Positions 1 to 37,391 of a stretch of 37,391 nucleotides of DNA are shown one piece after another. The DNA is taken from NCBI GenBank assembly GCA_013519935.1, contig JACDUA010000045.1, positions 1 to 37,391 on the forward strand, in the 5' to 3' direction. The DNA is from Ectothiorhodospiraceae bacterium WFHF3C12 (GTDB lineage: Bacteria; Pseudomonadota; Gammaproteobacteria; Nitrococcales; Nitrococcaceae). The notes beneath the pieces are model-generated. The model was not told the DNA's origin. It worked only from the letters and a program-made list of their open reading frames with translations, and did no database searches. The stretch's first letter is position 1. Each line of letters opens with the position of its first letter. A program made the translations under genes and the position numbers.

Positions 1-72
1 CGAATCGCGGCGAGGCCGCCGCGTCCGCGCCGGGTTCATCCCGGCCTGGGAGCGGCCCAGGGCCGCGAACCG
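1..72. repeat. REP-like palindromes, two copies in opposite orientation
   Basis: Two hairpin-forming units lie downstream of the exonuclease stop codon. The first (about 1-29, minus orientation) has perfect 7-base arms CGCGGCG/CGCCGCG at 6-12 and 17-23 and may be cut by the window edge. The second (47-72, plus orientation) reads TGGGAGCGGCCC then AGGGCCGCGAACCG. The same core (GGAGCGGC, palindrome, GCCGCGA) recurs at 13225, 27654-27795 and 34248-34370, which is why these are called REP-type repeats. No RAYT transposase is visible in the window. Confidence 0.7.
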
Positions 73-94
73 TCGGTCCGACGGCGTTCCTCCC

Positions 95-982
95 TCAGTC
101 CGGATACGCCTCCGCCAGGCGCAGCGCCCTATTGCGCAGCTGCCTGGGCAAAGGCGTGTCGTCCAGGGTGCCGCCGTCCCACCCCTGCCAGCGCGCGTCG
201 TCCAGGCTCACGTTCAGGGGCACCTCGCAGTGGATACGGGTGAGCTCACGGGAGAGATAGGCCTGTTCGCGGTGGGTCTCGAGAAGGCCCCGGACGCGCT
301 TCGCCCCGCGCAGGCCCAGTCGCGTGACCGCATCCAGATCGGCATAGACGCCGTCCAGGCTCTCCAGCGCCGCAAGCAGCGCGGCGGCGGTCTTGCGGCC
401 GATACCGGGCACGCCGGGGATGTTGTCCACGCTGTCCCCGGCCAGCCCCAGCAGGTCGGCGATCTGGTGCGGCGCCACCCCCAGGTTGGCCCGGACGCCC
501 TCCGCGTCCAGCCACCGGTCCCGGGCCGCATCCCACCAGCTGTCCGTGCCCTCCATGAGCTGGGCGAGGTCCTTGTCGGCGGTGGTGTAGACCATGCTCA
601 CGGCATCTCCGCGAACCCGGCGGGCGAAACTGCCGATGAGGTCGTCGGCCTCGTAGCGCTCGCTGGCGAGCACCGGCACGCCCAGGGCTTCGGTGAAGCG
701 CTGGCAGACCTGGAACTGGCGGCGCAGATCGTCCGGGGGCGGCGGGCGGTTGGCCTTGTAATCGGGGTAAATGTCGTTGCGGAAGGAGCTGGTCAGGCTC
801 TCGTCGAAAGCGGCGACGATGTAGTCGGGCCGCTGCCGCTCCAGCAGGTCGCAGAGGAAGGCGCCGTACCCGAAGACCGCGTTGGCCGGCAGGCCTTCGT
901 CGTCGCTGACGCCGTCGGAAACCGAGAACCACGCCCGGAAAACGTAGACGCTGGCATCCAGCAGAAAGACCCGTTCAGCCAC
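95..982 (-). CDS. 5'-3' exonuclease (PolI N-terminal domain/ExoIX-like), 295 aa
   Basis: Stand-alone flap/5'-3' exonuclease of the kind fused to DNA polymerase I, acting on DNA in the cytoplasm during replication or repair. The N-terminal nuclease domain shows the acidic metal-binding stretches LLDASVYVFRAW (about residues 6-17), a KANRPPPPDDLR segment, YEADDLIGSFA and TTADKDLAQLM. It is followed by the H3TH DNA-binding segment LAGDSVDNIPGVPGIGRKTA. I chose the GTG at 982 because GCGGGGAAAC lies just upstream and homology starts there; an in-frame ATG at 1102 would add 40 residues that do not resemble the family. It sits alone after the DUF3570 gene, with a 200-base gap holding a palindromic repeat. 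Whether it is xni/ExoIX proper cannot be settled here. Confidence 0.9.
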   Translation of the reverse strand: MAERVFLLDASVYVFRAWFSVSDGVSDDEGLPANAVFGYGAFLCDLLERQRPDYIVAAFDESLTSSFRNDIYPDYKANRPPPPDDLRRQFQVCQRFTEALGVPVLASERYEADDLIGSFARRVRGDAVSMVYTTADKDLAQLMEGTDSWWDAARDRWLDAEGVRANLGVAPHQIADLLGLAGDSVDNIPGVPGIGRKTAAALLAALESLDGVYADLDAVTRLGLRGAKRVRGLLETHREQAYLSRELTRIHCEVPLNVSLDDARWQGWDGGTLDDTPLPRQLRNRALRLAEAYPD

Positions 983-1110
983 GATTGTTTCCCCGCCACA
1001 GCATGCCGCGAAGTCTACCCACCCACGCGGAGGCTTTGCCAGCGCGCCAGACTTGTACGGTGGAATAGTGCAGCGAATTCCACCGTTTCCGCAGACGGGC
1101 ATCGAGGGTT

Positions 1111-1139
1111 GGTGGGTTACGGCTGGCGCCTAACCCACC
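1111..1139. repeat. Dispersed GGTGGGTTA/TAACCCACC palindrome
   Basis: GGTGGGTTA (1111-1119) and TAACCCACC (1131-1139) are perfect 9-base inverted arms around an 11-base GC-rich loop. GTAGGGTGGGTTA...TAACCCACC units of this kind are common dispersed intergenic repeats in proteobacteria. It lies between the DUF3570 stop and the exonuclease start. It is followed (1147-1189) by a low-complexity run of imperfect AACCAGTCAACGAACTAACG-type repeats. It could also end or stabilise transcripts, but there is no T-run. Confidence 0.6.
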
Positions 1140-1182
1140 CTACTCGCCAATTAACCAGTCAACGAACTAACGAACTAACCAA

Positions 1183-2343
1183 TCAATACCAGATGGAAAT
1201 GAATGCCCGCGTCACCAGCGCGTCAAATTCGTACAAAGGCTCCTCGCCGGCGGCATAACCCTCGGCGGTGGCGTCGCGGAAGTCGTCGTAGGTAAAGCGC
1301 ATGTGGTCCAGGAACAGGTTGACGCTGCCCCGGTCGATGAAGCCCCAGCCATTCTCCAGGAAATCGTAGCTCACCCCCGCACCCACGGTCCGGGCCTGGT
1401 AGGTGCTCAGCTCCTTGTCCCGGGCCATGAAGTTCTGCTGGTCCTGACGCTCGAAAATGTCCGCGTAGAACTCCGCCTTGGTCTGGGTGTAGTGACGGTA
1501 GCTGAGATCGAACACCCAGCCGCTATCGAGGGTGTGGGTATAACCCACCTCGTAGGTGTCGGCGCGGATATCCCAGGTGTCGTCGAAATAACGGTAGCTG
1601 GCGTACACCGCCGCGCGCCAGGGCAGGAAGTATTTCAGCCCGACGCGGGCGGCGCCGCTGGTGCGGGTGCGCGGGTACTTGCCGTTCTCGCTGGCCAGGT
1701 TGAACTGATCCGGGTTATCCGCGTCGTAGAAGCGGTACGAGCGATAGGGGTTGTTGAGATGCCCCTCGTCGGTGACGGCCTCGTAGTTCAGCGTGGCGAT
1801 GAGGTTCTTGGTGAGGATCTGGGAGAGACCGAAGCGGTAGTTGCGGCGGTCCACGTCACGCTCGAAGCTCGGGTCGGTGGACTGGCCCACCGTGTCCCAA
1901 CCGCGCTCGAAGCCCAGCGTCACCGTGGTCAGATCGCCGAACATGTCCTGGGAGATGGACAGGCTGGCCGTGTTCGCCTCGTAGTCGCTCTCCGAGCTGT
2001 TGGCGTAGGACAGGCTCATGATGGTGCCGCCGCGCAGGTAGTCCACGCCCAGGGACTGCTGCACACGACGTTCGCTGTACTCGCTGGCGGCCATCTCCAC
2101 GTCCACCGAGGCGCTGCTGACTTCGTCGACGTAGTAGTTGCCAACCACCGAGAACTTCTCGCCCACCTGCTTGCGCACCAGCACGGATGGGCCGTTCACC
2201 GTGACCCCGCCGCCGCTGTACTCGTGATACAGCACGTCGGCGCGATCCTCGGGCAACACGGCGGCGCCGGCAACGCCGGCCGCGGCCACCGCCAGCAGGC
2301 CGGGCAGTGCCCGGGGGAACCACTTGGGGGCCTCCCGCAGCAT
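1183..2343 (-). CDS. DUF3570 family putative outer-membrane barrel protein, 386 aa
   Basis: Exported protein of the DUF3570 family; its function is not established. An N-terminal hydrophobic stretch with an Ala/Gly-rich cleavage region (residues about 10-28) is followed by alternating aromatic/polar strands typical of a beta-barrel, and the chain ends in ...ISIWY, a usual outer-membrane C-terminal aromatic signature. The segment YHEYSGGGVTVNGPSVLVRK near the N-terminus is the part I associate with the family. It starts 5 bases after the DUF4266 gene and belongs to the run of minus-strand genes from 7378 downward. DUF3570 and DUF4266 genes are often neighbours of a thioredoxin and a flavin (ApbE) transferase; the latter is not seen here. 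Annotation as a barrel is inference from composition. Confidence 0.85.
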   Translation of the reverse strand: MLREAPKWFPRALPGLLAVAAAGVAGAAVLPEDRADVLYHEYSGGGVTVNGPSVLVRKQVGEKFSVVGNYYVDEVSSASVDVEMAASEYSERRVQQSLGVDYLRGGTIMSLSYANSSESDYEANTASLSISQDMFGDLTTVTLGFERGWDTVGQSTDPSFERDVDRRNYRFGLSQILTKNLIATLNYEAVTDEGHLNNPYRSYRFYDADNPDQFNLASENGKYPRTRTSGAARVGLKYFLPWRAAVYASYRYFDDTWDIRADTYEVGYTHTLDSGWVFDLSYRHYTQTKAEFYADIFERQDQQNFMARDKELSTYQARTVGAGVSYDFLENGWGFIDRGSVNLFLDHMRFTYDDFRDATAEGYAAGEEPLYEFDALVTRAFISIWY

Positions 2344-2348
2344 GGTGC

Positions 2349-2576
2349 TCAGTTGCAGCCGCAGCCGCCGCCCGAAGCCCCCGCTCCGCCACGGGCGCCC
2401 TCACGGGCGTCGTAGACGTGGTGGAGGTAGGCGCTGGAGACCGGGTCCCGGTTCCAGCTCATGATCGGGTCGGCGATATTGGCGCGCTCGTAGGGCTTCA
2501 CCCAGGGCTGGATTCCGCAGCCCGAGAGCGTGGCCGCCAGCACGACCAGCAATGCTATGACGATCGCTTGCTTCAT
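2349..2576 (-). CDS. DUF4266 small lipoprotein, 75 aa
   Basis: Small lipoprotein of the DUF4266 family, function unknown. Residues 1-19 form a signal peptide ending in a lipobox (LSGC, Cys20). The mature part contains WVKPYERANIADPIMSW, the conserved DUF4266 core, and the C-terminus is a Gly/Cys-rich tail (GGGCGCN). Its ATG overlaps the TlpA-like stop codon (ATGA), and the DUF3570 start follows 5 bases after its stop, so the three genes are almost certainly co-translated. The Cys-rich tail next to a thiol-disulfide protein hints that disulfide or metal chemistry may matter, which is speculation. Confidence 0.85.
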   Translation of the reverse strand: MKQAIVIALLVVLAATLSGCGIQPWVKPYERANIADPIMSWNRDPVSSAYLHHVYDAREGARGGAGASGGGCGCN

Positions 2577-3082
2577 TCCCTGATCAACGCCCTTACCACT
2601 TCCTGATACTTGTTCTCGTCGCCCGGCACGTAGCCCTTGTGGATGTATCGAACATTGCCGTCGCGGTCGAGGATGACCGTGCTGGGCATGGCATCCACCT
2701 CGTAAGCCTCGCTGACCCTGTTGCTGCTGTCGAAGAGGATCGGGAAGCTCACCGGAACCTCGTCGAGTAGATCCCGCGCGGCGGCCGGGTCCTCTTCCAC
2801 GTTGACCCCCAGCACCGTGAAGCCGAGGCTCTTGTAACGCTGGTGAAGGGCATCCAGCAGCGGCATTTCCTGGCGGCAGGGCCCGCACCAGGACGCCCAG
2901 AAGTTCACCATGACCACCTGCCCGCGCAGCTCGCTGAGCTTGACGTTGTCCCCGCTATTGCTCTTCAGCGTGAAGCCCGGCGCCGGCTCGTTCTTGCTCA
3001 GCGCCAGCGCCGCGCCGCTGAAAGCCAGTGCCAGCATAATCACGGCCAGTGCCCGATAACCCGCGAAAATCATCCCTTTCAT
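2573..3082 (-). CDS. TlpA-like periplasmic thiol:disulfide oxidoreductase, 169 aa
   Basis: Membrane-tethered or periplasmic thioredoxin-fold protein of the TlpA/ResA/AhpC-TSA type that reduces disulfides outside the cytoplasm. A signal or anchor segment covers residues about 8-28. The redox motif is WCGPC (Cys66/Cys69) in VNFWASWCGPCRQEMP, and the cis-proline region is DAMPSTVILD. A strong ribosome-binding site (GGGGAGG) precedes the ATG. It is distinct from the CcmG thioredoxin at 25382. Its place between outer-membrane barrel genes and DUF4266/DUF3570 suggests a dedicated reductant for a protein of this cluster (CxxCH cysteines of the HzsA-related protein, or the DUF4266 Cys tail), which is inference. 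Confidence 0.9.
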   Translation of the reverse strand: MKGMIFAGYRALAVIMLALAFSGAALALSKNEPAPGFTLKSNSGDNVKLSELRGQVVMVNFWASWCGPCRQEMPLLDALHQRYKSLGFTVLGVNVEEDPAAARDLLDEVPVSFPILFDSSNRVSEAYEVDAMPSTVILDRDGNVRYIHKGYVPGDENKYQEVVRALIRE

Positions 3083-3108
3083 CTGTGCCTCCCCAATGGT
3101 GACGGCCG

Positions 3109-3774
3109 TTAGAAGAAAACGGTCAGGCCGCCGTGAAACTCCAGGTTGTGTGTCGTCCGGTCCTCGCCGAAGAGGTCGCGCTGGAAAACGTGATCGCGCC
3201 CGTCGATGTGTAACGCCAGCCAGTCGTTGAACAGCAGCCGGTAGCCGGCACCGAAGCTGGTGGTAAAGAAATCCTCCCCCGCGAACGACGTGCTGCCCAC
3301 CCCGGCGATCAGGTAGAAGGCGTTGGTGAAGCCCCAGCCGGCACCGAAATAGGATTCGCCGGGCAGCACGTTGATGCCCAGTGAGACGTTATAGTAGGTG
3401 TACTGGCGGTCCTCGTCCGTGAGCAGGCGCACACCGGGCGTCAGCGTCTCGTAGAGGGTATCGCCGGCCTCGGAATAGCCGTAGACGCCCTCCAGGAACA
3501 ACAGCTCGTTGATGTGGTAGGCGGCCCGGGCGCCGTAGACTTCGTTGGTGCCGAAGTCCTCGATGTTCAGCAGCCCGAAATAGGCGCCGATCTCGAAGTT
3601 CTCGGTGTCGATGGCGGCGAGCTTCGCATCGCTCTGCTCCACATCCGGCTCAATGACGGATTCCTCGGCCGGTTCGCCGATGCCCGCGTCCTGGGCCGCG
3701 GCAACGCCGGCGGCGCCGGTCAGTGCCAGGGCGATCAACCGCACTAGAAGAAGAAAGCGACGCCGAGCTGCCAT
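3109..3774 (-). CDS. Outer-membrane beta-barrel domain protein, 221 aa
   Basis: Exported protein with an N-terminal signal (residues 1-26, ending AAAQDA), an acidic linker (about 27-50) and a barrel-like domain with alternating aromatic residues, ending GGLTVFF, a typical outer-membrane terminal Phe. It resembles the outer membrane beta-barrel family first described from myxobacteria and relatives. The ATG at 3774 has GAGGAAA upstream; longer in-frame starts would run back through the preceding gene. It overlaps that gene's end by 31 bases. The preceding protein shares the barrel pattern (FEIGAYFGLL here, WEMGALYGVL there), so the two look like tandem paralogs. Role unknown; possibly an outer-membrane partner for the exported redox proteins upstream. 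Confidence 0.8.
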   Translation of the reverse strand: MAARRRFLLLVRLIALALTGAAGVAAAQDAGIGEPAEESVIEPDVEQSDAKLAAIDTENFEIGAYFGLLNIEDFGTNEVYGARAAYHINELLFLEGVYGYSEAGDTLYETLTPGVRLLTDEDRQYTYYNVSLGINVLPGESYFGAGWGFTNAFYLIAGVGSTSFAGEDFFTTSFGAGYRLLFNDWLALHIDGRDHVFQRDLFGEDRTTHNLEFHGGLTVFF

Positions 3775-4499
3775 TTCTCGATTTCCTCGTTTTCCTCGCG
3801 GGTGGTCAGTACCACGTATTCCTTGTACTCGGCACGCAGCATGAACCGCCGCGTCAGATAGCCCCGCACCCCGATGCCGGCGTGCAGTGTCTCGTCGGTG
3901 GAGTCCGATGACTCCACCAGCGTGGCCGAAGTCTCCGTGTGGATGATGCCGCCGCCGATCGCCACGAACGGTGAAACCCGCCATTCCGGGAATGCCTGGT
4001 GGACCAGGCTGAAGTCCACCAGATAGCTGCTGGAGAACTTGCCCAGCGCCTGCTGCACCCAGAGCTCCGCGGTGAGCTTCTCCATCAGCGCGTAGCCGCC
4101 GTAGAGCGAGATGAGGTCGACATCGTCCAGCACCCCGTAGAGTGCGCCCATCTCCCAGTTGCGGCCGGTGAAATCCTCCAGGGACGGGTCGTCGAAGCGG
4201 GTGGGCTCGCCGTTGGGCTGGACCGTCTGCTCCATCTGCGCCTTGGAGACCCAGCCTTCCTTGCCGTCCGTCGTCTCCACCCGGAACCAGTCCGTGCGCC
4301 GCTCGATGATCCGCACCCAGTCCCCGCGGTCGACCACGTGGAATATGGGGTAGCCCGCACCGGGCCCGGTGTGGAGCTCGATGAAAGCCGTGTCCACCTT
4401 GACACGGTCACTCGTCTCCGCCGCGGCGGCGCCGAAAGCGAGCAGCAGCAGGCCGATTATCAGGCCGAAAGCGCGGCGGTGTGGCGGGTGCAGCCCCAA
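3744..4499 (-). CDS. SH3-domain plus outer-membrane beta-barrel protein, 251 aa
   Basis: A bacterial SH3-like domain (about residues 32-90; VDTAFIELHTGPGAGYPIFH and GWVSKAQME) is fused to a C-terminal beta-barrel (about 105-251) ending GVAFFF. The SH3 part probably touches peptidoglycan or a partner while the barrel sits in the outer membrane. No ATG or GTG lies near the signal peptide. I chose the TTG at 4499, with AAGGGA nine bases upstream, which gives a plausible signal (FGLIIGLLLLAFGAAAAE). In-frame starts further upstream would cross the 4553-4647 inverted repeat. It overlaps the next gene by 31 bases and is its likely paralog with an added SH3 domain. Function unknown. Confidence 0.8.
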   Translation of the reverse strand: MGLHPPHRRAFGLIIGLLLLAFGAAAAETSDRVKVDTAFIELHTGPGAGYPIFHVVDRGDWVRIIERRTDWFRVETTDGKEGWVSKAQMEQTVQPNGEPTRFDDPSLEDFTGRNWEMGALYGVLDDVDLISLYGGYALMEKLTAELWVQQALGKFSSSYLVDFSLVHQAFPEWRVSPFVAIGGGIIHTETSATLVESSDSTDETLHAGIGVRGYLTRRFMLRAEYKEYVVLTTREENEEIEKWQLGVAFFF

Positions 4500-4552
4500 G
4501 AATGCAGATCCCTTGTCGGTTGTCGTCGATCCGTATGCCGCTGGCCGGGCCC

Positions 4553-4647
4553 AGCGTGCCCGATCAGCAGGTCGCGCCCCATCCGAACGCGGGGCCGGCC
4601 GTCGACGCGGGCGACCGCCGGGCGGCCACCTGCTGATCCGGCACGCT
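4553..4647. repeat. Long inverted repeat (20-base arms, 19/20 match)
   Basis: AGCGTGCCCGATCAGCAGGT (4553-4572) and ACCTGCTGATCCGGCACGCT (4628-4647) are inverted copies with one mismatch, separated by 55 very GC-rich bases that contain a further short stem (GTCG...CGAC). The right arm overlaps the stop codon of the HzsA-related gene, so the minus-strand transcript would form a long hairpin between that gene and the SH3/barrel gene. No T-run follows on the minus strand. It may be an intercistronic stability or attenuation element, or the remnant of a small mobile element. Confidence 0.85.
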
Positions 4648-7378
4648 ACTGCTCCGGCGCGTCGAACGGATTGTTGTAATACTGGCCGCCTATGTCCACC
4701 CACTCCGCCACAAGTCGGAGCTCCGCCGGCGTGAGCAGGCCCTCGTGACTGCCGCCCGCTTCGAACAGATCGAAGAATCCATCCGATGCCAGGGCGCCGT
4801 TGACGGACATAACGGGCTGAACAGGCACGGTCTCCATGATGGTGGCGCAGTCGGCGGGATCGTCGACCACGTTGCCCATGTCGTCCACCGGCTCGCCATC
4901 GGCGTTGGTCTGGCATTCACCCGTGTCCACCAGACGGTCCACGAGCGAACCGCCGGACAGTTCCTGTTCGTTGTCCTGGAAGAACAGCTCCCGGTAGCCG
5001 TAGAGATGCGCCGCCTCCTGGTCCGACGCGTTGGGCATGAGGTTCAGCTGGCCAGCGGGCACCGCCTGCGCGGCGCCGGCGGCATCCGTGGGCCGGTGGC
5101 AGGTGGTGCAGCTGAAAGGGTCACCCTCGGCCACCGTCATCTCGTCGAGCTGGTCGATGCCCGTCGCCAGGCTCTGCACGACCGGCAGGTTCGTCGCGTC
5201 CACCGTCCGCTCCAGGTCCCATAGCGGCTGAATGTGATCGGTGAAGTTGATGACGATCCGGCAGTCGGCGGCCCAGTTGCTCCAGGCGTTGCCCGGGTTG
5301 GGCAGGCAGCGCTCGGCCACCGGCACTGCATCCGGTCCGATCGTCGCGTAGGTGCCGAGATCCCGGTAGCTGTACCGGTAGGCCATGTCGGGCGTGTCGT
5401 TGGGGTCGGTCCAGATGTCCTCGAAATAGACATCCACGCTGGGCTGGATGCGCTCGTCATTGACCGCGTCCGCGTCCCCCTGCACCTGGGTATAGGCGAT
5501 CTGAGCCATGGTCTCGCCCGGGGAACCGAACAGATTCGGATCGGTGTTCGGGTAATTCACGTCGGTCTGCGCGAGCCCGTCATGCACGGGCTGAAAGGCC
5601 TCGTCCCGCCCGTGAGACACGTCGCTGCCCGAATCGTGGCAGCCGTTGCAGGACAGCGTCTCCCCGGGGCGGACCTGAAGCCACGCCCGGTGACGGTCCG
5701 AGATCCGCCGGCCCCGGGAGTCCACCACGCTCAGGGCCAGGGGCACGTTGGCCGGCACCTGCACCTTCACCGAGCCGTCCGGCTCCACCGGCGCGTAGCC
5801 GATGATCTCCCGCATGAGCTGGTTGGTGCTGCGCCCGTACGCGGCGTTGTCGAAGTCGTAGACCTCGTCGTCCGGAATCGGCACCGCCTTGACGATGCGC
5901 AGGAAATGGGCCGGGCGGTCGGCGGCGTCCGTCGCGGCGGGGTCCGCCAGGGTATCGATGTCCGGGTTGGCGGTGTCCACGCCGTCGACGTCGTAGACGC
6001 TGCGGATGTCGATGACGCCCACGTCGTCCATGCCCACCGGCGGCGTCAGCTCGGACAGGCTGGCGGGGTAAGGCCGGTCGCGGGCCACCACGGCATCGGT
6101 GATCATCCAGCCGGCCTCCGGCGGTACCACAGGCAGCTGGGTCCCTTCAGGGCTGAGGATCCACAGCCCGTACAGCGGCGCGGCCGCCGGCTGGTCCAGA
6201 TTGTCCCGGGTGCAGGGCACCGCATTGTTGCCCGACTGCACGAAGCACGCGCTCCAGCTCACCAGCATGCGGTCGGTGCCGTCGTAGAGCGGGTAGTAGG
6301 AGCTGAATCGCCCGTAATAGGAAGCGCCCGGCTCCGTGCTGACGCTCTTGTCCGTGGCCGGTGCCTGGCCGGCGTAGGTCAGGCCCTGGTTCGGCCAGGT
6401 CGGCTGGTCAACCTCGACGAAGCTGCCCGCCTCCACTTCCACCAGATCGCCGCCGAAATCCGTGCCGGCGAAGGGCCTCAGCAACGCCAGGACACGGCCG
6501 TTACCGACGGGCCGCGGGGAGAGAAACTGCACGTCGGTATCGCCGCTGCCGGTCTCGTGGCTCCGGGCGCCGTACAGCAGCTGCAACCCGGTGCCGTCCG
6601 GCCTGACGGTGTAGAGGTGCATGCCGTCCCGGCCGCCCATGTTGTCCCAGCGGACGAAGACGATGCGCCCGTCCGCGAGCACCGCGGGGTCCAGGTCGTG
6701 GCTCTGGTTGAAGGTGATCTGGTCGATGTTCGAGCCGTCCGGGTCCATGACATGCAGCACGAAGGCCGGCTCGTTGCGGTCCTCGTCGAGGCCGGGGTAC
6801 TGGGGCTTGTTCTCCACCAGCTGGATGGCGCCGGTGGTGCGCTGCCGGGTGGAGGCGAACACGATGCGGCCGTCGGGCAAGTAGGTGGGGGCGATGTCGT
6901 CGCCTTCCGCCGCCGTGGTGTCGTCCGGGATGATCCGGCTCAGGCGCCCGCTGTCCAGATCGTATTCGTAGATATCCCAGGCGGGTTCCTCGTCGTCGTC
7001 CGGGTTCGGGTCCTCCTCGCGCAGCGCGAAGGCGATGCGCCGGCCGTCCCAGGATACAGCGGGATCCTTGACGTCCCCGTTGGTGCCGGTCAGCGAGGCG
7101 GTTATGTTGCGCTCGGCGGCCGAAACCTTGGCGCGGTCGCGTACGTAGAGATCGCCGCCCGGCCCGTGGGCCGCGGGCTCACGGACGTCCAGATCGATAC
7201 GGTTGCCGTCGTCGTCCCGCGGCAGCGGCCGTTTGACATAGACCAGCGGGTAGTCGATGACGGCCGGATCGGCGGTGGCCGACTCAGACGCGCCCCCGCA
7301 TCCGGTGAGTCCCTGCAATAGCGCGCTCAGCAGTGCGACGGCGAGCGCCCCGCCCCCAATCTTGTTTTGCCCAGGCAT
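4646..7378 (-). CDS. HzsA-related diheme c-type cytochrome lipoprotein, 910 aa
   Basis: Exported protein with the domain order of the hydrazine synthase alpha subunit. A lipoprotein signal (LTGCGG) is followed by a beta-propeller-like region with DGRIVFAS, DGRIVFVRWDNM and WDGRRIAFA repeats (about residues 50-430). A middle domain carries a first heme site CNGCH (Cys577), and a C-terminal domain carries a second, CTTCH (Cys757). Real anammox hydrazine synthase also needs beta and gamma subunits, which are absent, so the substrate is unknown. I prefer the ATG at 7378 (GGAA nine bases upstream, clean signal peptide); the ATG at 7393 adds five residues. It is divergent from the monoheme/LamG/DUF1501 genes and heads the minus-strand barrel/TlpA run. 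Maturation would depend on the ccm genes at 20688-27599. Confidence 0.85.
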   Translation of the reverse strand: MPGQNKIGGGALAVALLSALLQGLTGCGGASESATADPAVIDYPLVYVKRPLPRDDDGNRIDLDVREPAAHGPGGDLYVRDRAKVSAAERNITASLTGTNGDVKDPAVSWDGRRIAFALREEDPNPDDDEEPAWDIYEYDLDSGRLSRIIPDDTTAAEGDDIAPTYLPDGRIVFASTRQRTTGAIQLVENKPQYPGLDEDRNEPAFVLHVMDPDGSNIDQITFNQSHDLDPAVLADGRIVFVRWDNMGGRDGMHLYTVRPDGTGLQLLYGARSHETGSGDTDVQFLSPRPVGNGRVLALLRPFAGTDFGGDLVEVEAGSFVEVDQPTWPNQGLTYAGQAPATDKSVSTEPGASYYGRFSSYYPLYDGTDRMLVSWSACFVQSGNNAVPCTRDNLDQPAAAPLYGLWILSPEGTQLPVVPPEAGWMITDAVVARDRPYPASLSELTPPVGMDDVGVIDIRSVYDVDGVDTANPDIDTLADPAATDAADRPAHFLRIVKAVPIPDDEVYDFDNAAYGRSTNQLMREIIGYAPVEPDGSVKVQVPANVPLALSVVDSRGRRISDRHRAWLQVRPGETLSCNGCHDSGSDVSHGRDEAFQPVHDGLAQTDVNYPNTDPNLFGSPGETMAQIAYTQVQGDADAVNDERIQPSVDVYFEDIWTDPNDTPDMAYRYSYRDLGTYATIGPDAVPVAERCLPNPGNAWSNWAADCRIVINFTDHIQPLWDLERTVDATNLPVVQSLATGIDQLDEMTVAEGDPFSCTTCHRPTDAAGAAQAVPAGQLNLMPNASDQEAAHLYGYRELFFQDNEQELSGGSLVDRLVDTGECQTNADGEPVDDMGNVVDDPADCATIMETVPVQPVMSVNGALASDGFFDLFEAGGSHEGLLTPAELRLVAEWVDIGGQYYNNPFDAPEQ

Positions 7379-7488
7379 GGTGCGAAGTTCCATTCGTCGG
7401 ACAGACGGCCACGGTCACGCCTGTCGTTTTTCCTTTGTTCCGGGTAGTTAGCTTAGGCTCGACTTGCGTGGCGCAACAATGAATTAGA

Positions 7489-7504
7489 AGCGAACCAGTT
7501 CACA
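7489..7504. promoter_or_regulatory. Weak CRP-like palindrome in divergent promoter region
   Basis: AGCGA-N6-TCACA matches the CRP/Vfr consensus TGTGA-N6-TCACA at 8 of 10 positions. It lies in the 293-base gap between the divergent HzsA-related and monoheme genes. A perfect version of this motif is present at 35292. Functional significance is unproven. Confidence 0.3.
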
Positions 7505-7533
7505 CTTACAGATATTGTCGTTGTTTTGAGACA

Positions 7534-7561
7534 TTCAACACAGGCGGCCTGTGGATATACT
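7534..7561 (+). promoter_or_regulatory. Candidate promoter with an embedded palindrome
   Basis: A TATACT -10-like hexamer (7556-7561) is preceded at 16 bases by a weak -35-like TTCAAC (7534-7539). The spacer is almost filled by the palindrome CACAGG-CGG-CCTGTG (7539-7553), a good shape for an operator. It would drive the monoheme/LamG/DUF1501 genes about 110 bases downstream. The rest of the gap (7379-7671) shows nothing else clear. Confidence 0.4.
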
Positions 7562-7671
7562 CCCAGTGCTGAAGAACCATAACAGCATCAGCCGGATAGC
7601 TGGGCACGGGCGACAGGGGCCGGGGGGCGGTCCCTGCCGCGGGAAGTCATAACACTCAAAGGAATGTTGCC

Positions 7672-8925
7672 ATGAGCCAGTCTTGCGAACGCCGTTCACT
7701 GGCCTGGGGGAGCGCGCGGCTGTTCTGCGCCGCGATCCTTTCCTTGTCGGTCACCACCACCCTGGCCGGGCCCCGGGAACAGGCCAAACGCATTCATGAC
7801 CGCATTGCGGGCGTGCCACCCGCGGAGTCAGTGCTCACTGACATGGCCGCGGACATCAGCGGTGGCGACCCGGAGGCAGCCGCCTATACAGCCATGGAAA
7901 ACCGTCACTTCTACGACGTGACCATCAAGAACATGGCCATGCCCTGGACCAACGAGGCCCAGACGGCCTTCGCGCCGCTGAACGACTACGTGGCCACCGT
8001 CGTCGGCCTGATCCGCGACGACGCCGATTTCCGGCGGGTGCTGTACGACGACGTCATCTACATCGCCCCGGGTGTCAGCCCCGCCTACTCGCCCAGCAGC
8101 AACGCGCATTACGAGGCCATCGAGGACCAGAACCTGGATCTCTCCCAGGCCCTCGAGGAGCGGCTGCAGTCGAACATGCACGGCGGAGAAGTGCCGCCCC
8201 AGGCCACGGCCGGCGTGCTGACCACCCGCCAGGCGGCGAAGGCCTTCTTCAAGGACGGCACCAACCGGGCGATGTTCCGGTTCACCCTCATGAATCACAT
8301 GTGCCGCGACCTGGAGCAGGTCAAGGACATCTCCCTGTCGCCGGACCGCATCCGCCAGGACGTCTCCCGCAGCCCCGGCGGTGACAGCCGCATCTATCAG
8401 AACAGCTGCGTCGGCTGCCACACGGGCATGGACCCGATGGCCCAGGCCTTCGCCTACTACAACTACCAGTACGATGGCGACGCGGACCCGGACGGCGAGA
8501 ACGGCCGCCTGATCTACAACACCGCCGGCGAGACGGATCCGGAGACCGACAGCCGGGTGACGGCCAAGCACCGGATCAACGCCGAAACCTTCCCCTACGG
8601 TTACATCATCACCGACGACCAGTGGGACAACTACTGGCGCCAGGGCAAGAACCAGGTTCTGGGCTGGGATTTCGCGCCGGTGGACCCGAACATCGACGGC
8701 TCCGGCAGCGGCATGAAGTCGCTGGGCAAGGAGCTGGCCGGCAGCCGCGCCTTCGCCGAGTGCCAGGTCAAGAAGGTCTTCCGCACCGTCTGCCTTCGGC
8801 CGCCGACGACCTCCAGCGATCACGATCAGATCGATTCGATGGTCACCTCCCTGAGCAACAGCGGCTTCCAGCTGAAGCGCAGCTTCGCTGACGCCGCCGT
8901 CTACTGCTCAACGGACGTCCAGTAG
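7672..8925 (+). CDS. Exported monoheme c-type protein of unknown function, 417 aa
   Basis: Periplasmic protein with an N-terminal signal (about residues 1-32, LSVTTTLAG) and a single heme-binding motif CVGCH (Cys246) followed by TGMDPMAQAF. Planctomycete-type cytochrome-associated proteins carry a similar C-x-x-C-H-x-x-M/I-D-P-x-G/A signature, so a DUF1585/DUF1588-like relationship is likely but was not proven by alignment. It is acidic, Asp/Asn-rich and soluble, with no other motif recognised. It is the first of three plus-strand genes (LamG-cytochrome 46 bases downstream, then DUF1501), divergent from the HzsA-related gene. In planctomycetes, DUF1501 proteins commonly pair with DUF1585/1588- or DUF1549/1553-type cytochrome proteins, and this arrangement looks analogous. 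Confidence 0.75.
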   Translation: MSQSCERRSLAWGSARLFCAAILSLSVTTTLAGPREQAKRIHDRIAGVPPAESVLTDMAADISGGDPEAAAYTAMENRHFYDVTIKNMAMPWTNEAQTAFAPLNDYVATVVGLIRDDADFRRVLYDDVIYIAPGVSPAYSPSSNAHYEAIEDQNLDLSQALEERLQSNMHGGEVPPQATAGVLTTRQAAKAFFKDGTNRAMFRFTLMNHMCRDLEQVKDISLSPDRIRQDVSRSPGGDSRIYQNSCVGCHTGMDPMAQAFAYYNYQYDGDADPDGENGRLIYNTAGETDPETDSRVTAKHRINAETFPYGYIITDDQWDNYWRQGKNQVLGWDFAPVDPNIDGSGSGMKSLGKELAGSRAFAECQVKKVFRTVCLRPPTTSSDHDQIDSMVTSLSNSGFQLKRSFADAAVYCSTDVQ

Positions 8926-8971
8926 GGAACCGGCGCCAGGCGCGCCCCGCAAGGGTTGCAGGAGAATACCA

Positions 8972-11527
8972 ATGACCGGGCACAGAGAAGACCAGATCAG
9001 GGCCGGGCTGCCCAAGGCCTGGCTCGCCACCGTCCTCTTCGCCGCGGCGACCATGCTCGCTGGCTGCGGAGGCGGAGCGGAGACGCAAACCAATCCGGAA
9101 CAGACTGAGAACGACACCAGCAGCTACAGCGGCCCGCCGCCGCAGACCGACGATATCTCGGCGTTCCGCAACTCGCTGTGGCAACTGGTGCGGCCGAGCA
9201 ACCGCTGCGCGGCCTGCCACGACGCCGGCGGCCAGGCACCGACGTTCGCCAACAACGAGGACGTCAACGCCGCCTACGCCGCCGCCAATTCCGTGGTGAA
9301 TCTGGACTCCCCGGACGAGTCGCTGATGGTGACCCGGGTCGCCGGGGGCCACAACTGCTGGGAGAACGATCCGGCCTTCTGCGCCGACATGATCGCCAGC
9401 GCCATCGAGACCTGGGCCGGCGGCCAGGGTGACGCCACCACGCGCATCGAGCTGGAAGAGCCGGCGGACCTGCGCGAGCCGGGCGATTCCTACGCCTTCC
9501 CGACGGACCCGAACCTGTTCGGCCCGGTCCACGATCTGCTGACCCAGCACTGCTCGGACTGCCATACCGAGAGCGCACCGACGCCGCAGCAGCCCTACTT
9601 CGCGCAGGACGACATCGCGGCGGCCTACGAGGCGGCCCAGGACAAGATGAACCTGGCCACGCCGGCGGATTCGCGTTTCGTCATCCGGCTGCGCGACGAC
9701 TTCCACAACTGCTGGAGCGACTGCGCCGACGACGCCAGCGAGATGCGCGGCCGCATCGCCGACCTGGCGGCTCAGGCCACCACGGTCCAGCTGGATCCGT
9801 CGCTGGTGAACAGCCGCGCGCTGACCCTGTCCGAGGGCCTGCTCGCCACCACCGGCGGCCGCTACGAGGGCAACGTCATCGCCCTGTATGACTTCAGCTC
9901 CGGTGCCGGCACCGGCCAGGTGCTCGACAGCAGCGGGGTGGAGCCGGCGGCGCACCTGAACGTGGTGGGCGACTGCGAGGTCTCCGACTACGGCCTGCGC
10001 TGCGCGGGCGGCGACAGCAAGGCCCAGGCGAGCCCCTCGGCCAGCGCCAAGTTCGCCGACCACATCACCCGCACCGGCGAGTACTCCGTGGAGGCCTGGG
10101 TGGTGCCCGGCAACGTCAGCCAGGAGGGGCCGGCGCGCATCGTCAGCTACTCCGGCGGCGACGACCGGCGCAACTTCACCCTGGGCCAGACCCTGTACAA
10201 CTACGACTTCCTCAACCGCAGCACCGGCACCGATGGCGACGGCACCCCCGCGCTGTCCACCCCGGACGGCGACGAAGTGCTGCAGGCCACCCTGCAGCAC
10301 GTGGTCATGACCTTCGACCCGATCAACGGCCGGCGCATCTACGTCAACGGCGAGCTGGCCACCCAGGCCGACCCGCTGGCCGGCGAGGGTCTGTCCGGCT
10401 GGAACGACACCTACGTGCTGGTAATGGGCAATGAAACCTCCATGCAGTACCCCTGGGAGGGGTCGATCCGGTTGCTGGCCGTCTACGAGCGGGCGCTGAC
10501 CGAGGAGCAGATCAACCAGAATTTCGAGGCCGGCGTCGGCCAGAAATTCTTCCTGCTCTTCCACGTGGGCGAGCTCATGGGCGTCGCCGACAGCGACCCG
10601 GCCTACGACAGCTACCTGCTGTTCGAAGTCAGCCAGTTCGACCAGTACAGCTACCTGTTCGACCGGCCCCATTTCGTCAATCTGAACGACGGCTGGGAGC
10701 CGCAGACGCCCATCTCCATCGAGGGCCTGCGAATCGGTATCAACGGCCAGGAGGCCCAGGTGGGTCAGGCCTACGTCAACCTGGACACCGAGGTCACTGC
10801 CGATGCCTACGACCCGCTGGCACTGGGTCAGCAGCTCTCGCGCATGGGCACCGTGATCAGCCTGCAGCAGGGCCCGGAGAACGACGAGTTCTTCCTGACT
10901 TTCGATGATTTCAACGGCCAGTCGTCCGTGCGGACGCCGCCGGGCACGCCGTCTCCGGCCGCCCCGGCGGTGGGCGACCCCCGGTCGGTCATCGGGCTGC
11001 GCACCTTCGACGAGATCGACGCGACCATGTCGAGCCTCACCGGCATCCCTCGGGACAACGCCAACGTCCGGGACACGTTCGAGACCATCAAGCAGCAGCT
11101 GCCGACCTCGCCGGAGATCGAGGGCTTCCTCTCGGCGCACCAGATGGGCATGGCCCAGCTGGCCATCGAGTACTGCAGTGCCCTGGTCGAGGATCAGGCC
11201 GCGCGGGAAGCGTTCTTCGGCACGTCATTCGACTTCAACGCGGATGTGGCCACGGCCTTCCAGAGCGAAGCCGACCGGCAGCTGATCGTCGACGCCCTGT
11301 ACGACAACATCGTCGGACAGAACCTGGACACGGCACCGGCTCGCGCCGACGTCTACGCGGAGCTCGCGGATCCGGCCAACCAGGATGACGGGACGCGCCC
11401 CGCCAACCTGTTCGACCGGCTCACGGAAGACTGTGGAGGCGGAAGCTGCGATGCCCAGCGCACGCGCACCATCGTCAAGGCCATGTGCGCGTCGACCCTG
11501 GGCAGCACCGTGACACTCATCCAGTAG
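8972..11527 (+). CDS. LamG-domain diheme cytochrome lipoprotein, 851 aa
   Basis: Lipoprotein (lipobox LAGC, Cys32) with two heme motifs, CAACH (Cys79) and CSDCH (Cys194), each in a repeated roughly 100-residue unit that also contains a HNCW segment (GGHNCWEND, FHNCWSDC). A LamG/concanavalin-like jelly-roll follows (about 300-525; VIALYDFSSG, YSVEAWVVPG, GRRIYVNGELA, IRLLAVYERALTEEQIN). The remaining C-terminal part is not recognised. LamG domains usually bind carbohydrate or protein surfaces, so this looks like an electron carrier with a binding module. It is followed by a strong intercistronic hairpin and the DUF1501 gene. Substrate unknown; this fusion is one of the stranger proteins in the window. 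Confidence 0.85.
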   Translation: MTGHREDQIRAGLPKAWLATVLFAAATMLAGCGGGAETQTNPEQTENDTSSYSGPPPQTDDISAFRNSLWQLVRPSNRCAACHDAGGQAPTFANNEDVNAAYAAANSVVNLDSPDESLMVTRVAGGHNCWENDPAFCADMIASAIETWAGGQGDATTRIELEEPADLREPGDSYAFPTDPNLFGPVHDLLTQHCSDCHTESAPTPQQPYFAQDDIAAAYEAAQDKMNLATPADSRFVIRLRDDFHNCWSDCADDASEMRGRIADLAAQATTVQLDPSLVNSRALTLSEGLLATTGGRYEGNVIALYDFSSGAGTGQVLDSSGVEPAAHLNVVGDCEVSDYGLRCAGGDSKAQASPSASAKFADHITRTGEYSVEAWVVPGNVSQEGPARIVSYSGGDDRRNFTLGQTLYNYDFLNRSTGTDGDGTPALSTPDGDEVLQATLQHVVMTFDPINGRRIYVNGELATQADPLAGEGLSGWNDTYVLVMGNETSMQYPWEGSIRLLAVYERALTEEQINQNFEAGVGQKFFLLFHVGELMGVADSDPAYDSYLLFEVSQFDQYSYLFDRPHFVNLNDGWEPQTPISIEGLRIGINGQEAQVGQAYVNLDTEVTADAYDPLALGQQLSRMGTVISLQQGPENDEFFLTFDDFNGQSSVRTPPGTPSPAAPAVGDPRSVIGLRTFDEIDATMSSLTGIPRDNANVRDTFETIKQQLPTSPEIEGFLSAHQMGMAQLAIEYCSALVEDQAAREAFFGTSFDFNADVATAFQSEADRQLIVDALYDNIVGQNLDTAPARADVYAELADPANQDDGTRPANLFDRLTEDCGGGSCDAQRTRTIVKAMCASTLGSTVTLIQ

Positions 11528-11539
11528 ACGAACAAGGCA

Positions 11540-11570
11540 GGCCGTCCGCGGCTCCAGGCCGCGGACGGCC
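11540..11570 (+). other. 12-bp perfect intercistronic hairpin
   Basis: GGCCGTCCGCGG (11540-11551) pairs perfectly with CCGCGGACGGCC (11559-11570) across a 7-base loop, in the 68-base gap between the LamG-cytochrome and DUF1501 genes. It is followed by GCAAAAAGAG rather than Ts, so it is not a normal plus-strand intrinsic terminator. An mRNA stability or processing structure between two cistrons is the likeliest role. Confidence 0.8.
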
Positions 11571-11595
11571 GCAAAAAGAGACGAGGGACCGAACC

Positions 11596-13179
11596 ATGAC
11601 GAAACGACGCAAATCGCTTGGACTCGACGAGCCGATGCGCCACCCGGACCACCGCCGTCCCATGACGCGTCGGGAGTTCATCGCCCAGGGTTTTCTCTCC
11701 GGGGCCGCCGTGGTCACCGCGCCGACGCTTTTCGGGCTGCTGGCCCACACCGGGCGCGCCAACGCGCTGTCGGCGGACATGGCCGACATGAAGACGACGC
11801 CCTGCGGCATCACCGCCGGCGCCGGCAAGATCCCGTTCATCTGCTTCGACCTGGCGGGCGGCGCCAACATCGCCGGGTCCAACGTGCTCGCCGGCGGCGC
11901 CGGCGGTCCGCTGGACTTCCTCACCACGGCCGGCTACTCGAAGCTCGGCCTGCCCGGCGACGTCATTCCCTCCCTGGGCGATGAGTTCATCAACCGGGAG
12001 TTCGGCCTGACCTTCCACAGCGACAGCGCCTTCCTGCGGGGCATGCAGGAGAAGACCCAGCCCGGCACCCGGGGCGGCGTCAACGGGGCGGTCATCCCGG
12101 CCCGGTCGGACAACGACACGGGCAACAACCCCCACAACCCGATGTATGCAATCAACCGTGCCGGCGCCAATGGCCAGCTGCTGACGCTGATCGGCTCGCG
12201 CAGCTCCATGTCCGGTGGTAACTCCATGGCCCCGGCGGACATGATCGACAACAGCGTGCGCCCGACCAAGGTGGACCGGCCGAGCGACGTGACCGGCCTG
12301 GTGGATACCGGCGAGCTGGCCAATCAGCTCAACCCGGAGGACGCCGTGAAGGTGCTGGAATCCACTTACCGCCTGAGCGACGCCTCCCTGAACAGCCCGG
12401 CGCTGGATACCGCCCTCAGCGCTCAACAGGACAGCGACATCAAGGAAGGCATCCGCTGCGGCTACATCAAGAGCGCCGACCTGGTGGAGCAGTTCTCCGA
12501 CCCGGCGACCCTGGACCCCACCCAGGACTCCAACGTGCTGAGCATCTTCAGCATCGACGAGATCAACGGCGACAGCGAGTTCCGCAAGACCGCGTCGGTG
12601 ATGAAGATGGTCATCGACGGCCACGCCGGCGCCGGCACCATCACCATGGGCGGCTTCGACTACCACACCGGCGAGCGCGCCACCGGCGAGGCCCGGGACC
12701 TGCGCGCCGGCCGCTGCATCGGCGCCTGCCTGGAGTACGCCCGCCTGACCAACAAGCCGCTGATGATCTACATCTTCAGCGACGGCTCGGTGGCCTCCAA
12801 CGGCATGTTGGACGAGTCCCAGGGCGGCCGCGGCAAGGGCGTGTGGACCGGCGACAACTCCTCCACGGCGGCGTCGTTCTTCCTGGTCTACAACCCAACC
12901 GGCAGCCCGGCCGCGCCGGGGCCGAACTTCACCGGCATGGACGGCGGCGTGCAGATCGGTCATTTCCGCAGCGACGCCTCGGTGGAAACCGCCAGCAGCC
13001 CGGCCGCCAACAACGTCAATCTGCTGGTGCAGACCGTGGCGCTGAACTACATGGCGCTGCACGGCGAGGCGGGCGACTTCACCACCGCGTTCCCCGGGCA
13101 CGGACTGGGCAATCAGGACATGCGGAATGCCCTCAGGGCCTTCGAGCCCATCGTGAACGGGACCATTAGCGGTTCGTGA
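11596..13179 (+). CDS. Tat-exported DUF1501 domain protein, 527 aa
   Basis: DUF1501 family protein, often mislabelled as secretion protein GspF in databases; function unknown. The N-terminus carries a twin-arginine signal TRREFIAQGFLSGA (Arg25-Arg26) before a hydrophobic stretch ending about residue 58, so it is exported folded, probably with a bound metal or cofactor. The body contains FDLAGGANIAGSN, GGFDYHTGERATGEARD (a His/Asp-rich candidate metal site), YIFSDGSVASNG and FPGHGLGNQD. These recall the alkaline-phosphatase/sulfatase-like fold proposed for the family, which is inference. The ATG at 11596 has GAGGGA upstream; an in-frame start further upstream would run back into the preceding gene. 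It is the last gene of the three-gene plus-strand run. Confidence 0.85.
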   Translation: MTKRRKSLGLDEPMRHPDHRRPMTRREFIAQGFLSGAAVVTAPTLFGLLAHTGRANALSADMADMKTTPCGITAGAGKIPFICFDLAGGANIAGSNVLAGGAGGPLDFLTTAGYSKLGLPGDVIPSLGDEFINREFGLTFHSDSAFLRGMQEKTQPGTRGGVNGAVIPARSDNDTGNNPHNPMYAINRAGANGQLLTLIGSRSSMSGGNSMAPADMIDNSVRPTKVDRPSDVTGLVDTGELANQLNPEDAVKVLESTYRLSDASLNSPALDTALSAQQDSDIKEGIRCGYIKSADLVEQFSDPATLDPTQDSNVLSIFSIDEINGDSEFRKTASVMKMVIDGHAGAGTITMGGFDYHTGERATGEARDLRAGRCIGACLEYARLTNKPLMIYIFSDGSVASNGMLDESQGGRGKGVWTGDNSSTAASFFLVYNPTGSPAAPGPNFTGMDGGVQIGHFRSDASVETASSPAANNVNLLVQTVALNYMALHGEAGDFTTAFPGHGLGNQDMRNALRAFEPIVNGTISGS

Positions 13180-13224
13180 GGGATCATCGCGGCTTGCGCC
13201 GCTGCCACGGGCGCCTTGACCGCT

Positions 13225-13252
13225 TGTAGGAGCGGCCCATGACCGCGAACCG
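13225..13252 (+). repeat. REP-like palindromic repeat
   Basis: TGTAGGAGCGGCCCATGACC followed by GCGAACCG forms a GCGGCC/GACCGC-type hairpin between the convergent DUF1501 and NapC-like genes. It is the cleanest single copy of the repeat seen elsewhere in the window. The rest of the 244-base gap has a weak GGCGGA/TCCGCC stem at 13263-13284 and no gene. Confidence 0.75.
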
Positions 13253-13423
13253 ACTCCTCCCCGGCGGACTTCTGTTCATCCGCCTTCAGGGCGGCCTGGT
13301 TCACCTCGTCTGCACGGGCCCATCGGTTCACTTCCGCCTGGAGATGGCTCCCAGACCCACCGGCCGGCAAGTTGCGCGCGCCGTATTGTCCGACCGGTCA
13401 GGCGCGCACCAACGCCCCGGCCC

Positions 13424-14086
13424 CTAGTCGGCGCTGGAGGCCACACGCGCCGCCGTGGGCCCCTTTGCGGGCTCGACCGCTGCTGTCACGTCAGGCAACT
13501 TGTGCGCAATGCCGGAGTGGCAATCGATACAGGTCTTGCCCGTGGCCTCGCGGTATTTCGCCGAGTGTTTGCGCTTGGCATAGCGATCCTGCATGTCCAG
13601 CGCCATCGACTCGTAGCTGTGACAGCTGCGGCACGTCTTCGAGTCATTCGCCCGCATCCGTGCCCAGACCCGCTCGGCCATTTCCGCGCGATGCGCCTCG
13701 AACTCCGCCTCGGTATCAATCTTGCCCAGGAAGTGGTTGGGCAGCTCCTTCACGGTCGCCTGCATCTTGCGGTAGACCTTGGGCCAGAAGGCCTTGGGAA
13801 CGTGACAGTCCGCGCAGATCGCCCGTACTCCACTGGCGTTCTCGTAATGGGCGGTCTCCTTGTACTCGGCGAATACGAACGCCTCCATCTCGTGACAGGA
13901 CGTGCAGAACGCAAGGCTGTTGGTTGCATGAAGGGTCTGCTGGAAGCCGGTGGTCGCCAGCACGCCGACCAGAACGGCCAGCACCGCACCCGCCGGTATA
14001 CCAAACAGATACCACTTGTGCGGGCGCCGCCATAAGCGCGCCCAGAGGCTATCGGAGTTCTCCGATTCTTCTCTCCGGTCGCTCAT
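13424..14086 (-). CDS. NapC/NirT/CymA-type tetraheme quinol dehydrogenase, 220 aa
   Basis: Inner-membrane-anchored tetraheme cytochrome that passes electrons between the quinone pool and periplasmic carriers. A single N-terminal membrane helix (about residues 27-47) precedes four heme motifs: CTSCH (61-65), CADCH (91-95), CRSCH (152-156) and CIDCH (186-190). This is the normal NapC/NirT count and spacing. A Lys/Ala-rich tail follows the last heme. It lies 9 bases after the c4-like cytochrome gene and is divergent from the decaheme operon, so it is the natural counterpart of Shewanella CymA for the MtrCAB-like conduit. Direction of flow cannot be read from sequence. No nap, nir or tor reductase lies nearby, which argues against those alternatives. 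Confidence 0.9.
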   Translation of the reverse strand: MSDRREESENSDSLWARLWRRPHKWYLFGIPAGAVLAVLVGVLATTGFQQTLHATNSLAFCTSCHEMEAFVFAEYKETAHYENASGVRAICADCHVPKAFWPKVYRKMQATVKELPNHFLGKIDTEAEFEAHRAEMAERVWARMRANDSKTCRSCHSYESMALDMQDRYAKRKHSAKYREATGKTCIDCHSGIAHKLPDVTAAVEPAKGPTAARVASSAD

Positions 14087-14095
14087 GACGTACCC

Positions 14096-14752
14096 TCAGA
14101 ACCGCTTCTGGCCTTGGCTGGCGTAGTACTCGACCAGCGCCTTCATGTCCTCTTCACTGAGTTCTTCCATCTGGGGCTGCATCTTCTCGGGCTGCCAACG
14201 CTCGCCGGCCTTGTAGTCCTGGAGTTGCTCCATCAGGTAGGCCTTGCTCTGGCCGGCCAGAATTCCCGCGTCATCCAGCGCCAGGCTGCCGCCCTCGCTG
14301 TGGCATTTATCGCAGCGCTGGTCGTGGATCTTTGCGCCGAGCTCCGCCAGCTGCGCGTCCACGGGCTGGTCGACCGGGACGAACTCCTGAGAGGAAAAGT
14401 ATTCCGCCAGCTCGGCAATCTCCTCGTCAGAGAGATCCCTGGCCAGCGCACAGTGATCCCCGGCTGGTGGCTTCTCCTCTGCCTCGTCGAACTCCTCCTT
14501 GGCGCAGGGGCGGGCTTCCTCGCCGAAGACCAGCAGCTGATTTTCCAGGAAGAAGGCCGACGCCCCGGCCACTCTCGGGATTTCCGCCTCGTCGCTGTTC
14601 CCCGTTTCGCCGTGACACTGGACACATGGTTTGGCGACCTCCGGCGCCTCGGCACCCGCCATTGAGGCGAATAAAAGGCAATACGCGCCAACCACCAGGA
14701 TCACCGCAATTGGAGTATTTCCGATCGACTTCTTCTCGTTTTCCGCACGCAT
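14096..14752 (-). CDS. Diheme c4/c553-like cytochrome c, 218 aa
   Basis: Periplasmic two-domain cytochrome c with an N-terminal signal (about residues 12-35) and heme motifs CVQCH (43-47) and CDKCH (147-151), one per roughly 100-residue class I domain. The second domain has candidate Met ligands in WQPEKMQPQMEEL. The first domain contains an extra Cys pair (RPCAKEEF, GDHCALA) that could form a disulfide. Very acidic overall. Likely a soluble shuttle between the tetraheme NapC-like protein encoded 9 bases downstream and the decaheme periplasmic protein, or toward an oxidase. First gene of a two-gene minus-strand unit. Confidence 0.88.
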   Translation of the reverse strand: MRAENEKKSIGNTPIAVILVVGAYCLLFASMAGAEAPEVAKPCVQCHGETGNSDEAEIPRVAGASAFFLENQLLVFGEEARPCAKEEFDEAEEKPPAGDHCALARDLSDEEIAELAEYFSSQEFVPVDQPVDAQLAELGAKIHDQRCDKCHSEGGSLALDDAGILAGQSKAYLMEQLQDYKAGERWQPEKMQPQMEELSEEDMKALVEYYASQGQKRF

Positions 14753-14852
14753 CTCTGAGCCGCCTCCCGAAGCACTAATCGCATGACATCAATCGAATTA
14801 TGGGCGCTGCGGACGATTTTGATACGCGCGATAAGGGGGAATCAGCCAGAAA

Positions 14853-14904
14853 TTGATCTACGACAAAAAGTTGAGCTAGCCACCTTCAATTCCTGGCCTA
14901 TATT
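14853..14904 (+). promoter_or_regulatory. Candidate FNR/ANR-like box and -10 upstream of decaheme operon
   Basis: TTGAT-CTAC-GACAA (14853-14866) matches the FNR/ANR consensus TTGAT-N4-ATCAA at 8 of 10 positions. A TATATT -10-like hexamer follows at 14899-14904, 60 bases before the decaheme gene. The box would be centred near -51.5, one helical turn off the classical -41.5, so the call is tentative. The gap is divergent and could also serve the c4/NapC pair. Confidence 0.35.
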
Positions 14905-14964
14905 CCAGGGAACCGCGTCTCTCCCGGAAGACGGCGGAAAACGAACACGGCGGGGTAAGGAATT

Positions 14965-17334
14965 ATGGGTAACGGCGGCAGGAGAACTCTGCATTGGCTG
15001 GCCGCTGTGTTGCTGAGCGGCATTCTCGGCGTGGGACTCGGTGGCTGCGGCGGCAGCGACGGCGATGACGGTGCCCAGGGTCCGGAAGGGGAAGCCGGGC
15101 CGGCCGGGCCGCCTGGCGCCACGGCGCCCGAGGCACTGAGCGCCATCATCACCGACGTCACGATTGCCAGCGAACCGGTCGTGGATTTCACCGTCACGGA
15201 CCAGCACGGCTTCCCCTTTACCGGACTCGAGGAAGGCGAGCCGCGTTTCACCATCGCCAAACTCGTTCCGGGCACCAATGGCGACACCGACCACTGGCAG
15301 AGCTACGTGAACGAAGTCGAGACCGCCGGCGGTGTCGGACCCGGTACGGAAGACACCATCCAGGCGGATGCCGATGGCGGTGGCACTCTGGTCAATCACG
15401 GCAATGGCAATTACACGTACACCTTCGGCACCGACGTGACGAACGTCACGTCACCCTTGGCGGTCCCGTATGAACCCTCGCTGACACACCGCGCCGGCCT
15501 GCAGGTACGGGGTAGCTATCTCGGCCAGGGACTGCCGGCAGTCAACGCGACCTACACCTTCCAGCCCTCGACAGGCATGACCGCGGCCGACGGCATCAAC
15601 AACCGCAGGCTCGTCGACCTGCAGACCTGCAACAGCTGCCACGGCGAGCTGGCCCTTCACGGCGGCGCGCGCGTCGACACGGATCTGTGCGTGACCTGCC
15701 ACAACCCGGGCACCACCGACGCCAACAGCGGCAACACGGTGGACTTCCGTGTGATGATCCACAAGATCCACATGGGCGAAAACCTGCCGAGCGTGGGTGC
15801 CGGCACGCCCTACGTGATCTACGGTTTTGGCGACAACCCGCATGACTATTCCGACGTGGCGTTTCCGCAGGACGTGCGCAACTCGGCCCTCGATAGCGCG
15901 CAGAACTGCACGCGCTGCCACGATCCGGCCGACGCGGCCACGCCGGAGGCCTCCAACGTCACGATGAGCCCGAGCATCGAGGCTTGCGGCTCCTGTCACG
16001 ACGACGTGGATTTCGCCGCGGGCCAGGCAGGGGGCCATCCGGGTGGTGCAGTCACGGACAACAGCGAGTGCACCACGTGCCACGCACCGGGCCGGATTGC
16101 CGGCAGCGTGGCCGAAAGCCACGTGGTGGAAGAACAGGATGCCGCCGACCGGTTCGCCTACAGCATCACCGACGTGACCAATACCGGCCAGGGGGCCACG
16201 CCGCAGGTAACCATCCAGGTGACCGACCCGCAAAACGGCGATACCCCGTACGATCTGCTCAACGATCCCGAGTTCGATTCGGCGAATGGAGCGCGGCTGG
16301 TCGTGGACATAGCCTGGAGCACCACGGACTACAGCAACGACGGCGACGATGCCGCTGCCGGCGGCGGCGCCGCGCCGTCCCGGCCCATCGAGATCAACGC
16401 CATCGATCCCGCGAACACGACCGCCAACGGGGACGGCACTTTCACCGTCACCTCGACGGCGGCCATACCGGCGGGGGCGACCGGCTCCGGTGCGGCGGCC
16501 ATCGAAGGCCACCCCGCAGCGGATGTCGACGGCGACGGGGACTTCTCCAACGCCATTGAGGCCCCGGTTACCGGCGTGGTGTCCTACTTCGCCATCACCG
16601 ACACCTCGCCATTACCCCGCCGGAGCGTCGTGGACGTCGCCAAGTGCCAGACCTGCCACGGCGAGAACGACGGCCTGGCACTGCACGGCGGCAATCGGAC
16701 GGACAACGTCCAGCTGTGCGTCATGTGCCACAACCCCAACAACACGGACCTCGCCATGCGTCCCGCCGACCCGGATGGCACGGATGACGAGTTCAACGAT
16801 GCCGCGGCCGACGACAGGGAAGAGCGGACCATCGACTTCAAGTACCTGATCCACGCGATACACGGCTCCGAAGCCCGCTCCGAGGACCTGGTCGTTTACG
16901 GCTTCTCCAACTCGGTCCACAACTTCGCTGAACTGCGTTTCCCGCGGGAGGTGAGCGACTGCACGGCCTGCCACGAGGACGGCACCTTCGAGCTGCCATT
17001 GACGGCCGGGGTACTGGGCACAACCATCGACACCCAGGCCACGGTAAACACGTCCAGCCCGTTCGGTACCAGCGACTTCCTGCCCTCGCTGGCCGTCGCC
17101 CAGGATCCGTCGGACGACGGTAACGCCACGGCGACGGCAGCCGTGTGCTCCTCCTGCCACGACACCGACCTGGCGGCGGTGCACATGGAGCAGAATGGCG
17201 CCGCTCTTGGCGTGACGGTGCCATACACCCTTCAGTCGGCGATCGACGCGGGAACGCCCACGGAGTCCTGCGCCGTTTGTCACGGTCCGGACCGCATTGC
17301 CGACGTCAGGACCATGCACGGAGTTGGTGAGTAA
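14965..17334 (+). CDS. OmcA/MtrC-family decaheme outer-surface cytochrome, 789 aa
   Basis: Lipoprotein decaheme cytochrome that would sit on the outer face of the outer membrane and exchange electrons with minerals, humics or other cells. Signal and lipobox LGGC (Cys28) are followed by a short collagen-like run of seven G-x-y triplets (residues 33-53), then alternating beta and pentaheme domains. Heme cysteines at 222, 242, 315, 341 and 369 form pentaheme domain one. Those at 561, 585, 666, 728 and 769 form domain two, ending with CAVCHGPDRIADV. Ten CxxCH in a 5+5 layout is the MtrC/OmcA/MtrF signature. It is first in a three-gene operon with the periplasmic decaheme and porin genes. The TAAGGAATT before the ATG is a close-set ribosome-binding site. 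Confidence 0.92.
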   Translation: MGNGGRRTLHWLAAVLLSGILGVGLGGCGGSDGDDGAQGPEGEAGPAGPPGATAPEALSAIITDVTIASEPVVDFTVTDQHGFPFTGLEEGEPRFTIAKLVPGTNGDTDHWQSYVNEVETAGGVGPGTEDTIQADADGGGTLVNHGNGNYTYTFGTDVTNVTSPLAVPYEPSLTHRAGLQVRGSYLGQGLPAVNATYTFQPSTGMTAADGINNRRLVDLQTCNSCHGELALHGGARVDTDLCVTCHNPGTTDANSGNTVDFRVMIHKIHMGENLPSVGAGTPYVIYGFGDNPHDYSDVAFPQDVRNSALDSAQNCTRCHDPADAATPEASNVTMSPSIEACGSCHDDVDFAAGQAGGHPGGAVTDNSECTTCHAPGRIAGSVAESHVVEEQDAADRFAYSITDVTNTGQGATPQVTIQVTDPQNGDTPYDLLNDPEFDSANGARLVVDIAWSTTDYSNDGDDAAAGGGAAPSRPIEINAIDPANTTANGDGTFTVTSTAAIPAGATGSGAAAIEGHPAADVDGDGDFSNAIEAPVTGVVSYFAITDTSPLPRRSVVDVAKCQTCHGENDGLALHGGNRTDNVQLCVMCHNPNNTDLAMRPADPDGTDDEFNDAAADDREERTIDFKYLIHAIHGSEARSEDLVVYGFSNSVHNFAELRFPREVSDCTACHEDGTFELPLTAGVLGTTIDTQATVNTSSPFGTSDFLPSLAVAQDPSDDGNATATAAVCSSCHDTDLAAVHMEQNGAALGVTVPYTLQSAIDAGTPTESCAVCHGPDRIADVRTMHGVGE

Positions 17335-17412
17335 CGCGCAGGCAGGCCCCACGCGCGTGATCCAGGGCTCAAGCCACCGTCAGGGATGGCGGTGGCGCGT
17401 CGGGGAACGAGA

Positions 17413-18384
17413 ATGCGAATAACGGCAACGACGATGGCGCGGATTCTGGTGGCAGTCATGGCGCTGGGTGTGATGGTCACGCTCGGCGTGGTTTCGGCAC
17501 AGGATGACGGGGCCTCTGGCGACGAGACGGCAATGCCGCCCTATACCCGTACCGGGGCCGACACCTGCCTGAAATGCCACGACGAAACCTCCGAGTTTCC
17601 GGTTCTGTCCATATTCCGCACGCCTCACGCGACAGTGGGCGACGAAAAAACACCTTTCGCCGGGCTCCAGTGCGAGGCCTGCCACGGTCCTGGCGGCGAG
17701 CACGGCAAACGCGTGCGTTTCGGCCAGGAGCGCCCGCCGATCCCGGCTTTCGGTGACAACTCCATCTGGTCCACGGATCGGGAGAACGAGATCTGCCTCG
17801 ACTGCCATCGTGGCAGCGAGCGCATGCACTGGGAGGCAAGCACGCACCGGCGCTACGATCTGGGCTGCGCCGACTGCCACGAAGTACACGACACCCATGA
17901 CCCGGTAACGGTGACCGCCGAGCAAACGCAAGTGTGCCTCGATTGCCATGTCGAGCAGCGCTCGGCGGTGAATCAGGCCTCCTCGCATCCAATACGCGCC
18001 GGCAAGATGGACTGCAGCGCCTGCCACCAGCCCCATGGGGCGTTGACCGAGGCCATGCTCAGCAAGCCCACGGTCAACGAGACCTGTTTTGGCTGCCATG
18101 CGGAGAAGCGCGGCCCGGTGCTCTGGGAACACGCCCCCGTAACGGAGGACTGCACCCTCTGCCACAGGCCTCACGGGTCCAATCACCCGGCACTGCTCAC
18201 CAAGCGTCCACCGCTGCTGTGCCAGGAGTGTCACTCCCGCGCCGGTCATCCCTCAATCGGCCGGACCGGCGCGGATCTGCCCTCGGGGCGGGCCTCTGGC
18301 TTTCTGCTGACGGGCAGCTGCACCAACTGCCACTCGCAGGTCCACGGCTCGAATCATCCCTCCGGCTCGAACCTGAGTCGATGA
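17413..18384 (+). CDS. MtrA/DmsE-family periplasmic decaheme cytochrome, 323 aa
   Basis: Periplasmic decaheme wire that inserts into the MtrB-type porin and links periplasmic donors to the surface cytochrome. The signal covers residues about 1-30 (LGVVSAQ). Ten CxxCH motifs run from CLKCH (Cys52) to CTNCH (Cys303): CLKCH, CEACH, CLDCH, CADCH, CLDCH, CSACH, CFGCH, CTLCH, CQECH, CTNCH. Length and heme count match MtrA/DmsE. I chose the ATG at 17413 (GGGGAACGAGA upstream). The alternative ATG at 17386 lies in the loop of a small stem (GCCACCG 17373-17379, CGGTGGC 17390-17396) that would hide it. Second gene of the mtr-like operon. Confidence 0.92.
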   Translation: MRITATTMARILVAVMALGVMVTLGVVSAQDDGASGDETAMPPYTRTGADTCLKCHDETSEFPVLSIFRTPHATVGDEKTPFAGLQCEACHGPGGEHGKRVRFGQERPPIPAFGDNSIWSTDRENEICLDCHRGSERMHWEASTHRRYDLGCADCHEVHDTHDPVTVTAEQTQVCLDCHVEQRSAVNQASSHPIRAGKMDCSACHQPHGALTEAMLSKPTVNETCFGCHAEKRGPVLWEHAPVTEDCTLCHRPHGSNHPALLTKRPPLLCQECHSRAGHPSIGRTGADLPSGRASGFLLTGSCTNCHSQVHGSNHPSGSNLSR

Positions 18385-18396
18385 GCCAGGGAAGTG

Positions 18397-20553
18397 ATGG
18401 CCATGTCTGACTGCGACCACATTCATTCCCGCCCGCCAGCACTGGCGGCGCTTCTGGTGCTCGTGCTGTCGCTGATTCCCGGAACCGCCCTGGCACAGGA
18501 CGACGACGATCCGGCGGCAGAAGATGAGACGGTGGATACGTCGAGCTGGCGGTGCCGCCTGTGCCCCTTCGAGACGGGCTGGAGCGGCAGCATAACCGCC
18601 GGCGGCGGGTATGTGTCCGAGGACTCATTCGAGTTCGGCGACTACACCGGGCTGGAGGAGGAGGGCGCCTACCCAATCCTGGGCGGCGAGCTGCGCTATC
18701 GCGGGGAGAATGCCGGTTACCTGGACCTGAGCGCCGACAACCTGGGCCTGGAGTCCCGAAGCGCACGCATCGAGGGCGGTCGCCAGGGCAGCTACCGGCT
18801 GTATCTGGAATACGACAGTCTGCCCCATTACATCGCCGACGACGCCCAGACGGTGTTCTACGGCGCCCGTACCGGCTCATCCAACCTTACCCTGCCCAGC
18901 GACTGGGTGAGAGGCGACACCACCGCTGACATGACCACGCTGGACGGCAGCCTCCGTGACGTGGACATTGAGCAGGAGCGTGAGGCCATCGGGCTCGGCG
19001 CAGGCATCAAGCAGGGCGACAACTGGCGCTACAACCTGGACTTCCGGCGGTTCACCCAGGAGGGCAACCGGGTGCAGGGCGGCAACTTCCTGCTGCGCTC
19101 GGCCCTGCTCGTCGTGCCGGTGGATTACGTCACCGAGCAAATGGACGCCTCCGTGGGCTACGTTACCGACCGCTGGCAGATGGAGCTTGCCTATCACGGC
19201 TCCTTCTTCACCAACAACGACGAGTCGGTGAGCTGGGACAACCCCTACGCGTCGGTGACCGATGGTGATGATCGCGGCCGTATGTCCACGCCGCCGGACA
19301 ACAGCTTCAACCAGCTGCTGCTCTCCGGGGCCTGGCGGCCGGAGGGCGGCTGGCTGTCGACCTCGGCTCGGGTCGCCTATGGGCGCATGGAACAGAACGA
19401 GGACTTTCTGCCGGCCACAATCAACCCGGCCATATCCTCCCCGGCGTCATCCAGGGACAGTCTCGAAGGGCGCGTGGACACACTGACCGCCAACGCCCGC
19501 GCCCGGGCCGTTCCGTGGAAGCCGCTGTCGATCACCGGCGAGGTGTATTACGACGAACGCGACAACCGGACACCGAGGGACAAGTACGTCCAGATCATGA
19601 CGGACCAGTACATCGCCGACACGCGGACCAACAAGCCCTATGGCTTCGAGAAAACCGGTGCCAGCCTGGACGCGGATTACCGGCTGCTGCGCCGGCTCAC
19701 TCTATCCGCCGGCGCCTCGCGTGAGGACTACGAACGCACGTTCCAGGAGGTGGAGAGGACTCGCACGGACGAGTACTCCCTGGGCCTGCGCGCGGGACCC
19801 TGGGCAAATCTGCAATTGCGGCTGCGCCAGACCCGCGAGGAGCGCGAAGCCGCCGGCGACTACGAGACGCTGGAGGTAATGCCCGCCGAGAACCCGCGCC
19901 TGCGCAAATACCACCTCGCCGACCGCGTCCGTGACGTCACCAGCGCCAATCTCTCCTGGTCGCCGTCGGCGTGGGCCAGCATCGGCGTCTCCGCCGACTA
20001 TGCCGAGGACGACTACGAGGAATCGGATATCGGACTCACCGGGGCGACCGACATGACCTACGGCCTCGATGTGTCGCTGGTTCCCGCCGAGGGCATGACG
20101 GCTTACGCTTTCGTCTCCCAGCAACGAATCGAATCGGACATCGGCGGTCGCGACAACGTCTCCGGCGCGGTCTGGTCGGCCGAGCTCAACGACAATATCC
20201 GCAGCGTCGGCATCGGCGGTGAGGTGAGGGATATCCTCAGGGATGGACTCGATCTGGGCCTGGACCTGACCTACACGCGCTCCCGGGGCGAAACCGACGT
20301 GGACAAACGCGGGATCGCCCCGCCGTTCCCGGACCTTAAGTCGGATCTACGCAGCATTGGGCTTTTCACGCGTTATGAGGTCAGCGAGACCACAGACCTG
20401 CGGCTCGATTACCGGTTCGAGCAATACCGCACCGAGGATTTCTATTACGACGAAGTGGAACCCGACACGATTTCCAACGTACTCACCCTCGGCCGGGAGA
20501 GTCCCGACTACGACGTTCACGTCATCGGCCTCTCCGCGAGGTACCGGTTCTGA
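18397..20553 (+). CDS. MtrB/PioB-family outer-membrane porin, 718 aa
   Basis: Large beta-barrel that sheathes the MtrA-type cytochrome across the outer membrane. Signal peptide (about residues 13-33, GTALAQ), an acidic stretch, then the N-terminal CxxC characteristic of MtrB proteins (WRCRLCPF, Cys53 and Cys56). Many amphipathic strands follow, and the chain ends VIGLSARYRF with a terminal Phe. The length is close to Shewanella MtrB. The ATG at 18397 has CAGGGA upstream; a GTG at 18394 and an ATG at 18403 are alternatives. With the two decaheme genes just upstream it completes an outer-membrane electron conduit. PioB, the iron-oxidation homolog, is in the same family, so inward electron flow is equally possible. 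Confidence 0.92.
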   Translation: MAMSDCDHIHSRPPALAALLVLVLSLIPGTALAQDDDDPAAEDETVDTSSWRCRLCPFETGWSGSITAGGGYVSEDSFEFGDYTGLEEEGAYPILGGELRYRGENAGYLDLSADNLGLESRSARIEGGRQGSYRLYLEYDSLPHYIADDAQTVFYGARTGSSNLTLPSDWVRGDTTADMTTLDGSLRDVDIEQEREAIGLGAGIKQGDNWRYNLDFRRFTQEGNRVQGGNFLLRSALLVVPVDYVTEQMDASVGYVTDRWQMELAYHGSFFTNNDESVSWDNPYASVTDGDDRGRMSTPPDNSFNQLLLSGAWRPEGGWLSTSARVAYGRMEQNEDFLPATINPAISSPASSRDSLEGRVDTLTANARARAVPWKPLSITGEVYYDERDNRTPRDKYVQIMTDQYIADTRTNKPYGFEKTGASLDADYRLLRRLTLSAGASREDYERTFQEVERTRTDEYSLGLRAGPWANLQLRLRQTREEREAAGDYETLEVMPAENPRLRKYHLADRVRDVTSANLSWSPSAWASIGVSADYAEDDYEESDIGLTGATDMTYGLDVSLVPAEGMTAYAFVSQQRIESDIGGRDNVSGAVWSAELNDNIRSVGIGGEVRDILRDGLDLGLDLTYTRSRGETDVDKRGIAPPFPDLKSDLRSIGLFTRYEVSETTDLRLDYRFEQYRTEDFYYDEVEPDTISNVLTLGRESPDYDVHVIGLSARYRF

Positions 20554-20687
20554 CAACTCATGGCCGGCATGGCGCGCGCGTCCGCAGCCATCGACAAGCC
20601 TATCGTCCGGAGGCCGGTTTGACTGCGGTGACCGTGTCGTTACAGCCGGCCGCCAAAAAGGCACTGTGGTACACTCCGGCGCGCTAT

Positions 20688-21353
20688 ATGTGCCCCGTTC
20701 ATGCGCCGGACCAGACAGCGTTGACCAGCGAATACGAACTCAAAGCCGACGCTTTAACCTGCGAGCGGGGTCAGCGGGTCCTTTTCCAGGATCTGACGCT
20801 GACCATCGAACCGGGACAGGTCTGGCTCATCGAAGGCGCGAACGGCAGCGGAAAGACCACCTTGCTGCGGGTTCTGTGTGGCCTGCGCCGCCCGGACGAG
20901 GGCGACGTCCTGTGGAACGGCGCACGGATCGAGTCGGTCCGGCCCGAATTCAATGCGGCCATTGCCTACCTTGGGCACTACAGCGGTCTCAAGGAGGACC
21001 TCACCGCCGCAGAGAACCTGAGATTCTCGTGCGCGCTCCAGGGCAGTGACGGGGACGCGGCGGCGGCCCTTGCCCGCACCGGTCTCGACATCGAGAACGA
21101 CCTGCCGGTGTCCTCCTTCTCCGCCGGGCAACGGCGCCGACTGGCAATGGCCCGCCTGCTACTCAGCCCGGCCCGGGTCTGGCTGCTTGACGAACCCTTC
21201 ACGGCGCTGGACCCGGCCGGACGAACACTGGTGCGCGACCTCCTGGGCGAATTCGCTGCCAGGGGCGGCGCGGCGGCGCTGGCGACCCATCACGAGATCG
21301 CCGTCGACGGCGCGGACATTCACCGCCTGGAAATGGACGCCCCCGCACCATGA
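20688..21353 (+). CDS. ccmA: CcmA, heme exporter ATP-binding protein, 221 aa
   Basis: ATPase of the CcmAB(CD) complex, which releases holo-CcmE from CcmC during System I cytochrome c maturation at the inner membrane. Walker A GANGSGKTTLLR, ABC signature SFSAGQRRRLAMARL, Walker B VWLLDEPFTALD and a switch His (ALATHHEIA) are all present. I start at the ATG at 20688. A TTG at 20619 would add 23 unlikely residues; a TTG at 20721 would trim 11 and is possible, as ribosome-binding signals are weak here. First gene of the ccm operon, 134 bases after the porin gene. That gap holds only a weak promoter-like TTGACT (20619-20624) with TACAGC 16 bases on. Confidence 0.95.
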   Translation: MCPVHAPDQTALTSEYELKADALTCERGQRVLFQDLTLTIEPGQVWLIEGANGSGKTTLLRVLCGLRRPDEGDVLWNGARIESVRPEFNAAIAYLGHYSGLKEDLTAAENLRFSCALQGSDGDAAAALARTGLDIENDLPVSSFSAGQRRRLAMARLLLSPARVWLLDEPFTALDPAGRTLVRDLLGEFAARGGAAALATHHEIAVDGADIHRLEMDAPAP

Positions 21354-22018
21354 ACCGGCTCATGTGGGCAACCTTGCGGCGGGACCTGCTCCTCGCCGTC
21401 CGCAACCGCACCGAGGTCGCCAACCGTCTGCTGTTCTTCGTGCTGGTGGCCGCCGTATTCCCGCTCGGTCTGGACGTTGAGCGCAGCCTGCTCCAGGCGA
21501 TCGGTCCCAGTGTGGTCTGGGTCGCGGCGTTGCTGGCAACCGTGCTGTCGGTGGACACCATGTTTCGCAGTGACTTCGATGACGGCTCCCTCGAGCAGAT
21601 GGCACTCGGCCCACAACCTTTGACCGTGCTGGTCACGGCCAAGGTCGCGGCTCACTGGCTGGTCACCGGTCTGCCGCTGGTCGTCATGTCACCGCTGCTC
21701 GGGCTGTTCTTCAATCTCCCGGCCCACGAAATTGGCATTCTGGCGATCACACTGCTGCTCGGGACGCCCGTGCTGAGCCTGCTCGGCGCCGTGGGCGTGG
21801 CACTGACGGTGGGGTTGCGTCGGGGCGGCGTGGTGCTCACGCTGCTGCTGTTGCCCCTGTACGTTCCGGTGCTGGTCTTCGGTGCCAACACGGTGCACCT
21901 GTCAGGATCCGGCGTCGACACCACGGCACCGTTCTATATCCTTGGGGCGCTGCTCGCCTTGGCGGTAACATTGGCGCCTCCGGCCACCGCAGCGGCACTT
22001 CGTATCAGCCTGAATTGA
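21350..22018 (+). CDS. ccmB: CcmB, heme exporter membrane protein, 222 aa
   Basis: Integral membrane partner of CcmA, with about six hydrophobic helices and the family-typical N-terminal region LRRDLLLAVRNRTEVANRLL and a VDTMFRSDFDDGSLEQM segment. ATG overlaps the ccmA stop (ATGA). Length is typical of the family. With CcmA it powers release of heme-loaded CcmE. Confidence 0.95.
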   Translation: MNRLMWATLRRDLLLAVRNRTEVANRLLFFVLVAAVFPLGLDVERSLLQAIGPSVVWVAALLATVLSVDTMFRSDFDDGSLEQMALGPQPLTVLVTAKVAAHWLVTGLPLVVMSPLLGLFFNLPAHEIGILAITLLLGTPVLSLLGAVGVALTVGLRRGGVVLTLLLLPLYVPVLVFGANTVHLSGSGVDTTAPFYILGALLALAVTLAPPATAAALRISLN

Positions 22019-22052
22019 CTGATCGTTTACCAACACGAGATCACACCGCCCC

Positions 22053-22802
22053 ATGTTCCGTGCACTCGTCAACTTCTACCACCGCCTCGGGTCGCCGCCG
22101 CATTTCTATCGCATCAGCGGCCGGCTGGCGCCGTGGTTCATCGGCCTGGCGCTGGTGCTCATGGCCGGCGGGCTCTACTGGGGGCTGGTGCTCGCGCCCA
22201 CCGACTACGAACAGGGCGATGCCTACCGCATCATCTACATCCACGTGCCCGCGGCCTGGCTGTCCATGTTCGTCTACATGTGCATGGCCGTGGCCGGCGG
22301 CCTCGCGCTGGTCTGGCGCATGAAGATGGCCGAGGTCATGGCCGTCACCGCCGCCCCCATCGGCGCCGGCTTCACCCTGTTGGCGCTGGCCACCGGCTCC
22401 ATCTGGGGCAAGCCCATGTGGGGCACCTGGTGGGTCTGGGACGCGCGGCTGACTTCCGAGCTGGTGCTGCTGTTCCTCTATCTGGGCGTCATTGCCCTCG
22501 ACAACGCCATCGAGGACCGCCGGCTGGCCGGGCGCGCGGTAGGCATCCTGGCCCTCGTGGGTGTGGTGAACATCCCCATCATTCACTACTCGGTGGAGTG
22601 GTGGAACACGCTCCACCAGGGGCCGACGGTGACCAAGTTCGACGCGCCGTCCATCCACTGGAGCATGCTGGTGCCGCTACTGGTCATGGCCGTGGCGTTC
22701 ATGCTCTATTTCGGTGGTACCTGGTTGCTCCGGGCCCGCAACGAGGTGCTGCGCCGGGAGGGCAACCGGCGCTGGGCCATGGAACTCCCGGAGGCGTCAT
22801 GA
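22053..22802 (+). CDS. ccmC: CcmC, heme-handling protein, 249 aa
   Basis: Inner-membrane protein of the heme-handling family that loads heme onto CcmE. Six membrane segments are visible, with the periplasmic tryptophan-rich WWxxD-type motif MWGTWWVWDARLTSELVLL and flanking His residues (HVPAAWLS, HYSVEWWNTLHQGPT) that serve as heme axial ligands. It follows ccmB after 34 bases, the widest gap in the operon, and overlaps ccmD by four bases. Confidence 0.96.
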   Translation: MFRALVNFYHRLGSPPHFYRISGRLAPWFIGLALVLMAGGLYWGLVLAPTDYEQGDAYRIIYIHVPAAWLSMFVYMCMAVAGGLALVWRMKMAEVMAVTAAPIGAGFTLLALATGSIWGKPMWGTWWVWDARLTSELVLLFLYLGVIALDNAIEDRRLAGRAVGILALVGVVNIPIIHYSVEWWNTLHQGPTVTKFDAPSIHWSMLVPLLVMAVAFMLYFGGTWLLRARNEVLRREGNRRWAMELPEAS

Positions 22803-22969
22803 GTCTCACTGAATTCCTGGCCATGGGGGGCTACGGGGCCTACGTCTGGAGCGCCTACGGCATCACCGTGGCCGTACTGGCCTGGCAGCTGATCCTGCCC
22901 GTGGTGCAGCGCCGCCAGATCGTCAGGCAGATCCGGAGAAGGAAACGTCAGGAGGCCCGCCGAGCATGA
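22799..22969 (+). CDS. ccmD: CcmD, small heme exporter protein D, 56 aa
   Basis: Single-helix protein that helps release holo-CcmE from the CcmABCD complex. It shows the family pattern: a Phe/Met/Gly-rich N-terminus ([18 protein letters not shown]), one membrane helix (about residues 18-36) and a strongly basic cytoplasmic tail ([18 protein letters not shown]). Both ends overlap neighbours (ATGA at ccmC and ccmE). Confidence 0.93.
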
Positions 22970-23406
22970 CACCGACACGTAAGAAGCGCCTCTATCTCAT
23001 CGCCGCCATGGTGGCCGGCGTGGCCGTGGCCACGGGGCTCGCCCTGAAGGCGTTCAACGAGAACCTGATGTTTTTCTTCTCGCCCAGCGAGGTGGCCACG
23101 GGCGAGGCGCCCGAAGGGGAGCGTTTCCGCCTTGGCGGCATGGTCGTCGACGGCAGCGTGCAGCGCGACCCGGACAGCCTGGCGGTGACCTTCGGTCTCA
23201 CCGACTACGACGAAGCGGTCACCGTGAGCTACACGGGCATCCTGCCGGACCTGTTCCGTGAGGGCCAGGGCATCGTCGCCCACGGCAAACTCAACGGCGA
23301 CGGGGTGTTCGTCGCCGACGAGGTACTGGCCAAGCACGACGAGAACTATATGCCGCCGGAGGTGGCGGACATGATGGAGCAGCGCAAGGCCAAGGGGGCC
23401 CAATGA
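22966..23406 (+). CDS. ccmE: CcmE, periplasmic heme chaperone, 146 aa
   Basis: Membrane-anchored chaperone that covalently holds heme before handing it to CcmF/H. N-terminal helix (about residues 9-28), an OB-fold beta domain, and the heme-binding HxxxY motif KHDENYMP with His124 and Tyr128. ATG overlaps the ccmD stop and the gene end overlaps ccmF. Confidence 0.96.
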
Positions 23407-25385
23407 TTGCCGAGCTGGGACACTTCGCCGTCATTCTCGCTCTGCTGCTGGCTGTCGTGCAGGGCGTGGTTCCCCTGGTCGGCAGCCTCAGAGGCTACGT
23501 CAACTGGACCGCCGTGGCGCGGCCGGCGGCTACGGGACAGTTCGTGTTCCTGGCGATCGCCTTCGCTGCCCTGGCCCACGCTTTCCTCACGGATCAGTTC
23601 TCCGTCGCCTACGTGGCCCAGAACTCCAACTCCGCCCTGCCGCTGGCCTACAAGTTCGCCGCAATCTGGGGCGCCCACGAAGGCTCCCTGCTGCTGTGGG
23701 TCCTGATTCTGGCCGGCTGGACCGTGGCCGTGGCCGCGTTCAGCCGCAACCTGCCGGAGATCATGGTGGCCCGGGTCATCAGCGTCATGGGCCTGATCAG
23801 CATCGGCTTCCTGTCCTTCATCCTGTTCACCTCTAACCCGTTCGACCGGTTGATGCGTGCGCCGGCCGAGGGCCGCGATCTCAACCCGCTGTTACAGGAT
23901 CCCGGGCTGGTGATTCATCCGCCGCTGCTCTACATGGGCTACGTGGGCCTTTCCGTGGCCTTCGCGTTCGCCCTGGCGGCCCTGGCCGGCGGACGGCTGG
24001 ATTCCACCTGGGCGCGCTGGTCCCGCCCCTGGACCACCGTGGCCTGGATGTTCCTTACTCTGGGCATCTCCCTGGGCAGCTGGTGGGCCTACAACGAGCT
24101 CGGCTGGGGCGGCTGGTGGTTCTGGGACCCCGTGGAGAATGCCTCTCTCATGCCGTGGCTGGTGGCCACTGGGCTGATGCACTCCCTGGCGGTTACGGAG
24201 AAGCGGGGCACCTTCCGGAGCTGGACGGTGCTGCTGGCCATCCTGGCCTTCAGCCTCAGCCTGTTGGGTACCTTCCTGGTACGCTCCGGCGTACTGACTT
24301 CGGTACACGCCTTCGCCACCGATCCCACGCGCGGGCTCTACATCCTGGCCTTCCTCATCGTGGTGGTCGGTGGTTCCCTGGCCCTTTACGCCTGGCGCTC
24401 GCCGACCATTGCCTCGGGCACCCGGTTCGGTTTCCTGTCCCGGGAAAGCCTGTTACTGGGCAACAACCTGCTGCTGCTTGCCATTACCGCGGCGGTACTC
24501 CTGGGCACGCTCTACCCACTGTTCTACGACGCCATGGGCATGGGCAAGCTCTCGGTGGGCTTCCCCTGGTTCAATGCCATGTTCCTGCTGTTCGCCCCGC
24601 CGCTGGGCGTGCTGATGGGCATCGGCCCCATCACCCGCTGGCAGCACGACGATGCCCAGAGCCTGTGGCGGCGCCTGCGGCTGGCCTGCGGGATTGCCGT
24701 GCTGGCATTTCTCGCCTTCGCCCTCTATCACCACTCCGTGGACGGGCTGAAGGTGGCCCTGGGCATGGGGCTGGCGGTGTGGATCGCGGCGACCACCGTC
24801 GTCAGCCTGCGCAGCCGGGTGCGCGCCGGTACCGGCCTGGCCGGCAAATGGCGCATCCTGCGCCGGCAGAGCCGCAGCTATTACGGCATGCTGGTGGCCC
24901 ACCTCGGCATCGCGGTGTTCGCGGTCGGCGTGGCAGCGGTCTCCATCTGGGGCGAGGAACGGGACGTACGGCTCGGACCCGGCGACGAGGTTCAGGTCGG
25001 CGGCTACACCTTCCTGTTCCGGGAGGTGGCCAAGGTGGACGGCCCCAACTACCGCTCGGACATGGCCACGGTCACGGTGCTCAACGATGGCACGCCCATC
25101 GCCACGCTCAATCCCGAGAAGCGCCGTTACAACGCCAGCGGCCAGGTCATGACGGAATCCGGCGTGGACGTAGGCTTCACCCGCGATCTGTATGTCGCCC
25201 TGGGCGAGCCACTCGGTGACGGCTCCTGGAGCGTGCGCATCTACGACAAGCCCTTCGTGCGCTGGATCTGGGGCGGCTCTATCCTCATGGCCCTGGGCGG
25301 GCTCCTGGCGGTAAGCGACCGGCGTTACCGGGTGGCCAGATACAAGGCGAAGGCCGAGCAGGCCCTGCACGGAAAACCGGCATGA
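23403..25385 (+). CDS. ccmF: CcmF, cytochrome c heme lyase subunit, 660 aa
   Basis: Large inner-membrane protein with about 15 helices that takes heme from CcmE and, with CcmH/I, attaches it to CxxCH apocytochromes. The tryptophan-rich WWxxD motif is clear ([20 protein letters not shown], about residues 236-255), with conserved His ligands around it ([10 protein letters not shown] region, GLMHSLAV). Length matches the family. Overlaps ccmE and ccmG by four bases each. Required by the 31 predicted heme sites encoded upstream. Confidence 0.96.
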
Positions 25386-25918
25386 TCCGCTACCTCCTCC
25401 CTCTCGGCATCTTCCTGGTGCTGGCGGTATTTTTTGCCGTCGGCCTGCAGCGAGACCCCAGCGAGATCCCGTCGCCGCTCGTAGGCAAACCGGCACCGGA
25501 GTTCCAGCTTCCCCGGCTGCACCAGCCCGAGCGCGCCATCGACAATGCCGCTCTCGAGGGCGAGGTCAGCGTGGTCAATGTCTGGGCAAGCTGGTGCGTG
25601 GGCTGCCGGGAGGAGCACGAGGTGGTCAAGGCCCTGGCCAACTCCGGCGCGGCGCCGGTCTACGGCCTCAACTACAAGGATGCGCGCGAGGACGCCCTGC
25701 GATGGTTAAGCCATTTCGGCGACCCCTACACGGCCATTGCCGTGGATCGGGACGGCGACGTGGGCATCGACTGGGGCGTCTACGGCGTACCCGAAACCTT
25801 CATCCTCGACGCCGATGGCGTCATCCGCTACAAGCACATCGGTCCCATGAGCGAGACCGATCTGCGGGAGAAGATCCTGCCCGTGATCCGCGAGCTGAAG
25901 ACGGAGGCCCGGTCATGA
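25382..25918 (+). CDS. ccmG: CcmG/DsbE thiol:disulfide interchange protein, 178 aa
   Basis: Periplasmic membrane-anchored thioredoxin that keeps CcmH and apocytochrome cysteines reduced for heme ligation. Anchor helix (about residues 4-21), active site WASWCVGCREEHE (Cys72/Cys75), and the family's GVYGVPETFILD cis-Pro segment. Overlaps ccmF and ccmH. Separate from the TlpA-like protein at 2573, which has WCGPC. Confidence 0.95.
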   Translation: MIRYLLPLGIFLVLAVFFAVGLQRDPSEIPSPLVGKPAPEFQLPRLHQPERAIDNAALEGEVSVVNVWASWCVGCREEHEVVKALANSGAAPVYGLNYKDAREDALRWLSHFGDPYTAIAVDRDGDVGIDWGVYGVPETFILDADGVIRYKHIGPMSETDLREKILPVIRELKTEARS

Positions 25919-26388
25919 TCCGCGCGTTGCTGCTCGCGTTGATGCTTCTCGGGACGGCCATGCCGGTCGCGGCCCTCACCATGGACAGCTACGAGTTCGA
26001 ATCCGAGGCCGAGCGCGAGCGCTTCCGCGAGCTGCTGGCCGAGCTGCGCTGCCTTGTCTGCCAGAACGAGTCCCTGGCGGACAGCCAGGCGGACCTCGCC
26101 GGTGACCTGCGGGAGCAGGTCTACGAGCAGATGCAGCAGGGCAAGACCAACGGGGAAATCACCGAGTACCTGGTGGCGCGCTACGGCGACTTCGTGCGCT
26201 ACCGGCCGCCGGTGACGCCGGGGACCTACCTGCTGTGGTTCGGCCCACCCGTGATTCTCCTGCTGGGCTTGTTCTTCGCCGTGCGCCTGCTGCGAGGACG
26301 CACGGGCCAGGAACAGCAACTGAATGAGGCGCAACGCCGCCGGGCCGCGGAATTGCTGGACGAGGACGACCGGGGAGACGGCCACTGA
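25915..26388 (+). CDS. ccmH: CcmH, apocytochrome-reducing subunit, 157 aa
   Basis: Periplasmic-facing subunit of the heme ligation complex. Signal (residues 1-20), the defining LRCLVCQN motif (Cys46/Cys49), a helical bundle domain, then a C-terminal membrane helix (about residues 103-122) and a charged tail. It lacks the TPR domain fused in E. coli CcmH, which is encoded by the next gene. ATG overlaps ccmG; stop and next start share one base (TGATG). Confidence 0.95.
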   Translation: MIRALLLALMLLGTAMPVAALTMDSYEFESEAERERFRELLAELRCLVCQNESLADSQADLAGDLREQVYEQMQQGKTNGEITEYLVARYGDFVRYRPPVTPGTYLLWFGPPVILLLGLFFAVRLLRGRTGQEQQLNEAQRRRAAELLDEDDRGDGH

Positions 26389-27599
26389 TGGTCCTGTTCT
26401 ATGTCACCGCCGCCGCCATGCTACTGCTGGCGCTGCTCTTCGTCGTCCTGCCCCTGATCGGCCGCCGGCGCAGCAGCGAGGCCGACGACGCCGCACTGAA
26501 CGTGGCCCTGTCCCGGGACCGGCTGGCCGAGCTCAAGGCCGAGCGCACCGAGGGGCTGATCGCGGATGGCGACTACGAGGCCGCCCGGCAGGAGCTCGAG
26601 GCCCGGGTGCTGCGGGAGAGCGAGGCCGGCACCGGCACGCGGGGCCAGGGGCCGCGGTGGGTCGCCGCCGCCGCGTTGATCGTGGTGCCGCTGCTGGCCT
26701 TCGGCCTGTATATCCAGCTGGGCACCCCCACACTCATAGACCCACCGGAGCAGCGCGTGGCAGGCGGCGACGCCGAGCGCGGCCGGCAGATCCTTGAAGA
26801 TCGGGTCGAACGGCTGCGCTCCCGGCTTGAGGATCAACCCGAGGACGTGGAGGCCTGGTCCCAGCTGGGCCGCTACTATGCCCTGCTGCGCGACTGGCCC
26901 CAGGCCCGCCAGGCCTTTGGCCGCGCCACCGAGCTCGCCGGCGAATCCCGGCCGGACCTGATGGTGGACTATGCGGAGATGCTGGTAGCCACCAGTGGCG
27001 ACAGCTTAGGTCCCGAAGCCCGCAGCATCCTGGACCGGGCGCTTGAGCTGGACCCGGAGAACGAAAAGGGCCGCTGGCTGCTGGGCCTGGCCCGGTTCCA
27101 GGATGAGGACTACGCGGGCGCCGCCGATGTCTGGCAGGGACTGTTACGGGAGCTGCCGCCCGACTCGCGCCGTGCCGGGCTTCTGGACCAGTACCTGCAG
27201 CTGGCCCGCAACCGCGCCGGAATGGCTGCAACCGGCGACACACAGCCGGCATCCGATGCCGGCGTCACGGCCCGCGTGGCCGTTGCCCCGAACCTGCGCG
27301 AGCGTATTGCACCACAGGACACGCTGTTCGTTTTCGCCCGGGCGCCCAGCGGTCCGCCGATGCCCATCGCCGCGGTGCGCCACGCCGCCGGCGACCTGCC
27401 GCTGGAGATCCGGCTGACCGATGCCGACGCGATGACGGGCAACCGCAAGATCTCGGACTTCGACACCGTGGAGCTGGTGGCCCGGGTTACCAAGGGCGGC
27501 GGCCCGCGGGCCCGCCCGGGCGATCTCGAAGGCACGGCGAAGGCCTCCCCCGGCGCCGAGGGCGCCGTGGACCTGCGTATCGACCGGGTGATCGAATAA
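26388..27599 (+). CDS. ccmI: CcmI, TPR apocytochrome chaperone, 403 aa
   Basis: Membrane protein that binds the C-terminus of unfolded apocytochromes and delivers them to CcmF/H. Two N-terminal helices (about residues 4-24 and 90-107) flank a cytoplasmic loop. A periplasmic TPR domain follows (about 140-290; VEAWSQLGRYYALLRDW, QARQAFGRATELAG, NEKGRWLLGLARFQDEDY), then a C-terminal beta-rich domain with LRERIAPQDTLFVFARAP as in the CcmI/CycH family. Last gene of the ccm operon. Confidence 0.94.
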   Translation: MVLFYVTAAAMLLLALLFVVLPLIGRRRSSEADDAALNVALSRDRLAELKAERTEGLIADGDYEAARQELEARVLRESEAGTGTRGQGPRWVAAAALIVVPLLAFGLYIQLGTPTLIDPPEQRVAGGDAERGRQILEDRVERLRSRLEDQPEDVEAWSQLGRYYALLRDWPQARQAFGRATELAGESRPDLMVDYAEMLVATSGDSLGPEARSILDRALELDPENEKGRWLLGLARFQDEDYAGAADVWQGLLRELPPDSRRAGLLDQYLQLARNRAGMAATGDTQPASDAGVTARVAVAPNLRERIAPQDTLFVFARAPSGPPMPIAAVRHAAGDLPLEIRLTDADAMTGNRKISDFDTVELVARVTKGGGPRARPGDLEGTAKASPGAEGAVDLRIDRVIE

Positions 27600-27607
27600 A
27601 TCCGAGC

Positions 27608-27869
27608 TTCACCTGAAGGCGCGAAGGCGCCAGACAGATGCCTTGGCAGAGATAGCCCCATGGCCGCGAACCGATGACCACCCGTCGCCGCGAGGACGCG
27701 CCTCCCACGGGCGCGATGGCGCAGCGCCCCCCGGACCGCCGCCCCCAGGTGGAGACCGCCTTGGCTGTATAGGAGGGCCGCAGGGCGCGATCGGCCAGAT
27801 CGCCGAATCGGGTCAATTGCGCCTTGCGGTGTTCCTCCGGAGCTCCGCGTCTCTGCGCCTTTGCGTGAG
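27608..27869. repeat. Composite intergenic repeat island with REP-like units
   Basis: Imperfect inverted ends (27608-27630 and 27847-27869; 16 of 23 positions match) built on AAGGCGC-type repeats flank several REP-like units. There is a degenerate plus copy at 27654-27673 (CATGGCCGCGAACCG), a minus copy at 27683-27708 (CGCCGCGAGGACGCGCCTCC) and a decayed plus copy near 27767-27795. It fills the space between the convergent ccmI and pldA genes; no gene or clear terminator is seen in it. Confidence 0.55.
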
Positions 27870-27873
27870 GCAA

Positions 27874-28770
27874 CTACAGCCAGTCGTGCAGCATGATCCC
27901 CAGGCTCACCCGGGTCGCGGAGTGGTTGTAATCGATCAGGGATTCCCCATAGCCGCTGAAAACCTGGAGGTAGCCCCGGAGCTGGCCGGCCAGGGGGAAG
28001 CTGTAGCCGAGCTCCACGGCGCCTCGATTGCTCGCCGTGTCCAGGTTGTTCCGCAATAGTGCCGAGACGGTATGGCCTCCCCGGGGATAGACCAATACCA
28101 GGTCGCCGTAGCCCATGTACTCATGGATGTCCGGGTTGTCGTCGCGACTATCCTTCTCCGGCAGGCGGTACCACGGCCTGAGGCTCACCGCCACCCGGCC
28201 CACCTCGAAGATGAGGTCGACATAGACGCGGTCCCAGCTCCTTGACAGCGGCTCCTGCCTGCCATTCGACTCGTGCTGATAGCCGATGCGCAGTACCCGG
28301 GCCTCGAAGAGCCCCGCGGGCTCACCCGCGAAAAGGTAGTCGAACCAGATCTCCGGCGAGTAATTGGTCTCCCGGAACGGCCTGGAGGCACCGCCGTTGT
28401 ACGCCTGGAACAGGGAAAGCTGGGTGTAGCCGAAAGACACACTGGTGCGCTCATTGACGATATCCGGCCAGAGATTGACCCGGATGCTGAACTGGAACTT
28501 CACCTCCGCGTCCTGGAACCGGCTACTGCCGCTGAGCCCGGCGGTGGAGGGAGAGTCATTGATGTCGGTGACGTAGCTCGCCGGCAACACGTAATTCTGC
28601 TTGAATGCCTGGAATACGTAGGGCTCGTCGCGGGTGGCCCGTTGCCACAGGATACGTTCCTTGACCGGATCCGAGCCCGCCTCGCTGTCTCCTTCCTGTT
28701 CCTGCGCCTGTGCGGGAAAGGCCGCCAATGCGACCAGCAGCGTCCATGTCCAGGTGCGGGCCGCTTTCAT
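27874..28770 (-). CDS. pldA: Outer-membrane phospholipase A (OMPLA/PldA), 298 aa
   Basis: Outer-membrane calcium-dependent phospholipase A1/A2 that destroys phospholipid mislocalised to the outer leaflet. Signal peptide (residues 1-22, FPAQAQ), a disordered acidic stretch, and a barrel with the catalytic HESNG segment (His166, Ser168) aligning with E. coli His142/Ser144. The C-terminus SGYGESLIDYN...TRVSLGIMLHDWL is very close to E. coli PldA. The third triad position, Asn156 in the E. coli motif SWNR, is Asp180 here (SRSWDRVYV). The ATG at 28770 has a good GGGAGG ribosome-binding site; longer in-frame starts lack one. Monocistronic and divergent from the attenuator/EamA unit. Confidence 0.93.
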   Translation of the reverse strand: MKAARTWTWTLLVALAAFPAQAQEQEGDSEAGSDPVKERILWQRATRDEPYVFQAFKQNYVLPASYVTDINDSPSTAGLSGSSRFQDAEVKFQFSIRVNLWPDIVNERTSVSFGYTQLSLFQAYNGGASRPFRETNYSPEIWFDYLFAGEPAGLFEARVLRIGYQHESNGRQEPLSRSWDRVYVDLIFEVGRVAVSLRPWYRLPEKDSRDDNPDIHEYMGYGDLVLVYPRGGHTVSALLRNNLDTASNRGAVELGYSFPLAGQLRGYLQVFSGYGESLIDYNHSATRVSLGIMLHDWL

Positions 28771-28881
28771 GCAATCCTCCCGATTGGTTCCGTCCGCGCT
28801 AGTGTCCCTTAACAGCGCTTCCCAGCCAATCTGCGCACAGCGGTGGCTGCTGAACCGCTGCCAGGACACACCAGGTGGCAA

Positions 28882-28911
28882 CCGACACCCTTGCCCGGTC
28901 CCGAGGATACT
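28882..28911 (+). promoter_or_regulatory. Candidate promoter of the attenuated EamA transcript
   Basis: CCGACA (28882-28887) and GATACT (28906-28911) are 18 bases apart and match the sigma-70 hexamers at 4 of 6 positions each. A start near 28918 would place the short Trp-containing reading frame at the head of the transcript. This is a modest match, supported mainly by position. Confidence 0.35.
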
Positions 28912-28926
28912 GTCATTCTGATCTGC

Positions 28927-29022
28927 ATGATGCCGGAGCGGATGCGCGGATACTATCGACTGATCGAGCCGCGACTGTGGTGGTGCCTTCCAACCATCGC
29001 GGCCATGCGTCGTCGTCCCTGA
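28927..29022 (+). CDS. Candidate Trp leader peptide, 31 aa (26 aa from the inner ATG)
   Basis: Short reading frame with tandem Trp codons TGGTGG at 28978-28983 (peptide ...EPRLWWCLPTIAA...), ending in TGA at 29020. Starts available are ATGs at 28927, 28930 and 28942; the last has GGAG closely upstream. Both Trp codons lie inside a hairpin that overlaps an antiterminator arm, the geometry of trpL. As in enterobacterial trpL, the antiterminator arm begins about 14 bases after the second Trp codon. The product itself is expected to have no function beyond timing the ribosome. Confidence 0.7.
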   Translation: MMPERMRGYYRLIEPRLWWCLPTIAAMRRRP

Positions 29023-29077
29023 ACCGGCAGGACAACACGCTTAACCAACGGCCGCGACCCCGCGGCCGTTTTCGTTT
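28968..29077 (+). promoter_or_regulatory. Tryptophan-type transcription attenuator
   Basis: Three competing pairings are visible. 1:2: GCCGCGA (28968-28974) with TCGCGGC (28997-29003), extended by the Trp codons TGGTGG (28978-28983) against CCAACCA (28990-28996). 2:3 (antiterminator): TCGCGGCC (28997-29004) with GGCCGCGA (29050-29057). 3:4 (terminator): AACGGCCGCG with CGCGGCCGTT, then TTCGTTT. A ribosome stalled at the Trp codons would cover arm 1, free arm 2 and let transcription proceed into the EamA gene; with charged tRNA-Trp the terminator forms. Inferred from sequence only. Confidence 0.72.
29047..29077 (+). terminator. Intrinsic terminator of the attenuator
   Basis: AACGGCCGCG (29047-29056) and CGCGGCCGTT (29061-29070) form a perfect 10-bp stem with a 4-base loop, followed by TTCGTTT. 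It stands 60 bases before the EamA start and downstream of the Trp-codon leader, not after a normal gene. It therefore acts conditionally. Confidence 0.85.
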
Positions 29078-29136
29078 GACCCCCTGCATTACCCACGCCG
29101 CGGGCGTCGCCGCCGCAACCCGGGAGGAACGGGCCC

Positions 29137-30084
29137 ATGGAGGATCGACGGCCATACGGCGCCGGACTGGCCCTGGTGGCGGCAGGGGTTGCCCTGCTCT
29201 CGCTCAAGGGCATCGTCATCAAGCTCAGCTACGCCCTGGACATAGACGCGGTATCGCTGCTGCTGCTGCGTCTGGGCATCGCCCTGCCCGTGTATCTGGT
29301 GGTGGCGCGCTTTGCCGGCGCCGGCGGCGAGCCGCTCAGCCGGCGCCAGTGGCTGGGCGTGGCCGGCTGTGGCCTGCTCGGCGCCTACTTGGCCAGCATC
29401 CTCGACTTCTGGGCGCTGCAGTACATCACGGCGAGCCTGGAACGGCTGGTGCTATATGCCTACCCGACCCTGGTCCTGCTTTTCAGCCGCATCCTCTTCG
29501 GCCGGCGCATCCGGCGGTCGGACCTGGCGGCGCTGGCGCTGGCGTACAGTGGTCTGGCACTGGTCTTCGTCCAGGATGCCCGGCTCTACGACCTGGAGGC
29601 CACGGCGGTCGGCACCGCCTTGGTGCTGGCCAGCGCGGCGGCCTATGCGCTGTTCCTCGTCGGCAGCGGCGAGCTGATTCCCAAGCTCGGCTCGGTCCGT
29701 TTCACCGCCTACGCCATGATCGCGGCCGCGGCCGGCATCGGCGTGCATTTCGCGCTGGCCCGGCCCACGGCCATCGCCACGCTTCCGGCAGAGGGCTTCG
29801 CCCTGGCCGGCTTTCTGGCCGTGGCCTGCACCCTCGCTCCATCGTTCCTGATGTCCGCGGGATTGGGACGGGTTGGCGCCGCGAACGCCGCCATGGTAGG
29901 CATGATCGGACCGCCGGTGACCATTGCCGCCGCTCACTTCGTTCTGGGCGAGGCCGTGACGTGGCGCCACGGCGTGGGCACCGTGCTCATCATCGCCGGC
30001 GTGCTGGGCGTCACCCTGCGCGGAAGGCGGCGCGCGGCAGAGACCGCGGCCGCGCCGAGGGAGCGCGCGGCGGAGCCGGAATGA
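29137..30084 (+). CDS. EamA/DMT-family transporter, 315 aa
   Basis: Inner-membrane permease of the drug/metabolite transporter superfamily with about ten helices arranged as two EamA repeats (about residues 8-140 and 155-290). Repeat two contains SAGLGRVGAANAAMVGMIGPPVTIAAA and ends with an Arg/Ala-rich cytoplasmic tail. Members move amino acids, nucleotide sugars or other metabolites; the E. coli aromatic exporter YddG belongs to the same superfamily. The upstream Trp-type attenuator points to tryptophan or a related compound as substrate. Induction on Trp starvation would fit uptake better than export. Start ATG has GGGAGGAA upstream. Convergent with the HNH gene, 13 bases apart. Confidence 0.88.
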   Translation: MEDRRPYGAGLALVAAGVALLSLKGIVIKLSYALDIDAVSLLLLRLGIALPVYLVVARFAGAGGEPLSRRQWLGVAGCGLLGAYLASILDFWALQYITASLERLVLYAYPTLVLLFSRILFGRRIRRSDLAALALAYSGLALVFVQDARLYDLEATAVGTALVLASAAAYALFLVGSGELIPKLGSVRFTAYAMIAAAAGIGVHFALARPTAIATLPAEGFALAGFLAVACTLAPSFLMSAGLGRVGAANAAMVGMIGPPVTIAAAHFVLGEAVTWRHGVGTVLIIAGVLGVTLRGRRRAAETAAAPRERAAEPE

Positions 30085-30097
30085 GCACGGGTCCGCG

Positions 30098-30694
30098 TCA
30101 GCGCCGGCCCAGCCTGCCGTGCAGCGGGCTGCGGCGGGGAAAATGCGCGCGCAGGAAGGCCATCTGGTCGGCGAGGATGCGCCGGCCCTGCAGGTAGACG
30201 TATTCCGCGTGGGTGGGCGTGAACGGCACCGCCAGCAGCTCCATGCCGGCCTGCTCCGGGGTGCGGTTGCCCTTGTGGTTGTTGCAGCGCTTGCAGGCGG
30301 TGACCACATTGGCCCATACATCATGACCGCCCCGGCTGATCGGGCGGATATGGTCCCGGGAGAGCTCGGAGACGCGATGCCGGGCCCCGCAGTACATGCA
30401 GATGTGATCGTCGCGGCGAAACAGGGCCATGTTGTTCAGCGGCGGGATATAACCCGGCCGGCCCTTGAGCGAAGCCTGCAGGCTACCCTCGGTGGCGACT
30501 ATGGAATTGACGTCGATGGCGCTGCGCCGGCCCGTTAGGGCGTTGTAGCCGCCGTGCACCCGATACAGCAGCTTGCCGCATGTGTAGACCACCTGCTCGA
30601 GATAATAGAGCCGGACGGCGTCCTGATAGGTGATCCACTCCAGCGGCATGCCGGAGATGTCGGTTCGCAGAATGTGATGGTCAGCGGTCAGCAC
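30098..30694 (-). CDS. HNH endonuclease family protein, 198 aa
   Basis: HNH nuclease fold protein of a chromosomally common bacterial type. The C-terminal half (about residues 95-145) has a zinc pair CMYCG (Cys99/Cys102), the HNH core SRDHIRPISRGGHDVWANVV (catalytic Asp-His at 114-115), and the second zinc pair ACKRCNNHKGN (Cys134/Cys137). The N-terminal half (ISGMPLEWITYQDAVRLYY) is typical of the subgroup often annotated simply as HNH endonuclease. I chose the GTG at 30694 with GGGAG seven bases upstream; an ATG at 30754 would add 20 residues that look non-coding. No restriction, toxin or defence neighbour is present, so its role is unclear. Confidence 0.85.
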   Translation of the reverse strand: MLTADHHILRTDISGMPLEWITYQDAVRLYYLEQVVYTCGKLLYRVHGGYNALTGRRSAIDVNSIVATEGSLQASLKGRPGYIPPLNNMALFRRDDHICMYCGARHRVSELSRDHIRPISRGGHDVWANVVTACKRCNNHKGNRTPEQAGMELLAVPFTPTHAEYVYLQGRRILADQMAFLRAHFPRRSPLHGRLGRR

Positions 30695-30897
30695 GGGAAA
30701 ACTCCCACTCGTTGCGCCGCGCATCCGCATCGGCCGCGGCCCACCGGAAACCACGCCGGGACTGAGCCGGCCACGATTTCCTCGATGGATTTATTCCATA
30801 GAAACAGCCTACAACGCAACTCTTACACCCCGCTGACGGCAACGCGGCGGGTCGGTGCCGCGAAGGACCGCTCCGTTGGCCCGCGGATCGGCCTTGA

Positions 30898-30928
30898 TTG
30901 AGGTCAGGGATGGATGCGTGGTTATACT
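30898..30928 (+). promoter_or_regulatory. Candidate promoter for the pnt operon
   Basis: TTGAGG (30898-30903) and TATACT (30923-30928) at 19-base spacing. The -10 is good, the -35 partial and the spacing slightly long. It would give pntAA a leader of about 270 bases, which contains the hairpin at 31054-31089 and no convincing gene. Confidence 0.4.
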
Positions 30929-31053
30929 ATGCGGCCCTGGCTGCGTCCGACACCGCAGCCGAACGCCAACATGCGGGGTTTCACGGGTATTCTGCGCGGA
31001 CATTCGGCGGCCGGTTGCAGTTCGACCGGGTCGCCGGCGAAGCCAGCTCCACG

Positions 31054-31089
31054 CTTTAAGGGCCGGCGCAGGCGCCCCATACCTTAAAG
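31054..31089 (+). promoter_or_regulatory. Bipartite hairpin/operator-like palindrome in pnt leader
   Basis: CTTTAAGG (31054-31061) and CCTTAAAG (31082-31089) are perfect inverted 8-mers enclosing a second stem GGCGC-AG-GCGCC (31065-31076). It stands 115 bases before pntAA. No T-run follows, so it is not a standard terminator. It could be a repressor site in DNA or a structure in the leader RNA. Confidence 0.5.
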
Positions 31090-31203
31090 GGATGTCACAG
31101 GGGGCGCGGACGCGGGCTATGTACATCCCCCGTCCGGGTATGCAATGACATTCCCGGTAAAGCCGCCCCGCAAAGACGACCGTTCGAAACGGGAGAACAA
31201 ACC

Positions 31204-32331
31204 ATGACAATACGTGTTGCCGTGCCCAAGGAGACGGTCAGCGGCGAACGCCGCGTGGCCCTCGTGCCGAGCGTGGTCAAGCAGCTCGACAAACTGGGCG
31301 TCGAAATCCTGCTCGAGAAGGGTGCGGGTGTCGCCAGCGGCTTCAACGACGACGACTACGAGGGCGTTACCGTGGTCACCACCGCCAAGCTCTACGAGCA
31401 GGCGGATATCGTCCTGAAGGTGCAGCCGCCGACCAAGACCGAGGCGGGCAAGCTCAAGGCCGGCACCGTGCTGGCGGGCTTCCTGACCCCCCACACCGGT
31501 GACGAGGTCATCAAGACGCTCAAGGACAACAAGGTGACGTCATTCTCCATGGAGCTGGTGCCGCGTATCACCCGCGCCCAGGCCATCGACGCCCTGTCCT
31601 CCCAGGCCAACATTGCCGGCTACAAGTGCGCGTTAATCGCCGCTGCCAACGCACCGCGGTTCTTCCCCATGTTGACCACCGCCGCCGGAACGGTACGGCC
31701 GTCCAAGGTGGTGGTGATCGGCGCCGGCGTGGCCGGCCTCCAGGCCATCGCCACGGCCAAGCGCCTGGGGGCCATCGTCGAGGCCTATGACGTGCGTTCC
31801 GCCACCAAGGAGCAGTGCGAGTCGCTGGGCGCCAAGTTCATCGATACGGGTGTGAAGGCCGAGGGAGAAGGCGGCTACGCCCGCGAGCTCACCGAGGATG
31901 AGAAGAAGCAACAGCAGGAGGTGCTCGCCGACCACATCTCGGTCGCCGACGCCGTGATCACGACGGCGGCGATTCCGGGCCGCCCGGCACCGAAGATCAT
32001 CGACAAAGCAACCGTGGAGCGCATGAAGCGCGGCGCGGTCATCGTCGACCTGGCCGCCGAGACCGGTGGCAACTGCGAGCTGACCAAGGCCGGCGAGGTG
32101 GTGGACCACAACGGCGTGATGATCCACGGCCCCACCAACATCGCCAGCACCGTCGCCACCCACGCCAGCGAAATGTACTGCCGCAACCTCTACAACCTGC
32201 TGCAGCTGCTGGTGAAGGAAGGCGAGCTCAACCTGGACTGGGAAGACCAGGTGCTGGCCGACAGCTGTCTCACCCACGACGGCGAGATTACACACGCCGC
32301 TACCCGCGAGCGCGTGGAAGGAGGCAAGTAA
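31204..32331 (+). CDS. pntAA: NAD(P) transhydrogenase subunit alpha part 1, 375 aa
   Basis: Soluble NAD(H)-binding domain (dI) of the proton-translocating Re/Si-specific transhydrogenase, which makes NADPH from NADH using the proton gradient. The N-terminal region resembles alanine dehydrogenase (RVAVPKETVSGERRVALVPS). The Rossmann motif VVVIGAGVAGLQAIATAKRL (about residues 169-188) binds NAD, and the MITTAAIPGRPAP-type mobile loop is present as VITTAAIPGRPAPKI. It is split from the membrane part as in Rhodospirillum, unlike fused E. coli PntA. GGGAG upstream; the stop overlaps the pntAB ATG. Confidence 0.95.
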   Translation: MTIRVAVPKETVSGERRVALVPSVVKQLDKLGVEILLEKGAGVASGFNDDDYEGVTVVTTAKLYEQADIVLKVQPPTKTEAGKLKAGTVLAGFLTPHTGDEVIKTLKDNKVTSFSMELVPRITRAQAIDALSSQANIAGYKCALIAAANAPRFFPMLTTAAGTVRPSKVVVIGAGVAGLQAIATAKRLGAIVEAYDVRSATKEQCESLGAKFIDTGVKAEGEGGYARELTEDEKKQQQEVLADHISVADAVITTAAIPGRPAPKIIDKATVERMKRGAVIVDLAAETGGNCELTKAGEVVDHNGVMIHGPTNIASTVATHASEMYCRNLYNLLQLLVKEGELNLDWEDQVLADSCLTHDGEITHAATRERVEGGK

Positions 32332-32630
32332 TGGTTATCGAAGGATTCATCGCGCTGTACATCTTCATGCTGGCGGCGTTCACCGGCTACGAGGTTATCG
32401 CCCGCGTGCCGGTCATCCTGCACACGCCGCTGATGTCCGGCTCCAACTTCGTCCACGGCATCGTGCTGGTCGGCGCCATGGTGGCCCTCGGCCACGCCGA
32501 GACCGTCACCGGCCAGGTGATCGGCTTCATCGCCGTGTTCCTGGGTGCCGGCAACGCCGTTGGCGGCTACGTGGCCACCGAGCGGATGCTCGAGATGTTC
32601 AAGACCAAAGATGAAGGAGGCAAGGAATGA
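32331..32630 (+). CDS. pntAB: NAD(P) transhydrogenase subunit alpha part 2, 99 aa
   Basis: Membrane subunit carrying three to four helices of domain dII, which with PntB forms the proton path. Hydrophobic helices span about residues 3-20, 37-54 and 58-80. The sequence GYEVIARVPVILHTPLMSGSN is the conserved start of this subunit. Overlaps both neighbours by one and four bases, so translation is coupled. Confidence 0.95.
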   Translation: MVIEGFIALYIFMLAAFTGYEVIARVPVILHTPLMSGSNFVHGIVLVGAMVALGHAETVTGQVIGFIAVFLGAGNAVGGYVATERMLEMFKTKDEGGKE

Positions 32631-34123
32631 ACACGATCGTACAGCTGAGCTACTTCGCCGCTGCGGTCCTGTTCATCCTCGGCCTCAAGGGGATGAGCTC
32701 GCCGAAGACGGCGCGCAAGGGTATTGTCTGGGCCGGCATCGGCATGATCATCGCCACCCTGGCGACCTTCGTGCACCCGACCATCACCGGCGCCCACGGC
32801 CCGGTGGTAACCAACTACGTGTTGATCGTCATCGCCATCGCCATCAGCGGCGCGCTGGCCTATTGGTCGGCCAAGAAGGTGCCGATGACCGACATGCCGC
32901 AGATGGTGGCGCTGTATAACGGCATGGGTGGCGGCGCTGCCGGCGCCATCGCGGCCGTGGAGCTGTTCCGCGCCCAGGACAGCCTGACCGCCAGCGTCGC
33001 CACCAAGGCCGCCGAGCTGGCCGAGGCGAAGGACCTGACTCTGGAGCAGGCCCGCATGCTGGTGGAAAGCCAGGGCACCATCGGCGCCGCGCTGGGCACC
33101 GACGTGGCCATTCTGGGCATCCTCGGCGCGCTGATCGGCACGGTGGCCTTTTCCGGCTCGCTAATCGCGTGGGCGAAGCTCGACGGCCGCATGAACCGCA
33201 ACAGCGTTGTCCCCATGCAGCAGATCGTGAACATCGCGGTGTTCGCGGCCACCATCCTGTTCGGCGTCATGACGTTCTTCACCGACAGCCTGGCCACGGT
33301 GATCATCTTCTTCGCCCTGGCCCTGGTGGCCGGTGCCTTCATGGCGATCCCCATCGGCGGCGCGGACATGCCCGTGGTCATATCGCTGTTCAACGCTCTG
33401 ACCGGACTCGCTGTCGGCTTCGAGGGCTTCGTACTGGGCAATCCGGCCATGATCATCGCCGGCACGGTGGTCGGCGCCGCCGGTTCGCTGCTGACCCAGC
33501 TCATGGCCAAGGCCATGAACCGGCCACTGACCAACGTCTTGTTCAGCGGCTTCGGCACCGGCGCCCAGACCGAGAGCGAGGGCCCGGAAGGCGAGATGAA
33601 GGAGATCCAGGCCGAGGATGCCGGCATCATGATGGCCTACGCCAACCAGGTGGTCATCGTGCCGGGTTACGGCATGGCCGTGGCCCAGGCCCAGCACAAG
33701 ATCTGGGAGCTGGTGCAGCTGCTGCAGGACAAGGGCGCCACGGTGAAATTCGCCATCCACCCGGTGGCGGGCCGTATGCCCGGGCATATGAACGTGCTGC
33801 TGGCGGAGGCGGGTGTCCCCTATGACATGATCTACGACATGGAGGACATCAACGCTGAATTCGCCAAGACGGACGTGGCCATGGTCATCGGCGCCAACGA
33901 CGTGGTGAACCCGGCCGCCGAGGACGATCCGGGCAGCCCCATTTACGGCATGCCCATCCTCAAGGTCCGCGACGCGCAGAATGTCATCGTCGTCAAGCGC
34001 GGCCGCGGCCGCGGGTTCTCCGGCGTGGAGAACCACCTGTTCTTCGCCGACAACACCCGGATGCTGTTCAACGACGGTCAGAAGGCCGCCGCCGAGCTCG
34101 TCCAGGTGGTCAAGCAGTTCTGA
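32627..34123 (+). CDS. pntB: NAD(P) transhydrogenase subunit beta, 498 aa
   Basis: Membrane part (about nine helices, residues 1-290) plus the soluble NADP(H)-binding domain dIII (about 315-498). dIII shows VVIVPGYGMAVAQAQHKIWE, AIHPVAGRMPGHMNVLLAEA, VIGANDVVNPAAEDDPGSPI and KRGRGRGFSGVENHLFF, all standard NADP-binding elements. The product supplies NADPH and a membrane energy link. Ends just before a strong terminator. Confidence 0.96.
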   Translation: MNTIVQLSYFAAAVLFILGLKGMSSPKTARKGIVWAGIGMIIATLATFVHPTITGAHGPVVTNYVLIVIAIAISGALAYWSAKKVPMTDMPQMVALYNGMGGGAAGAIAAVELFRAQDSLTASVATKAAELAEAKDLTLEQARMLVESQGTIGAALGTDVAILGILGALIGTVAFSGSLIAWAKLDGRMNRNSVVPMQQIVNIAVFAATILFGVMTFFTDSLATVIIFFALALVAGAFMAIPIGGADMPVVISLFNALTGLAVGFEGFVLGNPAMIIAGTVVGAAGSLLTQLMAKAMNRPLTNVLFSGFGTGAQTESEGPEGEMKEIQAEDAGIMMAYANQVVIVPGYGMAVAQAQHKIWELVQLLQDKGATVKFAIHPVAGRMPGHMNVLLAEAGVPYDMIYDMEDINAEFAKTDVAMVIGANDVVNPAAEDDPGSPIYGMPILKVRDAQNVIVVKRGRGRGFSGVENHLFFADNTRMLFNDGQKAAAELVQVVKQF

Positions 34124-34150
34124 CGAACCGCTACCGGCAACGACGGACGA

Positions 34151-34177
34151 AAGGCCGCCTCAGGGCGGCCTTTTTTT
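34151..34177 (+). terminator. Rho-independent terminator of pntAA-AB-B
   Basis: AAGGCCGCC (34151-34159), loop TCAG, GGCGGCC (34164-34170) and a run of seven Ts. The stem extends to 9 pairs with the A-T flanks. It starts 28 bases after the pntB stop. Confidence 0.95.
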
Positions 34178-34181
34178 GTCC

Positions 34182-34405
34182 AGCCACAGATGAACACGGA
34201 TGGATACCGATTCTTCCGCCCCCGGCACCGAGCCCGGTGAGGCCCGCGTGGGAGCGGCGTCCTCGCCGCGATTGGCTTACCGTCAGCACCCAACCCTATT
34301 GCGCCGGGGACGGCGCTCCCACAAGGGTGTATACCATCCGTACACAGGAGCGGCCCATGGCTACCAACCGGACAGGTCCTTGTACATCTGCGTTCATTCG
34401 CGGCT
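34182..34405. repeat. Composite repeat island with REPIN-like inverted REP pair
   Basis: Ends AGCCACAGATGAACACGGAT (from 34182) and CATCTGCGTTCATTCGCGGC (from 34385) are inverted and match at 16 of 21 positions. Inside are a plus REP (34248-34275; GCGGCG-TCCT-CGCCGC stem) and a minus REP (34295-34322) facing each other 19 bases apart, then a decayed plus copy (34341-34370). It fills the space between the pnt terminator and mtgA; no gene is seen. Confidence 0.65.
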
Positions 34406-34413
34406 AGCGGCAT

Positions 34414-35130
34414 TCAAAGCCCCGCCAGGTATGCCGGTCCGCCCAGCAGGTGCATCTGCCGCAGGATCCAGCCCTGACGCTCGCGGACGTAGGGGGAGGG
34501 ATCCCGGACGCTGAGACGGTCCGGGTTGGGCAGAACGGCGGCCATGAGCGCCGCCTGATGGGGACGCAACGCGTCTGGAGACCGGTTGAACAGCGTCGGC
34601 GCAGCCTGCCCCACTCCGAAAGTGTTGGGCCCGAACTGGGCGACATTGAGATAGACCTCCAGTATTCGGCGCTTGGACCAGAACAGCTCGATCAATCCGG
34701 TGAAGTACGCTTCCAGGCCCTTGCGCACATAGCTGCGGCCGGGCCAGAGGAACAGGTTCTTCGCCACCTGCTGAGAGATCGTGCTGGCGCCGCGCAACCG
34801 GCCGCCGCGCTGGTGTTCCGCCAGGGCCTTCGAGATGGCTTCCAGATCGAAACCCCAGTGCGACGGGAAGCGCTGGTCCTCCGAGGCCACCACGGCCAGC
34901 GGCAGTGGCGCGGGGATCCGCGACCAGTCCGTCCATTCCAACCGGGCCGGGCGCCAGTCGCCGCCACGTTCCGCCAACCAGTTGTGCCGCATCACGAAGG
35001 CGGACGTAGGCGGGTCCGCCCAGCGCAAGGTGAGGACCAGTCCTGACGTGAGCACCGCGAAACCGGCAGCCAGCCACAGGCATGAGCGAAGCAGCCGCGC
35101 GACGCGGCGGCGGGTCAGCCAATAAGCCAT
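34414..35130 (-). CDS. mtgA: Monofunctional peptidoglycan glycosyltransferase MtgA, 238 aa
   Basis: Inner-membrane enzyme that polymerises lipid II into glycan strands. One N-terminal helix (about residues 16-36) anchors a GT51 domain with the catalytic Glu in VVASEDQRFPSHWGFD (motif 1). The further motifs are GASTISQQVAKNLFLW (motif 2), RKGLEAYFTGLIE (motif 3), KRRILEVYLNVAQFG (motif 4) and HQAALMAAVLPNP (motif 5). No transpeptidase domain follows. The ATG at 35130 has AGGAGG six bases upstream; a TTG precedes it directly. Monocistronic, convergent with pntB. Confidence 0.95.
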   Translation of the reverse strand: MAYWLTRRRVARLLRSCLWLAAGFAVLTSGLVLTLRWADPPTSAFVMRHNWLAERGGDWRPARLEWTDWSRIPAPLPLAVVASEDQRFPSHWGFDLEAISKALAEHQRGGRLRGASTISQQVAKNLFLWPGRSYVRKGLEAYFTGLIELFWSKRRILEVYLNVAQFGPNTFGVGQAAPTLFNRSPDALRPHQAALMAAVLPNPDRLSVRDPSPYVRERQGWILRQMHLLGGPAYLAGL

Positions 35131-35291
35131 CAAAAGCCTCCTGCCACGATCATCGCAATTCGACTCCGGCCCCGCCGGTATGGTTCACGGCAGCCCGCTG
35201 GCGGATGCAGCCAGGGCGGCGCGAAAGAAACGTCTTCCCGACCTGTCGGAGACAGGCAACGAGCAAGGACCGAGACGTAGCTGACGAATTT

Positions 35292-35307
35292 TGTGAAGTA
35301 ATTCACA
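35292..35307. promoter_or_regulatory. Perfect CRP/Vfr-like site
   Basis: TGTGA-AGTAAT-TCACA matches the CRP consensus TGTGA-N6-TCACA at all ten half-site positions. It lies 93 bases upstream of the small exported protein gene and about 165 bases from the divergent mtgA start. The rest of the 35131-35384 gap shows no clear -10/-35 pair. Confidence 0.6.
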
Positions 35308-35384
35308 CCAGCTCCGACGGCGAAACCGGATCATGGTGAGCAACGAAACACTTTCGTACACGGACGACCGGGCACCGACGCTCC

Positions 35385-35741
35385 ATGAAAGGGACCTTCG
35401 CTAACCTCCTGTTTGGCACCGCCCTGGCATTGACCGCCCATGCCGGTCAGCCCCTGCATGCGGGTGAAGGCACTCAGCGGACGGTCATGGTCATGGGCCA
35501 GCCGATGACGCTGAGCGTGCCCGACGAGCGTGCCCGCCTCGACTGGGACTGGGAAGGCGAGTTCGACTACGGCGAGGCCGGCGACGTTCTGGTGGGCAGC
35601 GGTTTGAGCTATTACACCTCACCGGGATTCGCCGTCGGCGGCTCCTACGCCATGGCGGTGCAATCCCGCTCCCGCTCACTGATCAGTGTCGACGACGTGG
35701 ACCCTGCCCGTTACACCGTATTCATGCGCTGGCAGTTCTAG
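35385..35741 (+). CDS. Small exported protein of unknown function, 118 aa
   Basis: Not recognised. A signal peptide (residues about 1-26, LTAHAGQPLHAG) precedes an acidic, aromatic region with short alternating strands (RLDWDWEGEFDYGEAG, SGLSYYTSPGFAVGGSYAMA), and the chain ends FMRWQF. The terminal Phe and strand pattern suggest a small outer-membrane or envelope protein, perhaps part of a barrel, but this is inference. It stands alone between mtgA (divergent) and the TIGR02444 gene 84 bases downstream, and the perfect CRP-like palindrome upstream suggests carbon- or cAMP-linked control. Reading-frame composition supports a real gene. Confidence 0.7.
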   Translation: MKGTFANLLFGTALALTAHAGQPLHAGEGTQRTVMVMGQPMTLSVPDERARLDWDWEGEFDYGEAGDVLVGSGLSYYTSPGFAVGGSYAMAVQSRSRSLISVDDVDPARYTVFMRWQF

Positions 35742-35825
35742 GCAAGCGCTGAACGATTCGCGTGCGTCTGCCGTTTGCGCTCCCCTATGGCACAATTCCC
35801 TCCGTAAGCGCTAACGGACGGGACC

Positions 35826-36422
35826 ATGGCCGAGATCCAGACCCAGGACACCGATATCGCCGCCGAGGCGGAGCGTCTGTGGCAATTCGCCCTCGCCATC
35901 TACGAGATGGAGGGCGTCAAACAGGCCTGCCTGAGCATCCAGGCCCGCTACGGCCTGAGCATCTCCCTGCTGCTTGGCGCCATCTGGGCCGGCGCGGAGG
36001 GCTACGGCCGGTTCGGCGCCACCGAGCTGGAGAGCTCGATCCGCCGGGCCATGGAATTCCATCGCGATGTCATCGAGCCCCTGCGTGCCCTGCGCCGCCG
36101 ACTGCGCCAGGATCCACCCAAGGGCGTTGAGGAAGAAACCCATAACCTGCGCAAGAACCTGCTGGACCAGGAGCTCACGGCCGAACGCATCGAGCAGCAC
36201 CTGTTCCTGGAGGACTTCAGCGCCGAAACCGACCCGGCACCCCGGACCGATCGCTGGCGGGACGCGGCGGTGAACGCCGCGCTGCTCACCCGCAAGAGCT
36301 GCCCGAGGCCGGAAACGGAGGCGCTGGACGCACTGGAGCAGATCCTCCAGGCGACCTTCCCGGACATCCCGGCCGGCGCGCTGGCCGCGGAGGCGAAGTC
36401 CGTCTGGCGGCTGGGCGAATAG
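35826..36422 (+). CDS. TIGR02444/DUF2390 family protein, 198 aa
   Basis: Cytoplasmic protein of the gammaproteobacterial TIGR02444 (DUF2390) family; function unknown. The N-terminal motif LWQFALAIYEMEGVKQACLSIQ followed by GLSISLLLGAIWAG is the family hallmark (about residues 17-58). The rest is helical and Arg/Glu-rich. Start ATG is preceded by GGACGGGACC. Convergent with the DnaJ-related gene, with only 14 bases between stop codons and no clear terminator. Confidence 0.88.
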   Translation: MAEIQTQDTDIAAEAERLWQFALAIYEMEGVKQACLSIQARYGLSISLLLGAIWAGAEGYGRFGATELESSIRRAMEFHRDVIEPLRALRRRLRQDPPKGVEEETHNLRKNLLDQELTAERIEQHLFLEDFSAETDPAPRTDRWRDAAVNAALLTRKSCPRPETEALDALEQILQATFPDIPAGALAAEAKSVWRLGE

Positions 36423-36436
36423 GCGGCCAAGCGCCG

Positions 36437-37027
36437 TCAGCCCTTGCCGAGGACCGTCATTGCCTCGTTGATGCGCTGTAGGGTATGCGGGTCGCCGCCG
36501 CGATCGGGATGGTGCTGCATCGCCAGCCGCCGGTACTGGGCCTTGATTTCGGCATCGCTCGCCGGGCCTTCCAGACCCAGCACGCCAAGGGCCTCGTCGC
36601 GGCGGCTGTTACGCTGAAACAGGCGCCAGAAATCGCCCAGCAGCGCCTCCACCTGCGCGGCGTCCATGGTTTCCAGATTGCCCAGATCCAGGTAATAGTC
36701 CGCCAGCGGGTCATGGGCGCTGAGGGCCTGACCACCGGCGTCGGACACCGCGCCCATGGCGATGCGCAGACAATTGATGGTCAGGTCCCGGCCCTCGGGC
36801 AACAGCATCTCGCGAAGATGATAGAGACAATGAAACAGCGTGAAATGCACCCGGAACAGGCCCATGGCATCGCGCAGCTGCTCGGTGGACAGACCTTCCG
36901 CGTCTGCGCGCGGGCTCAGCCGCCGCAGCAGCTCGTATTCGGACAGGCCCGCCGGCGCCGCACGGAGCTCCTGAAGAATGGGCTCGAAGAGATGCCGATG
37001 GGGGCAATCGTTCACATCGCAGAACAT
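36437..37027 (-). CDS. DNAJ-related protein with C-terminal J-domain, 196 aa
   Basis: Co-chaperone-like protein of the DNAJ-related family. The N-terminal domain (about residues 8-110; ILQELRAAPAGLSEYELLRRL, FHCLYHLREML) is specific to this family. The C-terminal J-domain (about 145-196) ends with the HPD tripeptide at 173-175 (MQHHPDRGGDPHTLQRINEA), the site that stimulates DnaK ATPase. The ATG at 37027 is chosen because homology begins at MFCDVNDCPHRH; in-frame starts up to 37177 would overlap the divergent priA gene. Its DnaK-type partner and client are unknown. Confidence 0.88.
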   Translation of the reverse strand: MFCDVNDCPHRHLFEPILQELRAAPAGLSEYELLRRLSPRADAEGLSTEQLRDAMGLFRVHFTLFHCLYHLREMLLPEGRDLTINCLRIAMGAVSDAGGQALSAHDPLADYYLDLGNLETMDAAQVEALLGDFWRLFQRNSRRDEALGVLGLEGPASDAEIKAQYRRLAMQHHPDRGGDPHTLQRINEAMTVLGKG

Positions 37028-37074
37028 GGCGTGAGTATACCGCGCCGCCGGGGGCATCTGCCGAGGCATGGCCG

Positions 37075-37391
37075 ATGACCGGTCTGCGCTTCCTCCAGGT
37101 GGCCGTGCCCTGCCCCCTGCACCGGTGCTTCGATTACCGGGTTCCGGCGCCGGAAGCGGTGCCCGAACCCGGCTCACGCGTCGTGGTGCCGTTCGGCCGC
37201 CGACGGCTGGTGGGGCTCGTGCTCGGCCACACGCAGACCCCCCAGATCGCCGTCAGCCGTATCCGTGAAATCGGCGTGGTCCTCGACCCGGCACCGGTGG
37301 TGCCCGCCGAGCTACGGAGCCTGATCGAGTGGACCAGCCGCTACTACCACCAGCCCATCGGCGAGTGCGTGGCCACCGCGCTGCCGGCGCC
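37075..37391 (+). CDS. priA: Primosomal protein N' PriA, N-terminal fragment (cut by window end)
   Basis: Start of the replication-restart helicase PriA. The first 105 residues correspond to the 3'-DNA-binding domain: FLQVAVPCPLHRCFDYRVP, PGSRVVVPFGRRRLVGLVLG and the IEWTSRYYHQPIGECVATAL segment that leads to the winged-helix part. The gene is open at position 37391, so helicase and zinc domains lie outside. It is divergent from the DnaJ-related gene, with 47 bases between start codons to hold both promoters. Confidence 0.9.
   Translation, partial: MTGLRFLQVAVPCPLHRCFDYRVPAPEAVPEPGSRVVVPFGRRRLVGLVLGHTQTPQIAVSRIREIGVVLDPAPVVPAELRSLIEWTSRYYHQPIGECVATALPA

Follow-up and report, generated by a model that had tools for sequence, protein, structure and literature searches.

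A predicted tryptophan attenuator upstream of an EamA-family transporter gene and of related genes in other families

The gene coding for an EamA/DMT-family transporter on the 37,391-nt stretch of contig JACDUA010000045.1 of Ectothiorhodospiraceae bacterium WFHF3C12 analysed here (the window) is preceded by a short open reading frame with two adjacent tryptophan codons and by a putative intrinsic terminator. E. coli trpL, the classical attenuator of the trp operon, has a short Trp ORF and alternative RNA arms of this kind, and we asked whether the transporter gene may likewise be controlled by the supply of charged tRNA-Trp. The elements identified in the window are the following.

28914-28919, + strand: candidate -10 box CATTCT, with TTGCCC 17 nt upstream (28891-28896) and the leader ATG 7 nt downstream
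28927-29022, + strand: leader ORF of 31 codons and TGA, MMPERMRGYYRLIEPRLWWCLPTIAAMRRRP, at a position comparable to that of leaders before EamA genes elsewhere
28968-28974, + strand: arm 1, GCCGCGA, pairing with arm 2; the Trp codons prolong the stem
28978-28983, + strand: tandem Trp codons TGGTGG, read directly from the sequence
28997-29004, + strand: arm 2, TCGCGGCC, partner of arm 1 or, as antiterminator, of arm 3
29047-29057, + strand: arm 3, AACGGCCGCGA, with arms 2, 4 or 5 as alternative partners
29061-29070, + strand: arm 4, CGCGGCCGTT; 3:4 and the U-tract TTTTCGTTT reaching 29077 form the predicted intrinsic terminator
29069-29077, + strand: U-tract UUUU-CG-UUU, UUUUCGUUU, the terminator tail
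29101-29115, + strand: arm 5, CGGGCGTCGCCGCCG, complementary, with mismatches, to arm 3 and the loop (29049-29062)
29122-29129, + strand: Shine-Dalgarno region of the EamA gene, GGGAGGAA, from sequence
29137-30084, + strand: EamA/DMT-family transporter gene, 315 aa (Pfam EamA 94 bits, cut-off 28.2), the putatively regulated gene

The short frame with its TGGTGG pair was found as the original prediction had described it, and folding returned all three of the stems that it had named. The 1:2 stem comprises 7 bp (GCCGCGA 28968-28974 with TCGCGGC 28997-29003) and is prolonged by pairing of UGGUGG with CCAACCA, the 3:4 stem comprises 10 bp (AACGGCCGCG 29047-29056 with CGCGGCCGTT 29061-29070), and both occurred in the same fold; the 2:3 stem of 8 bp (TCGCGGCC 28997-29004 with GGCCGCGA 29050-29057) emerged once arm 4 was omitted. 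The U-tracted terminator, which had been placed about 60 bases before the permease gene, is also present, with the EamA start (29137) located 64 nt past the UUUU run. A further pairing of the window, 3:5 (CGGCCGCGACCCCG with CGGGCGTCGCCGCCG, mismatched), was stronger than in shuffled sequences (-24.7 versus -16.0, p=0.002), and the distance from the end of arm 5 to the EamA start codon is about 20 nt. The upstream neighbour of the EamA gene is a divergent phospholipase A gene, and the downstream neighbour is a convergent HNH-endonuclease gene (Pfam HNH_5; 30098-30754, minus strand).

Comparison with shuffled sequences indicated that the fold of positions 28960-29077 is unusually stable (z -3.6; 0 of 200 shuffles equally good). 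The effect was weaker for 28928-29077 (z -2.0; 7 of 200) and for the stretch spanning 2:3 (z -2.6; 5 of 200), and the 1:2 stretch alone was not special (z -0.9; 36 of 200). As a duplex, 2:3 of the window gave p=0.08 against shuffles, and 5:6, in which arm 5 pairs with the ribosome binding site, lacked significance there (p=0.61). When both strands of the window were searched for a Trp-pair ORF followed by a terminator and 2:3 complementarity, this locus was the sole match, and the same rule found 0 matches in 30 dinucleotide-shuffled windows. In equilibrium folding of the window the terminator reached 0.96 whether arm 2 was free or not, so antitermination there would need kinetic control.

To place the locus among its relatives, EamA homologs were surveyed in 1379 genome look-ups, many genomes being consulted more than once. 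None of the 22 other genomes searched of the window's family carried a homolog at E 1e-20, hence no close relative of the window was available for comparison; better homologs were found in other families than in the window's own, and no relative was found in viral contigs. Leader ORFs with Trp codons were identified before related EamA genes at 46 loci, the window included, from 17 families, 16 of them gammaproteobacterial (with that of the window) and one, f218, from another class. The 46 loci comprise 24 gammaproteobacterial loci (with the window), L132 and all 21 readable f218 loci, 20 of which were scored by script and one (L153) by eye; L133 ends at a contig edge and is unreadable. As picked, the leader ORFs span 18-38 codons with 1-3 Trp codons each, and code for peptides such as MLKNTQKIKARIKLWWLAGPYGFLR, MDNFHSNQISQNKPLWWLNASHGRC and MNNANDIQSRSSLWLWRHSVRRSGCVFM or, in f218, MNDMKCNFCVNERWWWQHHITRGLPSFVFN. 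Two f218 leaders have three Trp codons, consecutive in L158 (RWWWQHH) and spread in L134 (WLWLFW). Trp was 3.8-fold above shuffles in the 24 gammaproteobacterial leaders, although these were chosen by eye for Trp codons and their Trp content is therefore selected; the shuffle and exchange tests of the arms described below ignore the Trp codons.

A mechanical rule that is blind to structure (an ATG-initiated frame of 17-33 codons, suitably spaced from the gene, in which codon 7 or a later one is Trp) was satisfied at 23 of 30 clade loci versus 1.5 expected from shuffles, the clade of 31 loci having been defined after the leaders were seen and the leader-bearing L100 having been dropped for its short upstream DNA. 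Among other EamA homologs the rule was satisfied at 4 of 48 loci versus 2.9 expected. This recurrence supports tryptophan as the signal, as had been proposed from the window sequence. On the protein tree the leaders were clustered (18 of 62 rows, with L080 included; 8 changes versus 15.8 shuffled), and on a larger tree, from which L154 was omitted and in which many close f218 rows boost the clustering, they were present in 45 of 97 rows with 11 changes versus 32.4 shuffled. L080 was subsequently rejected as leader-bearing, as it sits in a paralog group without leader and has no matching hairpin, and it does not enter the other counts given here. On the larger tree, the clade holding all leaders also contains 29 rows of 74 without a leader (e.g. 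L050, L052, L055, L062, L109 and L110), indicating repeated loss or gain of the leader. The window EamA protein forms a long branch of unsure placement. Of 76 genes located next to leader-bearing ones, 51 were unrelated to any other, and the biggest cluster had 5 members.

All 17 leader-bearing member proteins tested matched Pfam EamA. They share the DMT superfamily with the aromatic amino-acid exporter YddG, as does the window EamA protein, but score far under the NCBIfam YddG cut-offs: the window protein did not reach the equivalog cut-off (39.6 bits versus 300), and weak matches far below it were obtained for 16 of the 17 members. A profile of the 17 proteins matched chain 5i20_A (E 4e-6), which is labelled uncharacterized and which we take to be a YddG structure. 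Tryptophan itself is at best a speculative candidate for the transported substrate.

The pairings were then compared across the 24 gammaproteobacterial leaders by means of duplex energies against dinucleotide shuffles of one partner, a test in which the hairpin of L048 was misassigned. The 2:3 pairing gave a Fisher p of 1.5e-10 (below 0.05 at 12 of 24 loci), 3:5 gave 9e-26 (20 of 24 loci, the window among them) and 5:6 gave 1.4e-4 (8 of 24 loci); the mean duplex strength was -21.1 for 3:5 versus -17.1 for 2:3. When partners were exchanged between loci, 0 of 20000 exchanges reached the observed mean for 2:3, 3:5 or 5:6, both raw and composition-corrected, the correction having been applied because raw exchange may profit from shared base composition. 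For 1:2 the corresponding counts were 13 of 20000 raw and 115 of 20000 corrected.

Covariation was analysed on 20 f218 rows using structures drawn from the single row L141, a choice that raises the pairing percentages. Of the 8 pairs in 2:3, 5 had changes on both sides, as had 7 of the 13 in 3:5, values reached by 0 of 500 shuffles in either case. For 3:4 the count was 6 of 13, a value attained by 4 of 500 shuffles, although a structure slid by one column covaries nearly equally. Covariation of 1:2 was weak and not clear, and 5:6 showed none above shuffles (91% paired, 0 pairs changed on both sides). RNAalifold, run on the f218 alignment without a given structure, recovered 2:3 in part (5 of its 8 pairs) along with a 3-pair hairpin; neither 3:4 nor 3:5 was predicted. 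The parts of the element therefore recur and covary across loci: the mutually exclusive pairings 1:2, 2:3 and 3:4 are conserved, 1:2 less strongly than the others, and the expectation that homologs would keep the Trp codons together with compensatory changes in the stems was borne out by 2:3, which persists with altered bases.

Arm 5 is found in most leaders. Across the 24 loci the distance from the end of its best pairing to the start codon is 11-29 nt, the search having stopped 10 nt short of that codon, and at 4 of the 24 the pairing was not significant. Examples of 3:5 are, in L100, GCTGCGGATCTC with GAGATCCGTAGC and, in L102, GGAACTCA with TGAGTTCC. Pairing of arm 5 with the ribosome binding site is possible at several loci, such as L051 (CAAGATCC with GGATCTTG) and f218 (TTGCTCC with GGAGYAA). 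The Shine-Dalgarno sequence or start codon of the EamA gene was seen to be complementary to arm 5 at L051, L111, L049, L101-L103 and the f218 loci, and the ribosome binding site may thus be sequestered by default. A U-tract following 3:4 was recognised by eye in 8 of the 24 leaders and was absent from the other 16; by sequence, then, 3:4 is a predicted intrinsic terminator in the window and at seven further loci. Freeing arm 2 in equilibrium folds weakened the 3:4 hairpin at 14 of 24 loci and strengthened it at 4 (p=0.018). Access to the ribosome binding site did not differ between the stalled and released states over the 24 loci (opening energy p=0.93), and equilibrium folding gave no sign, in the window or in the 24 loci, of a site that is more open upon stalling.

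Analysis of the regions upstream of the leader ORFs revealed a TTGACA/TATAAT-like pair with at least 9 of 12 matches at 19 of 24 loci versus 1.8% of base-shuffled upstream regions; the window reaches only 7 of 12 (p=0.12), a weak match. The leader ATG lies 6-8 nt past the best -10 box at 21 of 24 loci and a Shine-Dalgarno-like motif precedes it at 2 of 24, and for these reasons the leader mRNA is probably leaderless in many loci, starting at or near its AUG. According to PMC7298713, the trpL mRNA of Sinorhizobium meliloti starts at the ATG of its Trp leader ORF. The spacing at these 21 loci resembles the start described there for the trpL-trpE(G) attenuator, which differs from the present leaders in that it controls trpE(G) and not a transporter, and in the bacterial class concerned.

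Taken together, these data make it probable that the element is a ribosome-mediated tryptophan attenuator of the EamA transporter gene, which would be ON when charged tRNA-Trp is scarce. We infer the stalling, the direction of the response and the termination from classical attenuators. RNA polymerase would initiate at or near the leader AUG and, with charged tRNA-Trp in short supply, the translating ribosome would stall at UGG UGG on arm 1; 2:3 would then pair, the 3:4 terminator would fail and EamA would be transcribed. With plentiful tryptophan the ribosome would reach the stop codon, 1:2 would form or arm 2 would be covered, and 3:4 could form so that transcription would stop near 29072-29077. 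Induction by Trp shortage would most simply suit an importer of tryptophan or of a related compound.

The reading of the locus as a Trp-type attenuator, supported by the Trp leaders and by 2:3 covariation in other families, was incomplete as originally put forward, since arm 5, the likely control at the level of translation and a start that is probably leaderless were not part of it. In most leaders arm 3 and its loop could pair with arm 5 before the ribosome binding site, and in some of them arm 5 could itself pair with that site, so that one and the same decision may govern its accessibility as well. We infer from this a second, translational layer in which 2:3 would withhold arm 3 from 3:4 until arm 5 has been made, and 3:5 would then free the ribosome binding site. 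As 16 of the 24 leaders are devoid of a U-tract, control of translation is more likely for these and would be their main control. An order of events in which 2:3 holds arm 3, arm 5 takes over and the ribosome binding site is freed is preferred because its sign agrees with that of the terminator-bearing forms.

Could the forms without a U-tract respond with the opposite sign? Tryptophan in plenty would there mask arm 2, let 3:5 pair and open the ribosome binding site, and the product would be an aromatic amino-acid exporter like YddG. Both 2:3 and 3:5 compete for arm 3 and the latter is stronger on average, the 5:6 pairing exceeds partner exchange, and 16 of the 17 members match the YddG model weakly, all of which fit such a scheme. 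However, the YddG matches are far under the cut-off, 3:4 with a U-tract would turn the gene OFF with tryptophan in the 8 terminator-bearing leaders, and two contrary responses within one transporter group are improbable; we consider this scheme unlikely. Less likely still is that the leader peptide arrests the ribosome in response to a different compound, in the manner of TnaC or of drug-sensing leaders, with the Trp codon as part of an arrest motif and not as a sensor of tRNA charging. A single Trp codon, often beside Leu (LW), is indeed found in 10 of the 24 leaders, but other leaders carry WW, WLW or WWW, the C-termini differ in length and sequence and, by inspection, only Trp and the start stand out as common to the peptides.

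Trp-pair ORFs are common in this GC-rich DNA (25 in the window versus 8.8 per shuffled window, nested starts counted), and an ordinary terminator could by chance stand beside a meaningless short frame. The whole arrangement was absent from the shuffled windows and recurs with covariation in 17 families, and chance is refuted at the family level by shuffles, partner exchange and covariation; we regard it as very improbable. We retain the attenuator that is ON when charged tRNA-Trp is scarce. A wider claim, to which we give an even chance, is that a regulator widespread in at least two classes of Pseudomonadota, with a leaderless Trp ORF and five to six arms, controls both termination and access to the ribosome binding site, arm 3 passing from arm 2 to arm 5 upon stalling, and that the terminator was kept or lost by lineage while the arm 5 layer was kept. 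The attenuator itself would tie an uncharacterised branch of the EamA/DMT proteins to tryptophan and so provide a testable substrate or stress, and ribosome-mediated Trp attenuation, besides acting on enzyme genes, would be shown to reach a transporter gene in many lineages. The forms with and without U-tract, sharing arm 5, would then represent a natural experiment on attenuation shifting between transcription and translation.

Comparison with known systems showed that the leaders have in common with E. coli trpL the short Trp ORF, the 1:2, 2:3 and 3:4 arms and, in 8 of 24, the U-tracted terminator; they differ from it in preceding an EamA transporter gene instead of one for a trp enzyme, in the extra arm 5 before the ribosome binding site and, in 16 of the 24 gammaproteobacterial leaders, in being without a U-tract. 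Rfam scans, which took in 35 of the 46 leader loci with E up to 1 or 5, gave no match to Trp_leader (RF00513) in the window; the best score among the leader loci was 23.5 bits (L005) versus a threshold of 41, and no T-box was matched in the window or the leader loci scanned. TnaC-type peptides have conserved arrest residues besides Trp; inspection of the listed leader peptides found Trp alone in common. A known Rfam family, a T-box and a TnaC-type leader thus found no support in these scans and in the peptide comparison. The EamA/DMT protein YcbK of Bacillus subtilis is encoded in the T-box-controlled rtpA operon. In PMC13170310, PMC3971595 and PMC11255114, ycbK is described as a putative efflux gene whose translation is repressed by TRAP. 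On that description it is the nearest regulatory parallel, a putative efflux gene under translational Trp control, with the difference that ycbK relies on the TRAP protein and a T-box and the present leaders would rely on a translating ribosome and RNA arms. In searches of open-access papers, PMC2965389, PMC2494555 and PMC8632094 being among those consulted, no title or abstract described such a leader.

The trpE genes of the window's family were also inspected. By eye, no Trp leader with a terminator was seen upstream of trpE in the window genome. Short ORFs that carry a single-Trp RWR motif close to their end (e.g. MDRDTTTRILCQQGISGRWRG and MRLTVTTYDNDAQQALHERWRPYR, each followed by a stop codon) are located about 130-200 nt upstream of trpE at L018 and likewise at L019, L025, L026, L033, L038 and L039. 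Outside genus g2, 7 of the family's 9 trpE loci have such an ORF, against 0 of 13 g2 loci; no obvious terminator accompanies these ORFs, which may represent another type of Trp leader.
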